Below, one piece after another: positions 1 to 64,000 of a stretch of DNA of 64,000 bases. How positions within the stretch are numbered: position 1 is the first letter of the stretch; the number at the start of each line of letters is the position of its first letter. The position numbers and the translations under genes are program-made. The notes under the pieces are model-generated. The model had not been told where the DNA came from. It searched no databases and saw nothing but the letters and a program-made list of their open reading frames with translations. Origin of the DNA: Arthrobacter sp. NtRootA1 (GTDB lineage Bacteria > Actinomycetota > Actinomycetes > Actinomycetales > Micrococcaceae); NCBI RefSeq assembly GCF_019976975.1, contig NZ_AP024630.1, positions 124,001 through 188,000 on the forward strand, read 5' to 3'.

Positions 1-1
1 G

Positions 2-679
2 TGCCTGGCGCTGTTCGTCTTCCGCCAGGTCAAACTGCAGAAGTCCGACTCTCCACTCCTGGATCTCCGGGCCTTCAACTTCCGAATGTTCACGGTGTCC
101 ACGCTGCTGATGGTCGTAGCGATGATGGCACTGTTCGGTGGAGTCATCCTGCTTCCGCTCTACCTGCAGAACACACTGCACCTCCAGCCGATGGAAACGG
201 GCCTGGCCCTCTTGCCGGGCGGTTTGGCCATGGGTCTGCTGGGTCCAGTCATCGGGCGGATTTTCGACAAAGTCGGTCCATTGCCGCTGACCGTATCCGG
301 TTCAGTCCTCATGGTCCTGACGCTCTGGCAGTTTTCCCGCCTGGATGGCAGCAGCCCGCTCGGATGGGTGATTGCACTGCACGTTACGTTGAGCCTCGGC
401 CTGGCACTCCTCTTCACGCCTGCCTTCACTACTGGCTTGAACCCGCTGCCTCCGCACCTGTACTCCCACGGATCGGCCATCATGAGCACAGCCCAGCAGG
501 TGGCCGGCGCCGCTGGCACTGCCCTGCTCGTCTCCATCTTCGCCGTGGTGTCAGCATCCTCCGGCCTGGTAGCCGGCATGCAGGCCGCCTTCCTGGCGGC
601 AACCATCATCGCTGGAGCTGCAGTGGTGCTCGGTGCGATGATGCGCAAGACCGAGGGCGCAGGCCACGGAGGTCACTGA
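2..679 (+). CDS. DHA2-type MFS exporter, C-terminal part
   Basis: Partial gene: the reading frame is open from the first bases of the window and ends at TGA 677-679, so only the last 225 residues or so are visible. The product is a chain of hydrophobic segments separated by short loops, including a GLALLPGGLAMGLLGPVIGR stretch and a central TAQQVAGAAGTAL segment. These are typical of the C-terminal half of 14-helix drug:proton antiporters (EmrB/QacA, DHA2 family) in the cytoplasmic membrane. Substrate cannot be told. It is followed by GC-rich repeats and the first rRNA promoter, so it is probably the last gene of its unit. The family call is secure; a more exact name is not. Confidence 0.85.
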   Translation, partial: CLALFVFRQVKLQKSDSPLLDLRAFNFRMFTVSTLLMVVAMMALFGGVILLPLYLQNTLHLQPMETGLALLPGGLAMGLLGPVIGRIFDKVGPLPLTVSGSVLMVLTLWQFSRLDGSSPLGWVIALHVTLSLGLALLFTPAFTTGLNPLPPHLYSHGSAIMSTAQQVAGAAGTALLVSIFAVVSASSGLVAGMQAAFLAATIIAGAAVVLGAMMRKTEGAGHGGH

Positions 680-1007
680 GTCTTTGCTGGGCCCGGCCGG
701 GCCGTTCCGCTGGGCCCGGCTGTTGCCCTTCCCAACGTTCTCTCACATCCTGAGGCGTTTGGGCTGTTGCTCTCTCACATCCTGACGTGTTTGGACCGGT
801 TGCCGTTGAGTCCAGTGCCTCCTGGCCTGACTGATATCGGCCGCTGAATTAGGCCCGACGGCGGATCCGGGGTGCCGCTTCAAAGGGCAGCTATTGCAGC
901 CGTTTCGTTGTGTGACGGGCTTCACGGACAACGGTTCTGCGCTTATTGAGGTGTTTTTGGGCCGTTTTCCCAGTGTTCACGGGGTTTTGGGCGGCGTGCG
1001 GGTGGAT
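680..1007. other. Intergenic region upstream of the first rRNA promoter
   Basis: No convincing gene. It holds a repeated 12-mer (GCTGGGCCCGGC at 686-697 and 709-720) just after the MFS stop, able to form GC-rich hairpins that could end MFS transcription, and then a tandem repeat at 739-803. A minus-strand reading frame at 743-931 has no recognisable domain and lies across the repeat, so I do not call it a gene. Confidence 0.5.
739..803. repeat. Two tandem imperfect 32/33-bp direct repeats
   Basis: Unit 1 is 739-770 and unit 2 is 771-803. Both begin TCTCTCACATCCTGA, continue with a GTTTGG core and end in GTTGC. The two units touch each other without a spacer. The origin is unknown; it could be part of a dispersed repeat family of this genus. 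Confidence 0.6.
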
Positions 1008-1036
1008 TTGTTCGGACGGTAAGGCGCGTGTAAAGT
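1008..1036 (+). promoter_or_regulatory. Promoter of rRNA operon 1
   Basis: The -35 box is TTGTTC (1008-1013) and the -10 box is TAAAGT (1031-1036), with a 17-bp spacer, about 395 bp before the 16S gene. The same layout occurs before the second operon (8139-8167). The flanks GGTGGATTTG and TCTGAGTCGCC are shared although most of the two leaders differ. That conservation is the main support. Confidence 0.7.
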
Positions 1037-1240
1037 TATCTGAGTCGCCGCCGCTGATGCGGAAATGATGGTGACGAATTCCCCTTCAAATTACCGGTTT
1101 CCGGTGGTGCTTTGTGTGCCTCTGAACTGGCTTGGGGGCCCGAGCGCGATTTGCTTCATGCGGTCGAATCGGGTAAGTTTGAAAAGTTGCTCCGGAGCGA
1201 TTCTGAGGCCCTTTGGGTTTTGGTTGGTGCCGGGTGTGTC

Positions 1241-1269
1241 TGTTGTTTGAGAACTCAATAGTGTGCCAA
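1241..1269 (+). promoter_or_regulatory. rRNA leader boxA and 5' arm of the 16S processing stem
   Basis: TGTTGTTTGAGA (1241-1252) resembles the boxA antitermination element of actinobacterial rRNA leaders. Positions 1243-1269 pair with 3193-3219 after 16S: 20 Watson-Crick pairs, 5 G-U pairs and 2 mismatches in 27. This is the long stem expected to be cut by RNase III when the 16S precursor is released. The pairing is visible in the sequence; the processing role is from general knowledge. Confidence 0.75.
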
Positions 1270-1430
1270 GTTTGTTGATGCCGATTGTTTTTTGATTGGT
1301 TGAAATTATGGCCGGGCCGTTGCGCACCCCCGTGTGTGGTGGTCTGGTTTTCAGCTGGTTTCGAATTTTGTGCAGCCGCGTTTTGCCGTTATTTCCGGTG
1401 GGTGTGGTTGTGTCTGTTTGATTTTTTGTT

Positions 1431-6668
<5,238 letters not shown>

Positions 6669-6681
6669 ACACAACACTGCA

Positions 6682-6709
6682 CGCGTCCACTATGTGGTTC
6701 CCGAACAAC
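6682..6709 (+). other. 3' arm of the 23S processing stem, operon 1
   Basis: CGCGTCCACTATGTGG and the following bases are complementary to 3351-3378. The stem closes off the whole 23S gene and is the probable RNase III site. In operon 2 it is repeated at 13752-13779. Confidence 0.75.
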
Positions 6710-6819
6710 AACCGTTCCAGGAACCAACAACTGAATAACAACACCACAAAGTTGTAACCACACAGACTTCCCACCCCCAACCGGAACCACAAACCGGCAC
6801 CAGGGGGACGGGTAACAAG

Positions 6820-6937
6820 GTTACGGCGGTCATAGCGTGGGGGAAACGCCCGGTCCCATTCCGAACCCGGAAGCTAAGACCCACAGCGCCGATGGTACTG
6901 CACCCGGGAGGGTGTGGGAGAGTAGGACACCGCCGGA
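6820..6937 (+). rRNA. rrf: 5S ribosomal RNA, copy 1
   Basis: A GTTACGGCGGTCATAGCG start, the GTCCCATTCCGAACCCGGAAG core and a GACACCGCCGGAC end, about 118 nt, are those of an actinobacterial 5S rRNA. The termini pair through GGCGG and CCGCC. It lies about 150 nt after 23S, and completes the usual 16S-23S-5S order. Confidence 0.95.
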
Positions 6938-6950
6938 CACACATTAGGTC

Positions 6951-6985
6951 GAGACCCCCCAACCCACACCGGGTCGGGGGGTCTC
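6951..6985 (+). terminator. rRNA operon 1 terminator hairpin
   Basis: GAGACCCCCC (6951-6960) pairs with GGGGGGTCTC (6976-6985), extended inward by AACCC/GGGT pairing around an ACACC loop. There is no T-run after it, but the stem is very strong and is conserved after operon 2 (14020-14054). Confidence 0.8.
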
Positions 6986-7060
6986 CCACATTCAAACGAC
7001 ACACCAAACACACCAACGTGGGCAAGCCTACGCTGGTGTGAAACTCCTTAGCCCGAGACA

Positions 7061-7095
7061 AAGGCCTCCACCACCATGGAGGCCTTCACTTTTTT
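7061..7095 (+). terminator. Second terminator after rRNA operon 1
   Basis: Perfect 10-bp stem AAGGCCTCCA (7061-7070) / TGGAGGCCTT (7077-7086) with a 6-nt loop, followed by CACTTTTTT. It is a classical intrinsic terminator on the plus strand. It begins just after the end of the duplicated segment, so it belongs only to operon 1. Confidence 0.85.
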
Positions 7096-7136
7096 AACTG
7101 ACGTTCGACTGTCCATCCATCGAGGCCTCATCACTG

Positions 7137-7379
7137 CTAGCGGCGCATCCCGGGTGGGAAGATTCGGGTTTTGGAGTCCATGGCCAATTCATCACTGACG
7201 GGTGAGGTGTGCAGCCGACGAAGCAAGACTTTGAAGTCGGCGCCTTCCTTGGGGTCCGTGTTTACCTCCCTAGGCGTCTCGGTTCCGCTCCATACCCATA
7301 CTCTTCGAGCAGCCATATGCCTTAGGGGCGGGCCAAAGCGCCCATCTGGAAAAGCTGGAGGAATTGGAAGGCCGGACAT
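7137..7379 (-). CDS. Possible small hypothetical protein
   Basis: An 80-residue frame starting at ATG 7379 (TTG 7403 would also be possible) just downstream of, and on the same strand as, the HhH-GPD gene that ends at 7415. No domain is recognised; the residues include RRVWVWSGTETPREV. Third codon positions are less GC-rich than in neighbouring genes, and the segment may be decayed coding sequence. Support is weak. Apart from this frame, 7096-7414 holds nothing I recognise. Confidence 0.3.
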   Translation of the reverse strand: MSGLPIPPAFPDGRFGPPLRHMAARRVWVWSGTETPREVNTDPKEGADFKVLLRRLHTSPVSDELAMDSKTRIFPPGMRR

Positions 7380-7414
7380 GATCGCGCGACAGCTACCCGT
7401 CAACGCTGGAGTGA

Positions 7415-7999
7415 TTAGGCGTTCGTTGTCTTAGAAGCCTTTGCCGCCGCTTTGGCCGCTTGCTTGCTGGCGCGAACCTTGACCAAGGAATCGGGGTCCA
7501 CGATGTCGGCAACAGAGAGGTATGAGCCCTCTTCGCCGTAGTGCCCAGCTGCTTCCCGCCATCCGTTTGCTTGAAGGCCGCATTGCTTACCGAGGAGGGC
7601 CAGGAAGATTTTCGCTTTCTGCTCCCCGAACCCTGGCAAGGCCTTGAGCCGGCGAAGTACCTCAGCTCCGTCGGGATTGCCGCTGCTCCAGATTGCCGCA
7701 GCGTCTCCGTTCCAATCCCGGTGTACCGTTTCGGCGAGGGCTTGGACTCTGCCGGCCATGGAGCCTGGGAAGCGATGTACGGCAGGGCGTTCTTTGAATA
7801 CCTCCACGAAGCCTGCGGGGTCGTAGTCTGCGATCGTGCCAGGATCCAGTGACCCAAGGCGCGAACGGATCTTCTCTGGACCGGCAAATGCCGACTCCAT
7901 GGTCACCTGTTGATCGAGCAACATTCCGGTCAGCAATGCGAAAGCATCGTCGCTCAATAGCTGGTCGGCGGCGGCATCTCCTGTGATGTGCAGTTTCAT
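7415..7999 (-). CDS. HhH-GPD-type base-excision repair protein
   Basis: A 194-residue protein related to helix-hairpin-helix DNA glycosylases. The N-terminal half has LLSDDAFALLTGMLLDQQV, which matches the helical entry of the HhH-GPD fold, and the centre has the hairpin LKALPGFGEQKAKIFLALLG. The tail is rich in Lys and Ala (KQAAKAAAKASK), possibly for DNA contact. I chose ATG 7999 because GGAGG lies 9 nt upstream; an ATG three codons earlier touches that site. Family members of this short type are widespread in actinobacteria, but their substrate is not established. The gene sits alone between two rRNA operons and is transcribed against them. Confidence 0.8.
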   Translation of the reverse strand: MKLHITGDAAADQLLSDDAFALLTGMLLDQQVTMESAFAGPEKIRSRLGSLDPGTIADYDPAGFVEVFKERPAVHRFPGSMAGRVQALAETVHRDWNGDAAAIWSSGNPDGAEVLRRLKALPGFGEQKAKIFLALLGKQCGLQANGWREAAGHYGEEGSYLSVADIVDPDSLVKVRASKQAAKAAAKASKTTNA

Positions 8000-8138
8000 G
8001 CGTCCCATCCTCCCACCAGTGCGCGCGGTCGTCATCGGAAGTGGTCACGTTAGCCAGGCTGATGAAAGAACGGAGTGATGTTCGACGGCGGGCTGGCGGG
8101 GGTTTTTGGGGGTGTGTTGGGTGGTTGTTGGGGTGGAT

Positions 8139-8167
8139 TTGCGTTGGGGGTGTGGGGCGTGTATTGT
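8139..8167 (+). promoter_or_regulatory. Promoter of rRNA operon 2
   Basis: TTGCGT (8139-8144) and TATTGT (8162-8167) with a 17-bp spacer align base for base with the operon 1 promoter, between the same flanks GGTGGATTTG and TCTGAGTCGCC. Both boxes differ from operon 1, so the operons may differ in strength. The rest of the leader (8168-8307) is unrelated to leader 1 and holds no gene. Confidence 0.65.
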
Positions 8168-8310
8168 TTTCTGAGTCGCCGGGTGCGAAACGGAAAGCCG
8201 GAAGGTGTGTACGGTTCGGTAGGCGGCCAAAAATAACTCTTCTTTTCCAATGGCCTTGTTGGGTGTGCTGCTTTTGTGGTGCGCTGTGCGGGGTGATGTT
8301 TTGGGGGGTC

Positions 8311-8339
8311 TGTTGTTTGAGAACTCAATAGTGTGCCAA
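8311..8339 (+). promoter_or_regulatory. rRNA leader boxA and 5' arm of the 16S processing stem, operon 2
   Basis: Identical to 1241-1269 of operon 1. The stem partner is 10263-10289. Confidence 0.75.
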
Positions 8340-8500
8340 GTTTGTTGATGCCGATTGTTTTTTGATTGGTTGAAATTATGGCCGGGCCGTTGCGCACCCC
8401 CGTGTGTGGTGGTCTGGTTTTCAGCTGGTTTCGAATTTTGTGCAGCCGCGTTTTGCCGTTATTTCCGGTGGGTGTGGTTGTGTCTGTTTGATTTTTTGTT

Positions 8501-13738
<5,238 letters not shown>

Positions 13739-13888
13739 ACACAACACTGCACGCGTCCACTATGTGGTTCCCGAACAACAACCGTTCCAGGAACCAACAA
13801 CTGAATAACAACACCACAAAGTTGTAACCACACAGACTTCCCACCCCCAACCGGAACCACAAACCGGCACACGGGGACGGGTAACAAG

Positions 13889-14006
13889 GTTACGGCGGTC
13901 ATAGCGTGGGGGAAACGCCCGGTCCCATTCCGAACCCGGAAGCTAAGACCCACAGCGCCGATGGTACTGCACCCGGGAGGGTGTGGGAGAGTAGGACACC
14001 GCCGGA
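13889..14006 (+). rRNA. rrf: 5S ribosomal RNA, copy 2
   Basis: Identical to the first 5S gene. The sequence just before it (ACACGGGGACGG) is one base shorter than in operon 1. Confidence 0.95.
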
Positions 14007-14019
14007 CACACATTAGGTC

Positions 14020-14054
14020 GAGACCCCCCAACCCACACCGGGTCGGGGGGTCTC
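14020..14054 (+). terminator. rRNA operon 2 terminator hairpin
   Basis: Same GAGACCCCCC/GGGGGGTCTC hairpin as after operon 1. It ends about 60 bp before the stop codon of the convergent hydrolase gene, so it may also limit read-through between the two directions. Confidence 0.8.
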
Positions 14055-14116
14055 CCACATTCAAACGACACACCAAACACACCAACGTGGGCAAGCCTAC
14101 GCTGGTGTGAAACTCC

Positions 14117-14950
14117 TTAGCCCGAGAAGAACTCAGACAATTCTGCGATGAGCTTGTCGGGCGCCTTGTTGGGGCCATCGTGCCCGAACCCAGGGAGGAT
14201 GGTGTAACTCGAGCCGGATAGGACGTCGTGGATCTGGCCGCATGCCACACCGAAGTATGCGGGGCTTTTCTCGCCGACCACGATCAGCGTTTCAAGGGGC
14301 AGCTCCAGGAATGGCTCTGCGGGCATATCCGCAGCTATCACAGCCTTGATTTCGCGGACTCCGCACGTCATCAGTTCCCGCATCTGCTTGCCCATGGGTG
14401 TTCCTGCGGTCAGCTTGTTGGCGAGTGTCAACATGGATAGGGGCATGCGAGCGAAGGCCCCACCGGTCTCTACTCCCTTGATGAGTACGGCGAGGCCGCG
14501 ATCGTAGTCTCCTGCCGCCGTCGCGCGTTCATATTCCGGCGTCCAATCGGCTTTGACGCTGTGGTTGACCGAGACGGCGGGATCGTAAACTGCGAGTCGC
14601 TCAACCGGTAAGGTCCGCGCCGCATGCAGTGCGACGGCGCCGCCGAAGCTGTGCCCGAAAACGTCCGTGCTGGACGTGTGTTTCATGACAGAGTCAAGAT
14701 CCCGGATGTCGGCTTCGAGGGTGTAGTCCTCGGGCTGCGGAGAGGATTCACCGCGTCCACGGCGGTTAAAGGTATGGACAGGCCGGCCAAGGGACTCACT
14801 CAGTTTCTGTGCGAAACGTGTGTAATCGGAGGCTGTCACCATTGAGGCAGGCACGACCACGATGCCGGAGCCTGCAGCTGCCAGGCCACCGCCCGTAGTC
14901 AATACTTCGAGGTGTCCGCCGTCCGTTGTGGTGATGATCTCGCGCGTCAT
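14117..14950 (-). CDS. Alpha/beta hydrolase, paralogue 1
   Basis: A 277-residue cytoplasmic alpha/beta-hydrolase. The nucleophile elbow is GHSFGG with Ser101, the FNRRGRGES motif after strand 4 is shared with the two neighbours, and the probable catalytic His is His257 in GFGHDGPN. The acidic member is less clear, since LIVVGEKSP stands where a GxxD is common. Reaction and substrate are unknown. It is the third gene of a minus-strand run of three related hydrolases (62-nt gap to the next upstream one). Its last codons and TAA stop lie inside the rRNA duplication. Start ATG 14950 has no strong ribosome site. Confidence 0.85.
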   Translation of the reverse strand: MTREIITTTDGGHLEVLTTGGGLAAAGSGIVVVPASMVTASDYTRFAQKLSESLGRPVHTFNRRGRGESSPQPEDYTLEADIRDLDSVMKHTSSTDVFGHSFGGAVALHAARTLPVERLAVYDPAVSVNHSVKADWTPEYERATAAGDYDRGLAVLIKGVETGGAFARMPLSMLTLANKLTAGTPMGKQMRELMTCGVREIKAVIAADMPAEPFLELPLETLIVVGEKSPAYFGVACGQIHDVLSGSSYTILPGFGHDGPNKAPDKLIAELSEFFSG

Positions 14951-15012
14951 GTCTTGAGCCTAACCGAGCCACCTGAGCGCCGGCAGCATGCTGGACGCTA
15001 TGTGGACAACAA

Positions 15013-15867
15013 TCAGCTTTTGAAGTAATCCGAGATGTCCATCACGAGTTCCTTCACGGCGGCTGGAACGGAGCCATGGAAGCCCTTTGGCGATATCTCA
15101 AGGGTGCTTCCGGGCACAGCGGCGTGCAAGCGAGCTGCAGTTACCTTGTAGTACTGCGGGCTCTTCTTGCCCACCATGAAGTGGGTGCTGGGAGGTAGAA
15201 CGGAGAAATCGCGCGGAGTTTCCGTGGCGTCGAAGGCAGCTTTGAGTTCTCCGACGCCGGATGGCAGGAGTTCACGGAACATCGTGTTGACTTTGGTCCG
15301 CGAAACCACGGCCATGAGGCCCACGAGCACAGGTTCAGGGATCCGGGCCAAAGCACTTCCCGGATGCATGCCCCGCTTCATGCGGGCAAGGGCGAGGTTG
15401 ATATTGCCCTTGTTCACGGAGTCCTCGAAGCCGGCCATCCAATCCGTGTCCATGCTTCCGTCGATGTTCACGGCGGCGTCGTACACGGCAAGCCTGTCCG
15501 GTTGGTGGTGCGTGCCGGCAAACGCCTGCGCAGCGTTGAGGGCCACCGACCCGCCCAGGCTGTGCCCGAGGATGTTCCTCGCATCGGTGGCATCCATGAT
15601 GGTGCGCACGTCCGCAATTTCCGTGACCATGGAGTAGTTGTGGGGTTGATCGCTGGAGTTGCCGCGGCCCCTGCGGTCGTAGACGTCCACGGCCCACCCA
15701 TCGCCGAGGCCCTTCGCGAGGGCGACGGAAAAGGGCCGATAGATCAGGGCTGTGAGGAATGCGCCGCCGATCAGGACCACACGGCGCTCCCCGGGTGCGT
15801 CTTCCGCGCCGTAGCTGTACAAGGCGAGTTTGCCGCCGTCGTGCGTTCTGATGTCGCGTTCCCTCAC
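15013..15867 (-). CDS. Alpha/beta hydrolase, paralogue 2
   Basis: A 284-residue alpha/beta-hydrolase with GHSLGG (nucleophile Ser103), the shared YDRRGRGNS motif and a C-terminal PKGFHGSVP where the catalytic His is expected. It starts with GTG 15867, with AGGA 7 nt upstream, and ends 62 nt before paralogue 1. Only 9 nt separate it from paralogue 3 upstream, so these two are almost certainly co-transcribed. No signal peptide is seen. Substrate cannot be inferred from the sequence. Confidence 0.85.
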   Translation of the reverse strand: MRERDIRTHDGGKLALYSYGAEDAPGERRVVLIGGAFLTALIYRPFSVALAKGLGDGWAVDVYDRRGRGNSSDQPHNYSMVTEIADVRTIMDATDARNILGHSLGGSVALNAAQAFAGTHHQPDRLAVYDAAVNIDGSMDTDWMAGFEDSVNKGNINLALARMKRGMHPGSALARIPEPVLVGLMAVVSRTKVNTMFRELLPSGVGELKAAFDATETPRDFSVLPPSTHFMVGKKSPQYYKVTAARLHAAVPGSTLEISPKGFHGSVPAAVKELVMDISDYFKS

Positions 15868-15876
15868 CGGTTCATC

Positions 15877-16767
15877 CTAGGGCGCGCCGTCAGCGGGTGC
15901 CGGGTCGGCCGAAAGGAATCGGGCGATTCGGGCTGCAAGCCGCCTGCCTGGCCGAAGGGGCCCTTCATGGAATTGCAGGGGCACAATGGCGAAGTCGATG
16001 ACGGGGACCGCTCCGGCAAGGGTGCGGCCTGTTTCGGCGAAGTAGGACGGGCTCCAACCTCCGCTCAGCATGAGTGTTGGGGTTGCGAGCGAGGTGAAAT
16101 CGTGAAGATGCGCGTCGGCGTCGAGGACCGCGCGCATTTCGGCGACGGCGGTGGGCAACAGGGAGCGCATCTCCGAACCCAGCCGGGTCTGTGCTGAGAG
16201 GACGCTCAGCATCCGCAATGCCCCCATGGGCAGGTATGAGATGGGACCGGCAGTTCCCAAACCCTGCACCAGATGGGCCCACGCGTGGTCCAGCTGGCCT
16301 GCGCTAACTGCGGCTTCCAATTCCGGACGCCACCGGCCATGGAGATTTCCTGATAACGAGACAGCAGCATCGTAGGTGACCAAGCGGTTGATCTCCGTGC
16401 TGCGAGCAGCCTGCAGTGCCACGAAACCGCCATAGCTGTGCGCCACGACATCCGTTGAACCGGTGCTCCGCATCACCGCCTGGAGGTCCGCGATCTCGGT
16501 GCCGGCGGAGTATCCCGGCGGCTGTGGCGCCGAACGGCCGCGGCCTCGCCGGTTGTAGCAATGGACTGGTCGCCGCAGCATGAGGCTCAAGGTCCGCGCG
16601 AAGGGCCAGTACAAAGAATCGGTCACCAAAGTCCCATGGACCACGACGACGCCGGACGGTTCCGCAGGTGCGTGCGAACCGGGAATCGAGGCTTTCGACG
16701 CCGGCCGGAACGTGTGCACTTCAAGCTGGCCGCCGCCGTCGTCCGTTTCAACTGTCCACGTCTCCAC
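15877..16767 (-). CDS. Alpha/beta hydrolase, paralogue 3
   Basis: A 296-residue alpha/beta-hydrolase and first gene of the three-hydrolase run. The elbow reads AHSYGG, so the first Gly of the usual GxSxG is Ala; the nucleophile would be Ser111. The YNRRGRGRS motif is shared with the other two. The start is GTG 16767. It is divergent from lysS, with 57 nt between the two start codons. The three genes probably arose by duplication, with diverged lid regions. Confidence 0.82.
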   Translation of the reverse strand: METWTVETDDGGGQLEVHTFRPASKASIPGSHAPAEPSGVVVVHGTLVTDSLYWPFARTLSLMLRRPVHCYNRRGRGRSAPQPPGYSAGTEIADLQAVMRSTGSTDVVAHSYGGFVALQAARSTEINRLVTYDAAVSLSGNLHGRWRPELEAAVSAGQLDHAWAHLVQGLGTAGPISYLPMGALRMLSVLSAQTRLGSEMRSLLPTAVAEMRAVLDADAHLHDFTSLATPTLMLSGGWSPSYFAETGRTLAGAVPVIDFAIVPLQFHEGPLRPGRRLAARIARFLSADPAPADGAP

Positions 16768-16810
16768 AGCCCGAGTCTATGTCCCGGAAATAGAGGCCCA
16801 TAATGAGCGG

Positions 16811-16816
16811 TAAACT
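16811..16816 (+). promoter_or_regulatory. Probable -10 box of lysS
   Basis: TAAACT ends 8 nt before the GTG start of lysS, which would put the transcription start at or next to the start codon (leaderless mRNA). No clear -35 box is visible. Inference only. Confidence 0.4.
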
Positions 16817-16824
16817 TAAGGACT

Positions 16825-18354
16825 GTGACTTCCGCAAACACCCCAGCCCTTAACACCTCCGCAGAGCCCACCGACGCCAGCGAGCAGATGCGTATCCGTA
16901 TGGACAAGCGCTCCAAGCTGATCGAACGTGGCACAGAGGCCTATCCTGTGGGCGTTGAGCGGACGCATTCCTTGAGTGAGATCCGCGAAAAGTATGCGCA
17001 CCTGGAAGCCGACGAAACCACTGGTGACATCGTTGGCGTCACCGGCCGCGTCGTGTTCGTACGAAACACGGGCAAGCTCTGCTTTGCTACCCTCCAGGAA
17101 GGTGGGGCAGACGGCAAGGGCGTTCGTCTCCAGGCAATGCTGAGCCTGGCCAATGTGGGCGAGGAATCGCTGGCCGATTGGAAGGCCCTGGTTGACCTTG
17201 GAGACCACGTATTCATCAAGGGCGAGGTCATTTCCTCCCGCCGCGGTGAACTCTCCGTCATGGCCGATTCCTGGTCCATGGCCTCCAAGGCACTGCGCCC
17301 GCTCCCGGTCCTGCACGCGGAGCTTAACGAAGAAACCCGTGTTCGCCAGCGCTATGTGGACCTCATTGTCCGCGATGAAGCGCGCGAGATGGTCTATAAG
17401 CGTGCTGCCATCACGCGGTCTGTCCGCGACACCCTTGACCGCCACGGCTACGTCGAGGTGGAGACCCCCATCCTGCAGTTGGTCCACGGTGGTGCTACGG
17501 CCCGTCCGTTCGAGACGCACATGAACGCGTTCGATCAGAAGATGACCCTGCGCATCGCCACGGAACTCTTCCTGAAGCGCGCGGTAGTGGGTGGCATCGA
17601 CCGCGTCTACGACATGGGCCGCGTTTTCCGGAACGAAGGCGTCGATTCCACGCACAGCCCCGAATTCACCACCCTTGAGTGCTACGAAGCCTGGGCTGAC
17701 CAGTTCGTCATGGCCGAACGCATGAAGGAAATCATCCTGAACGTGGCGGACGTGGTTGGCACCCGTACCATCCAGACGGATGCCGGCGAGATCAACCTCG
17801 ACGGCGAATGGGCTTGGGTTGCGGTGTACCCGGGACTTTCTGAAGCGGTTGGCGTTGAAGTTACGCCCGACACCACGGTGGAGGAACTGCTGGCCATTGC
17901 TGCCAAGCACGAGATCAAGGTGGACCCGCAGTGGGACGCGGAGAAGATCGTGGTTGAGCTCTTTGGCGAGATCGTGGAACCCACACTGCTGAACCCGACT
18001 TTCGTTTACAACTACCCGCCGTCAGCTCAACCGCTTGCGCGTCCGCACCGCGAAGACGGCCGGCTCATCGAGGCATGGGACCTGATTATCGGGGGCATGG
18101 AGCGCGGCACGGCCTTCTCCGAACTCATTGACCCCGTTATCCAGCGCGAACGGCTTACGGAGCAGTCACGCCGGTCTGCTGCTGGCGACGTAGAAGCCAT
18201 GCAACTCGACGAAGACTTCCTTCGCGCCCTTGAATACGGTGCCCCGCCCATGGGTGGTATCGGGCTCGGCATCGATCGCCTCGTCATGTTGTTCACCGGC
18301 GCAGGTATCCGCGAAACCATTCTGTTCCCCTTGCTCAAGCCCGAAGGACACTGA
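16825..18354 (+). CDS. lysS: Lysine--tRNA ligase, class II
   Basis: A 509-residue lysyl-tRNA synthetase, which charges tRNA-Lys using ATP. After a short variable start comes an OB-fold anticodon-binding domain (about residues 60-165, GVTGRVVFVRNTGKLCFATLQ). The class II catalytic core follows, with motif 1 around VETPILQLVHGGATARPF, motif 2 VFRNEGVDSTHSPEFTTLE and motif 3 GIGLGIDRLVMLFTG near the end. Length is normal for the family. The start is GTG 16825 with no ribosome site and a -10-like box close by, which suggests leaderless translation. A small membrane protein gene follows after 2 nt. Confidence 0.96.
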   Translation: MTSANTPALNTSAEPTDASEQMRIRMDKRSKLIERGTEAYPVGVERTHSLSEIREKYAHLEADETTGDIVGVTGRVVFVRNTGKLCFATLQEGGADGKGVRLQAMLSLANVGEESLADWKALVDLGDHVFIKGEVISSRRGELSVMADSWSMASKALRPLPVLHAELNEETRVRQRYVDLIVRDEAREMVYKRAAITRSVRDTLDRHGYVEVETPILQLVHGGATARPFETHMNAFDQKMTLRIATELFLKRAVVGGIDRVYDMGRVFRNEGVDSTHSPEFTTLECYEAWADQFVMAERMKEIILNVADVVGTRTIQTDAGEINLDGEWAWVAVYPGLSEAVGVEVTPDTTVEELLAIAAKHEIKVDPQWDAEKIVVELFGEIVEPTLLNPTFVYNYPPSAQPLARPHREDGRLIEAWDLIIGGMERGTAFSELIDPVIQRERLTEQSRRSAAGDVEAMQLDEDFLRALEYGAPPMGGIGLGIDRLVMLFTGAGIRETILFPLLKPEGH

Positions 18355-18356
18355 TC

Positions 18357-18530
18357 ATGGAATACATCGCAGTCCTGGCGCCATCGATCGTTGTTGGTTT
18401 GATCTTCTGGTTCGCCATGAAGTCCATCTTCAATGCGGACAAATCCGAGCGGCAGGCGGAAGCCCGCGCCCAAGCGGAGGCCAATTTGCGGAATTCCGGC
18501 CCCGAGGGTGAAGGCCCGGCAGCTAAATAG
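18357..18530 (+). CDS. Small membrane protein, 57 residues
   Basis: It starts at ATG 18357, 2 nt after the lysS stop, and so is probably translated from the lysS message. The N-terminal MEYIAVLAPSIVVGLIFWFA forms one membrane segment. A charged region rich in Lys, Arg, Glu and Ala follows (SERQAEARAQAEANL), with a Gly/Pro/Ala tail. No domain is recognised. The single-helix layout, the tight spacing and good codon use support a real gene. Confidence 0.75.
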   Translation: MEYIAVLAPSIVVGLIFWFAMKSIFNADKSERQAEARAQAEANLRNSGPEGEGPAAK

Positions 18531-18572
18531 CCTGCAAATTGGGTGGCCTTAGCAGGAAACCCAAATGTGCCT

Positions 18573-18602
18573 TTGACGTGTGTGCTTGACGTGAACGATA
18601 AT
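18573..18602 (+). promoter_or_regulatory. Promoter of lsr2
   Basis: TTGACG (18573-18578), an 18-bp spacer and GATAAT (18597-18602), close to the housekeeping sigma consensus. A second TTGACG at 18586-18591 has no good partner box. Confidence 0.7.
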
Positions 18603-18634
18603 CAGGAATAGGAACCCTCAAATTTCTGATTATC
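18597..18634 (+). promoter_or_regulatory. Inverted repeat over the lsr2 -10 box and leader
   Basis: GATAATCAG (18597-18605) is the exact complement of CTGATTATC (18626-18634), 20 nt apart. The left arm is the -10 box itself. It may be an operator, possibly for AT-preferring Lsr2, or it may fold in DNA or RNA. Confidence 0.45.
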
Positions 18635-18659
18635 CAACCCTCCAAAAGAGAGGCTACTC

Positions 18660-18986
18660 ATGGCACAGAAAGTTAAAATCATCCTCGTCGATGACCTGGA
18701 TGAAGGGTCAGCGGACGAAACTGTCCGTTTCGGGCTGGACGGTGTTAGCTACGAGATGGACTTGTCCACGGCTAACGCAGAATCTTTGCGCAAAGCACTG
18801 GAGCCTTACGTAGCCAAAGCCAGGAAGACCTCCTCGGGCCGTGCAACACGTGGCCGTGCAACCGCCACGCGAAACCAGGATTCAGCGCAGATCCGTCAAT
18901 GGGCTCGTGACAACGGTTACACCGTAAACAGTCGCGGACGCATTCAGGCTGAAATTCAGGAAGCGTACCAGAAGGCCAATTCCTGA
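18660..18986 (+). CDS. lsr2: Lsr2-family nucleoid protein
   Basis: A 108-residue xenogeneic silencer of the H-NS type found in actinobacteria. The N-terminal half (MAQKVKIILVDDLDEGSADE, VRFGLDGVSYEMDLS) is the dimerisation domain. A flexible Arg/Thr/Ala linker with RATRGRATATR follows, and the C-terminal DNA-binding domain has IRQWARDNGYTVNSRGRI, whose Arg-Gly-Arg (92-94) enters the AT-rich minor groove. The gene has its own promoter and terminator. It starts at ATG 18660 behind AGAGAGG. Length is normal for the family. Confidence 0.96.
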   Translation: MAQKVKIILVDDLDEGSADETVRFGLDGVSYEMDLSTANAESLRKALEPYVAKARKTSSGRATRGRATATRNQDSAQIRQWARDNGYTVNSRGRIQAEIQEAYQKANS

Positions 18987-18999
18987 TTCACCCGCCTTC

Positions 19000-19036
19000 A
19001 ATGCCCCGGCAGCTTCTGCCGGGGCATTAGGTTTTT
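19000..19036 (+). terminator. Terminator of lsr2
   Basis: AATGCCCCGGCAG (19000-19012) pairs perfectly with CTGCCGGGGCATT (19016-19028) around a 3-nt loop, followed by AGGTTTTT. A strong intrinsic terminator 14 nt after the stop codon. Confidence 0.9.
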
Positions 19037-19406
19037 AAGCCCATGGTTTGTTGCCGGGCCTTCCGAGTGGATGCCTGAACAAGGCCTAGGAATATTCCGT
19101 GAATCGTTCCGGTGCCTACAGTGGGGATTATCCGGCCTTTTGGAACTGGTCAAAACTACTGGTCAAAGCGCCTGCTCAAGGCCGGCGGCGCGTTCGTCGC
19201 CCTACCCCTGTTCTGGGTGGCTGACCACGAGCTTCCGGAGGCCGGAACGGGCGTGGGACGGGCGTATCGCGGGCGGGCCTGTCAACCGCGAAGGGGGTGC
19301 CAGGTTTATTCCGCTGGGCGTCATGTTTCCCCTGTGGCGAACACGCTCCAAAAGTCGGGCTTCGGCACGTAGCATCAAAGTACGTCGTAGCTAGGAGTGT
19401 GGCGAA
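19037..19406 (+). promoter_or_regulatory. clpC upstream region with a repeated GGTCAAA heptad
   Basis: There is no supported gene in these 370 nt. GGTCAAA occurs at 19148-19154 and 19161-19167 with 6 nt between. The heptad equals the half-site known for CtsR, the clp repressor of Firmicutes, but CtsR sites have 3 nt between heptads, and this lies 240 nt before clpC. I do not see a convincing -35/-10 pair. Confidence 0.35.
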
Positions 19407-21899
19407 ATGTTTGAGAGATTTACGGACCGTGCCCGTCGCGTGGTTGTCCTTGCCCAAGAAGAGGCAAGGATGCTCAACCACAATTACATTGGTACCGAGC
19501 ACATCCTCTTGGGTCTGATCCACGAGGGTGAAGGCGTTGCCGCCAAGGCGCTTGAATCCCTGAGCATTTCGCTCGATGGCGTCCGCGAACAGGTGCAGGA
19601 GATCATCGGCCAGGGCCAGCAGGCTCCGTCCGGACACATCCCCTTCACCCCGCGCGCCAAGAAGGTGCTTGAGCTTTCGCTCCGCGAAGCACTGCAGCTC
19701 GGCCACAATTACATCGGAACCGAGCACATCCTGCTCGGCCTCATCCGTGAGGGCGAAGGCGTTGCTGCCCAGGTGCTGGTCAAGCTCGGCGCGGACCTTA
19801 ACCGCGTCCGTCAGCAGGTCATCCAGCTGCTCTCCGGTTACCAAGGCAAGGAAGCTGCCGGTTCGGGCTCCAGCCAGGGCCAGCCGGAGGGAACCCCCGC
19901 CGGTTCGGTGGTACTGGACCAGTTCGGACGCAACCTCACCCAGGCTGCCCGCGAGAACAAGCTCGATCCCGTGATCGGCCGCGAGCAGGAGATGGAACGC
20001 GTCATGCAGGTCCTCTCCCGCCGTACCAAGAACAACCCAGTGCTCATCGGTGAGCCCGGCGTCGGTAAGACTGCCGTCGTCGAGGGCCTCGCCCAGGCGA
20101 TTGTCCGCGGCGACGTCCCGGAGACCATCAAGGACAAGCAGCTGTACACGCTGGACCTTGGTTCACTGGTTGCCGGCTCGCGCTACCGTGGCGACTTCGA
20201 AGAGCGCCTGAAGAAGGTCCTCAAGGAGATCCGCACACGCGGCGACATCATCCTCTTCATTGACGAGATCCACACCCTCGTTGGTGCAGGTGCTGCTGAA
20301 GGCGCCATCGATGCCGCATCCATCCTGAAGCCGATGCTTGCCCGCGGTGAACTCCAGACCATTGGTGCCACAACCCTGGATGAGTACCGCAAGCACATTG
20401 AGAAGGATGCCGCTCTTGAGCGCCGCTTCCAGCCGATCCAGGTCAAGGAGCCTTCCGTGGCTCACGCGATCGAGATCCTGAAGGGCCTCCGGGACCGCTA
20501 CGAGGCACACCACCGCGTAACGATTACCGACGGCGCCCTCGCCTCAGCCGCGCAGCTGGCCGAACGCTACATTTCGGACCGCTTCCTGCCGGACAAGGCA
20601 ATCGACCTCATCGATGAAGCCGGTGCACGCCTGCGTATCCGCCGCATGACCGCTCCGCCGGAGCTCAAGGCCATGGACGAGCGCATTGCCGACGTCAAGA
20701 TGGAGAAGGAATCCGCCATCGACGCCCAGGACTTTGAGGGTGCCGCTTCGCTGCGCGACAAAGAGCAGAAGCTCATTGCCGAACGCGCTGAGAAGGAACG
20801 CAACTGGAAGTCCGGCGGCATGGATGACATCTCCGAGGTTGATGAAGACCTGATCGCCGAGGTTCTCGCGAACTCCACCGGCATCCCCGTCTTCAAGCTC
20901 ACCGAAGAAGAGTCTTCGCGGCTCCTCAAGATGGAAGACGAACTGCACAAGCGCGTCGTCGGCCAGGATGAGGCCATCAAGGCCCTGTCGCAGGCTATCC
21001 GCCGCACGCGTGCAGGCCTGAAGGACCCCAAGCGTCCCGGTGGCTCGTTCATCTTCGCCGGGCCTACGGGTGTCGGCAAGACCGAGCTCGCCAAGGCCCT
21101 TGCCGAGTTCCTGTTCGGGGAAGAGGATGCCCTCATCACGCTGGACATGTCCGAGTACTCCGAGAAGCACACGGTTTCGCGACTCTTCGGTGCACCTCCG
21201 GGCTATGTCGGCTACGAAGAAGGCGGCCAGCTGACCGAGAAGGTCCGCAGGCGTCCGTTCTCCGTGGTCCTGTTCGACGAAGTTGAGAAGGCCCACGCGG
21301 ACCTCTTCAACTCGCTCCTGCAGATCCTGGAAGATGGCCGACTGACCGACTCCCAGGGCCGCGTGGTGGACTTCAAGAACACCGTGATCATCATGACCAC
21401 CAACCTGGGTACCCGCGACATCTCAAAGAGCGTCGCTACCGGCTTCCAGTCCGGCACCGATACCCAGACCGGTTACAACCGGATGCGCGCCCGGGTCACG
21501 GAGGAGCTCAAGCAGCACTTCCGCCCCGAGTTCCTCAACCGTGTTGACGACGTCGTGGTGTTCCCGCAGCTCACCCAGGACGAGATCATCGAGATCGTGG
21601 ACATGTTCGTTACCCGCCTGGAGCGTCGCCTCAAGGACAAGGACATGGGCATCGAACTCACCACGGCAGCAAAGGTTCTTCTGGCCACTCGTGGCTACGA
21701 TCCCGCAATGGGTGCCCGGCCGCTGCGCCGTACCATCCAGCGCGAGATCGAGGACCAGCTCTCCGAGAAGATCCTCTTCGGCGAATTGCACTCCGGTGAC
21801 ATCGTTGTGGTGGATGTGGACGGCGAAGGCGACGACGCCAAGTTCACGTTTGCAGGCAACGCCAAGCCGCGGATCCCGGAGATTGCTCCTACCGCATAA
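19407..21899 (+). CDS. clpC: ClpC, AAA+ unfoldase of the Clp protease
   Basis: An 830-residue Hsp100 ATPase that unfolds proteins and feeds them to ClpP in the cytoplasm. It has the double Clp_N repeat (two [25 protein letters not shown] units in residues 1-150). The first AAA+ domain has Walker A GEPGVGKT (Lys221) and [11 protein letters not shown]. The UVR middle domain comes next (around 420-460), and the second AAA+ domain has GPTGVGKT (Lys558). The C-terminal part includes [13 protein letters not shown]. Length and domain order are those of ClpC rather than ClpB. GAGTG is the only weak ribosome site. A terminator follows. Confidence 0.97.
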
Positions 21900-21921
21900 G
21901 GCGTGCGCAACGTAAGCCAAC

Positions 21922-21960
21922 TGCCCCGTCCATTCCGCAAGGAGTGGGCGGGGCATTTGT
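21922..21960 (+). terminator. Terminator of clpC
   Basis: TGCCCCGTCCATTCC (21922-21936) pairs with GGAGTGGGCGGGGCA (21941-21955) around GCAA with minor G-T pairing, followed by TTTGTGTT. Confidence 0.85.
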
Positions 21961-22062
21961 GTTGGTCCCCCCGAGTGCGTTGGTGCCCCGAGTTTTGTGT
22001 GCCGGTGTGCCCATAGGGTGGCTATGGAGAGTATGGGCACAGGAACTGCAAAGGAGGGGTGC

Positions 22063-23298
22063 GTGCGAGTATTGATGATTTGTCCGGGGACGCGGGGAGA
22101 TGTCGCCCCCATAGCAGGGCTCGGCAGTCGTCTGCAAAAGCTGGGCTACGAGGTGTCCATCGCTGCCAACCCCGCGTACGCGCACCTCGTGGTCAGGTCC
22201 GGGTGTGAGTATCGTCCTCTTCCCGGCGACCTTGGCAGGATCATCAAGCGTGTCACACCGGGTGGAGCGAAGTCGTCCGGCGGCATGCTCACCACCTGGC
22301 GGGAGCTCAGCGAGTATATGGATCAAGCGGCCACCGGGACCCTGGCTGCGGTTGAAGCGGGTGCGGATGTCATCCTGGCCAATTCCGTGGCGCCATATGC
22401 CTACGACGTCGCTGAAGCGGTTGGAATTCCAGCGGTGGGCACGCATCTGCAGCCGGTGGAACCCAGCGCAGACTACCCTCCTGTGCTGCTGGGGTCCGCC
22501 CGGAACCTGGGTAGGCTGGGCAACCGGATTATTGGCGAGCGGGTCCTGGCCGGACCTGCCCCCTACGACGCCCCGAGTGCAAGGCTTCGCCACGAGTTGG
22601 GCCTGCCGAAGCTGTCACGCCAAGCTGCCGAGCGACGTCGAGCCAGGGCGAACAGCACGGTCCTCCATGGGATCAGCCCCACAGTTCTACGGCGACCGGC
22701 GGACTGGCGCCCTGGGTTGGTCATGGCGGGGTACTGGTGGCCGGTGCCCGAGCCGGAATGGAGTCCGTCCGCGGAACTGGAGGACTTTCTGTCCGCAGGC
22801 CCGCCCCCGGTTTTCGTTGGCTTTGGCAGCGGCGCTGCGCTGGACCCGGATTTCGTTCTTGAGGCCATCAGACGGGCGGGCGTCAGGGCGGTGCTGCAGG
22901 GTGCGGGGGACCTCTCGGACGATGATGCGATCGGCATCGGCGCAGTCCCGCACGAGTGGCTGTTTCCGAGGATGGCGGTAGTCGCGCACCATGCGGGCTC
23001 TGGCACCACCGCTGCCGGCCTCCGCGCTGGTGTGCCCACGGTCTGCGTCCCGGTGTATACGGACCAACCGCTGTGGGCTGCCCGGGTTGCTGCCCTCGGC
23101 GCAGGGCCCCGGCCGGTTCCCTACAAGGGGCTCACTGTTGAGCGATTGGCGTACGCCATCCGGGAAGCCGTCAGCACCCCGTCCTACGCAGCCCGGGCAA
23201 GAATCCTCGCAGCGCGGATCGGGAACGAAGACGGGGCCTCCGCCGTGCTCCGGACGCTGCGCAACCTCCCAACTGGGTCGCAGTTAAGCGCGTTTTGA
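22063..23298 (+). CDS. UGT-like glycosyltransferase (GT1/MGT type)
   Basis: A 411-residue GT-B-fold glycosyltransferase. It starts VRVLMICPGTRGDVAPIAGL, the loop of the acceptor domain in sterol and macrolide glycosyltransferases. The C-terminal donor-binding domain has VGFGSGAALDP and VVAHHAGSGTTAAGLRAGVP, the nucleotide-sugar signature, with PVYTDQPLWAARV after it. I chose GTG 22063 because AAGGAGGGG lies just upstream; an ATG 13 codons earlier has no such site. Donor and acceptor are unknown. The last eight residues (TGSQLSAF) and the stop are encoded by a palindromic repeat that seems to have invaded the 3' end. Confidence 0.85.
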   Translation: MRVLMICPGTRGDVAPIAGLGSRLQKLGYEVSIAANPAYAHLVVRSGCEYRPLPGDLGRIIKRVTPGGAKSSGGMLTTWRELSEYMDQAATGTLAAVEAGADVILANSVAPYAYDVAEAVGIPAVGTHLQPVEPSADYPPVLLGSARNLGRLGNRIIGERVLAGPAPYDAPSARLRHELGLPKLSRQAAERRRARANSTVLHGISPTVLRRPADWRPGLVMAGYWWPVPEPEWSPSAELEDFLSAGPPPVFVGFGSGAALDPDFVLEAIRRAGVRAVLQGAGDLSDDDAIGIGAVPHEWLFPRMAVVAHHAGSGTTAAGLRAGVPTVCVPVYTDQPLWAARVAALGAGPRPVPYKGLTVERLAYAIREAVSTPSYAARARILAARIGNEDGASAVLRTLRNLPTGSQLSAF

Positions 23299-23334
23299 GC
23301 CGCCTAAACGCGCTTAACTGCGACTCAGTTGGGT
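23268..23334. repeat. 67-bp palindromic repeat, family A, copy 1
   Basis: Begins CCCAACTGGGTCGCAGTTAA and ends TTAACTGCGACTCAGTTGGG T, with GCGCGTTTTGAG in the left arm and AAACGCGC in the right. It has the same length and plan as the element at 45425-45491. The outer and loop-proximal parts are the same; the middle of the arms differs but stays self-complementary. It overlaps the stop codon of the glycosyltransferase gene. Confidence 0.8.
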
Positions 23335-23403
23335 GCGGCGGGCGAATATCTGAAAGTAGTGTTTCACTGTGAGTGAACCACTCTGTGATCGGGGACACAA
23401 TGC

Positions 23404-25527
23404 GTGTTGAATCGGAGCATGGATTCGACTGACACCCCAAGCCCGGGCACGCCACCCGCAACTCCTTTCCACGACATCGACCACTACCTCGCCATTCCCA
23501 GGGTCAGTGGTCTCACGCTTAGCCCGGACGGCAAGCGCCTGGTGACTACCGTTTCGACCCTGAACGGCAAGGGCACCGAGTTCGTCACTGCACTGTGGGA
23601 AATCGACCCCACAGGCCAGGGCCACGCCCGACGGATCACCCGAAGTTCCAAAGGTGAAGCCGGTGCCGCCTTTGCCGCCAACGGCGATCTCTACTTCACG
23701 TCCTCCCGCCCCGACCCCGAGAGCGCAGATCCCGACGCCGATCCCGTGAACGCGCTGTGGTTGCTCCCTGCCGATGGGGGCGAGGCCAGGGTTGTGCACT
23801 CGCGCGCCGGTGGGATCAGTTCCGTCATGGCGGCAAAGAACGCGGATGCCATCTTCGTCAACGCCGAGGTTCTGGCGGGCTCCAGCAATGAGGAGAACGA
23901 CGAGGAACGCCGCAAGGCCCGCAAAGACAACAAAGTGTCCGCTATCCTGCACAGTGGCTACCCGATCCGCTATTGGGACGCGGACCTGGGTCCTGGTGAG
24001 CCGCGCTTGTTCGCAGTGGAGCCTGGCGAGGAGAAGGAGGCCGGCAAACCAACCACCGTTGACTCGCCAACGCCGCTTAAGCTGCGAAACCTGACACCCG
24101 GCGTCGGAGGCTCGCTGCGGGAAGCCAAAACTGTGGTGAGTCCGGACGGCAAGACCATCTACACGAGCCTCACCAAAGCGCTCGCCAAGGCCGACAGTCG
24201 TGAGGTGCTGGCCGCCGTCGACGTCGCCACGGGAACCGTCAAGGTGCTTCTGGACCGCGAGGGAATGAGCTACTTCCCCGGTCCCGTCAGCCCGGACAAC
24301 CGCACGCTGGTGGTGGAGAGTGAGAGTGACACCACGCCCACGCAAGCGCCGCAGGTCAAGCTGCACCTGCTGGACGTATCAGGCAGCGAAACGACTGACC
24401 TGGAGCCGCTCGCGCACCAATGGGACCGCTGGGCTACTGCCCTGGCGTGGCTCCCGCAAGGCAATGCCATCCTGGTGAAAGCGGACGACGACGGCGCGTC
24501 GCCGCTTTTCCGGATCGACGTCGCCAACGGGCGGGTAACGCGGGTGACGAAAGACGCCGCAGCGTATTCCGACGTCGTGGTTTCGCCGGACGGAACCACA
24601 GCATACGCGTTGCGGAGCTCCTACGAGTTTCCCCCTGAAGCTGTACGGATCCACCTCGCTTCCGGAGATGTGGTGAGGTTGCAGGCACCCGCGGAACGGC
24701 CAAGATACAAGGGCCGCCTCGAACGCGTGGAAACGACGGCGGAGGACGGCTCCCGGGTGCCAGCGTACCTGGCGCTCCCTGAAGAGGCTTCCGATAACAA
24801 CCCAGCTCCCCTCCTGCTGTGGATCCACGGTGGACCGCTGGGCTCATGGAACGCCTGGACCTGGCGTTGGAATCCTTGGCTGCTGGTGGCAAAGGGCTAT
24901 GCCGTGCTGCTGCCCGACCCTGCGCTCTCCACAGGTTACGGCCAGGAGTTCATCCAGCGCGGCTGGGGTGAATGGGGCAAGAAGCCCTTCTCGGACCTCA
25001 TGGCCATCACCGATGCCGTAGTTGAGCGTGCGGACATCGACGAGACACGCACTGCGGCGATGGGCGGGTCCTTCGGAGGCTACATGGCCAACTGGGTGGC
25101 AGGCCAGACGGACCGCTTCAAGGCGATCGTGACCCACGCCAGTTTGTGGGCCCTGGACCAGTTCGGCCCCACCACCGACGCCGCGCAATACTGGCTGAAG
25201 GAAATGACGGTGGAGATGGCGATGGAGAACTCGCCACACCTCAACGTACGCAACATCAGGACGCCAATGCTCGTGATCCACGGCGACAAGGATTATCGCG
25301 TCCCGATCGGCGAGGGCCTGCGGCTTTGGTACGAACTACTGTCCTCGTCGCAGTTGCCTGCGGACGACAACGGCCAGAGCCCGCACCGGTTCCTCCACTT
25401 CCCCGACGAAAACCACTGGGTCCTGCAGCCACAGCATGCGAAGGTTTGGTACGGAGTCGTAGAGCACTTCCTGGCAAAGCAGGTGCTGGGCGAGGACGTT
25501 GCTTTGCCTGAGGAGCTGGGGCTGTAG
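23404..25527 (+). CDS. S9-family peptidase (acylaminoacyl-peptidase type)
   Basis: A 707-residue serine peptidase of the prolyl oligopeptidase family. Residues 1-430 or so form the beta-propeller that filters substrates (repeated LSPDGK, VVSPDG motifs). The C-terminal alpha/beta-hydrolase domain has LLLWIHGGPLGSW (oxyanion loop) and the triad Ser556 in GGSFGGYM, Asp630 in HGDKDYRVP and His671 in DENHWV. There is no signal peptide, so it acts in the cytoplasm on oligopeptides. The start is taken as GTG 23404 with GGGGA 8 nt upstream; ATG 23419 is the alternative. It is a single gene between two repeat-rich regions. Confidence 0.92.
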   Translation: MLNRSMDSTDTPSPGTPPATPFHDIDHYLAIPRVSGLTLSPDGKRLVTTVSTLNGKGTEFVTALWEIDPTGQGHARRITRSSKGEAGAAFAANGDLYFTSSRPDPESADPDADPVNALWLLPADGGEARVVHSRAGGISSVMAAKNADAIFVNAEVLAGSSNEENDEERRKARKDNKVSAILHSGYPIRYWDADLGPGEPRLFAVEPGEEKEAGKPTTVDSPTPLKLRNLTPGVGGSLREAKTVVSPDGKTIYTSLTKALAKADSREVLAAVDVATGTVKVLLDREGMSYFPGPVSPDNRTLVVESESDTTPTQAPQVKLHLLDVSGSETTDLEPLAHQWDRWATALAWLPQGNAILVKADDDGASPLFRIDVANGRVTRVTKDAAAYSDVVVSPDGTTAYALRSSYEFPPEAVRIHLASGDVVRLQAPAERPRYKGRLERVETTAEDGSRVPAYLALPEEASDNNPAPLLLWIHGGPLGSWNAWTWRWNPWLLVAKGYAVLLPDPALSTGYGQEFIQRGWGEWGKKPFSDLMAITDAVVERADIDETRTAAMGGSFGGYMANWVAGQTDRFKAIVTHASLWALDQFGPTTDAAQYWLKEMTVEMAMENSPHLNVRNIRTPMLVIHGDKDYRVPIGEGLRLWYELLSSSQLPADDNGQSPHRFLHFPDENHWVLQPQHAKVWYGVVEHFLAKQVLGEDVALPEELGL

Positions 25528-25739
25528 GTTCCGACGCTGGTCCCGGTCGGTCCGGCCGACGACCGGGACATTTACCGCGTGCTCGCTCCCGCGTCGCTTA
25601 GACGCACGCTACGTAAATGTCCCGGCCGTCGCCCTCGTGCCCGCCCGGCGGTTCCGCGGGCCCCGCGTCATGCTCGGGCGTACGTCATGCGGGGTCCAGC
25701 AGCTCTTTGCGTCGTTGGTATGGCGGAGTTTTGTCTCGT
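25528..25739. repeat. Intergenic region with a large inverted repeat
   Basis: The main feature is CCGGGACATTTAC (25563-25575), the exact complement of GTAAATGTCCCGG (25613-25625). GGCCGACGA and CCGTCGCC extend the arms imperfectly, and a GC-rich loop of 37 nt lies between. A looser second inverted repeat, GGGCCCCGCGTCATG and CGTCATGCGGGGTCC, follows. It may be a mobile palindromic repeat of a third kind or a terminator for the S9 peptidase gene. Confidence 0.6.
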
Positions 25740-25745
25740 TAGGAT
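25740..25745 (+). promoter_or_regulatory. -10 box giving a leaderless argA mRNA
   Basis: TAGGAT ends 6 nt before the GTG start at 25752, with TTGGTA (25715-25720) as a possible -35 box at 19 bp. Transcription would start at about the start codon. Confidence 0.5.
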
Positions 25746-25751
25746 GGGGGA

Positions 25752-26261
25752 GTGAATTCGACCTTTAGCCTTCGTCCTGCCCGTACTAGTGATGTGGCGG
25801 CGATTAAGAGGCTGGTTGCGCCGTTGGCGGAGCAGCGGATTCTGATGGCCAAGGAAACTGTGGCCTATTACGAGAGCCTCCAGGAATTCCGGATTGCCGA
25901 ATCCCAGGACGGCGACGTGATTGGTTGCGGTGCCCTGCATGTCATGTGGGAGGACCTGGCCGAGATCCGCACCCTCGCGGCTGCGGACGCGTGGCGGGGG
26001 CGGGGTGTGGGGCATGTGTTGGTGGAGGATCTCCTCGAAAAGGCCAAGGAGCTCGGTGTCAGCCGGGTGTTCTGCCTGACGTTTGAGGTTGACTTCTTCA
26101 AGCGCCATGGCTTTGAGGTCATGGAGGACCAGTCCGCCGTGGACCCACAGGTGTACTCGGAGTTGCTGCGCTCGCATGACGAAGGCGTGGCGGAATTCCT
26201 GGATCTGGCCCGGGTAAAGCCCAACACCCTGGGCAATACACGCATGATCAAGCACCTCTGA
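25752..26261 (+). CDS. argA: Amino-acid N-acetyltransferase (N-acetylglutamate synthase)
   Basis: A 169-residue GNAT acetyltransferase. The acetyl-CoA loop is DAWRGRGVGHVLVEDLL, preceded by EIRTLAA. The C-terminal part VFCLTFEVDFFKRHGFEVMEDQ and the tail PNTLGNTRMIKHL recall the short, stand-alone N-acetylglutamate synthases of actinobacteria (the Rv2747 type), which carry out the first step of arginine synthesis. The specific name rests on my recognition of that subtype. It starts with GTG 25752 and lacks a spaced ribosome site. It has no arginine genes next to it here. Confidence 0.8.
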   Translation: MNSTFSLRPARTSDVAAIKRLVAPLAEQRILMAKETVAYYESLQEFRIAESQDGDVIGCGALHVMWEDLAEIRTLAAADAWRGRGVGHVLVEDLLEKAKELGVSRVFCLTFEVDFFKRHGFEVMEDQSAVDPQVYSELLRSHDEGVAEFLDLARVKPNTLGNTRMIKHL

Positions 26262-26409
26262 GAACCCACAACAAGAGCTAAATGGTGCGGGGTTTCAACC
26301 CTGCCCCGATTATGCGTGATTTAAACCCCTTCTCTTATCTAAAGTTGATGGATAAACTGATCGAGGCTTGCTGGGGAGCTTCCGCCATTCGGTCAATCGA
26401 GAGAAGATC

Positions 26410-27876
26410 ATGCAGTCCCACGCGTCCTTTTCGGGTATTTCTGAACTCCAACTCAGTGTGCGCGGTCCAGTGTTCACGCCTGCCGATCCCGGATTCCAAT
26501 CCGAGATTTCGGCTTTCAACCTCTCTACTCAACACCAGCCGGATCTTGCCTTCGGCGCCCTCGACGCCGAGGACGTCTCGGCGGCTATTAGATGGGCGGC
26601 GGAACGGGAAATGCCCGTAGCCGTCCAGTCCACGGGTCATGGTGCAACAAACGCGATAGAAGGCGGCCTGCTCATCAGCACCCGCCGAATGCTTGAGCTC
26701 AGCATCGACCCCCTTGAGAAGACTGCCAGGGTCGGGGCCGGTGTTCGGTGGAAGGCTGTGGTTGAGCTTGCTGCAACCTTCGGCTTAATGGGCCTCTGCG
26801 GTTCAACCTCTGACGTAGGCGTGGTGGGATACACGCTGGGCGGGGGCCTGCCAATCCTGGGCCGTAAGTACGGCTTCGCCTCGGACCATGTCATCGCCTT
26901 CGAACTGGTTACAGCAGATGGCACCCAAAAAAGGGTCACTAAGGATGAGAACCCTGACTTGTTCTTCCTCCTGCGAGGCGGCAAGGGCAACCTGGGCATC
27001 GTGACGGCCATGGAATTCCACCTTTTCCCAGCCGCCGATCTCTACGCAGGTGGCGTGTACTTCGACGGTGGCCACGCCCCGGAAGTCCTGAGGGCGTTCA
27101 GGGAATGGGTGCCGTGGCTACCCGTGGAGGCATCGGCGTCGTTGGCGTTTTTGCGCCTTCCTGACATGGAGATGATTCCTGAGCCGTTGCGGGGAAAGTT
27201 CGTGATCCACCTCCGCTACGCCTACCAGGGCGACTTGGCTGCAGCGGCGGAGCTGCTGGAACCCATGCGCCGAAGCGCCCCGTTCATGATGGACGCCACC
27301 GGTCCTTTGGAAGCAAGCCAATTCGACACGATTCATCAGGATCCGGACCAGCCTGTCCCTGTCCGCGAGCGTGGCTTGCTGCTTGATCGTTTGGACGAAG
27401 AGGCATCCGAGGTAATCCTGCGGCACTTCGGTCCGGGCGTCGAAAGTCCAGTACTGCTGGCCGAAGTCCGGCTGCTGGGCGGCGCCCTGGCCAAGAGCGC
27501 GGAGGGTGAGGACATTGTGGGCGGCCGTGACGCGGCGTTCAGCTTCTACATGGTTGCCATCGCTGCGCCTCCTGTTGTTGACCTGCTGCCGGCAGTTTTC
27601 GATTCCGTGCACACAGACCTTCGTCCCGCTGCCAATGCCGGCACATTTGTGAACCTCCATGGGCACTTTGTGGATGCCGAGGACAGGGAGCGTCCTTGGG
27701 GCCCGAGTGCGCGGGAGCGGCTTAAGAAAGCGAAAGCGGAGCTGGATCCGAAGAACATGTTCAGCTTTGGGCACGTAGTGGGCCTTCCTGCCACGGAACA
27801 GCCGGTTGTTATGAATCAGACTGCGCTGCTCGAAGACGTGGTCACTGCCGGCGGCGACGCCGTGCTGAACAGTTAG
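26410..27876 (+). CDS. FAD-binding oxidase of the BBE/PCMH type
   Basis: A 488-residue flavoprotein with an N-terminal PCMH FAD-binding domain and a C-terminal berberine-bridge segment. VAVQSTGHGATNAIEGGLLI has the His that in this family binds FAD covalently. GLCGSTSDVGVVGYTLGGGLPILGRKYG is the second flavin loop, and its Cys could be a second attachment point. The C-terminal RERLKKAKAELDPKNMFSFGH is the usual family end. Members oxidise alcohols, sugars or amines with oxygen, but the substrate is unknown. ATG 26410 was chosen over an upstream TTG because GAGAAG lies in front of it. Confidence 0.86.
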   Translation: MQSHASFSGISELQLSVRGPVFTPADPGFQSEISAFNLSTQHQPDLAFGALDAEDVSAAIRWAAEREMPVAVQSTGHGATNAIEGGLLISTRRMLELSIDPLEKTARVGAGVRWKAVVELAATFGLMGLCGSTSDVGVVGYTLGGGLPILGRKYGFASDHVIAFELVTADGTQKRVTKDENPDLFFLLRGGKGNLGIVTAMEFHLFPAADLYAGGVYFDGGHAPEVLRAFREWVPWLPVEASASLAFLRLPDMEMIPEPLRGKFVIHLRYAYQGDLAAAAELLEPMRRSAPFMMDATGPLEASQFDTIHQDPDQPVPVRERGLLLDRLDEEASEVILRHFGPGVESPVLLAEVRLLGGALAKSAEGEDIVGGRDAAFSFYMVAIAAPPVVDLLPAVFDSVHTDLRPAANAGTFVNLHGHFVDAEDRERPWGPSARERLKKAKAELDPKNMFSFGHVVGLPATEQPVVMNQTALLEDVVTAGGDAVLNS

Positions 27877-27886
27877 GGGGCGGACC

Positions 27887-28105
27887 GTGCAAAATCGTGT
27901 CACGTTTCCGGACTTTTCAGCTTTCCAGATAGACATCCCCCATGGATCCTGGCCGAACGAATCCTTCTGGCCGGGGACTGCCCACTCCAACCCGGACCTG
28001 TACTCCGCATTTTGGCTCGATTTCCATGGCCGGAGTGACCCGGAATTCAGTCCCCCCGGTGCCGGCGCCGGCACCGGCAAAGAACCCGGGAACCACGAAG
28101 ATTAA
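27887..28105 (+). CDS. Possible small hypothetical protein
   Basis: A 72-residue frame starting with GTG 27887. AGGGGG, overlapping the stop of the oxidase gene, lies 7 nt upstream, so coupled translation is possible. The product ([17 protein letters not shown] near the start, GAGAGTG near the end) has no known domain. Support is weak; the rest of 27877-28269 holds only the terminator below. Confidence 0.25.
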
Positions 28106-28115
28106 CTGTGTCATT

Positions 28116-28155
28116 CCGGCAGGGACGGGCCTTTGGGCCGTCCCTGCCGGCCTTT
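28116..28155 (+). terminator. Terminator before the dha operon
   Basis: CCGGCAGGGACGG pairs with CCGTCCCTGCCGG (28116-28150) around GCCTTTGGG, followed by CCTTTAATGG. It closes the oxidase transcript. Confidence 0.8.
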
Positions 28156-28269
28156 AATGGCCGCGACGTTAATGGGCCTCGGCGCCCTCTGCGCCGGCAA
28201 GGCCTACCCTGTGCACGGGCGCCGGTAGTAGGGTCAGAGCACCAGCCACAGCACGTCCAGGAGCATCCC

Positions 28270-29271
28270 ATGAAAAAGCTCATCAATGATCCACGCGCCG
28301 TGGTGGACGAGTCCGTCGAAGGCTTCGGCATGGCCCATGCCGACATCGTGGACGTCCATCCCGAGCCCAAGTACGTCATCCGGAAAGGCGCACCTGTAGC
28401 GGGAAAGGTTGCCCTGGTATCGGGCGGTGGCAGCGGTCATGAGCCACTGCACGCTGGTTTCGTCGGCCTCGGCATGCTCGACGCCGCGGTGCCCGGCGCC
28501 GTCTTCACCTCGCCTACGCCGGACCAGATCATACCGGCGACCGTCGCTGTCGACTCAGGTGCCGGCGTCGTGCATATCGTCAAGAACTACACAGGGGACG
28601 TCCTGAACTTTGAGACTGCGGCGGAGATGGCACAAGCCGAAGGCGTACACGTGCGTTCGGTGTTGGTCAACGACGACGTCGCCGTGGAGGACTCGCTGTA
28701 CACGGCGGGCCGCCGTGGAGTGGGCGGGACGGTCCTCGTGGAGAAGATTGCTGGTGCTGCCGCCGAGCGTGGAGACGGTCTTGAAGCCGTTGCAGCCATC
28801 GCGGAGCGGGTCGCGGCCAACGTGCGGACCATGGGAGTCGCACTCTCTGGCTGCACGGTTCCTCACGCGGGTACGCCGAGCTTCGAGCTGGCGGAGGACG
28901 AAATCGAGATCGGAATCGGCATCCATGGTGAACCCGGACGGCACAGGATCGCCATGGAAAGCGCCGACGCGATCACCGACCGTCTATTGGAACCCGTGCT
29001 TGAGGATCTCTCCATCTCGTCCGGAGACAGGGTGCTGCTGTTCGTGAACGGCATGGGCGGCACACCTCAGAGTGAGCTTTACATCGTCTATCGCCGGGCC
29101 GCCCAGGTGCTCGCAGAGCGCGGGGCATCAGTGGAGCGCTCGCTGGTGGGGAACTACGTGACCTCCCTCGAAATGCAGGGTTGCTCGGTGTCCGTGCTGC
29201 GCCTCGACGACGAATTGGTGCGTTTGTGGGATGCTCCCGTTCACACGGCCGCCCTGCGTTGGGGAGTGTGA
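28270..29271 (+). CDS. dhaK: Dihydroxyacetone kinase, DhaK subunit
   Basis: A 333-residue subunit that binds dihydroxyacetone and transfers phosphate from DhaL-bound ADP/ATP to it. The substrate-binding glycine loop is [19 protein letters not shown], and His219 in GIGIHGEPG is the residue that forms a hemiaminal with the substrate (His218 in E. coli). Start ATG 28270 follows AGGAG by 6 nt. It is the first gene of dhaKLM; the stop is 2 nt before the dhaL start. A DhaM partner shows that the phosphate comes from the PTS rather than from ATP. Confidence 0.96.
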
Positions 29272-29273
29272 GC

Positions 29274-29957
29274 ATGGGCTTGGGCGTTGATTGGGCCGTG
29301 GACTGGCTGAAGCTTTCGGCGAAGGCGATGGCAGAACACCGAACGGAATTGATTGAGCTGGACCGGGCAATCGGCGACTCGGACCACGGCGAGAATATGG
29401 ACCGTGGATTCCAGGCCGTGGTGCAGAAGCTGGATGAGACGCCGCCGGAAACAGCGGGAGCTGCACTTAAAGCGGCGGCGATGGCGCTGATGTCCAAGGT
29501 GGGCGGAGCTGCCGGGCCGCTGTATGGCACGGCATATCTTCGGGCGGCCACGTCCCTCGGCGATTCCACTGACATCGACGCCGATGCCTTGGCTTCCGCG
29601 CTCGCGGCTGCCCGGGACGGAGTGGTTGCCCGCGGCAAAGCCGAGACGGGGGACAAGACCATGATTGATGCGTGGACGCCCGCCGTTGAGGCAGCCCGGA
29701 ACGCGGCGTCCGATGGCGGTGATGTACATGCTGTCTTGCAGGCTGCTGCAGAGGCGGCCGAAGTGGGGGCTGTGGCTACCGATCCGCTGGTGGCTCGCAA
29801 GGGCCGCGCAAGTTACCTCGGGGAGCGAAGTGCAGGGCATCGCGATCCAGGGGCTGCGTCCACGGCGTTGCTCTTGCGCGCCGCGGCAGCAGCGGCGGCT
29901 GGCTCGGTAGGAAACACAGGAACCTCCGCAGGAAACACAGGAACCGACGCCGTATGA
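29274..29957 (+). CDS. dhaL: Dihydroxyacetone kinase, ADP-binding DhaL subunit
   Basis: A 227-residue helical-barrel subunit that holds the ADP cofactor, is rephosphorylated by DhaM and passes the phosphate to dihydroxyacetone on DhaK. ELDRAIGDSDHGENMDRGF carries the Asp residues that bind two magnesium ions, and KVGGAAGPLYGTAY and GDKTMIDAW are conserved nucleotide contacts. ATG 29274 has GGGGAG 7 nt upstream. The C-terminus has a short repeat (GNTGTSAGNTGTDA) not usual in the family. The stop overlaps the dhaM start by 4 nt (ATGA). Confidence 0.95.
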   Translation: MGLGVDWAVDWLKLSAKAMAEHRTELIELDRAIGDSDHGENMDRGFQAVVQKLDETPPETAGAALKAAAMALMSKVGGAAGPLYGTAYLRAATSLGDSTDIDADALASALAAARDGVVARGKAETGDKTMIDAWTPAVEAARNAASDGGDVHAVLQAAAEAAEVGAVATDPLVARKGRASYLGERSAGHRDPGAASTALLLRAAAAAAAGSVGNTGTSAGNTGTDAV

Positions 29958-30643
29958 CAGTTGGGATTGTGGTTGTCTCCCACAGCAGCAAGATCGCTGA
30001 AGGCGCTGTGGAACTCGCCGCCCAGATGGCGCCCGACGTCGAACTCGTCGCCGCCGGGGGCACTGACGACGAAAGGATCGGCACCAGCCTCGAGAAGGTG
30101 CTTGCCGCCGTCGAGCAGTCACTGATTGATGCCGGAGGGGATGGCGTGGTGGTGCTGACGGATTTGGGCTCGGCAGTAATGACAGCTGAGTCTGCGATCG
30201 AGTTCGCCAGCGACCCCGACGCTATTTTGCTTGCTGATGCGCCTTTGGTTGAAGGGCTGGTGGCTGCGGCCGTCGCGGCACAGGGCGGGGCTGGCGTCGA
30301 AGACGTGCGCAAGGCTGCCGAAGCGGTTGGATTCGGGGCTTCTGCCGGTACTGAGGCGCCGGGCAGTCCTCGCGAGTCCAGCGAACCGGATGCTGCCGGC
30401 GATTTTGAGCTCATTAATCCCATGGGCATCCACGCGCGGCCTGCGGCCAAGATAGCCGGTGGACTGTCCGGCCTTGACGCTGAGGTGACAATCAACGACG
30501 TCGACGGGACGTCCATGATGGCGCTTATGACGCTCGCCGCCGGGCAGGGTGCAACCCTGCGCGTGGAGGCCCGGGGCAAGGACGCCGGAAAGGCAGTTCA
30601 GTATGTCGGGCGGTTGGTGGGCGAGGGGTTCGGGGAGATCTAA
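29954..30643 (+). CDS. dhaM: PTS-dependent DHA kinase phosphotransferase DhaM (EIIA-HPr fusion)
   Basis: A 229-residue phosphocarrier. Residues 1-125 or so are a mannose-type EIIA domain with the phosphorylated His10 in VVVSHSS and LTDLGSAVMTAE. An Ala/Ser/Pro linker follows, then an HPr domain from about 150 with His160 in NPMGIHARPAAK. It takes phosphate from the PTS and gives it to DhaL. E. coli DhaM has a further EI-like domain, which is absent here, as in several Gram-positive forms. The start is ATG 29954, overlapping dhaL. Confidence 0.94.
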   Translation: MTVGIVVVSHSSKIAEGAVELAAQMAPDVELVAAGGTDDERIGTSLEKVLAAVEQSLIDAGGDGVVVLTDLGSAVMTAESAIEFASDPDAILLADAPLVEGLVAAAVAAQGGAGVEDVRKAAEAVGFGASAGTEAPGSPRESSEPDAAGDFELINPMGIHARPAAKIAGGLSGLDAEVTINDVDGTSMMALMTLAAGQGATLRVEARGKDAGKAVQYVGRLVGEGFGEI

Positions 30644-30730
30644 CTGGCCTTCGTCAGGAGCAAATATTGCTAAGTATGCTGATTAGTGATGTTCTAGAGG
30701 TACAGATTCACTACTAGGAAGAGGTGCAAC

Positions 30731-30907
30731 ATGGGTGCTGACGACAAGATGGAGAATGCTGGCGAGAAGATGGCAGGCAAGGCTAAAGAAGCTGCCGGAA
30801 AGCTTACCGACAACGAGCGCCTGGAAGCCGAAGGCAAGGGCGAGCAGGTCAAGAGTGACCTCAAGGGCGCTGGCGAAAAGGTAAAGGACGCTTTCAAGAA
30901 CGACTAG
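30731..30907 (+). CDS. CsbD-family small stress protein
   Basis: A 58-residue highly charged protein: MGADDKMENAGEKMAGKAKE, then GEQVKSDLKGAGEKVKDAFK. This is the CsbD pattern of amphipathic repeats. CsbD proteins are induced by general stress in many bacteria, but their molecular role is not known. It starts at ATG 30731 behind AGAGG and is followed by a terminator. Confidence 0.85.
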   Translation: MGADDKMENAGEKMAGKAKEAAGKLTDNERLEAEGKGEQVKSDLKGAGEKVKDAFKND

Positions 30908-30913
30908 GAATTC

Positions 30914-30953
30914 AGGCGGGGCCGTTGCGGTTGCAGCGGCCCCGCCTTCCTTT
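30914..30953 (+). terminator. Terminator of the CsbD gene
   Basis: AGGCGGGGCCG (30914-30924) pairs with CGGCCCCGCCT (30937-30947), followed by TCCTTT. Confidence 0.85.
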
Positions 30954-30999
30954 GTGTTTGATAGGGCATAAGCCCCGGGATCGGATGGAGGATTCTTTC

Positions 31000-31260
31000 G
31001 TGAATTTGCTGGTGAAGTTGTTCGGCCTGGCAGTCAGCCTTGGAGCTGGTGTGTTGGCAAACAAGACACTCGAAGGACTCTGGGAGAAAAAGACAGGAAA
31101 ACCTGCCCCGAAGGACGGAACTGACCTGAATGATTCCTTGCCGGGAGTGCTCGTATTCGCTGTAGTTTCCGCGGGCGTTGGCGCCGTGGTTCACGTTCTT
31201 ACCCAGAGGGGCACCAAGAGTGCGCTGGCCCGAATGAAGAAAACGGCAGACGAGGTGTAG
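31000..31260 (+). CDS. DUF4235-type small membrane protein
   Basis: An 86-residue protein with two hydrophobic segments (LLVKLFGLAVSLGAGVLANK and LPGVLVFAVVSAGVGAVVHV) linked by a polar loop WEKKTGKPAPKDGTDLN. That layout matches the DUF4235 family of actinobacterial membrane proteins of unknown role. GTG 31000 was chosen because GGAGG lies 8 nt before it; ATG 30985 is possible. The stop is 5 nt before the next start, so the VOC pseudogene was probably co-transcribed. Confidence 0.75.
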   Translation: MNLLVKLFGLAVSLGAGVLANKTLEGLWEKKTGKPAPKDGTDLNDSLPGVLVFAVVSAGVGAVVHVLTQRGTKSALARMKKTADEV

Positions 31261-31265
31261 TAGAC

Positions 31266-31625
31266 ATGGCAATTGCCCGATACCCGAGTGTTGTTATTGA
31301 TTGTCCGGATGCGCCCGCCCTTGCCGCCTTTTATGGCGAACTGCTGGGCTGGGACGTGAAGGGCTAAACCGATTGGTTCGAGATTCGTCCCAGCGATGGG
31401 AACAATTGCATTGCTTTCCAACAGGTCGAGTCGTATCACGCGCCGGAATGGCCGGGGCAAACGGTTCCCCAACAGATGCACCTTGACCTGATGGTGGAGG
31501 ACCTGGACAAGGGCGAGGAGGTGGCCCTTTCCCTGGGGGCAAGCAAGGCGGAGCACCAGCCGGGGACCACATTCAGGGTGTTCCTTGACCCGGCCGGCCA
31601 TCCGTTCTGCCTGTGCCTTTCCTGA
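31266..31625 (+). pseudogene. VOC-family protein gene with an in-frame stop
   Basis: Reading from ATG 31266, the first 33 codons give a good VOC (glyoxalase-like) start: MAIARYPSVVIDCPDAPALA, then AFYGELLGWDVKG. Codon 34 is TAA (31365-31367). The same frame continues cleanly with TDWFEIRPSDGNNCIAFQQV, MHLDLMVEDLDKGEEVALSL and DPAGHPFCLCLS up to TGA 31623-31625, the normal C-terminus of this family. Total length is about 119 codons, as usual. One point mutation is enough to explain it; a sequencing error cannot be excluded. Confidence 0.8.
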
Positions 31626-31665
31626 CTCTGCCTCTGCCTCTGCCTTTCCTGACCGGGGTGCTTGC

Positions 31666-32178
31666 CTAACCCTGTTGGGCCGCCCACTCCTCGACGCGAC
31701 GGTTGCTTTCCTCTTCGGAGAGATCTTCCACGCGGGTCATGATGGACCAGCGGACGCCGAAGGGATCGCGGATGCTGGCATACCGGTCCCCTGAAACGAA
31801 CGTGGTGAGTGGTTCGCGGATGATGGCGCCGGCTTGTTCTGCTCGTTGCACGAGTGCGTCTGCGTCCGGGCAGTAGAAGCCCAGGGAGTAGCAGTCATCA
31901 TCGCCCTCCGGCGGCGGGACCAGGTGGTATTCCGGGTTGGGTTCGCCCAGTTGAAGGTGACCGTTCCCGAGGTCGAGTTCGGCGTGGACCACAACTCCGC
32001 CCATCTCAGTGGTGCCAACAATCCGCGCCCTGAAAACGTCCTGGTAGAACGCGATCGCATTTTTGGCATCGGGTACGGCGAGGAAGGGTGTCAGGCTGGT
32101 CAGCCCGTTGGGGACTCCGTGGGTTGTGTACTTGCCGTGGGCGGCCGTGGTTGCCTCAGTGCTTGTAGTATCTGTCAT
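31666..32178 (-). CDS. VOC-family protein (PhnB-like)
   Basis: A 170-residue vicinal-oxygen-chelate protein. The motif LTPFLAVPDAKNAIAFYQDVF opens the first beta-alpha-beta-beta-beta module, and DCYSLGFYCPDADALVQRAEQAG with DPFGVRWSIMTRVEDLS forms the second. Residues such as Glu in HAELDLGNG could take part in metal binding, but the reaction is not known. ATG 32178 is preferred to a TTG two codons earlier. It is divergent from the interrupted AraC-type gene. Confidence 0.85.
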   Translation of the reverse strand: MTDTTSTEATTAAHGKYTTHGVPNGLTSLTPFLAVPDAKNAIAFYQDVFRARIVGTTEMGGVVVHAELDLGNGHLQLGEPNPEYHLVPPPEGDDDCYSLGFYCPDADALVQRAEQAGAIIREPLTTFVSGDRYASIRDPFGVRWSIMTRVEDLSEEESNRRVEEWAAQQG

Positions 32179-32251
32179 GTCCAAGACGCTACGGGCCGGG
32201 CTGGCTTTGGCGCTTGGAAATTCGCGACAGACTTTGTTGGGGAGGAGGCCG

Positions 32252-33037
32252 GTGGATAGTTAGTTCAAGGGCATTCTGTACCCGGCACGGCTTCCCACTT
32301 TCAACCGTTTGGCGGCACCGGAGTCTGTTTCGGAGCTCGTCCAGTGGTTCTGGATTCCCGAATGGGATATTGAGCCAGGCCGCACCTCCCGTCAACATTT
32401 GATCGCCTACCCCGCGTCCAATCTCGTTGTGCAGGTGGATGACGTGGTCTTCTCGGGTCCCACAACCCGGGCCGCCTATCGCGACTTGAATGGCCGCGGC
32501 TGGGCAGTTGGAGCGCTATTGCGCCCGGCGGCTGCCCCGGTGTTCACCGACGATCCCGGCAGCTTGCGTGATGCCGAGGTGGCATTGCCGTTGGAGGACC
32601 TCCACCGTTCCGTCGCGCGGGCAATGAACGCCCCCGACGGCGGCGCGCGCCGCGAGCTGGCAGTGGACGCCTTTAAGTCGTGGCTGGCTTCCCTGGACTA
32701 CGTACCTTCCGAAGAAGCTTTGCTGGCCAACCGGATGATGGACATTATTGCCTCCGACCCGGACGTGGTCCGGATTGACGATGTGGCGGCCCGGCTGGCT
32801 GTTTCGGGCCGGTCGCTTCAACGAATTGCCAGGAAATACATCGGACTCAGCCCGTCGGCGCTCATCCGTCGGCGTCGCCTGCAGGATGCTGCAGAAAGGG
32901 CACGGCTGGACCCTTCCGCTGATCTTGCGGGCATCGCCGCCGAACTTGGCTATGCCGATCACGCACACCTCACCAACGACTTCCAGAAGTACTTGGGGTT
33001 CACGCCGAGCACCTATCGCCGTGCTGTTGGCAGTTAG
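32252..33037 (+). pseudogene. AraC-family regulator with a stop at codon 4
   Basis: A strong ribosome site (GGAGGAG) lies before GTG 32252. The frame then reads three codons and meets TAG at 32261-32263. It continues without a break as FKGILYPARLPTFNRLAAPE and on to VQWFWIPEWDIEPGRTSRQ, which I recognise as the expected N-terminus of this AraC subfamily. The C-terminal HTH (VAARLAVSGRSLQRIARKYI, then AAELGYADHAHLTNDFQKYL) ends at TAG 33035-33037. A shorter protein of 242 residues could start at TTG 32309 but would lack part of the first domain. Hence probably a recent nonsense mutation or a sequencing error. Confidence 0.7.
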
Positions 33038-33058
33038 CCTGGGCCCCCAAGCTGTCGA

Positions 33059-33664
33059 CTACACAGCACGATGCGAAATCTCTTGAAGTTGAAGGGGTTG
33101 GCAGCCTTCCGCGAGCACCTCCGCCGGCTTTGGAGTCGGCTTGTGGAGCGCATCAAGAAACAACCTATAGGAGACGACTCCCGCACTTGTGGACCCGGTG
33201 GAGCAGCAGCATCGGTAAACGTGCGTCATCCAAGGGCCCGGCAAGAGTGCTCGAAGCCACGAATCGCACTCGGTCAGCGAGAGCGGGGCTTGGATGCCAC
33301 TGTCCTTGCGATGAGCGGCAACGGACACGGTGACGCAGGTCCCTGCTGGGGCTGGGCCCGCGGCGAACCATCCCCATTCCACGGTCTCGACAACGATCGT
33401 CACATTGATGTTCTCGTCTTCGATTGATGAGGTGGGGCTCATACGATAATGGCGTCGGCCGCTGTGGCGTGAGTCGCGTTGTGAAGACCCGCTGAGCGCC
33501 TCGCGAAGTTCGTTTAGTTCGGTGCCATGTTTGTTGCGGATCCTCGCGCTGAGATCCACCACCAAGTTTCCCTCTGCTGCGGTGGGCGCCGGGGCCTCGA
33601 GGGCAGCAGGGGTGGGTGCCGTAACAAAAAACGTGTCACGGATGGGCTGCTCAGACCGGTGCAC
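33059..33664 (-). CDS. Hypothetical protein
   Basis: A 201-residue frame starting at GTG 33664, with GGGGG 5 nt upstream on the coding strand. Third codon positions are mostly G or C through the middle part, which favours real coding. No domain is recognised; ENINVTIVVETVEWGWFAAG is the most protein-like stretch, and several Cys lie together (YRCCCSTG). The end overlaps no other gene. The alternative is a decayed region, because codon use is looser at both ends. Confidence 0.45.
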   Translation of the reverse strand: MHRSEQPIRDTFFVTAPTPAALEAPAPTAAEGNLVVDLSARIRNKHGTELNELREALSGSSQRDSRHSGRRHYRMSPTSSIEDENINVTIVVETVEWGWFAAGPAPAGTCVTVSVAAHRKDSGIQAPLSLTECDSWLRALLPGPWMTHVYRCCCSTGSTSAGVVSYRLFLDALHKPTPKPAEVLAEGCQPLQLQEISHRAV

Positions 33665-33744
33665 AACACCCCCAGGACTTGACCATCAGGCAGGTGAGAC
33701 GAGAATACCCGTCCAAAAATCAAATCGCTAGAGGAACCGTCCGA

Positions 33745-34227
33745 TTATCCCTGCCTCAGCCCTGTCGCATCGAGCACCAGATTAGCGGTGATGAACCGAC
33801 CGCACTGCTCACCAAACGGGTAGTTGCCCTTGGGCGTGAACGTCAGCGTCCGGACAGGCAACGCGATCCCGGATGGAGAGGTGCCGGATACGGTCGCTTC
33901 AAGCGGACTTTCTGAGAGCGCCGGCAGTCCCAGGAACCCGGTCATTGTGCCATCGGGTGAGGACGTTGCGGAGCACACGCCCTCAGGGGAGCAGCCCTGA
34001 TCCACGGCGATTGAGCCTGGGTGCAAAGGAATGTCGGCTTCGGTGCAGGTCCCGTCCTGGCACGCCTTCATCCGCAAGGAAGCAATTTTGTCCACGTAGT
34101 CGGCAGCGACCGTGATCGAGACTCCGGACGCCTGGGCGATTGCCGGGCAAGGTACCGGCTCGGCGAAGCAGCTGGGAAGGAGTGCTGACGTGCCCATCAG
34201 GGTGAAAGCCAAACCAATCTTGCCCAT
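33745..34227 (-). CDS. Putative lipoprotein
   Basis: A 160-residue secreted protein. MGKIGLAFTLMGTSALLPSC is a signal peptide ending in a lipobox, so Cys20 would be lipid-modified and anchor the protein outside the membrane. The mature part has several Cys (KACQDGTCTEADI, DQGCSPEGVCSAT, FGEQCGRF) that may form disulfides, and looks beta-rich. No known domain is recognised. It lies alone between a hypothetical gene and mutY. Confidence 0.7.
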   Translation of the reverse strand: MGKIGLAFTLMGTSALLPSCFAEPVPCPAIAQASGVSITVAADYVDKIASLRMKACQDGTCTEADIPLHPGSIAVDQGCSPEGVCSATSSPDGTMTGFLGLPALSESPLEATVSGTSPSGIALPVRTLTFTPKGNYPFGEQCGRFITANLVLDATGLRQG

Positions 34228-34340
34228 GCTTCAGGGTAGGGCTGGAACCAGTAGGTAGCGCCGCGTCGGAGGGAATCGGCACCCCATCGTTACGGCTCAC
34301 GCTGGCCCGTTGCCGAACCGACACCGCGCGTGATTGCCGC

Positions 34341-35291
34341 TCAGACGGGAAGCCGCAAACCGCCGTCGTGGATTTCCGCCAAACCGTCGCTGAGCAGGCC
34401 GTCGAGTGCCCGTTCCAGCTGCTCGGGCGCTGAGTTGAGCCGGTGCAATGCTGCCAGCGGAATCCCGACGCCGGACGGCGCGAAGCCGAGGTCCGCCGGC
34501 GGCTGCTCGAACATCTCGCGCGGAACCGGGATAGCAGCTTCGCGGAGGACGGCCATCACAGCTCCGCGGACCTGCCGGTCCGTACCGTGCCAGGACTGCC
34601 CCTTGGGGGTGTACGACGGCGGTGGCTCACCTGCCGCGAGCCAGGCGCAGCTGGAGCGCACGGGACAGTCGGTGCACTTGGGGCTGCGGGCCGTGCACAC
34701 CACGGCACCCAGTTCCATGACCGAGGCGTTCCAGCGCACGGACAGCGGCTGGTCTTCGGGCAGCAGGGCATCGGCGAGGCGCATCTCGGCCGCTGTGAGC
34801 GCCGGAGCGGGCAGGGCGTGCCCGGAGATGAGGCGTGCATGGACGCGGCGGATGTTGGTGTCCACCACTGTTTCTCGGCGGCCAAAAGCAAAGGAGGCGA
34901 CGGCGGCAGCGGTGTAGGTGCCAACCCCGGGCAGGGTCAGGAGCTCGGGATAACTGTCTGGAACGTCGCCATGGTGCTCGTCGCGGATGGCCACTGCGGC
35001 TGCGTGCAGTCGAAGTGCCCTGCGGGGATAGCCGAGGCGGCCCCAGTGACGAACGGCCTCACCGGAGGGCTCATCTGCCAGGTGCGCCGGGGTTGGCCAG
35101 CGTTCCATCCAGTCCCGCCAGACCGGGAGGACCCGGACCACAGGAGTTTGTTGGAGCATGACCTCGCTGACCAGGATGCCCCAAGGGCTGCAATCAAGCT
35201 CGCGCCACGGAAGGTCCCTGGCGGTCTCGGCGAACCACTGGTCCAAAGATTGGTGGAGTCCGGCGAGTTGGTCTGTACCGGGAAGTGCCAT
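34341..35291 (-). CDS. mutY: A/G-specific adenine glycosylase MutY
   Basis: A 316-residue DNA glycosylase that removes adenine opposite 8-oxoguanine. The catalytic Glu43 is in VSEVMLQQTPV. The helix-hairpin-helix LPGVGTYTAAAVASFAFG ends before catalytic Asp144 (VVDTNIRRV). A 4Fe-4S cluster loop is Cys199-x6-Cys206-x2-Cys209-x5-Cys215. The C-terminal 8-oxoG-recognition part is short, as in many actinobacteria. It starts at ATG 35291. Nearby disA and radA make this a genome-maintenance neighbourhood. Confidence 0.96.
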   Translation of the reverse strand: MALPGTDQLAGLHQSLDQWFAETARDLPWRELDCSPWGILVSEVMLQQTPVVRVLPVWRDWMERWPTPAHLADEPSGEAVRHWGRLGYPRRALRLHAAAVAIRDEHHGDVPDSYPELLTLPGVGTYTAAAVASFAFGRRETVVDTNIRRVHARLISGHALPAPALTAAEMRLADALLPEDQPLSVRWNASVMELGAVVCTARSPKCTDCPVRSSCAWLAAGEPPPSYTPKGQSWHGTDRQVRGAVMAVLREAAIPVPREMFEQPPADLGFAPSGVGIPLAALHRLNSAPEQLERALDGLLSDGLAEIHDGGLRLPV

Positions 35292-35469
35292 GCGTCAGAT
35301 CTCCCGGATTGTTGAGGTTTGGCCGGCGCCGCGGCGCCCGAATTCTGCCCTCTACTGTAGTGGAAACCATGACGGCAACGCTCCTGCGGTGCACGTCACA
35401 CACGGCGGGTTTGGCGCCCGGCGGCGTGGTGGTGGCGTGCTGCGGAGTGGGCCCGCCTAGCCTAGAAAC

Positions 35470-36189
35470 ATGGCCAATCAGGGTAAGAACCAGTCGTCCG
35501 CGCGCACATCAGCGCCGGGCAAGGGTGCTGCCCCTAATTCGGGTGGTGCGCGCCGCCCCGGCACCCCGACGACCAGGCGACGTCCAAGCCCCGCCGTTTA
35601 CCGCCGTCGTCGGCAGTTTGTCTTCGGTGCCCTGCTGCTGGTGATCGCCCTCATGGTGGCTGGCGTGGTGGCAATCAGTGGAGCGCTCGCAGGTAAGTCC
35701 GAGCCCCAATCGGTCAGTACGCCTGAAGCGTCCCAGCTGCCCACGCAAGGGAACGCGCCAACAGCAGGCACTGCCTCACCGTCGGCAATGCCCACGCCTG
35801 TGTGCGACCTGAGCTTGGTGACCGTGGCCGCAGCTACGGACAAGCCAGCCTACGGAGCGGAGGAAAAGCCGCTGCTAACCATGACCATCACCAACGGCGG
35901 AACGGCGCCGTGTGAGGTCAACGTGGGCACGTCCCAAATGGAGTACGTCGTGATGAGCGGCTCGGACAGGATCTTCTCCTCCAAGGATTGCCAGGCCGGA
36001 AGTGAAGACCTGGTCAAGACCATCCAGCCCGGCAAGAGCGAGACCGCCAATTTCCCCTGGCAGCGCAACCGGACGCTTGAGGGCTGCGCTGCAATCAACG
36101 CCAAGCCCGGTGCAGGCGGCGCTTACTACACGTTCGAAGCGAGGCTGGGAAACAAATCCAGCACCAAGGCCGTCTTCCAGCTGAACTAG
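35470..36189 (+). CDS. Membrane-anchored hypothetical protein
   Basis: A 239-residue protein with a polar, basic N-terminus (Gly/Ser/Pro and Arg rich, to residue 48). One membrane segment follows (FVFGALLLVIALMVAGVVAI, about 50-69), then a Thr/Ser/Pro linker and an extracellular beta-type domain (VCDLSLVTVAAATDKPAYGA onwards) with four Cys. Type II membrane protein topology is likely. No function is known to me. ATG 35470 has no clear ribosome site, and TAGCCT 6 nt upstream may be a -10 box of a leaderless message. The stop overlaps that of convergent disA by 2 nt. Confidence 0.75.
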   Translation: MANQGKNQSSARTSAPGKGAAPNSGGARRPGTPTTRRRPSPAVYRRRRQFVFGALLLVIALMVAGVVAISGALAGKSEPQSVSTPEASQLPTQGNAPTAGTASPSAMPTPVCDLSLVTVAAATDKPAYGAEEKPLLTMTITNGGTAPCEVNVGTSQMEYVVMSGSDRIFSSKDCQAGSEDLVKTIQPGKSETANFPWQRNRTLEGCAAINAKPGAGGAYYTFEARLGNKSSTKAVFQLN

Positions 36190-37262
36190 AGGAAGCGGTC
36201 CAGCAGGCTTGCCTCCGCCATGCGGCTCAAACCTTCACGGACCGTGCGTGCACGTTGATCGCCGATGCCGTCAACGGTCATGAGGTCATCGATGGTGGCT
36301 GCCATGAGGTTCTGCAAGCCGCCGAAGTAGTCCACCAGGCGATCGGCGACGGCCTTCGGCACGGACTTGAGGCCGGACAGGAGGCGGTAGCCGCGGGGTT
36401 GGACCACAGCATCCAACTGTTCCACACCGCCCGCGAAGCCGATGATTCCCGCGATCCGGCTGAGGTCGATCAATTCGGTGGGGCCGAGATTGAGGAGCGC
36501 TTGGACTGCTTCTTCAATATCCTCGGGAGTGGCGTCGGGGTCTGCGTAGTCGCGGATGATGACATCGCTGCCCGGGCCACGACCCATGGTCAGTTCCTCC
36601 ACCTGCAGCGACAGCAGGCGGCCATCTTCGCCGAGTTCCAGCACGTATTGGGCAATTTCCTCGGAAATCCGCCTGACCATTTCCTGGCGTTGCAGGGTGA
36701 CGGCTACGTCCCTGACGGTGACCAGGGCTTCAATCTCAAGTGCTGAAAGGGAGCTGGTGACTTGGTCCAACCTCGCGCTATACCGCTCCAGCGTTGCGAG
36801 GGCCTGGTTTGCGCGGGCTAGGACTTTCTCCGAGCCCTCCAGGACGTGGCGCAAGCCATTCACGTACAGGGCAATGATCTGCATCGACTGGCTGACAGAG
36901 ATAACCGGAACGCCGGTTTGGATGGCGACGCGCTCAGCTGTGCGGTGCCGGGTCCCGGATTCCTGGGTCTCGATGCTGGAGTCCGGAACGAGCTGCACTG
37001 CGGCGCGGACGATGTTGCTGGCGTCCTTATCGCAGATGATGGCGCCGTCCATCTTCGCGAGTTCACGGAGGCGTGTGGGCGAGAACTCGATGCCGATATC
37101 GAATCCGCCGGAACAGATGGAGTCGATGGTGCGGTCCGAGCCCAACACAATCAAGGCGCCGGTTCGTCCACGGAGGATGCGCTCCAAGCCGTCCCGTAAA
37201 GGAGTTCCGGGTGCGACTCTGGCCAGAGTCGCCTTGAGCGACTCTTCCGGGCTCCGGGCCAT
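36186..37262 (-). CDS. disA: DNA integrity scanning diadenylate cyclase DisA
   Basis: A 358-residue c-di-AMP synthase that moves along DNA and stops at branched structures. The N-terminal DAC domain has MDGAIICDKD (Asp72-Gly73-Ala74) and SGTRHRTAE (Arg105-His106-Arg107), both needed for catalysis. A helical spine follows, and the C-terminal helix-hairpin-helix domain has VPKAVADRLVDYFGG and DDLMTVDGIGDQRARTVREG. ATG 37262 was chosen since the homologous start MARSPEESL fits and AAGGG lies in front. It follows radA on the same strand, the usual order, but with 365 nt between. Confidence 0.96.
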   Translation of the reverse strand: MARSPEESLKATLARVAPGTPLRDGLERILRGRTGALIVLGSDRTIDSICSGGFDIGIEFSPTRLRELAKMDGAIICDKDASNIVRAAVQLVPDSSIETQESGTRHRTAERVAIQTGVPVISVSQSMQIIALYVNGLRHVLEGSEKVLARANQALATLERYSARLDQVTSSLSALEIEALVTVRDVAVTLQRQEMVRRISEEIAQYVLELGEDGRLLSLQVEELTMGRGPGSDVIIRDYADPDATPEDIEEAVQALLNLGPTELIDLSRIAGIIGFAGGVEQLDAVVQPRGYRLLSGLKSVPKAVADRLVDYFGGLQNLMAATIDDLMTVDGIGDQRARTVREGLSRMAEASLLDRFL

Positions 37263-37627
37263 AGGGTTTCCCTTCGAAGGTGCAAGCCATGGCTCACAGA
37301 CAAGCTGAATCCGGCATCCGCGGGCACTTGGAAAAATGCCCTGATGACGACTAGCACCATGATATGGCTTCCGGGCACCGTTAACCGCACCAGCAAGCCC
37401 CAAAGTGGGTCATTTCGTTATGTACGGGGAAGGCCGGAAGGTCCCTTTTCTGGTGTCTCTGTTGAAGGCGATTTGGGCCGATCACTCGCTGACGTGGGCG
37501 TATATAACAAATTGGTGTATATATTCCGCCAAACTGCCTGCGACGCTAGTAGCTGTCTTTCGGGACAGTTATCAGGCCGGCCCTTGGTGTAAGCCCTTCC
37601 GCGCCGGGGAAACCGCAAGGGCCGGCG
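37263..37627 (-). promoter_or_regulatory. radA-disA intergenic region, AT-rich in part
   Basis: No gene is supported. Near radA, GCCGGCCCTT (37576-37585) is complementary to AAGGGCCGGC (37617-37626), a hairpin that may end radA transcription. A nearby small hairpin is CTGTCTTTCGGGACAG. An AT-rich stretch (GTATATAACAAATTGGTGTATATATT, 37499-37525) could hold a disA promoter on the minus strand. I see no c-di-AMP riboswitch. Confidence 0.4.
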
Positions 37628-39001
37628 CTAAGTGATCAACAGCTCCAACGCCTCGGCCAGATGCCCTACTTCGCGCACGGAGAAACCTTCCGGGATGACG
37701 CCCGCGCCCGCAGGGCTGGCCGGGACAATGGCGTGCGTGAAGCCCAGTCGGTGTGCCTCTTGGATGCGCTGGTTGATTCCGGGAACAGGGCGGACTTCGC
37801 CTGCCAGCCCGACCTCACCAAAGGCAATGAGCCGTTGGGGGAGTGCTTTGCGGGATTTGGCTGACGCGACGGCCAGAGCCACGGCAAGGTCCGTGGCAGG
37901 TTCGCTCAGCTTCACGCCGCCCACGGTTGCCACGTAGGAATCGTCCTTATGCAGCATGCACCCGGCCCTTTGCTGGAGTACGGCAAGTAGCATGGCCACG
38001 CGAGAGCTCTCCAGGCCGCTGGTAGCCCGCCTGGGTTGGGCATTTGCGCTCTCGGCCAGCAGCGACTGGACCTCTGCGAGCAACGGGCGGCGGCCCTCCA
38101 TGGTCACCGTGATGCAGGTGCCTGAGACAGGTTCACGGGTTCGCGACACAAACAGCCCACTGGGATCAGCGAGCCCCTCAATACCGGCCTCGTTCAGGTC
38201 AAAGCAGCCGACGTCGTCCGTGGCGCCATACCGGTTCTTGACCGCCCGGAGCAGCCGCAGCCGGGAATGGCGCTCGCCTTCAAACTGGCACACGACATCC
38301 ACCAAGTGTTCCAGCAGGCGTGGCCCCGCGATGGTGCCGTCCTTGGTCACGTGGCCCACCAGGAGCGTGGTCATGTTCCGCCGCTTGGCCGCGGCGATGA
38401 TGGATGCGGCAACCTCGCGGACCTGCGACACGCCACCGGCGCTGCCTTCCACATCCGCACTGCTCAGCGTCTGCACGGAGTCCACGATCAGCAGCTTCGG
38501 CTCAAGCTTCTCCACTTGGCCCAGCGCCTGTCCAAGATCGGTCTCGGCGGACAGGTACAGAGTATGCGCGACGGCGTCGATCCGTTCCGCGCGAAGCTTC
38601 ACCTGCGCTGCGGACTCCTCACCCGTGATGTACAGGACGTCCTGGCCAGTCCGCGCGAACTTCGCCGCTACGTCCAGCAGCAGTGTGGATTTCCCGACGC
38701 CGGGTTCCCCAGCCAACAGGATGACGGCCCCGGGGACGAGCCCTCCTCCAAGGACGCGGTCCAACTCATCCACGCCCGTAGGAAGGAATGCCGCTGTTGT
38801 CCCATCCACCTCAGCGATACGGCGGGCCGGCTCCAAAACCGTGGCGGCCGGCGTCGTACGGGCTACCGTGGCGCCGTACTCCTCAACGGTTCCCCAGGCT
38901 TGGCACTCACCGCACCGGCCCACCCACTTGATGGCTGTCCAGCCGCATTCGGCGCATTTGTAGGCGGGTGTCTTGGATGCGCGGGAGGTCTTGGAAGCCA
39001 T
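37628..39001 (-). CDS. radA: DNA repair protein RadA
   Basis: A 457-residue RecA-related helicase that helps process recombination intermediates. The N-terminal zinc finger has Cys16, Cys19, Cys30 and Cys33 (YKCAECGW, RCGECQAW). The ATPase domain has Walker A GEPGVGKS (Lys104) and Walker B KLLIVDSVQT. The RadA-specific motif reads KNRYG (255-259; usually KNRFG). The C-terminal third is the Lon-like domain with GGVKLSEPATDLAVALAVAS. Start ATG 39001 fits the family length. An extended frame further upstream overlaps the PAP2 gene and is not real. Confidence 0.96.
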   Translation of the reverse strand: MASKTSRASKTPAYKCAECGWTAIKWVGRCGECQAWGTVEEYGATVARTTPAATVLEPARRIAEVDGTTAAFLPTGVDELDRVLGGGLVPGAVILLAGEPGVGKSTLLLDVAAKFARTGQDVLYITGEESAAQVKLRAERIDAVAHTLYLSAETDLGQALGQVEKLEPKLLIVDSVQTLSSADVEGSAGGVSQVREVAASIIAAAKRRNMTTLLVGHVTKDGTIAGPRLLEHLVDVVCQFEGERHSRLRLLRAVKNRYGATDDVGCFDLNEAGIEGLADPSGLFVSRTREPVSGTCITVTMEGRRPLLAEVQSLLAESANAQPRRATSGLESSRVAMLLAVLQQRAGCMLHKDDSYVATVGGVKLSEPATDLAVALAVASAKSRKALPQRLIAFGEVGLAGEVRPVPGINQRIQEAHRLGFTHAIVPASPAGAGVIPEGFSVREVGHLAEALELLIT

Positions 39002-39011
39002 GGGTTCAAGG

Positions 39012-39803
39012 TTAGTCGGGGGTGCCGACAGTATTGGCGCCGGGTGTCCCATGCCGCGCCGCGTCAACGAAAACGGCCAGCCCTGTGACGCCAAGGGCCA
39101 AGCCAAGGGACGCAACCACATCCGTGAGCCAGTGGTAGCCGAGATACAAACGGCTGAAGGCGACCAAAAGCCCGAACAGCGCAGCACCCACAAAGGCGAG
39201 TACCGCCGTCGTGCGGGTTCCGGATCGCGAGACGAGAAGGTAGGTGAGGACCAAAGCGAAGATTCCAGCTCCGAGGGTGTGGCCGGAGGGGAAGGATAAG
39301 GCGTCGTCGGGGCCGAGCAGAAAATCCGACGACGGCGGGCGGGAGCGGCTGACTTCGAACTTGATGACGGTGCACAGCACCAAGGCAAGCACCATGCCAC
39401 CCATGAGAACGGCCGGCCGCCACAACTCCCTCTTCCAGATGGCCCATGCGCCTGCCAGGACAGCGCCGATGGCCGTCATGGCGGTCGGCGACGTCACCGT
39501 TGAAACGGCCGCGAGGAGAGCGGTGGCAACTGCGCTGCGGGAATCAACCAGGGCGCTGTGCACTGTGCTGTCCAGGGTGGCTAGTCCGCTGTCCGAAAGA
39601 ACGGCCGCGAACATCAGCCAGAAAATGACGTCGCCAGCGACGAACAGTGCGCCAGCCCAAAGAAACAATGGGCGCTGGCGAACGCGCAGCTCTGGGGCCG
39701 CTTGGGGATTGACGGACAATGCAGGGAACATCCGCTCATTATCCGCAATGGGCATGGGACTTTGCTGGGAGGAAGCTGCCTGGAAGTTGGAGAGCCGCAA
39801 CAT
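39012..39803 (-). CDS. PAP2-family membrane phosphatase
   Basis: A 263-residue integral membrane protein with the three PAP2 phosphatase motifs: KFEVSRSRPP, LSFPSGHT and SRLYLGYHWLTDV. The His of the second and third motifs are the catalytic ones. Such enzymes remove phosphate from lipid phosphates such as undecaprenyl pyrophosphate or phosphatidic acid; which one is not known here. Several hydrophobic segments lie between the motifs. Its ATG (39801-39803) overlaps the TAA of the upstream gene by 1 nt (TAATG), so translation is probably coupled. Confidence 0.88.
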   Translation of the reverse strand: MLRLSNFQAASSQQSPMPIADNERMFPALSVNPQAAPELRVRQRPLFLWAGALFVAGDVIFWLMFAAVLSDSGLATLDSTVHSALVDSRSAVATALLAAVSTVTSPTAMTAIGAVLAGAWAIWKRELWRPAVLMGGMVLALVLCTVIKFEVSRSRPPSSDFLLGPDDALSFPSGHTLGAGIFALVLTYLLVSRSGTRTTAVLAFVGAALFGLLVAFSRLYLGYHWLTDVVASLGLALGVTGLAVFVDAARHGTPGANTVGTPD

Positions 39804-40930
39804 TACAGAGCCGGCAGCACGTCCCGGGCCTCGTCGGATTCCAGACCGCTGGCCTCCAAAAGGTCCACCATGAGCGGCCGGAACAGCATCACCACGGTTT
39901 CGCCCTCAAGCTTCTGAACGTCGAGCATCTTGGGGTGCAGGCGCGAGGCGATGTCGGTCAGCTCGTTGCGGGCGTGACGCAAATGGACGCGTCGGGTTCC
40001 CTCGCTTTGCTCCGCCAGGCCAATGGTCAGTTCATCGATTGCGGCGGCAGTTTCCTGCAGTACCTCGGAGATGCTGTCGATTGCTTCGTCGGATAAGGCG
40101 GCATGGTTGATCGCGCTGGTGAGCCTGCGGGCAAAAACGCGGCTGTTGCGGAGTGCAAGATCAATGTATTCCAGCGAATGCTCCAGGCTGGCTAGCTCGT
40201 CGCGGTGCCTGCGATGGGCCGGAGCCAGAGTGGCTACCTCGCCCGAGGCGCGCAGGGTCTGCCGCATCCGATCCACCAGTGGCTGGCAGTTACGGCCGCG
40301 AATCAGCGCGTGCCAGGCAATGGTGGAGTCGCTTTCGACCATGGCCTTGCCGCACTCGCGCAGCACTTCGGCGAGTTCGTGCAGGATTTTCTGGACGTCC
40401 TTCCGAGGCTCCCGCCGCGGATCCTTCGGAACCAAAATTGTCACCAGCAGGGCGAACACGCCCCCCACCACTGCATCCAGGCTCCGCGTGAAAGGCCCGC
40501 CAGCCGGCGCCGGCAGCAGCACCACCAGCAACGACTGGAGCCCCAGCTGGGTGGTGAAAATGGTCCCGCTGTCCAGGAACCTGGCCAGCAGGATAGAGAA
40601 AAGAAGCACGACGGCGGCCTGCAGGATTCCAGCGCCCAGCCAGTGGAGCAGGAGGTCACCCACCACGATGCCGAGCGTGCAGCCCAGACCAACCTCAATA
40701 ACGCGACGCAAGCGCGGATCACGGGAGAAGCCGAGCGCAATCAGAGAAGAAGTGGCCGCGAACAATGGCCCTTGGTGGCCCAGGATGTATTCCGCGAAAG
40801 CATAGGCGCCCACGGCACACACGGTCATCTGAATAGCCGGCGTCAGGGAATTCCGGCTACGGACCAAGCCGGTCCGGACTCTGGCACGCAGGAACCTCTT
40901 GCTTGCAGAAAATCCCTTCGCGGCAGCCAT
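39803..40930 (-). CDS. FUSC-family membrane protein
   Basis: A 375-residue protein. The first 170 residues carry about five hydrophobic segments (AIQMTVCAVGAYAFAEYILG, ILQAAVVLLFSILLARFLDS and so on). The remainder is a soluble, helical domain rich in Glu and Arg. This is the layout of the FUSC/ArAE (aromatic acid exporter-like) family. Substrate unknown. Start ATG 40930. It is translationally coupled to the PAP2 gene through TAATG. Confidence 0.8.
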   Translation of the reverse strand: MAAAKGFSASKRFLRARVRTGLVRSRNSLTPAIQMTVCAVGAYAFAEYILGHQGPLFAATSSLIALGFSRDPRLRRVIEVGLGCTLGIVVGDLLLHWLGAGILQAAVVLLFSILLARFLDSGTIFTTQLGLQSLLVVLLPAPAGGPFTRSLDAVVGGVFALLVTILVPKDPRREPRKDVQKILHELAEVLRECGKAMVESDSTIAWHALIRGRNCQPLVDRMRQTLRASGEVATLAPAHRRHRDELASLEHSLEYIDLALRNSRVFARRLTSAINHAALSDEAIDSISEVLQETAAAIDELTIGLAEQSEGTRRVHLRHARNELTDIASRLHPKMLDVQKLEGETVVMLFRPLMVDLLEASGLESDEARDVLPAL

Positions 40931-41034
40931 GTCCTCCAGTCTATTTGCCGAACCGGGGCAACGATGACGCGCCGGACGCCAAGCCGTGCGCTACTCAAGG
41001 TGGCGCGCGCCACATAACCCAATGGTCCGCCGTC

Positions 41035-41052
41035 GTTCACTTTGCGTTCACC
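41035..41052 (+). promoter_or_regulatory. PHO box upstream of pstS
   Basis: GTTCACT (41035-41041) and GTTCACC (41046-41052) are direct repeats with an exact 11-bp period. This is the layout of PhoP/RegX3-type binding sites in actinobacteria, best described in Streptomyces. It lies 125 bp before the pstS start. The repeat is seen; the regulator binding is inferred. Confidence 0.7.
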
Positions 41053-41177
41053 TTCAACGTCAGATCCCGTTACCTGCGCTGCTTACCTTCAGTAAAGGCA
41101 CAAAAGGTCCATAGCTCACGCGCGCCGAAATCTCCGTTCGGCCAGCATCAGAGAATCCCTGGAAGGGGTACATCCAA

Positions 41178-42299
41178 GTGAAGGCAACTCGCTTCGGCCG
41201 CAACGCGGCAATCGCGGTCATCGCAGCTGGCGCTCTCGCGCTCACCGCTTGCGGTTCAGACAACGCAACGGGCACCGCCGCTGGCACGCAGCCAGCAGCA
41301 TCCGGCATGAAGGTCACCGGCACCCTCACCGGTATCGGTGCGTCCTCCACTGGCGCAGCCATGGACGCCTGGAAGGCTGGCTTCGCCAGTGCAAACCAGG
41401 GCGCAACCGTGCAGTACTCCCCGGACGGTTCCGGCGCAGGCCGCAAGGCCATCATTGATGGCTCGGCACAGTTCGCAGGCTCGGATGCCTACCTTAAGGA
41501 CGAAGAGCTCGAGAGCTCCAAGGCCAAGTGTGGCCCTGAAGGCGCCATCAACATCCCGGTATACATCTCCCCGATCGCCGTCGCCTTCAACGTCCCCGGT
41601 GTCACGGACCTGAAGCTCGACGCCGCTACGGTCGCCAAAATCTTCCGCGGCGAAATCGCCAATTGGAATGACCCCGCAATCGCAGCCCTGAACGCCGGCG
41701 TTACCCTGCCGGACCTCAAGGTCACCCCCGTGAACCGTTCTGACGACTCCGGAACCACCACCAACTTCACCGACTACCTCGCAGCCGCTGCTCCCGAGGT
41801 ATGGACAGACAAAGCTGCAGGCGTCTGGCCGGCAACCCTGAAGGGCGAAAACGCCAAGGGCACCTCCGGCGTCGTCAAGACCGTTACCGACACCCCCGGT
41901 GCCGTGACCTACGCCGATGACTCCGCTGTCTCCGGCAAGCTGGGCACCGCGTCCATCAAGGTCGGCGAGGAATTCGTCAAGATCTCCGCTGATGCTGCTT
42001 CCAAGGCCGTCGAAGCCGGCAAGCCTGTCGATGGCCGCGCCGCCAACGACGTCGCCATCAAGCTGGACCGCAAGACCACTGTCTCGGGCGCCTACCCGGT
42101 AGTGCTCGTTTCGTACCACGTAGTCTGCACCACGTACGAGACCAAGGCAGTTGCTGACCTGGTCAAGGCATTCGAAAGCTACGTAGTTTCCGATGAGGGT
42201 CAGAAGACCGCCGCTGACGCCGCAAAGTCCGCGCCGCTGTCCAAGACCCTGCAGGACAAGGCAAAGGCTGCCATCGAAACCATCAAGGCCAAGGCCTAA
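41178..42299 (+). CDS. pstS: Phosphate ABC transporter, substrate-binding lipoprotein PstS
   Basis: A 373-residue high-affinity phosphate-binding protein attached to the outside of the membrane. The signal peptide MKATRFGRNAAIAVIAAGAL ends in the lipobox LTAC with lipidated Cys25. Phosphate-binding motifs are GIGASSTGAAM, SPDGSGAGRKAI and RSDDSGTTTNFTDYL. It starts with GTG 41178 behind AAGGGG. It is the first gene of pstSCAB, behind a PHO box, and a large hairpin separates it from pstC, so PstS is probably made in excess. Confidence 0.96.
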   Translation: MKATRFGRNAAIAVIAAGALALTACGSDNATGTAAGTQPAASGMKVTGTLTGIGASSTGAAMDAWKAGFASANQGATVQYSPDGSGAGRKAIIDGSAQFAGSDAYLKDEELESSKAKCGPEGAINIPVYISPIAVAFNVPGVTDLKLDAATVAKIFRGEIANWNDPAIAALNAGVTLPDLKVTPVNRSDDSGTTTNFTDYLAAAAPEVWTDKAAGVWPATLKGENAKGTSGVVKTVTDTPGAVTYADDSAVSGKLGTASIKVGEEFVKISADAASKAVEAGKPVDGRAANDVAIKLDRKTTVSGAYPVVLVSYHVVCTTYETKAVADLVKAFESYVVSDEGQKTAADAAKSAPLSKTLQDKAKAAIETIKAKA

Positions 42300-42339
42300 A
42301 GGTTTCCCGGCGGGTTTGCCTGAACCCGGCTAAACATTG

Positions 42340-42394
42340 AAGTTCCCTGCTCCGCGCGGAGTGGCTTGAGCCGCCCGCGCAGGGCAGGGAACTT
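42340..42394 (+). terminator. Hairpin between pstS and pstC
   Basis: AAGTTCCCTGC (42340-42350) is the exact complement of GCAGGGAACTT (42384-42394), with more pairing inside (CGCGCGG / CCGCGC). There is no T-run. It probably acts as a partial terminator or an mRNA stabiliser for pstS. Confidence 0.65.
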
Positions 42395-42435
42395 AGCCAT
42401 GTAAGACCAGTTCACTGAGACTGAAGGATCGTGAA

Positions 42436-43368
42436 GTGACCACCAACTCCCTGACAACCTCCCAAGGCGCAGGACGCGCCGGGGACAAGGTTTTCTCCGG
42501 GGCCGCCATGGCCGCAGGGTGCCTGATTCTGGCGGTTCTCTTCGGAGTCGCCCTTTTCCTTGTCGTGCAGGCAATCCCTGCGCTCGCAGCACCGCCCGCA
42601 GATATACAAGGCGGCCACGGCTTCTTCGCCTACATCGCCCCGATCGTGGTGGGCACGCTCATCGCCGCCGTGATTGCGCTCGTCATCGCAACCCCCGTGG
42701 CAATCGGAGTGGCCTTGTTCATCTCCCACTACGCCCCGCGCCGACTGGCTTCGGGGCTTGGGTACGTTGTGGACCTGCTGGCCGCCATCCCGTCCGTTGT
42801 CTACGGTGCCTGGGGTGCGGCGTTCCTCGCCAAGGAAATCTCCCCGGCCTACGACTGGCTCGCCAACAACCTGGGCTGGATCCCGATCTTCCAGGGCCCG
42901 GCGTCCGCCACCGGCAAGACCATCCTGACCGCCGGCATCGTCCTGTCCGTCATGGTCCTGCCCATCATCACCTCCCTGTCCCGCGAAATCTTCCTGCAGA
43001 CCCCCAAGCTGCACGAGGAAGCAGCGCTCGCATTGGGAGCCACCCGCTGGGAAATGATCCGCATGGCCGTCCTTCCGTTTGGTCGTCCGGGCATCGTCAG
43101 CGCCATCATGCTTGGCTTGGGCCGTGCTCTTGGCGAGACCATGGCGGTTGCGCTGGTGTTGTCCTCAGGAGTCTTGACGGCGAGCCTGATCCAATCCGGA
43201 AACCAGACCATCGCCGCCGAGATCGCCCTGAACTTCCCGGAAGCCAGCGGTCTGAAGGTCAACACGTTGATTGCCGCAGGCCTGGTGCTATTCGTGATCA
43301 CCCTCGGCGTGAACATGATTGCCCGCTGGATCATCACCAAGCACAAAGAATTCTCGGGAGCCAACTAA
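42436..43368 (+). CDS. pstC: Phosphate ABC transporter permease PstC
   Basis: A 310-residue inner-membrane permease with about six hydrophobic segments. The cytoplasmic EAA loop reads LHEEAALALGATRWEMIRMAVLPFGRPGI, which docks onto PstB. It starts with GTG 42436 and ends at TAA directly before the pstA ATG, so the two permease genes are tightly coupled. With PstA it forms the channel for phosphate delivered by PstS. Confidence 0.95.
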   Translation: MTTNSLTTSQGAGRAGDKVFSGAAMAAGCLILAVLFGVALFLVVQAIPALAAPPADIQGGHGFFAYIAPIVVGTLIAAVIALVIATPVAIGVALFISHYAPRRLASGLGYVVDLLAAIPSVVYGAWGAAFLAKEISPAYDWLANNLGWIPIFQGPASATGKTILTAGIVLSVMVLPIITSLSREIFLQTPKLHEEAALALGATRWEMIRMAVLPFGRPGIVSAIMLGLGRALGETMAVALVLSSGVLTASLIQSGNQTIAAEIALNFPEASGLKVNTLIAAGLVLFVITLGVNMIARWIITKHKEFSGAN

Positions 43369-44472
43369 ATGACCGCCACCGTAGTCCGCAAGCGCTCGGC
43401 GCTCACCAAGGGCCAGCTGCCCAAATTCGCGCCCTACATTGTCCTGGCCGTCGCTGTGATCGTCGGTGCGGCGATCCTCGCGCTCATCGGCTTCAACGCC
43501 TTCGGCTGGGGCGTCGTCTCCGCTGCCCTGTTCACCATCGGCTTGGTCGCGTGGAGCGGTGCTGTTGAAGGTGCGCGCAAGGCCAAGGACAAACTGGCCA
43601 CCTGCCTCATTGTGGGGTCCTTCCTCATTGCACTCCTCCCGCTGGTCTCGGTCATCTGGACTGTGCTGGTGAACGGCATCCCTGGACTCGTGACTCCCGG
43701 CTTCCTTGGTACGTCCATGAACGGCGTCACCGGCGCGTTCGACAACAAAGCCGTGGAAGAAGGCGGCAAGGTCCTCGGCGGCATCTACCACGCGTTGCTG
43801 GGCACCCTGCAGATCACGCTCCTTGCCACCGTCATCTCCGTTCCAGTTGGACTGCTCACCGCGATCTACCTGGTGGAATACGGCAACGACCGCCCCCTGG
43901 CCCGGGCCATCACGTTCTTCGTGGATGTCATGACCGGCATCCCGTCCATCGTGGCCGGCCTCTTCGCGGCAGCGTTTTTCTTCGCGGTTGTTGGCCCCGG
44001 CACCAAGACCGGTGCGGTAGCCGCCGTCGCGCTTTCAGTCCTCATGATCCCGGTAGTTGTCCGCTCCAGCGAGGAAATGCTGAAGATCGTCCCGAACGAG
44101 CTCCGCGAAGCGTCCTACGCGTTGGGGGTGCGTAAGTGGCGCACCATCACCAAAGTGGTCATCCCGACGGCGATCTCCGGCATCGCGTCCGGCGTCACTT
44201 TGGCAATCGCCCGGGTTATCGGCGAGACCGCTCCCATCCTTGTCACCGCAGGCTTCGCGACCACCATCAACAACAACGTCTTTGGCGGTTGGATGGCCTC
44301 GCTGCCGACGTTCATTTACACCCAGATCCTGAACCCGACGTCGCCGTCCAACCCTGGCCCCTCCGATCAGCGGGCATGGGGCGCCGCTTTGGTGCTGATC
44401 ATCCTGGTGATGCTGCTGAACCTCGGCGCCCGCCTCATCGCCCGTCTGTTCGCTCCCAAGACGGGCCGCTAG
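43369..44472 (+). CDS. pstA: Phosphate ABC transporter permease PstA
   Basis: A 367-residue permease, somewhat longer than the E. coli form owing to an extra N-terminal part with two hydrophobic segments. The EAA loop is LREASYALGVRKWRTITKVVIPTAISGI. GIPSIVAGLFAAAFFF and LVEYGNDRPLARAI are typical of PstA. It begins with no gap after pstC; pstB follows after 81 nt. Confidence 0.95.
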   Translation: MTATVVRKRSALTKGQLPKFAPYIVLAVAVIVGAAILALIGFNAFGWGVVSAALFTIGLVAWSGAVEGARKAKDKLATCLIVGSFLIALLPLVSVIWTVLVNGIPGLVTPGFLGTSMNGVTGAFDNKAVEEGGKVLGGIYHALLGTLQITLLATVISVPVGLLTAIYLVEYGNDRPLARAITFFVDVMTGIPSIVAGLFAAAFFFAVVGPGTKTGAVAAVALSVLMIPVVVRSSEEMLKIVPNELREASYALGVRKWRTITKVVIPTAISGIASGVTLAIARVIGETAPILVTAGFATTINNNVFGGWMASLPTFIYTQILNPTSPSNPGPSDQRAWGAALVLIILVMLLNLGARLIARLFAPKTGR

Positions 44473-44553
44473 CCGGGCCGATCGCCAGTTTTCGAGCTGC
44501 TCCGGTTACCCAACATTCAAACTTCCAGAAACCCCCAAGGAATAAGGAACACC

Positions 44554-45333
44554 ATGTCCAAGCGCATCGACGTCAAAGACTTGAATGTCTACTACGGCAG
44601 CTTCCTGGCTGTTGAAGACGTCAACATCAACATTGAAGCCAAGTCCGTCACGGCCTTCATCGGCCCGTCCGGCTGCGGCAAGTCCACCTTCCTCCGAACG
44701 CTCAACCGTATGCACGAGGTCCTTCCCGGTGCCCGCGTCGAGGGCGAGGTCCTGCTCGACGGCGATAACCTGTACGACGCCGGCGTTGACCCCGTTACCG
44801 TTCGCACGCAGGTTGGCATGGTCTTCCAGCGCCCCAACCCGTTCCCCACCATGTCCATCCGGGACAATGTTCTGGCTGGCGTGAAACTGAACAACAAGAA
44901 GATCTCCAAGGGCGAAGCAGATGCCCTCGTGGAGAAGTCCTTGGTTGGCGCCAACCTCTGGAACGAGGTCAAGGACCGCCTGGACAAGCCAGGTTCCGGC
45001 CTTTCGGGCGGCCAGCAGCAGCGCCTCTGCATCGCACGCGCGATCGCCGTTGAACCCCAGGTGATCCTCATGGACGAGCCCTGCTCCGCCCTTGACCCAA
45101 TCTCCACCCTGGCCGTTGAGGACCTCATCAACGAGCTCAAGGACCAGTACACCGTGGTGATCGTGACCCACAACATGCAGCAGGCCGCCCGCGTGTCGGA
45201 CAAGACCGCGTTCTTCAACATCGCCGGCACAGGCAAGCCCGGCAAGCTCATCGAGTTCGCGGACACCACCACCATCTTCAACAACCCTTCCCAGAAGGCC
45301 ACGGAAGACTACGTCTCCGGCCGCTTCGGATAA
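44554..45333 (+). CDS. pstB: Phosphate ABC transporter ATP-binding protein PstB
   Basis: A 259-residue ATPase that drives phosphate import. It has Walker [10 protein letters not shown] (Lys43), the Q-loop [10 protein letters not shown], the signature [16 protein letters not shown], Walker [13 protein letters not shown] and the switch His in [14 protein letters not shown]. Length and motifs are standard. AAGGAATAAGGA lies upstream of ATG 44554. No phoU gene follows; the next genes face the other way. Confidence 0.97.
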
Positions 45334-45377
45334 GGGGTTTGCAGGTTCCGGCTTTCTTGGGAGAGCTGGCAATGAAC

Positions 45378-45421
45378 GACGGCGGCCGTCGCCTTGGGGG
45401 TACGGCCGCCGTCACTTTTTT
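45378..45421 (+). terminator. Terminator of the pst operon
   Basis: GACGGCGGCCGT (45378-45389) pairs perfectly with ACGGCCGCCGTC (45402-45413), followed by ACTTTTTT. It ends 3 nt before the family A palindrome. Confidence 0.9.
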
Positions 45422-45424
45422 GCA

Positions 45425-45491
45425 CCCAACTAAGTCGCATTTGTGCGCGTTTTGAGCCCTCAAAACGCGCACAAATGCGACTCAGTTGGGT
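45425..45491. repeat. 67-bp palindromic repeat, family A, copy 2
   Basis: Begins CCCAACTAAGTCGCATTTGT and ends ACAAATGCGACTCAGTTGGG T. The left arm has GCGCGTTTTGAG, the right CTCAAAACGCGC. It has the same length and plan as 23268-23334. On the minus strand it supplies the final Pro-Asn and the TGA stop of the PiT transporter gene. Confidence 0.85.
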
Positions 45492-46507
45492 CGGAGGTCC
45501 GCCAGGGGTGAGAATGCCAACTCAAGGACGAATGCCGCGGCGGCCGTGACGAGGGGTGTGGCCACCCAGAACAGGAGAATCCTGCGCACGAGACGCCTAT
45601 TGGTGGTGGCGAAGCGCTGGTTGGTGCCTGCTCCCAGCACGGACGCCGTCAGGGTGTGCGTGGTGGAGAGCGGCAACTGCAAGCCGATGGCCCCGACGAA
45701 GAGCATCACGGACGTCAGCGTTTGAGCCACAAACCCTCGAAGAGGGTCCACGCGGATCAACTTGTGACCCAGGGTGTGCGAGATCCTCCAGCCACCAAAC
45801 ATGGTGCCAGCTGTCAGCATGATCGCAGTCAGAAGGAGGATCCACAGGGGGAGTTCACCCCCACTGGACAACCCGGCCGCCACGAGGGCCAGCAGGAGAA
45901 CGGCGGCTGTACGCTGACCGTCCTGAAGCCCATGGCCGAACGCAACAGCCGCAGCAGACACAGCCTGCGCGCGGCGGAAACGCCTGTTGATGACATTCGG
46001 CTGCGTGTAGCGTGCCGCCCAAGTCACCGGCCATACGAGCAGGTATGCGGCAACGAAAGCGATCAAAGGGGACAGGACCAAAGGCAGCGCCACCTGGGTA
46101 AGGAGGACGTTGTCCACACCGTTGATCGAGTTCCCGCCCACCAGCGCGCTCGCAGCGCCTGCGCCGATCAGGCCGCCCACAAGTGAGTTGGTGGAAGACA
46201 AAGGGATGCCCCGCCACCACGCGTACACGCCCCAGATGATGGAGGCGGCGAGGGCAGAGGTCAGCATCGAGAGCCCGCCAATGCCATTGGGAAGTGTGAT
46301 CCAGGACTGCGTGAACGCGAGCACGAAGCTGCCGCTGAGCATGGCGCCGATGAAGTTGAAAACAGCTGCCAGGAGAACCGCCACGGATGGCGTGAGGGCT
46401 CGTGTCCTCGTGGATAGTGCTACGGCATTGGAGACGTCGCGAAAGCCGTTGAGAAACGCGAACCCTGAAGCCAAACCCACCACGAGGACCAGGAATGCAA
46501 CGATCAC
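45482..46507 (-). CDS. pit: PiT-family inorganic phosphate transporter
   Basis: A 341-residue membrane protein of the PHO4/PiT family, a low-affinity phosphate:cation symporter. The two signature repeats are NGFRDVSNAVALSTRTRALT near the start and FGHGLQDGQRTAAVLL in the middle. LSSTNSLVGGLIGAG and LSTTHTLTASVLGAG are the paired substrate-site loops. It starts with GTG 46507, 1 nt after the stop of the DUF47 gene, so the two are co-translated. The last two codons and the stop lie in the palindromic repeat. The gene faces pstSCAB. Confidence 0.92.
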   Translation of the reverse strand: MIVAFLVLVVGLASGFAFLNGFRDVSNAVALSTRTRALTPSVAVLLAAVFNFIGAMLSGSFVLAFTQSWITLPNGIGGLSMLTSALAASIIWGVYAWWRGIPLSSTNSLVGGLIGAGAASALVGGNSINGVDNVLLTQVALPLVLSPLIAFVAAYLLVWPVTWAARYTQPNVINRRFRRAQAVSAAAVAFGHGLQDGQRTAAVLLLALVAAGLSSGGELPLWILLLTAIMLTAGTMFGGWRISHTLGHKLIRVDPLRGFVAQTLTSVMLFVGAIGLQLPLSTTHTLTASVLGAGTNQRFATTNRRLVRRILLFWVATPLVTAAAAFVLELAFSPLADLRPN

Positions 46508-46508
46508 G

Positions 46509-47126
46509 TCATGATTCCTTGACGATTATGCTGCCCACCTGTGTGGCGACCTTCCGCATATCCTTGGTCACTTCCACCAGCTGGTTGGCGATGTCCCGGT
46601 GCCGGGCATACTGGGTGGACTTCATATCCTTCAGCATCTCGGCCACCCAGGTGCGGTGGGTTCGCTCTGCACGTTTTGCCAGCCTGAGGATCTCAATCCA
46701 GTAGTCCTCAAGTTCATCGAGGTCCTCAAGCTTTCGCATGGCGTCCACCGTCAGCTCGGCTTGGCGGCTGATGATCTCCAGTTGATCGGCCGCGCGCTTC
46801 GGCAGGCGCTCAAGCTTGTAGAGGGCAACCAACTCGCCCGCGGCGTCGAGCTTCTCCATTGCCTCGTTGAGGTGGCGGGACAGAGCGTACATGTCCTCGC
46901 GGGGGAGCGGGTTCACAAAGCTGGTGCGCATGTGCGTCAGGAGAGCAAAGTGCAGGTCCAGGGACTTCGACTCATGCTCGTGAAGTTCCTCAGTCAGGCG
47001 TTCATGCTCACTGGCCTGGGCGCCGAGGATCTCTGAGAGTGTTCCGGTGGCGGCCACAATGACGCTGGCCATCTGCGCGAGCAGTACCAGCCCGGCAGGT
47101 TCCTGGGGGAAAAGGCGCAGCTTCAT
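46509..47126 (-). CDS. DUF47 (PhoU-like) phosphate transport accessory protein
   Basis: A 205-residue all-helical protein, with EHERLTEELHEHESKSLDLH in the first bundle and LEDLDELEDYWIEILRLAKR in the second. DUF47 proteins resemble PhoU and are almost always encoded next to PiT transporters, which they appear to control. Here the PiT gene follows after 1 nt. Start ATG 47126, GGAAG nearby. A possible minus-strand -10 box TAAAGT lies about 70-80 nt upstream, flanked by ACCGGT palindromes. Confidence 0.9.
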   Translation of the reverse strand: MKLRLFPQEPAGLVLLAQMASVIVAATGTLSEILGAQASEHERLTEELHEHESKSLDLHFALLTHMRTSFVNPLPREDMYALSRHLNEAMEKLDAAGELVALYKLERLPKRAADQLEIISRQAELTVDAMRKLEDLDELEDYWIEILRLAKRAERTHRTWVAEMLKDMKSTQYARHRDIANQLVEVTKDMRKVATQVGSIIVKES

Positions 47127-47292
47127 ATCGCTTCCGGGCCGGGGACGGATGGGCTGCGGGCTGCTTGACTTGACGCTTCCCGCTTCGGCCCCAACTTTAC
47201 CGGTACGACGACGGCCACCGGTAAGTCGGCGGGTGTGGTCGCCGGCTCATATTCAGGGGTGGCTAGCCCTGAACTGCTTCCGGGCATAAAAA

Positions 47293-47378
47293 TGGTGCCG
47301 AACCGGATACGCCTCTCGGCGGTAGGCCGCTCGAAGCGGCTATAAGTTGAAGCCCGGGGGTTTCGCGGTTCGGCACCA
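47293..47378 (-). ncRNA. Structured RNA candidate with a 13-bp closing stem
   Basis: TGGTGCCGAACCG (47293-47305) is the exact complement of CGGTTCGGCACCA (47366-47378). Inside are at least two hairpins, CGCC/GGCG (310-321 of this kilobase) and GCCGCT/AGCGGC (47326-47340), so the whole folds as a multibranch structure. On the minus strand it is followed by TTTTTAT, like a terminator, and TTGACT lies upstream. It is 82 nt downstream of a hypothetical gene and about 165 nt upstream of DUF47-PiT. I do not recognise an Rfam family. The other parts of 47127-47460 hold no gene. Confidence 0.5.
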
Positions 47379-47460
47379 GTTTCAGTGTTCTACGTCGGTG
47401 GGGCTAAGTCAACATTGACAGGCGAGGCCAGACGTGGGTAAATTTCGGGGTTTTTCGCCC

Positions 47461-48120
47461 CTAATCCAGCTCTCCCAATCGCCATGCGTTGGCGGCGTGT
47501 TCGAGGTCCTCAGCCGTCTTTACCAGCTGGTGTGAGTTGCGTGTGAGCTTGCTTGCATGGCTTTCATTGCTGTGCTCCGCCCCGTCCGCCAGGGTCGCCT
47601 GGCCGAGCGCAACAACCCGACAAAATGCAGCGGAACGTTCCAGCGCGACGTCGAAATCGCCGTCGAAGGCGCCAGACAAAATAGCGTCGGCCATGGTCTT
47701 CATTTCGTCGGCTCCCGGTGGCTCCGCTGCCCCTGCAACCACGTTGGATACCTGGGCGGTGTCGCGGCCCGCCCTGAAGTATACGGAAATGCGCTCGGGG
47801 TTCTGGATGGTGGCGGCGCGGAGGGCATAGAGCCTCCACAAAGCGCCGGGCAGGGAACGGGCGGGGCTTTCGGCCCACATCTCGGCGATGGCTTCGAGGC
47901 CCTGCTCGTCGGCAAGCTTCACCAGGCGACGGGTGACTTTGGGGTCGTCGCTGTCACGGCCACGTTTTACGAGCGCCTGGGCGGCCAGGTGGGCAGCCTC
48001 GGAGACGCGGGCGGGATCTGCTCCACCAGCGAACGGTTCGAAATCGATGGGCGCGAAGGGCTTGGGCTTGTGGTGCCTGTTCGCTCCGCCGTAAGCACGT
48101 GATCCTGGCTGTTCGCTCAT
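47461..48120 (-). CDS. Conserved hypothetical protein
   Basis: A 219-residue soluble, Ala-rich helical protein. The N-terminal 35 residues are polar and basic (NRHHKPKPFAPIDFEPF). A helical body follows, with SPARSLPGALWRLYALRAATI and NPERISVYFRAGRDTAQVSN, and the C-terminal end is LVKTAEDLEHAANAWRLGEL. I recall similar actinobacterial proteins without a known role but cannot name a domain. Start ATG 48120. It is transcribed away from the tRNA-Lys gene. Confidence 0.7.
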   Translation of the reverse strand: MSEQPGSRAYGGANRHHKPKPFAPIDFEPFAGGADPARVSEAAHLAAQALVKRGRDSDDPKVTRRLVKLADEQGLEAIAEMWAESPARSLPGALWRLYALRAATIQNPERISVYFRAGRDTAQVSNVVAGAAEPPGADEMKTMADAILSGAFDGDFDVALERSAAFCRVVALGQATLADGAEHSNESHASKLTRNSHQLVKTAEDLEHAANAWRLGELD

Positions 48121-48360
48121 GAGTTCACCGTACTCCTGTGCCCCTGATGGGGTCGAGTAACGGTTTCTTTGGCTGCTTTCTTGTTGCCCGCGCGCCTTCC
48201 CGACCTAATTTGCCGCCGGAGGAGGGCCGACACGCCGCTGCCGCCGCGCGCCGTCGTCGGCTGTTTGCTCAAAATGGGTCACGACGCCGCGTTGCCGACT
48301 CCGTTCCTCGACTTGCTTGACGTTGAGGTACAGTATTCATGGCTGTTTCAACAGCTGGAG

Positions 48361-48433
48361 GGGCCTTTAGCTCAGTTGGTAGAGCATCGGACTTTTAATC
48401 CGTGGGTCGTGGGTTCGATCCCCACAGGGCCCA
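48361..48433 (+). tRNA. tRNA-Lys (anticodon UUU)
   Basis: A 73-nt cloverleaf. The acceptor stem is GGGCCTT/AGGGCCC with a G-T pair, the D arm is GCTCAGTTGGTAGAGC, the anticodon loop is CTTTTAA (anticodon TTT), and the T arm is GTGGGTTCGATCCCCAC. The discriminator base is A433 of this kilobase; CCA is not encoded. A terminator follows. Confidence 0.96.
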
Positions 48434-48443
48434 CCCTTTCTGC

Positions 48444-48480
48444 AGGCCGGAGACGTTGAGTCTCCGGCCTGTTTTTATTT
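48444..48480 (+). terminator. Terminator of tRNA-Lys
   Basis: AGGCCGGAGAC (48444-48454) pairs exactly with GTCTCCGGCCT (48460-48470), followed by GTTTTTATTT. Confidence 0.92.
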
Positions 48481-48578
48481 CCGCCGTGCGGCGAACCCCG
48501 CAAGCCTCAACCGAACAATCCTGGGTTTCCCGGAAAAACTTCTTGACTCGCACACCCAGCCCCCACCAACATGGTTTC

Positions 48579-48590
48579 TATAACGTTGTA
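48579..48590 (+). promoter_or_regulatory. Possible LacI-type operator of the GH51 gene
   Basis: TATAACGTTGTA is palindromic at 10 of 12 positions around AACGTT, like many LacI-family operators. It lies 38 nt before the start codon. A LacI-type regulator is encoded at 53664, but a link is only a guess. Confidence 0.35.
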
Positions 48591-48628
48591 AATTGACTCA
48601 ATCCACAGCAAGCAGACAAGGACGCCCT

Positions 48629-50161
48629 TTGGGAACCCAGAACCCGGAAACCCCGACCGCCAAAATCACCATCGATCCCGCATTCATCGTGGGTCCCGTC
48701 AGGCGGAAGACCTTCGGTGCCTTCGTCGAGCACCTGGGCAGATGCGTCTACACAGGCATCTTCGAACCCGAACACCCAAAGGCGGACGAGGACGGTTTCC
48801 GTACCGATGTCCTGGAACTCACGAAAGAGTTGGGTGTCTCCACGGTCCGGTATCCCGGAGGTAACTTCGTCTCCGGCTACCGCTGGGAAGACGGAGTGGG
48901 GCCAAAGAAGGACCGCCCAACGAGGCTTGACCTTGCCTGGCACTCAAGCGACCCAAACCTGGTGGGTGTGGACGAGTTTGCCAAGTGGTCCCGGAAAGCC
49001 GGTGTCGAGCCCATGATGGCGGTTAACCTGGGCACCCGCGGGACGCAGGAAGCACTGGACATCCTGGAGTACTGCAATATCAAAGGCGGCACGGCCCTAT
49101 CCGAACAGCGCAAGGAGAATGGCGCCGTCGAGCCCCACAACATCACTATGTGGTGCCTCGGGAACGAGATGGATGGCTTCTGGCAGATCGGCCACAAGGA
49201 GGCCGGCGAGTATGCTCGCCTCGCCGCCGAAACTGCCCGGGCCATGCGCATGGTCAACCCGGACCTGGAGCTGGTGGCATGCGGAAGTTCCGGCCCGACT
49301 ATGCCCACCTTCGGAGAATGGGAGCGCGTTGTCCTCACCGAGACGTATGAGCTAGTGGACCTGATCTCCGCGCACCAGTACTTCGAGGACTTCGGTGACC
49401 TGCAGGAGCACCTGTCTGCCGGGCACCGGATGGAGGCCTTCATCAAGGACCTCGTCGCCCACATCGATCACGTGAAGTCCGCAACCAAATCGGAAAAGCA
49501 GATCAACATCTCCTTCGATGAATGGAATGTGTGGCACGGTTCCCGCGACGAGTCCAAAGTGCCCACGGGTGATGATTGGCCTGTTGCGCCGGTTCTGCTG
49601 GAGGATCGCTATACGGTGGCGGACGCCGTTGTGGTGGGGGACCTGCTCATCGCATTGCTTCGCAACACGGATCGCGTCCACTCCGCCAGCCTCGCGCAGC
49701 TGGTCAACGTCATTGCACCGATCATGACCGAGCCGGGCGGGCGCTCCTGGAAGCAGACCACGTTCCACCCGTTCGCGCTCACCTCCCAGCATGCCTCGGG
49801 CACGGTGCTGAATCTCGCTGTTGAGTCGCCGGAGCTGGACAGCGAAAAGACGGCAAGCTTCAACGCGCTGTCTGCCGTGGCTACCTACGACGCCGAAGCC
49901 AAGGAGGTTGTGGTTTTCGCCGTGAACCGTTCGGCGACGGACGCACTCACGCTCGACGCCGCCGTCGGGGGTTTGGGGACCACCAGCCTCATTGAGGCCG
50001 TCACCTACACGAACAAGGACCCGTACTGGCAGGCAACTGCGGATGATTCGACGTCCGTCCTGCCCTCAGAGAACGTCAGTGTAACGCTCGACGGCGGCCG
50101 ACTCACCGCGGCGCTTCCGGCCGTGAGCTGGAGCATGATCCGGTTGTCGGTGGATTCCTAG
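48629..50161 (+). CDS. Alpha-L-arabinofuranosidase, family GH51
   Basis: A 510-residue intracellular glycosidase that releases arabinose from arabinan or arabinoxylan oligosaccharides. The (beta/alpha)8 barrel has VRYPGGNFVSGYRWEDGVGP near the start, the acid/base Glu180 in CLGNEMDG and the nucleophile Glu298 in FDEWNVW. The C-terminal beta domain ends with ALPAVSWSMIRLS. There is no signal peptide. I chose TTG 48629 because AAGGA lies 6 nt before it; an earlier TTG at 48593 has none. No other sugar genes are adjacent. Confidence 0.92.
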   Translation: MGTQNPETPTAKITIDPAFIVGPVRRKTFGAFVEHLGRCVYTGIFEPEHPKADEDGFRTDVLELTKELGVSTVRYPGGNFVSGYRWEDGVGPKKDRPTRLDLAWHSSDPNLVGVDEFAKWSRKAGVEPMMAVNLGTRGTQEALDILEYCNIKGGTALSEQRKENGAVEPHNITMWCLGNEMDGFWQIGHKEAGEYARLAAETARAMRMVNPDLELVACGSSGPTMPTFGEWERVVLTETYELVDLISAHQYFEDFGDLQEHLSAGHRMEAFIKDLVAHIDHVKSATKSEKQINISFDEWNVWHGSRDESKVPTGDDWPVAPVLLEDRYTVADAVVVGDLLIALLRNTDRVHSASLAQLVNVIAPIMTEPGGRSWKQTTFHPFALTSQHASGTVLNLAVESPELDSEKTASFNALSAVATYDAEAKEVVVFAVNRSATDALTLDAAVGGLGTTSLIEAVTYTNKDPYWQATADDSTSVLPSENVSVTLDGGRLTAALPAVSWSMIRLSVDS

Positions 50162-50547
50162 GCGATCGCTTGCGATCCGTCCTGGAAGATCGGATACAGC
50201 GAAATCGGTGTGACCTTCGCTTCTGACGGAGCGTCCTGGAAGGGCTCCGGCGCCTGAGTTGCGGGCGTCGGAGCTGGTTGCCCGGCCGCGACGATTTCCA
50301 GGGATTCCATATCCAGCAGTCGTCGGCTCCCGGTTTCTGCATCCTGGAGCCAGAACAAATCGGTACCTGCGACTGTCTTGAGCACCGTGCCCCGGTGGTA
50401 AAGGCGGCCGTTGTGCCACGCCTCTATGTATTCGCCGGGGCTGAGAGCGTGTGGCTCCTCCTGGCTGCCCGGCAACGTGCCAAAGGCCTGCGCCAAGCTG
50501 GCCTGCGTCTTCAGCGCCTGGAAAAGATCCCTGTTTGCCGCGCTCAT
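50158..50547 (-). CDS. Hypothetical protein
   Basis: A 129-residue protein. ALSPGEYIEAWHNGRLYHRG and TVLKTVAGTDLFWLQDAETG look like a small beta-barrel domain. A Pro/Ala-rich linker and a short C-terminal segment follow. No family is recognised. Start ATG 50547 has AGGGGAG upstream on the coding strand. The stop overlaps that of the GH51 gene. Confidence 0.65.
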   Translation of the reverse strand: MSAANRDLFQALKTQASLAQAFGTLPGSQEEPHALSPGEYIEAWHNGRLYHRGTVLKTVAGTDLFWLQDAETGSRRLLDMESLEIVAAGQPAPTPATQAPEPFQDAPSEAKVTPISLYPIFQDGSQAIA

Positions 50548-50658
50548 GTTTGCTCCCCTCAGCCGGTTGCTGCCATCTTTGGCCGAATGGCCTTGTGGCT
50601 CCAGCCTTCCGCATACATGTTGCAGGGGCGTTGCAGGCGGATGAGCGCTGTGTGACAG

Positions 50659-50994
50659 CTAGGAGGGATCGGCTTCGTCGCTTGGAAGATCAGGCTCGGA
50701 ATCAGCAGGACCGGCGTCGGAACCGTTGGAATCCGAGGAGGGAACCTCGTCAGCGTATGGAGCGTGGGGACCGGCTTGGTTGTTCAGGAGCTCGTTTGCC
50801 GCCATTGCCAGGAGGTCCCTTTCCAATTCCGGGACGGACAGCATTCCCTGCAGGTACGCCTCCACTTCGTACTCACCCACGGACCCGCCGATGCTGAAGT
50901 ACTGCAGCCACAGTGTGCCCGTGCTGATCCGCGCCGCGGTGAGGGCTTCCAGTAGCCTTCGGCGTTGCTCGGGTTCTTTACGTTCGAAGCCCAT
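50659..50994 (-). CDS. Hypothetical protein next to GAF-ANTAR genes
   Basis: A 111-residue protein with an N-terminal helical part (RRRLLEALTAARISTGTLWL and SVGEYEVEAYLQGMLSVPEL) and an acidic, Ser/Pro-rich tail (SSDSNGSDAGPADSEPDLPS). No domain is recognised. It starts 11 nt after the stop of the GAF-ANTAR gene upstream and probably shares its transcript. Confidence 0.65.
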   Translation of the reverse strand: MGFERKEPEQRRRLLEALTAARISTGTLWLQYFSIGGSVGEYEVEAYLQGMLSVPELERDLLAMAANELLNNQAGPHAPYADEVPSSDSNGSDAGPADSEPDLPSDEADPS

Positions 50995-51005
50995 ATCCCG
51001 CGGCC

Positions 51006-51728
51006 TTAGTTGTGGTCTGCCGGGATCCCGGCTACAAGCTCGGCGCTGACTTCCTGCAGGGTTATGCTTTGGTCGCGGGCGTTCCCTATCAGTTGCTGCA
51101 GGGCCCGTTCTTGGGTGATCTTGTGGCGTTCCATCAATATTCCGCAGGCCCGGTTGACCAGATCGCGGCTGTACAGCGCGGCCTGCAGGCCCGCACTGAT
51201 GCGCTTGGGGGTTTCGCTGCTTTGAATGTGGGAAAGAAGAGTGGCGGCCGGGGAAGCGAAGAGCTCCATTAGCGTGACTGTGCCTGCGTCAAAGACCGAA
51301 GGTTCCGGCGCGTAGACCTTAATAGCCCCGATGCTGTGCCCGTTCGCGATCAAGGGTGCGCTGACCGCCGATTTGATGGGAAGGGAGCTGACGGCTGTGC
51401 GCCATTCAGGCCACCGTGGGTCCGTGCTTAGGTCCTCGATAAGCACGGGTTCTTCCGAAGCCCAAGCCGTAAGGCAAGGCCCTTGGCCCAACTCGTATTG
51501 CAGGAAGTCTGCCTGTTCCACGATGCTGTCAGTGAAGCCGGTGCTGGTCCTGCGTGCCTGCGAATCGAGGATGGAGACTCCTGCGCCAAGGGTGCCGGGT
51601 ACGGATTCCTTGATGGCCTGCGACAGGCTTTGAACGGCTTGGTCAACCTTTTCCTCGGTCAACAGGAGGCCCAGGATCCGGCCGATGGCGCCCGAGAGTT
51701 CGTCCAGAGGAAGCTGCTTCTTGGTCAT
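51006..51728 (-). CDS. GAF-ANTAR regulator 1
   Basis: A 240-residue signalling protein. The N-terminal GAF domain (about 20-160) has LGAGVSILDSQARRTSTGFT, the YELGQGPCLTAW motif common to this group and KSAVSAPLIANGHSIGAIKV. The C-terminal ANTAR domain (about 175-232) has LQAALYSRDLVNRACGILME and TQERALQQLIGNARDQS. ANTAR domains bind paired RNA hairpins and act as antiterminators. The ligand or stress signal is unknown. It heads a minus-strand pair with the hypothetical gene at 50659; its leader has two hairpins. Confidence 0.9.
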   Translation of the reverse strand: MTKKQLPLDELSGAIGRILGLLLTEEKVDQAVQSLSQAIKESVPGTLGAGVSILDSQARRTSTGFTDSIVEQADFLQYELGQGPCLTAWASEEPVLIEDLSTDPRWPEWRTAVSSLPIKSAVSAPLIANGHSIGAIKVYAPEPSVFDAGTVTLMELFASPAATLLSHIQSSETPKRISAGLQAALYSRDLVNRACGILMERHKITQERALQQLIGNARDQSITLQEVSAELVAGIPADHN

Positions 51729-51747
51729 GACCTTCTTCCCGGCCGTT

Positions 51748-51810
51748 CAGGTCGGCTGGCCGACTGAAACATTCTTTGAAATCGCTGGACTCCCGTGTTC
51801 CAAGTCCAGC
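51748..51810 (-). promoter_or_regulatory. Two leader hairpins before GAF-ANTAR gene 1
   Basis: On the coding strand, GCTGGACT/AGTCCAGC (51784-51810, 11-nt loop) comes first, then a hairpin built from TCGG/CCGA with CAG/CTG outside (51748-51766). ANTAR targets are typically two hairpins in series, but those have 6-nt loops, which I do not see. Confidence 0.4.
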
Positions 51811-51856
51811 CTAATGGGTTTTTGACCAGAAAAACCGCATGTAGACAGGTTCCTTG

Positions 51857-52651
51857 CTATTCTTCGAAAGCTGCGGAGATCCTTCGGTCGCCGGCAATAT
51901 GGGCGATGATCCCCTGTGCCACTACCCGGAGTTTGATGTTGCGGTGGCTGGACGCGCTGACGAGGATTTGGAAGGCCGCGTCCCGGCTGCAGCGGTTCTG
52001 CGCCATGATGATTCCAACGGCGGTGTCGATGGTGGTGCGGGATTCGAGAGCGGCGGTGAGGTTCTCGCGCGCGTCCCGCAGCTGGGCGATCTTCAAGGCC
52101 AGGTGGAGAGCTTTTGCGCCTGTGGCCGTGACGCGCTCTGCCGACAAGAGGTCCTCGTGGGTGAAGCCATGGGGGCGAGTGGAGTAGAGATTCACCACAG
52201 CCTCCGCCGTGCTGTTCAATTCCATCGGGAGGGCGAGCACGGAGCCCACGTTGGAGGCCGCTGCGGCCCGCATGTACTCAGGCCAGCGATCTTCCTCGTA
52301 AACGTTCGGGACGTGGCTGATCGTTCGTGTACGAAGGGCAGAAAGGCAAGGGCCATCGCCGAAGCTGTTCTGGATTTCGTCCAACTTCCGGGCCAGTGGA
52401 TCGCTATCGGCCACGGCCACGGGTTTCTTCTGCCGGATGACTGTTACTCCGCAGGCAATTGTATTTCCGTTTCTAGTGAGCTTCTGCGCAGTCAACTCAG
52501 CCAGGTCCTGGAGGAATTCACGGATATCGGCATTCTCCACCAAGAGATCCTGCAGATGCTCAACGAAGTCCGTCAGATCCAGTTTGTCCTCATAGGGACC
52601 AAGAAAACTGGGAGGGCTGGCGATGTGGCGCGACGCCTGTGTTTCAGTCAT
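51857..52651 (-). CDS. GAF-ANTAR regulator 2
   Basis: A 264-residue GAF-ANTAR protein. The GAF domain has IACGVTVIRQKKPVAVADSD, the NSFGDGPCLSALR motif and EDRWPEYMRAAAASNVGSVL. The ANTAR part is LTAALESRTTIDTAVGIIMA followed by CSRDAAFQILVSASSHRNIK. Its ATG overlaps the TAA of regulator 3 by 1 nt (TAATG), so the two are coupled. It ends 128 nt before regulator 1. Confidence 0.9.
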   Translation of the reverse strand: MTETQASRHIASPPSFLGPYEDKLDLTDFVEHLQDLLVENADIREFLQDLAELTAQKLTRNGNTIACGVTVIRQKKPVAVADSDPLARKLDEIQNSFGDGPCLSALRTRTISHVPNVYEEDRWPEYMRAAAASNVGSVLALPMELNSTAEAVVNLYSTRPHGFTHEDLLSAERVTATGAKALHLALKIAQLRDARENLTAALESRTTIDTAVGIIMAQNRCSRDAAFQILVSASSHRNIKLRVVAQGIIAHIAGDRRISAAFEE

Positions 52652-53430
52652 TATCTTTCCTTACTATTCCTGAGCCCTACTGCCCCGCCGGTTCTATCCG
52701 GCCCGTCTGAATGTGAGTTCCCCTTATCTTCGCTACCTGCCCGCTGGAGGATGTCTTCTGCTATTTCATGCAGCCGCTTATCGCTGTTGCGGGATGCCAA
52801 CTGGATGAGCCTGAGCGCGGAGTCCCTGCTGCAACGGTTCTGGATCATGATGAGGGAGATAGCCGCATCGACTATCGCCCGCGACTCAAAAGCTGAGCGC
52901 AAATGAACAGGATATGGGTCCGGGGTGTGCAGGCGAAGGGCCAGCCGCAGGATCCTGGATAAGGATTCCGCGTGCTTCCCTATGGATGCCACCGTTTCAG
53001 GATCGAACGTGCCTGCTTCGATTGAGTAGCAATTCAGTGCGGCGCGTGAGTCATCGTCGGTGGTGATCGGTACCGCCAACATGGTCTTGATACCTTCCTG
53101 CGAGACAGCGTCAGCGTAATGGTGCCAGCGGACGTCGGCCTGAAGATCATCAACCAAAATGGTCTGTTGCTGCCGGAGCGCGGTAAGGCACGGCCCGTCG
53201 TCGAACTCGTACTGTTTCTCGTCCAGGCGTTGAGCCGCCTCTGTGCTGCTCGCGACAGTGGCCGGGCCCCCGTTCCGCTCGACGGTGATGGCGCAGAGCA
53301 TGGGGACATCCCCGCCCAACAAGGATGCCGAAATGGTGGTCAAGCCCAAGAGGAATTCCGTGAAGCCCGGGCTCTCCAGCAGCAGGTCCTGCAATTGCTC
53401 CGCTGTGGGTACTGCATCGTTCTGGGCCAT
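52651..53430 (-). CDS. GAF-ANTAR regulator 3
   Basis: A 259-residue GAF-ANTAR protein. It shows MLCAITVERNGGPATVASST and EFDDGPCLTALRQQQTILVD in the GAF domain and LRSAFESRAIVDAAISLIMI with CSRDSALRLIQLASRNSDKR in the ANTAR domain. The C-terminal tail is polar. ATG 53430 was chosen because GAGG lies 6 nt before it; a GTG 17 codons earlier gives a weaker extension. First gene of the regulator run; close in sequence to regulator 2. Confidence 0.88.
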   Translation of the reverse strand: MAQNDAVPTAEQLQDLLLESPGFTEFLLGLTTISASLLGGDVPMLCAITVERNGGPATVASSTEAAQRLDEKQYEFDDGPCLTALRQQQTILVDDLQADVRWHHYADAVSQEGIKTMLAVPITTDDDSRAALNCYSIEAGTFDPETVASIGKHAESLSRILRLALRLHTPDPYPVHLRSAFESRAIVDAAISLIMIQNRCSRDSALRLIQLASRNSDKRLHEIAEDILQRAGSEDKGNSHSDGPDRTGGAVGLRNSKER

Positions 53431-53663
53431 TTCGGCCTCATTCCAGGCAACGCCAGAGCGATTGACTCCAGCTGGCGGCAATGCGCTCGAGTTCGCGCAC
53501 AGCCCGGATATTCAACTCCGGACCTATTTAGCCACACCCGAAATCTCCTACTACCGACACTACGCCTGAGCACTGCAACACAACAGAGCCACGTGATCTG
53601 CAACGATGTATCCCAGCAGCCCGGTGCTCGGATCCGGGGCAAAGGTATTGAAGGGGCAAATTG

Positions 53664-54668
53664 ATGGCCGTCACCATGAACGACGTCGCGCGGGCCGCAG
53701 GGGTCTCGTTGAAGACGGTTTCCAACGTCATCAACGATTACGAGTTCATCCGGCCTGCTACCAAGCAACGCGTCCTGGATGCGATCGAAGAACTCGGATA
53801 CGAAACCAACCTGACGGCCCGCAGCCTCCGTTCCGGCAAGACCAGCATGCTCGGGCTGGTGCTGGCCGACCTCTCGGTTCCGTACTATGCCGAGCTCGCC
53901 TCGGACATCATGAAGGCTGCGTGGGCGCGCGGATACCGGGTCCTCGTCGAGCAGTCCGGCAACGAGGCCGACCACGAAAAATCTGCACTTCAAGGCCAGT
54001 TCCGCAGCCTCACCGACGGGCTCCTCTTCATCCCGCTGTCGCTGGATGCCGAGCAAATCATCCGGGCCGCCGGCAAGAAACCGTTGGTCCTGCTGGGCGA
54101 ATTCGTGCAGGACCCGCGGCTGGACATGGTCCTCATCCAAAATCACGAGGCATCAGCGGCCGTCACCGCGCACCTGCTGGCGGGAGGCCGCCGTCGTATA
54201 GCCGTTTTGGGCGCGCACGACGGCGACACAACCGGCAGTAACGGCCTGCGCCTTAACGGCTACAAGGCTGCGCTCGCTGCCGCCGGTGTGGAGTATGACC
54301 CGGCCCTCGTGATCGGCTGCGAGTGGCGGCGCGACGGCGGTGCGGACGCGATCGCGAGGCTGCTGGACAGCGGGGTTGCATTTGACGCCGTGTTCGGTTT
54401 GAACGACGTCGTTGCCTTGGGGGCGTTGCACGAGCTCCTTGTCCGCGGCAAGCGGGTTCCGGACGAAATAGCGGTTGCGGGGTTCGACGACATCGACGAA
54501 GCGCGCTTCGCATCGCCGTCGTTGACCACAGTGGAGCCTGGCCGCGCGGAAATTGCGGAGCGCGCAGTCGAACTCCTCATCAACAGGATCGAAGGCAAAG
54601 GTTCTGCTGACAAAGTGGAGCAGCCGGAAGCGGAGTTCTCGCTGCGCGTCAGGCAGTCCGCGCCGTAG
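53664..54668 (+). CDS. LacI-family transcriptional regulator
   Basis: A 334-residue repressor. The N-terminal HTH and hinge read TMNDVARAAGVSLKTVSNVI and YETNLTARSLRSGKTSMLGL; the rest is a periplasmic-binding-protein-like domain with VAVAGFDDIDEARFASPSLT-type end (IAVAGFDDIDEARFASPSLT). It binds DNA as a dimer and responds to a small ligand, probably a sugar. ATG 53664 follows AAGGGG. The next gene starts 18 nt after its stop, so the two are likely an operon. Confidence 0.92.
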   Translation: MAVTMNDVARAAGVSLKTVSNVINDYEFIRPATKQRVLDAIEELGYETNLTARSLRSGKTSMLGLVLADLSVPYYAELASDIMKAAWARGYRVLVEQSGNEADHEKSALQGQFRSLTDGLLFIPLSLDAEQIIRAAGKKPLVLLGEFVQDPRLDMVLIQNHEASAAVTAHLLAGGRRRIAVLGAHDGDTTGSNGLRLNGYKAALAAAGVEYDPALVIGCEWRRDGGADAIARLLDSGVAFDAVFGLNDVVALGALHELLVRGKRVPDEIAVAGFDDIDEARFASPSLTTVEPGRAEIAERAVELLINRIEGKGSADKVEQPEAEFSLRVRQSAP

Positions 54669-54686
54669 GACGTTACTGTTCTAAGA

Positions 54687-55790
54687 ATGAACCAAGCAGT
54701 CCCCGACGGAATTCTCACGCCAGCCATCATGATCGACGTCGATGTCCTCGACCGCAATATCCAACGCATGGCATCGAGCATGCTGAGCAGGGGACTGAGG
54801 CTCCGTCCCCATGTGAAGACACACAAGACGCTGGAGATCGCAGCCAAGCAGCTTGCGGCCGGAGCGGTTGGGCTCACGGTGGCGACGATCGGGGAGGCCG
54901 AGGTCTTTGCGGCCGGGGGCGCCACGGATATTTTCATCGCCTACCCGCTGTGGGTTGAAGCGCACCACGCGGAGCGGCTGCGGAAGCTTGCCAACACTTG
55001 TGCCATCACTGTGGGCACCGATTCAGCGGAAAGCGCGACGGCGATGGGCCGCCAGTTGGGTGCCGATGCCAGGAGTATTGATGTCCTGATCGAAGTGGAC
55101 AGCGGGCATCACCGCAGCGGGGTGCTGCCCGGAGAAGTGGTGGACGTTGCCCGCGCGGCCGCAGCAAGCGGCCTGAACATTGCGGGCGTCTTCACATTCC
55201 CCGGACACAGTTACAAGCCGGGAATGCCAAGGGATGCAGCGGGTAACGAGAACGACGCCCTCGGCCGTGCTTCCGCTGCACTGGAACGCGCCGGCTTTGA
55301 GGTCCGCACCATCAGCGGCGGCTCCACCCCGACCGCATTGCTCGACGCCGAAACCCTGGCCACGGAATTGCGCCCAGGCGTCTATGTTTTCGGTGATGCC
55401 CAACAGCTTGAACTGGAACGGTGCACGTGGGATGACATCGCGCTGACCGTCGCTGCGACTGTTGTCAGCCGCCACGAGTCCGACGGCGGGAATGTCCGGC
55501 GGGTGGTTGTGGACGCGGGCAGCAAGATCCTGGGCAGCGACCGTCCGGACTGGGCCACCGGATATGGGCGCCTGCCCGAATACCGGGAGGCCCGGATTAC
55601 AGCGCTCTCTGAACACCACGCCACCGTTGTCTGGCCGGACTCCGAGGAGTTGCCGGCACTAGGCACGCGGCTCAGGCTGATCCCGAACCACGTTTGCCTG
55701 GCCATGAACCTCGTGGACGAGGTCACTGTGGTTCGTGAGGGCGCAGTGGTGGACACGTGGAAGGTCGCCGCCCGCGGGCGGAACAATTAG
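54687..55790 (+). CDS. D-threonine aldolase / D-serine dehydratase-like PLP enzyme
   Basis: A 367-residue fold-type III PLP enzyme of the alanine-racemase-like barrel family. PLP would bind Lys44 in LRPHVKTHKT. The C-terminal metal site, typical of D-threonine aldolase and eukaryotic-type D-serine dehydratase, is present as His335-x-Cys337 in IPNHVCLAMN. VFTFPGHSYKPG and TISGGSTPTALL are conserved loops. The substrate is probably a D-3-hydroxy amino acid. It is likely co-transcribed with the LacI regulator. Start ATG 54687. Confidence 0.82.
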   Translation: MNQAVPDGILTPAIMIDVDVLDRNIQRMASSMLSRGLRLRPHVKTHKTLEIAAKQLAAGAVGLTVATIGEAEVFAAGGATDIFIAYPLWVEAHHAERLRKLANTCAITVGTDSAESATAMGRQLGADARSIDVLIEVDSGHHRSGVLPGEVVDVARAAAASGLNIAGVFTFPGHSYKPGMPRDAAGNENDALGRASAALERAGFEVRTISGGSTPTALLDAETLATELRPGVYVFGDAQQLELERCTWDDIALTVAATVVSRHESDGGNVRRVVVDAGSKILGSDRPDWATGYGRLPEYREARITALSEHHATVVWPDSEELPALGTRLRLIPNHVCLAMNLVDEVTVVREGAVVDTWKVAARGRNN

Positions 55791-55854
55791 TTCATCGGGC
55801 TTAAGACTGTGGCGACGGGTTGATTTACCCGCCGCCACAGCAACTGCCGTTCCC

Positions 55855-56814
55855 TTAGCTGATGGGAGTAGGCGGTTGTTCACCTTTGAGCACAGCGAGT
55901 GTGTTGTCCGCCGCGAGTACTGCCATGGCAGTGCGTGTTTCCACCGTGGCGGAGCCGAGGTGAGGTACGAGCGTCACGTTTTCCAACTCCAGCAACCACG
56001 GATGCACCTTGGGCTCCTGTTCGAAGACATCCAGGCCTGCGCCCGCGATCTGTCCTTCGCGAAGCGCAAGGGCCAGTGCTGCTTCGTCGACGATTGGACC
56101 CCGCGCAGTGTTGACCAGGTAGGCGGTGTCCTTCATCGCTTCCAGTTGTTCGGCGCCGATCAGGTGATGCGTGGCCGGTCCGTACGGACAGTGCAGGGAC
56201 ACGACGTCGGAAATGGTCAGCAATTCGTCCAGTTCCACCCGGCGTGCACCGAGTTCCGCGGCGATGGCGGGGTCGATTTCACTGCGGGACTGGTAGACGA
56301 TTTCCATACCGAAGGCCTTGGCCCGGCGTGCGGTGGCTTGGCCGATGCCACCCATGCCGACGATGCCCAAGGTCTTGCCCTGCAGGCTGCTGCCGAGCAG
56401 GAAGAACATTCCCCACTTCCAGGCCTGGCCGGAACGGATGAGCCGTTCCCCTTCGCCGAGCCGCCGCGTGGCCATGAGGATGAGGCCGAGGGCGATGTCG
56501 GCCGTGGCGTCAATGAGCACGCCAGGCGTGTTCGTGGCAACTACGCCCCGTTCGGTGCAGGCGGGGACATCGATGTTGTCATAGCCAACAGCTACGTTCG
56601 CAACCACTTTGAGCTGCGGGCCGGCGGCGTCCAGCAGTTCAGGGTCAATGCGCTCAGTCAGCAGGCTCACGATGGCATCGGCTCCTGCCACCCGCCGCAG
56701 AAGTTCCTGGCGGCTGATGGAGTCCGAGCCCTCCCAAGCATCCACCTCGTGCTCGGCGCGGAGCTTCTGGAGCGCGGGTTCGGGTACGCGTCCGGTGACG
56801 ACTACGCGGCTCAT
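55855..56814 (-). CDS. D-isomer-specific 2-hydroxyacid dehydrogenase
   Basis: A 319-residue NAD(P)-dependent enzyme that reduces 2-keto acids, close to glyoxylate/hydroxypyruvate reductases. The Rossmann loop is GIVGMGGIGQATARRAKAFG. The active site has Arg in NTARGPIVDE, Glu in LDVFEQEP and His285 in VPHLGS. ATG 56814 overlaps the TGA of the aminotransferase gene (ATGA), which decides this start. Co-translation with an aminotransferase suggests that it reduces the keto acid the aminotransferase makes. Confidence 0.9.
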   Translation of the reverse strand: MSRVVVTGRVPEPALQKLRAEHEVDAWEGSDSISRQELLRRVAGADAIVSLLTERIDPELLDAAGPQLKVVANVAVGYDNIDVPACTERGVVATNTPGVLIDATADIALGLILMATRRLGEGERLIRSGQAWKWGMFFLLGSSLQGKTLGIVGMGGIGQATARRAKAFGMEIVYQSRSEIDPAIAAELGARRVELDELLTISDVVSLHCPYGPATHHLIGAEQLEAMKDTAYLVNTARGPIVDEAALALALREGQIAGAGLDVFEQEPKVHPWLLELENVTLVPHLGSATVETRTAMAVLAADNTLAVLKGEQPPTPIS

Positions 56815-58010
56815 GCCGTCTCGATCCATTCACGCAGGCGGCCCAGGCCATCGCGGATGTCTGGCACTTCGATGCCCGAGTACGCGAGCCTGATGTACTG
56901 CCGCTCCTCGCCGGGCAGGCGCCGGCCGAAGTGTTCACGCGTGCAGAACGAAACCCCGGTCTTGTAGAGTGCGTCGCTGGCGAAGTCGCCCACTGCCGAG
57001 TACCCCAAACGAGCCATGGCTTCGGTGACGTCGGGGAACAGGTAGAACGTGGACTGCGGAACTGCCACGCTCATTCCCGGGATGGCATTGACGATCCCGC
57101 ATGCGGTATCCCGGCGTTCCTTCAGGATGTCCAGCATCTGCTGCACTGGTTCCTGGGGGCCACGAAGAGCTTCGATGCCGGCCCACTGCACGTAGTGGGT
57201 GGTGCATGATTCATCGTTCGTGTTGAGCGTGCTGAGCACCTTCGCGATTTCAAGCGGGGCAACGGCACAGCCGAGCCGGGAGCCCGTCATGGCGAACTTC
57301 TTGCTGAACGTGTAGAGAATGACGGTGCGCTCGGCCATGCCCGGAAGGGAGGCAATCGAGCTCGAGACTCCTTCATAGCGTGTCTCGAAGTAGGCCTCAT
57401 CGGAAAGCACCCAGAGATCGTGCTCCTGCGCGATCTGTGCGATGGCCTCGCGTTCGGAGGCCGTCGATTCGGCAGAGATGGGGTTCTGCAGGTCGTTGTA
57501 GATGATCGCGGCTGTGTTCGGGGTGATTGATGCCCGCACCTGGTCGAGGTCGATCGCGAAACCGTCACTTGTGGGCACGTAGCGGTACGGCACAGCGGTG
57601 CCGCCGAGGTATTCGATCTGGGATTCGTAGATCGGGAACCCGGGGTTGGGGTAGAGCACCTCCTGGCCGGGGTTCATGACGGCCTGCAGGAACTTGGTGA
57701 TAACGGGCTTACCGCCGGTCATCACCACCACGTTGTCGGGGGAGAATTCCATCCCGCGCCGTGCGCCGAGGTCTTCGGCGAGGGCTTCCCGAAGCTGGGG
57801 GATACCGGGACCGGGGCAGTAGCCCGTGTAGCCATCGGTGATTGCCTTGTTCATGGCCTCAACGATGTGAGGGGCCGTTGGGATATTGATGTCGCCAAGG
57901 TGGAAGGGGTACACCAGGTTCCCTTTGGCCTTCCAAGCGGCAGCGGCCTGCGCCACGCTGAACGCAGTTTCGGTGCCCAGGCGTTCGAGCCGGTGTGCGA
58001 GTTTCTGCAT
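56811..58010 (-). CDS. PLP-dependent aminotransferase, class I/II
   Basis: A 399-residue fold-type I aminotransferase. YTGYCPGPGIPQLREALAED is the N-terminal substrate loop, NDLQNPISAES and LWVLSDEAYFETRY place the PLP ring-binding Asn and Asp, and TFSKKFAMTGSRLG has the Schiff-base Lys237. Arg in QYIRLAYSG would bind the carboxylate. The amino donor is unknown. First gene of the operon with the hydroxyacid dehydrogenase. Start ATG 58010, GAGGAG 11 nt upstream, AT-rich promoter region behind. Confidence 0.9.
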   Translation of the reverse strand: MQKLAHRLERLGTETAFSVAQAAAAWKAKGNLVYPFHLGDINIPTAPHIVEAMNKAITDGYTGYCPGPGIPQLREALAEDLGARRGMEFSPDNVVVMTGGKPVITKFLQAVMNPGQEVLYPNPGFPIYESQIEYLGGTAVPYRYVPTSDGFAIDLDQVRASITPNTAAIIYNDLQNPISAESTASEREAIAQIAQEHDLWVLSDEAYFETRYEGVSSSIASLPGMAERTVILYTFSKKFAMTGSRLGCAVAPLEIAKVLSTLNTNDESCTTHYVQWAGIEALRGPQEPVQQMLDILKERRDTACGIVNAIPGMSVAVPQSTFYLFPDVTEAMARLGYSAVGDFASDALYKTGVSFCTREHFGRRLPGEERQYIRLAYSGIEVPDIRDGLGRLREWIETA

Positions 58011-58062
58011 GAGCTGTTTAACTCCTCATCGAGCTGATCACGGTGTAACGTGAAGTACTCAA

Positions 58063-58085
58063 CTAGTATATTAGTGATGTATTAG
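58063..58085. promoter_or_regulatory. Palindromic operator-like site before the aminotransferase operon
   Basis: CTAGTATATTAG (58063-58074) is palindromic at most positions, and its right half is repeated as TATTAG (58080-58085). The region is much more AT-rich than its surroundings. It lies between divergent genes and resembles GntR-type operators. No regulator of that type is seen in the window. Confidence 0.4.
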
Positions 58086-58165
58086 GCTTGTCTATGGATA
58101 GGCCGGACTAAAACACAGCCCAAAGCGACTCCCCTCATGCCCGCTGATCTGCCACACTCAGCCCT

Positions 58166-58786
58166 ATGCAGTCGTTGTTCGACGGACTCCTTCACGCCAG
58201 CCCACTGGTGGTGATCTGCATAGTCTTCGCGTTGGTCTTCGCCGAGGATGCCTTGTTTATCGGCTTCGTGATTCCAGGCGAAACCGCCGCGGTGGTAGGG
58301 GGAGTCTTCGCCAGCCGGGGTGATCTTCCCTTATGGGGAATGATCCTGGTTGTCATCTCCGCAGCCATCCTCGGTGACACAGTCGGCTACGAGATCGGCA
58401 AGCACCTCGGCCCACGGATCATGGCCCTGAAACTCCTGGACAAGAGAAGGGCTCAGCTCCAAAAGGCCGAAGATTTCCTTGCCCGCCGCGGCGGCCTAGC
58501 CGTGTTCCTCGGCCGCTTCACAGCCTTTTTCCGCGCAGTCATGCCCGCGCTCGCAGGGCTCAGTCGAATGCCATACCGCCGCTTTGCGATCTGGAACTTC
58601 ACCGGCGGCATCATCTGGGGTGGCCTGTTCGTGACACTCGGATTCGTCGCGGGCAACTCGTACGAGGAATTAGCCCATGCCGTGGGGCGGGGCGCCGCAG
58701 TGGTGGTGGGCGTCGTCGTGGTTGTCATCCTGGGCGTGTGGCAGTTCCGAAAACATCGAGCGGCGGCCAAACCCACAGCTGACTGA
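58166..58786 (+). CDS. DedA-family membrane protein
   Basis: A 206-residue membrane protein. FAEDALFIGFVIPGETAAVVGG is the first re-entrant region. The DedA signature is GRFTAFFRAVMPALAGLSRM, with the conserved Arg residues, followed by a WNFTGGIIWGGLFVTLGFVAG helix pair. DedA proteins are thought to move lipid carriers such as undecaprenyl phosphate and to support membrane homeostasis. Start ATG 58166. It is a single gene ahead of the urease operon. Confidence 0.9.
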   Translation: MQSLFDGLLHASPLVVICIVFALVFAEDALFIGFVIPGETAAVVGGVFASRGDLPLWGMILVVISAAILGDTVGYEIGKHLGPRIMALKLLDKRRAQLQKAEDFLARRGGLAVFLGRFTAFFRAVMPALAGLSRMPYRRFAIWNFTGGIIWGGLFVTLGFVAGNSYEELAHAVGRGAAVVVGVVVVVILGVWQFRKHRAAAKPTAD

Positions 58787-58880
58787 GACTCTCTGGAAAC
58801 GTAGCCGAAACTTCCAGTCCTTACGCTGATCACAAACTGTCCCTACGTGCGCACCCCAGTAGCAGCTTGGAGGAGAATCA

Positions 58881-59183
58881 ATGCATCTTTTGCCCCGTGA
58901 GCAGGAAAAACTCATGATCGTGGTGGCTGCTGACCTGGCCAGGCGAAGGCAGGCGCGCGGATTGAAGCTGAATTATCCCGAAGCCATCGCGATCATCAGC
59001 TACGAGCTCATCGAGGGCGCGCGGGACGGCAAATCCGTTGCGGAACTCATGAGCTGCGGAACCACGCTGCTGCGTCGCGAAGACGTCATGGAAGGCGTGC
59101 CCGAGATGATCCACGACGTCCAAATCGAGGCCACATTTCCCGACGGCACCAAGCTCGTCACTGTCCACAACCCCATTCGATAG
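58881..59183 (+). CDS. ureA: Urease gamma subunit
   Basis: A 100-residue small structural subunit of nickel urease, which splits urea to ammonia and carbon dioxide. [40 protein letters not shown] and [20 protein letters not shown] are characteristic. GGAGGAG lies 5 nt before ATG 58881. First gene of ureABCEFGD; ureB starts 8 nt after its stop. No nitrogen-regulator site is obvious upstream. Confidence 0.96.
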
Positions 59184-59191
59184 GAGCCCCC

Positions 59192-59560
59192 ATGATCCCC
59201 GGTGAATACAGGCTCCGCCCCGAGCCGGTCGCCTGCAACAGCGGCCGTGAGGCGATCGCCGTCGAGGTTGTCAATCGAGGTGACCGGCCCGTCCAGATCG
59301 GCTCGCACTACCACTTCGCCGAGGCCAACCGTGCCCTGGAGTTTGACCGTGAAGCGGCTTATGGCCGGCGTCTGGACATCCCTGCCGGTACCGCAGCCCG
59401 CTTCGAACCCGGCGACAAGAAGACCATTAACCTGGTGGAGTTGGCAGGTTTCCGCGAAGTTTTCGGCTTGAGCAACGCTGTCAATGGAAAGCTCGACGGC
59501 GGAACACGCCTTGGCGGGACCGCTCGCCCGGGCGTAGCCATGGAAGGAGACGCCGAGTGA
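59192..59560 (+). CDS. ureB: Urease beta subunit
   Basis: A 122-residue beta subunit. [40 protein letters not shown] and [20 protein letters not shown] are the standard conserved segments. ATG 59192 follows AGGAG. The stop overlaps the GTG of ureC by 3 nt (GTGA), so ureB and ureC are co-translated. Confidence 0.96.
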
Positions 59561-61287
59561 GCTTCGAACTTCCCCGCCGGCAATACGCCGAGCTGTACGG
59601 CCCAACGACAGGTGACGCCATCCGTCTGGCAGACACCGAACTCTTCCTCGAAATCGAGAAGGACTACACGGTCTACGGGGAAGAAGTAGTCTTCGGCGGC
59701 GGCAAAGTAATCCGCGATGGCATGGGCCAAAACGGCCAGGCGACGCGCTCGGACGACATCCCGGACACCGTCATCACCAACGTCATCGTCCTGGACTACT
59801 CAGGAATCTATAAAGCCGATGTCGCCCTGAAGGACGGCCACATTTTCAAGATCGGCAAAGCGGGCAACCCCCAGATCATGGACGGCGTGGACATCGTGAT
59901 CGGTGCCAGCACGGAGATCATCGCCGGCGAACGGAAAATCCTCACAGCTGGCGGCATCGACACCCACATCCACTTCATTTCCCCCGAACAGGTTCCCACC
60001 GCACTCTGCAGCGGCGTCACCACGATGGTGGGCGGCGGCACCGGGCCTGCGGAAGGAACCAAAGCCACCACCATCACGCCCGGATCCTGGCATATCTCGC
60101 GGATGCTCCAGGCCGCCGAAGGGCTCCCCATCAACATCGGCCTGTTAGGTAAAGGCCATGCATCCGCCGTCGAGCCCCTCGCAGAGCAGATCCGCGCTGG
60201 TGCCGTAGGCCTGAAAGTCCATGAGGATTGGGGCTCCACCACGTCCTCCATCGACATGTCCCTGCGCGTGGCCGACGAATACGACGTCCAGGTGGCGATT
60301 CACACCGACACCCTCAACGAGTGCGGGTTCGTGGAAGACACCATCAATGCGATCGACGGCCGTGTGATCCACACCTTCCACACCGAGGGTGCCGGTGGCG
60401 GCCACGCGCCGGACATCATCAAGATTGCCGGGCTGCCCAACGTATTACCCGCGTCCACCAACCCCACGTTGCCGTACACCAAGAACACCATTGAAGAGCA
60501 CCTGGACATGCTCATGGTCTGCCACCACCTCAACCCGGACATCCCGGAAGACGTGGCCTTCGCAGACTCCCGCATCCGCGCGGAAACCATCGCAGCCGAG
60601 GACGTCCTGCACGATCTTGGCGTCTTCGCCATCACATCCTCGGACTCCCAGGCAATGGGCCGCGTTGGTGAAGTGATCACCAGGACCTGGCAAGTGGCTG
60701 ATGCCATGAAACGGCAACGCGGGGTACTTCAGGATCCGTCCGGCGCTGTGCATGGTGCTGCAGATTCGGACAACTTCCGCCTCAAGCGCTACGTCGCCAA
60801 ATACACCATCAACCCCGCCATCGCACAGGGCATGGCCGACGTCATCGGCTCCGTGGAAGAAGGGAAATTCGCCGACCTGGTGTTGTGGGACCCCGCCTTC
60901 TTTGGAGTGAAACCCGAACTCGTCATCAAAGGCGGACAGATCGCCTACGCGCTCATGGGCGACTCCAATGCCTCCATTCCCACGCCCCAGCCCCGCACCA
61001 TGCGGCCCATGTTCGCAACCTACGGCAAGGCACTCCAGCAGACGTCCATCACCTTCCTCTCCAAGGCAGCGATCGACGCCGGGGTGCCGGCCGAGCTTGG
61101 CCTCGAACGGATCATCCGGCCCGTCACCGGCATCAGGAACCTGCGCAAAGCCGACCTGAAGTTCAACGGCGAAACCCCGGACATCGTCGTCGACCCCGAA
61201 ACCTACAAGGTGACAGTGGACGGCGTCGAAGCCACCTGCGAACCCTCCGACGTGCTGCCCATGGCGCAGCGCTACCACCTCTTCTAA
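59557..61287 (+). CDS. ureC: Urease alpha (catalytic) subunit
   Basis: A 576-residue catalytic subunit, a TIM-barrel amidohydrolase with two nickel ions. The ligands are all present: His137 and His139 (DTHIHF), the carbamylated Lys220 (GLKVHEDWG), His249, His275 ([12 protein letters not shown]) and Asp363 ([10 protein letters not shown]). The mobile flap has Cys322-His323 in MVCHHLNPD. Numbering is 3 above that of the Klebsiella enzyme. It starts with GTG 59557 overlapping the ureB stop. All key residues are intact, so an active urease is expected. Confidence 0.98.
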
Positions 61288-61303
61288 ACCCACAGGCGAC
61301 CCC

Positions 61304-61777
61304 GTGATCATCGAAAAAATCCTCGGCAACCTCCACGAACACCCCGACGCCTATGCCAGCCACCACAAAGAAAGAGTCGTCCTCCCCAGCGCACTGCTCG
61401 TCAAACGCATCCAACGCGTCACCACCGACCACGGCAAAGAACTCGGCATCCGCCTCCCCACCGGATCCGGCGACCTGCGCGACGGCGACATCCTCGCCGC
61501 CGACGACACCAACCTCATCGTCATCTCCGTGCTGCCCACCGACGTCCTCGTCATTGCCCCGCGGAGCATCCACGAAATGGGGGTCGTCGCACACTCCCTC
61601 GGCAACCGGCATCTGCAGGCACAGTTCTTCGACTCCCTGTCTGAGTACGGGGCCGACGTCATGGTGTGCCAGTATGACCACACCGTCGAGGACTATCTGA
61701 AGAGCGTCGGCGTCCCCTACGACAGGCAAGAGCGGGTCATGCCGGTGCCATTCCGCCATGCTGAGCATTCGCACTAA
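61304..61777 (+). CDS. ureE: Urease accessory protein UreE
   Basis: A 157-residue nickel-binding chaperone that supplies nickel to the UreDFG complex. An N-terminal peptide-binding domain ends near residue 70. The metal domain follows, with AHSLGNRHLQAQFFDSLSEY and VMVCQYDHTVEDYLKSVGVP. The C-terminus FRHAEHSH is a short His tail, much shorter than that of Klebsiella. GTG 61304 is 16 nt after ureC. Codons are C-rich. Confidence 0.93.
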   Translation: MIIEKILGNLHEHPDAYASHHKERVVLPSALLVKRIQRVTTDHGKELGIRLPTGSGDLRDGDILAADDTNLIVISVLPTDVLVIAPRSIHEMGVVAHSLGNRHLQAQFFDSLSEYGADVMVCQYDHTVEDYLKSVGVPYDRQERVMPVPFRHAEHSH

Positions 61778-61825
61778 TCCTCACACCCAAAGTCCGGGCG
61801 CACCTGTCGTGGTTGGCGAACCTTC

Positions 61826-61889
61826 GGCGGGTGATAGGGGCCGTGCCCGCTTCGCGATGCCCGCCACGCCGCGGCCCCTATCACCCGCC
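61826..61889. repeat. Palindromic repeat, family B, copy 1 (ureE-ureF gap)
   Basis: GGCGGGTGATAGGGGCC (61826-61842) is the exact complement of GGCCCCTATCACCCGCC (61873-61889), around the 30-nt loop 61843-61872 (GTGCCCGCTTCGCGATGCCC and so on). It occupies most of the 150 nt between ureE and ureF and would form a very strong hairpin in the operon mRNA. A copy with other arms is at 63264-63323. Confidence 0.85.
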
Positions 61890-61936
61890 TTCGCCTGTCG
61901 GGCCAGCGTCAGCCCTGCGGGCCAACGAGGTTGCCG

Positions 61937-62608
61937 ATGAGTGCGACATATCAGCTGGCTCTTCAACAATTGACGGACTCTGCGTTGCCTACGGGGGCGT
62001 TTGCTCATTCTTTGGGGTTTGAGGGCTACATCGAGCGTGGGCTTGTGGGGGATGCGGTTACGTTCAGCACTTGGCTCCATGCCTTCCTTGCGCAGCAGTT
62101 GACCTATTCGGATGGGTTGGCTGTGCGGTTCTTGTATGAGGGGGTGGATGTTGGTTTGTTGGATTCTGTTCTTTCTTCGCAGTTGTTGGCCCGGGAGGTG
62201 CGGGAGGTTTCTTTGAAAATGGGGGGACGGCTGCTGGAGATTGGTGGGGAGGTGTTTCCGTCGGCGGAGTTGGATCATTATCGGGATCTGGTTCGTGAGG
62301 GGGATGCTGTGGGGCATCAGCCCTTGGCCTTTGGCGTGATTGCTCGGTCATTGGGTGTTCCCTTTGAAGAGGCGCTTGCTGCGTATCTGTTTGCCACGGT
62401 TACTTCCCTGACGCAGAACGCCGTGCGCGCAATCCCGCTCGGACAGAACGCCGGGCAACGCGTACTTCGAGACGCGCACGACGCCGTTGCTGCCGCCGTC
62501 GAGGTTGTAGCACAACTGTGCTGGGACGACTTTGGGGCCGTGAGCCCCGGACTTGAAATTTCACAAATGCGGCACGAGCGGCAACGCGCCCGCATGTTCA
62601 TGAGCTAA
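61937..62608 (+). CDS. ureF: Urease accessory protein UreF
   Basis: A 223-residue all-helical accessory protein that works with UreD and UreG in urease activation. [20 protein letters not shown] is the family hallmark, with [20 protein letters not shown] and [15 protein letters not shown] at the end. ATG 61937 follows GAGG by 6 nt; a TTG two codons earlier is less likely. The first 150 codons or so are rich in TTG, GGG and GTT, unlike ureE and ureG; later codons return to the C-rich style. Confidence 0.94.
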
Positions 62609-62621
62609 CCCAGGAGGACAC

Positions 62622-63239
62622 ATGTCTGAACCCATCAAAATCGGCGTCGGGGGACCGGTCGGAGCCGGCAAGACACAACTCGTCGAGCGGATCACCCGGC
62701 ACATGAGCGGCGACATATCCATGGCCGCCATCACCAACGACATCTACACCATCGAAGACGCCAAAATCCTCGCGGCCAACGGCATCCTCCCCGAAGACCG
62801 CATCATCGGCGTCGAAACCGGCGGCTGCCCCCACACCGCAATCCGCGAAGACACCTCCATGAACACGGCAGCCATCGAAGAACTCAAAACCCGGCACCCC
62901 GACCTTCAAGTGATCTTCGTCGAATCCGGAGGAGACAACCTCTCAGCCACCTTCAGCCCCGAACTCGTCGACTTCTCCATCTACATCATCGACGTAGCCC
63001 AAGGCGAAAAAATCCCCCGCAAAGCCGGCCAAGGGATGATCAAATCCGACCTCTTCATCATCAACAAAACGGACCTCGCCCCCCACGTTGGAGCGGACCT
63101 CTCAGTGATGGAGCGGGACTCCAAGGAATTCCGCGGCAACAAGCCCTTCTGCTTCACGAACCTCAAAACGGACGAAGGGTTGGACGCCGTCGTGAACTGG
63201 ATCCGCCGGGACGTCCTGATGCTCGACTTGGCATCATGA
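62622..63239 (+). CDS. ureG: Urease accessory GTPase UreG
   Basis: A 205-residue SIMIBI-class GTPase that couples GTP hydrolysis to nickel delivery. The P-loop is [18 protein letters not shown], the nickel-binding Cys-Pro-His is in [17 protein letters not shown], and [17 protein letters not shown] and [14 protein letters not shown] are the G3/G4 regions. AGGAGG precedes ATG 62622. The stop overlaps the ureD start (ATGA). Confidence 0.96.
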
Positions 63240-64000
63240 GCGTTCATAGTCCGGCGGCCTCACCGGATGTAGGGGGCCGTGCCCGCTTCGCGATGCCCTC
63301 CACGCCGCGGCCCCCTTCATCCGCGTCCGCTGATCGCCCCGTGCGGGGGCGGCTTGAGCTTTGCGTCAGTGTGCGTGGCGGGAGGTCTGTTGCTTCTCGG
63401 CAGTTTCATGAGGGCGCTTTGAGAGTGTTGCGGCCGCACTATCTCGATCAGAGTGGGCAGGTTTGCTACGTCATCGTGAATCCTGGCGGGGCGTTTTTGG
63501 GGGCGGATTTGTTTGTTGTTGACGTGGAGGTCGAGGCTGGGGCGGATTTGTTGTTGACTACGCAGTCGGCTACGAAGGTTTATCGGACTCCGGGGTCGTT
63601 TGCTGAACAACGGATGCATGTGCGGCTGGGGGAGGGGGCGCGATTGGAGTTGTTGCCCGACCAGTTGATCGCCTACCGGGAGGCGAGCTATCGGCAGAAT
63701 TCGCGTATCAGTCTCCACCCGACGTCGAGCCTTGTCATGGCCGAGGTGGTCACGCCGGGGTGGTCGCCGGACGGCGGGGTGTTCCGGTACGAGGAGTTGC
63801 GGCTGCGCAATGAGATCCATGTGGAAATCGGGGAGGAGCCCCGGCTATTGGTTCTCGATAACCTCCTGATACGGCCGCCGCTGGGTGATGTAACTGGCTT
63901 GGGGTTCATGGAGGGTTTCAGCCACCTGGGATCGTTGGTGGTTGTTGATCCGAGGGTGGATCAGCGGCTTGCCGACGAGCTGCACCACGTGGCGGAGGAG
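63236..64000 (+). CDS. ureD: Urease accessory protein UreD, 5' part
   Basis: Open to the window end (255 codons visible). From residue 40 or so the protein is clearly UreD/Ure[61 protein letters not shown] and [20 protein letters not shown]. It is the scaffold that binds apo-urease for UreF-UreG. I chose ATG 63236 because it overlaps the ureG stop and the frame is open. Residues 10-29 are then encoded by the family B palindrome. A GTG at about 63340 is a possible later start. Codons are G/T-rich. Confidence 0.9.
63264..63323. repeat. Palindromic repeat, family B, copy 2 (inside ureD)
   Basis: CGGATGTAGGGGGCC (63264-63278) pairs with GGCCCCCTTCATCCG (63309-63323) with one mismatch. The 30-nt loop (63279-63308) differs from that of copy 1 at a single base. 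Relative to copy 1, both arms have changed together. The repeat is read in frame in ureD. Confidence 0.85.

Follow-up and report, generated by a model that had tools for sequence, protein, structure and literature searches.

Hairpins with a constant loop and variable arms in the Arthrobacter urease operon: probable members of a composite palindromic repeat family

What are the two hairpins that lie between genes of the urease operon of Arthrobacter sp. NtRootA1, and do they belong to that operon in any special sense? The window analysed here is a stretch of 64,000 nucleotides (contig NZ_AP024630.1, positions 124,001 to 188,000), and the hairpins occupy the ureE-ureF and ureG-ureD gaps near its end (Table 1). 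A preliminary description reported palindromes at 61826-61889 and 63264-63323 with loops one base apart. These coordinates are exact, and the loop measures 24 nt.

Table 1. The two hairpins and their neighbouring genes, in window positions.
Feature	Position	Strand	Evidence
ureE, upstream neighbour of copy 1	61304..61777	+	NCBIfam UreE 5.9e-85
Hairpin copy 1, 5' arm, ureE-ureF gap	61826..61845	+	20/20 pairs with 61870-61889
Hairpin copy 1, conserved 24-nt loop CCCGCTTCGCGATGCCCGCCACGC	61846..61869	+	loop conservation
Cassette point in relatives, mapped onto the loop of copy 1	after GTGCCCG (61849)	+	cassette junction, 58 nt
Hairpin copy 1, 3' arm	61870..61889	+	pairs with 61826-61845
ureF, downstream neighbour of copy 1	61937..62608	+	Pfam UreF 7.5e-40
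ureG, upstream neighbour of copy 2	62622..63239	+	NCBIfam ureG 4.8e-97
Hairpin copy 2, 5' arm, ureG-ureD gap	63264..63281	+	17/18 pairs with 63306-63323, one T.T
Hairpin copy 2, conserved 24-nt loop	63282..63305	+	one base differs from copy 1
Hairpin copy 2, 3' arm	63306..63323	+	pairs with 63264-63281
ureD, cut by the window end	63341..64000	+	Pfam UreD 5e-48

The pairs of copy 1 comprise 19 Watson-Crick pairs and one T.G, and those of copy 2 comprise 16 Watson-Crick pairs and one T.G, with one T.T mismatch. In both copies the T.G is the second pair counted from the loop. Two places in the window match the 24-base core, and 100 shuffles gave no match at all, so the loop match of both copies is not a chance event. 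RNA folding gave -61.7 kcal/mol (z -4.5) for a 101-nt stretch with copy 1 and -47.8 kcal/mol (z -2.4) for the stretch with copy 2. Comparison of the gap with relatives indicates that ureD starts at the GTG at 63341, 3' of copy 2; the alternative in-frame ATG at 63236, which overlaps the end of ureG, would place the hairpin inside the ureD reading frame. It had been claimed that both sides of the stem changed together wherever the two copies differ. Over the 18 shared pairs, four differ: three have changed on both sides, as claimed, but the fourth, the T.T mismatch, shows a change on a single side. Three compensated pairs out of four on two copies are thin, and the proof of covariation therefore rests on relatives.

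The hairpins are members of a dispersed family. The genome of the strain consists of one contig of 5.28 Mb and contains the loop core four times (E below 1e-5 for the four hairpin copies), two of them in ure. Of the remaining two, L003 is 3' of an amino-acid permease gene, facing mtlD, and L004 is between glpK and leuS. Of 206 genomes of the genus, 119 carry a 25-base loop pattern with at most one mismatch, with 0-4 hairpin copies listed per genome, and 41 of 61 carry a 22-base pattern with two mismatches. This genome search, of the kind proposed in the preliminary description, decides against the reading that the description had tied to a loop confined to the two ure sites, namely local copying within a single ure operon. 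The nearly identical loops of the window copies would suit such an event, but many species have copies in these two gaps and the loop also stands in unrelated gaps, so that local copying is refuted and scarcely credible as an explanation.

Using a covariance model built from 33 hairpins, we found members in 25 of 197 genomes and 9 of 32 genera of the family sample, and in 8 of 297 genomes of the order sample, seven of them in the same genus; both are undercounts because only 17-26 candidates were scored per genome. The weakest of these matches (L074-L077) retain little of the loop and are doubtful. Named records with a loop one base longer belong to Arthrobacter and Paenarthrobacter, and the plasmid matches were two large Arthrobacter sp. 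StoSoilB13 records. Viral contigs gave no exact match to one loop pattern, and a phage origin was set aside on this ground.

We next consider where the copies lie. The placement sample comprises 157 distinct copies, 155 of which stand beside at least one known neighbour, and the main neighbour genes were confirmed with family models. The ureE-ureF gap accounts for 49 copies, all 49 facing with the operon. Of the 40 copies between ureG and ureD, 10 are inverted and carry the same loop; grpE-dnaJ also holds 40, with 12 inverted. Nine copies lie between glpK and leuS and nine beside cysH, with cysD placed in two of these. The rest are scattered: two each at permease-mtlD, at sixA and between an aminotransferase and a response regulator gene, one each at gntP and infB-rbfA, and two unplaced. 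The sixA, gntP, aminotransferase and response regulator genes are labelled by eye from their translations. Model matches outside the loop pattern add the gaps argB-argD and rho-prfA.

This placement does not support the proposal that the two hairpins control the relative levels of UreE, UreF, UreG and UreD. The hairpin also occurs in unrelated operons, is inverted in a quarter of the ureG-ureD copies without a change of loop, and lacks a terminator tail. The comparison with the ure operons of relatives, which had also been suggested, revealed many gaps without a hairpin (26 of 83 at ureE-ureF, in a sample that is not random). A T-run directly follows the stem in only 2/89 ure, 2/40 dnaJ, 3/9 glpK and 1/19 other copies, and an intrinsic terminator was rejected given the rarity of T-runs in the ure copies.

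The grpE-dnaJ gaps that were read through in the genus have two hairpin positions, a + copy first and a - copy second, and the centre between them is not inverted; a block inversion of this gap was dropped for that reason. These positions carry a + copy, a - copy or a longer hairpin, which we read by alignment as a member of the family whose loop bears another, nested hairpin. We take the 12 "inverted" dnaJ copies to be second-position copies, not flips, as judged from the few gaps read through. In G130, from another genus of the family, the grpE-dnaJ gap holds one + and one - copy. A separate near-palindrome, TCTCGCCTAAGGTGAG, whose last bases vary, lies between both hairpin positions with constant orientation in the grpE-dnaJ gaps of L154, L159, L180, L227 and L232. 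Other palindromic repeats, of the GGTCGAGCYTGTCGAGACC type, were seen by eye in the ure gaps of L084, L085, L089, L098, L101 and L102, and by pattern in three ureE-ureF and two ureG-ureD gaps. They occur mostly where the hairpin is missing, and beside it in L098 and L102.

Pairing of the arms is kept across the family. Among 31 distinct aligned hairpins, 93.7% of 558 stem cells are paired and two-sided changes occur at 13 of the 18 stem pairs, which bears out the earlier view that hairpin folding has been preserved. The covariation score is 0.472, compared with 0.124 in shuffled alignments, a contrast that related sequences inflate, and with at most 0.197 when the stem is slid, a control that is somewhat flattering because the stem register was derived from the same sequences. 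In the 157 distinct copies, all positions of the 24-nt loop but four (54-73%) are at least 94% constant; this constancy is partly built in because the copies were found by loop patterns with two substitutions allowed. Within the 5' arm, a stretch of 12 bases occurs in 57 forms, most of them locus-specific and a few common to several loci. Fifteen of the 157 copies fall off the common stem register; those at glpK are among them and pair with the register shifted. One copy (L195) has a tandem duplication within the conserved loop, with GCTCCGCGGTGCCC repeated.

Covariation is what a cis-acting RNA hairpin would leave. Such a hairpin, carried in the ure, dnaJ, cys and glp transcripts, would set mRNA processing or stability, with a protein or RNase reading the loop. 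Its placement between co-directional genes in ure, grpE-dnaJ, glpK-leuS and cysH-cysD is consistent with this, as are the uniform orientation and the inheritance (below) of the ureE-ureF copies. A sense RNA under selection usually retains G-U pairs. A strict walk along 81 distinct stems, which ends at the first two adjacent mispairs and so leaves frayed ends uncounted, met 16 isolated mispairs in 1120 pairs; on the loop-sense strand one of the 16 is G.T and six are A.C, a difference that is not significant (p = 0.125). The 18 distinct stems of hairpins with a loop cassette (described below) have no isolated mispair in 256 pairs. Since a G-U excess is absent on the sense strand, a sense transcript is not pointed to. 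The inverted ureG-ureD copies with their unchanged loop, the ureE-ureF gaps that lack the hairpin in our non-random sample, and the rarity of T-runs, which speaks against an intrinsic terminator, also weigh against cis-acting RNA, and we regard this reading as rather unlikely. The preliminary description had left the choice between an RNA and a DNA transposition substrate. A sense RNA is not favoured by the single G-U among 16 mispairs, and for the DNA side no transposase of the REP type was found in the genome of the strain.

The same mispairs bear on a hairpin formed by the complementary strand, antisense to the operon at ureE-ureF, which could be a small antisense RNA or a strand-specific transposase substrate. 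An A.C mispair on the loop strand is a wobble pair on the complement. Such A.C mispairs lead G.T mispairs by 6 to 1 in the strict count and by 10 to 1 in a gapped walk. A loose count, which mixes gapped and repeated events, gave 38 to 5 in all and 38 to 4 where gene direction is known, the fifth G.T coming from the two elements whose direction is not known. An ungapped count (GT 14, AC 12) mixed in one-base slips and was left out of use. In addition, the inner bulge of the complementary strand reads CGGAG or CGAAG and might form G.A pairs. Rfam gave no match over the hairpins at gathering score, and the best relaxed match (E 1.8) was a microRNA model. Because the strict difference is not significant, an antisense RNA is kept only as a rival, and a quite unlikely one.

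The hairpin is inherited at ureE-ureF. On a gene tree of 89 distinct ureF sequences (about 670 nt, one gene), with loci partly chosen because the element is present, hairpin presence in this gap requires 11 changes among 83 rows, against a shuffled mean of 22.2 and minimum of 18. At ureG-ureD the tree signal is weak (12 changes among 58 rows; shuffled mean 15.0, minimum 10). The type of loop behaves differently. Short and long loops exchange 9 times at ureE-ureF, where 9 of 57 are long (shuffled 8.4), and 9 times among 41 at ureG-ureD (shuffled 9.1). Loop-type changes thus match the shuffled trees and presence does not: the hairpin stays at ureE-ureF, while the cassette in its loop turns over faster than the gene tree. 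Orientation at ureG-ureD also turns over, with 9 changes compared with 10.0 when shuffled.

Stems turn over too. In two pairs of orthologous gaps whose flanks are 95.8% and 93.3% identical (L054/L167 and L164/L184), whole stems differ and the loop is the same. Counted over row pairs, which are not independent, two-sided stem differences exceed one-sided ones in the identity bins 0.90 and 0.95, by 180 to 53 and by 18 to 8 respectively. The distant bins have no clear surplus (79 two-sided and 123 one-sided at 0.60; 101 and 91 at 0.65), probably through failure of the ungapped register there. From these alignments, the pattern among near relatives resembles an exchange of entire units more closely than gradual drift. 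Recombination from strain to strain could imitate part of the cassette turnover and of the stem swaps. None of the gaps compared showed a clean empty site with a duplicated target; L197 and L095 differ by an imprecise deletion, and the permease-mtlD gap was too variable among relatives to be aligned and yielded no empty site.

The nature of the loop exchange is clearest in two ureE-ureF gaps (L090 and L182), which have the same stem and nearly identical flanks and whose loops differ only by a cassette that replaces CT. We examined the ure gaps of 32 genomes chosen mainly for the absence of the short loop, 25 of which had a ureG match. Several of these gaps had the same arms with a longer loop, and others had no hairpin or another palindrome. 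In a sample of 20 long gaps, where L088 and L126 stand for a single genome, one junction pattern that requires GTGCCCG before the cassette fits 19. The cassette is 58 nt long in 18 of the 19, and the 19th was captured by a looser end. In the 20th (L098, ureG-ureD), the cassette begins at the same point by eye.

The cassette is a hairpin in itself, with matched variable arms. Repeats related to it are dispersed in 48 of 61 genomes of the genus, sometimes in tandem, and the genome of NtRootA1 has no match to the cassette-repeat pattern. In all four genomes where both ure cassettes were captured, the two are 93, 97, 98 and 100% alike, and likeness between genomes averages 92% at the same or at different loci. 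Of 21 cassette repeats not marked as lying in the present hairpin, four fall within other arms of at least 10 bases, compared with 1.4% of 660 control positions, in a set that is biased because it was chosen by a pattern taken from hairpin loops. Outside the hairpin, the cassette repeat stands in tandem at 54-60 nt spacing in L119 and L128, with pairs also in G012, G045 and G049.

A loop-directed system is a further possible reading, which we advance tentatively. The hairpins, with their freely varying but matched arms, would be att-like landing pads, and a trans-acting enzyme would insert and remove small, non-coding hairpin cassettes at a fixed point of the loop. The cassettes would be the 58-nt unit and the other hairpin nested in grpE-dnaJ, giving palindromes within palindromes.

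Among known repeats, the closest likeness is to two classes. As the cited sections of PMC3733652 describe them, REP elements form dimers in inverted pairs, and their families differ in stem and loop. The Arthrobacter hairpins are likewise short extragenic palindromes between genes, and the + and - copies in the G130 gap form an inverted pair as in REP/BIME elements. There is no consistent tag: GTAG is found in the 5' flank of 17 and CGTC in that of 13 of 157 copies, and the reversed tags in the 3' flank of 4 and 6. No RAYT gene (Y1 transposase, PF01797) was found in the genome of the strain, and among 61 genomes of the genus only G032 has one, a genome without a loop match; RAYT was rejected as the mover. 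In the table of PMC3733652, REP stems measure 5-13 or 8-9 bp and the loops 2-20 or 4-5 nt, and the 18-20 pairs and 24-nt loop seen here lie outside these ranges; the exchangeable loop cassette is a further difference from REP/BIME. Without a consistent tag or a RAYT gene in the genome of the strain, and with stem and loop off range, membership in REP proper fails.

The cited parts of PMC3049150 describe the BOX elements of Streptococcus pneumoniae as composite stem-loop repeats in which the number of interior boxB modules varies. The boxB modules fold largely apart from the rest of BOX, and insertions of BOX elements and other repeats within each other occur; the authors read them as parasitic. 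The 58-nt cassette, present or absent inside the hairpin and repeated in tandem elsewhere, resembles boxB by analogy only. BOX has end modules, boxA and boxC, with models of their own, whereas the Arthrobacter arms vary and covary at most of their pairs, BOX being compared by description. As regards MITEs, which have fixed terminal inverted repeats and a target-site duplication, the gaps compared had no precise empty site. The sections of PMC12306157 cited here report that the RepRanger genome-wide palindrome search lists candidates in Arthrobacter livingstonensis. The 24-nt loop falls outside its default search because the default maximum loop is 11 nt. In literature searches that covered mostly open-access papers, none of the titles and abstract openings listed described the Arthrobacter hairpin family.

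Taking these results together, we consider it somewhat more probable than not that the ure hairpins are a composite, REP/BOX-like palindromic repeat of the Arthrobacter group, maintained at the level of DNA and not specific to urease. A putative trans-acting nuclease or recombinase would act on single-stranded or cruciform DNA, recognising the hairpin or its loop in that state, and it would move the cassette into and out of the loop. The arms may stay matched by recopying of one arm from the other through template switching, or, alternatively, unpaired copies may go unrecognised. Effects on the ure mRNA would be incidental. Against the composite-repeat reading stand our failure to find an enzyme that moves the hairpin or the cassette, the lack of a clean empty site in the gaps compared, the weak tree signal of presence at ureG-ureD, the low copy number, and a loop that is stricter than an inert repeat needs, as judged on copies found by loop pattern. 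High copy number is weak as a REP criterion, since many REP families have 20-100 units or fewer according to the cited sections of PMC3733652.

If the composite-repeat reading is correct, the REP/BOX class would gain a repeat that is identified by its loop, not its arms, and that hosts a smaller repeat at a fixed point. The natural before-and-after pairs, with the same flanks and stem and a different loop, could be used to find the enzyme that moves the cassette and also to test the persistence of perfect palindromes. The family carries a warning as well: covariation alone is no proof of a functional RNA, as the stems covary here and wobble pairs are nearly absent.

Two further observations were made in the window. 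The Rfam model 5_ureB_sRNA (RF02514) matches the - strand at 59712-60001, antisense to the beginning of ureC, with 99.6 bits, and this match may only reflect the conserved ureC coding sequence. A second palindrome family of other sequence (CCCAACT..GTCGCA...) is present at 23268-23334 and 45425-45491. Its two copies are 84% alike, with arms of 28 and 33 nt that are 96-97% complementary.
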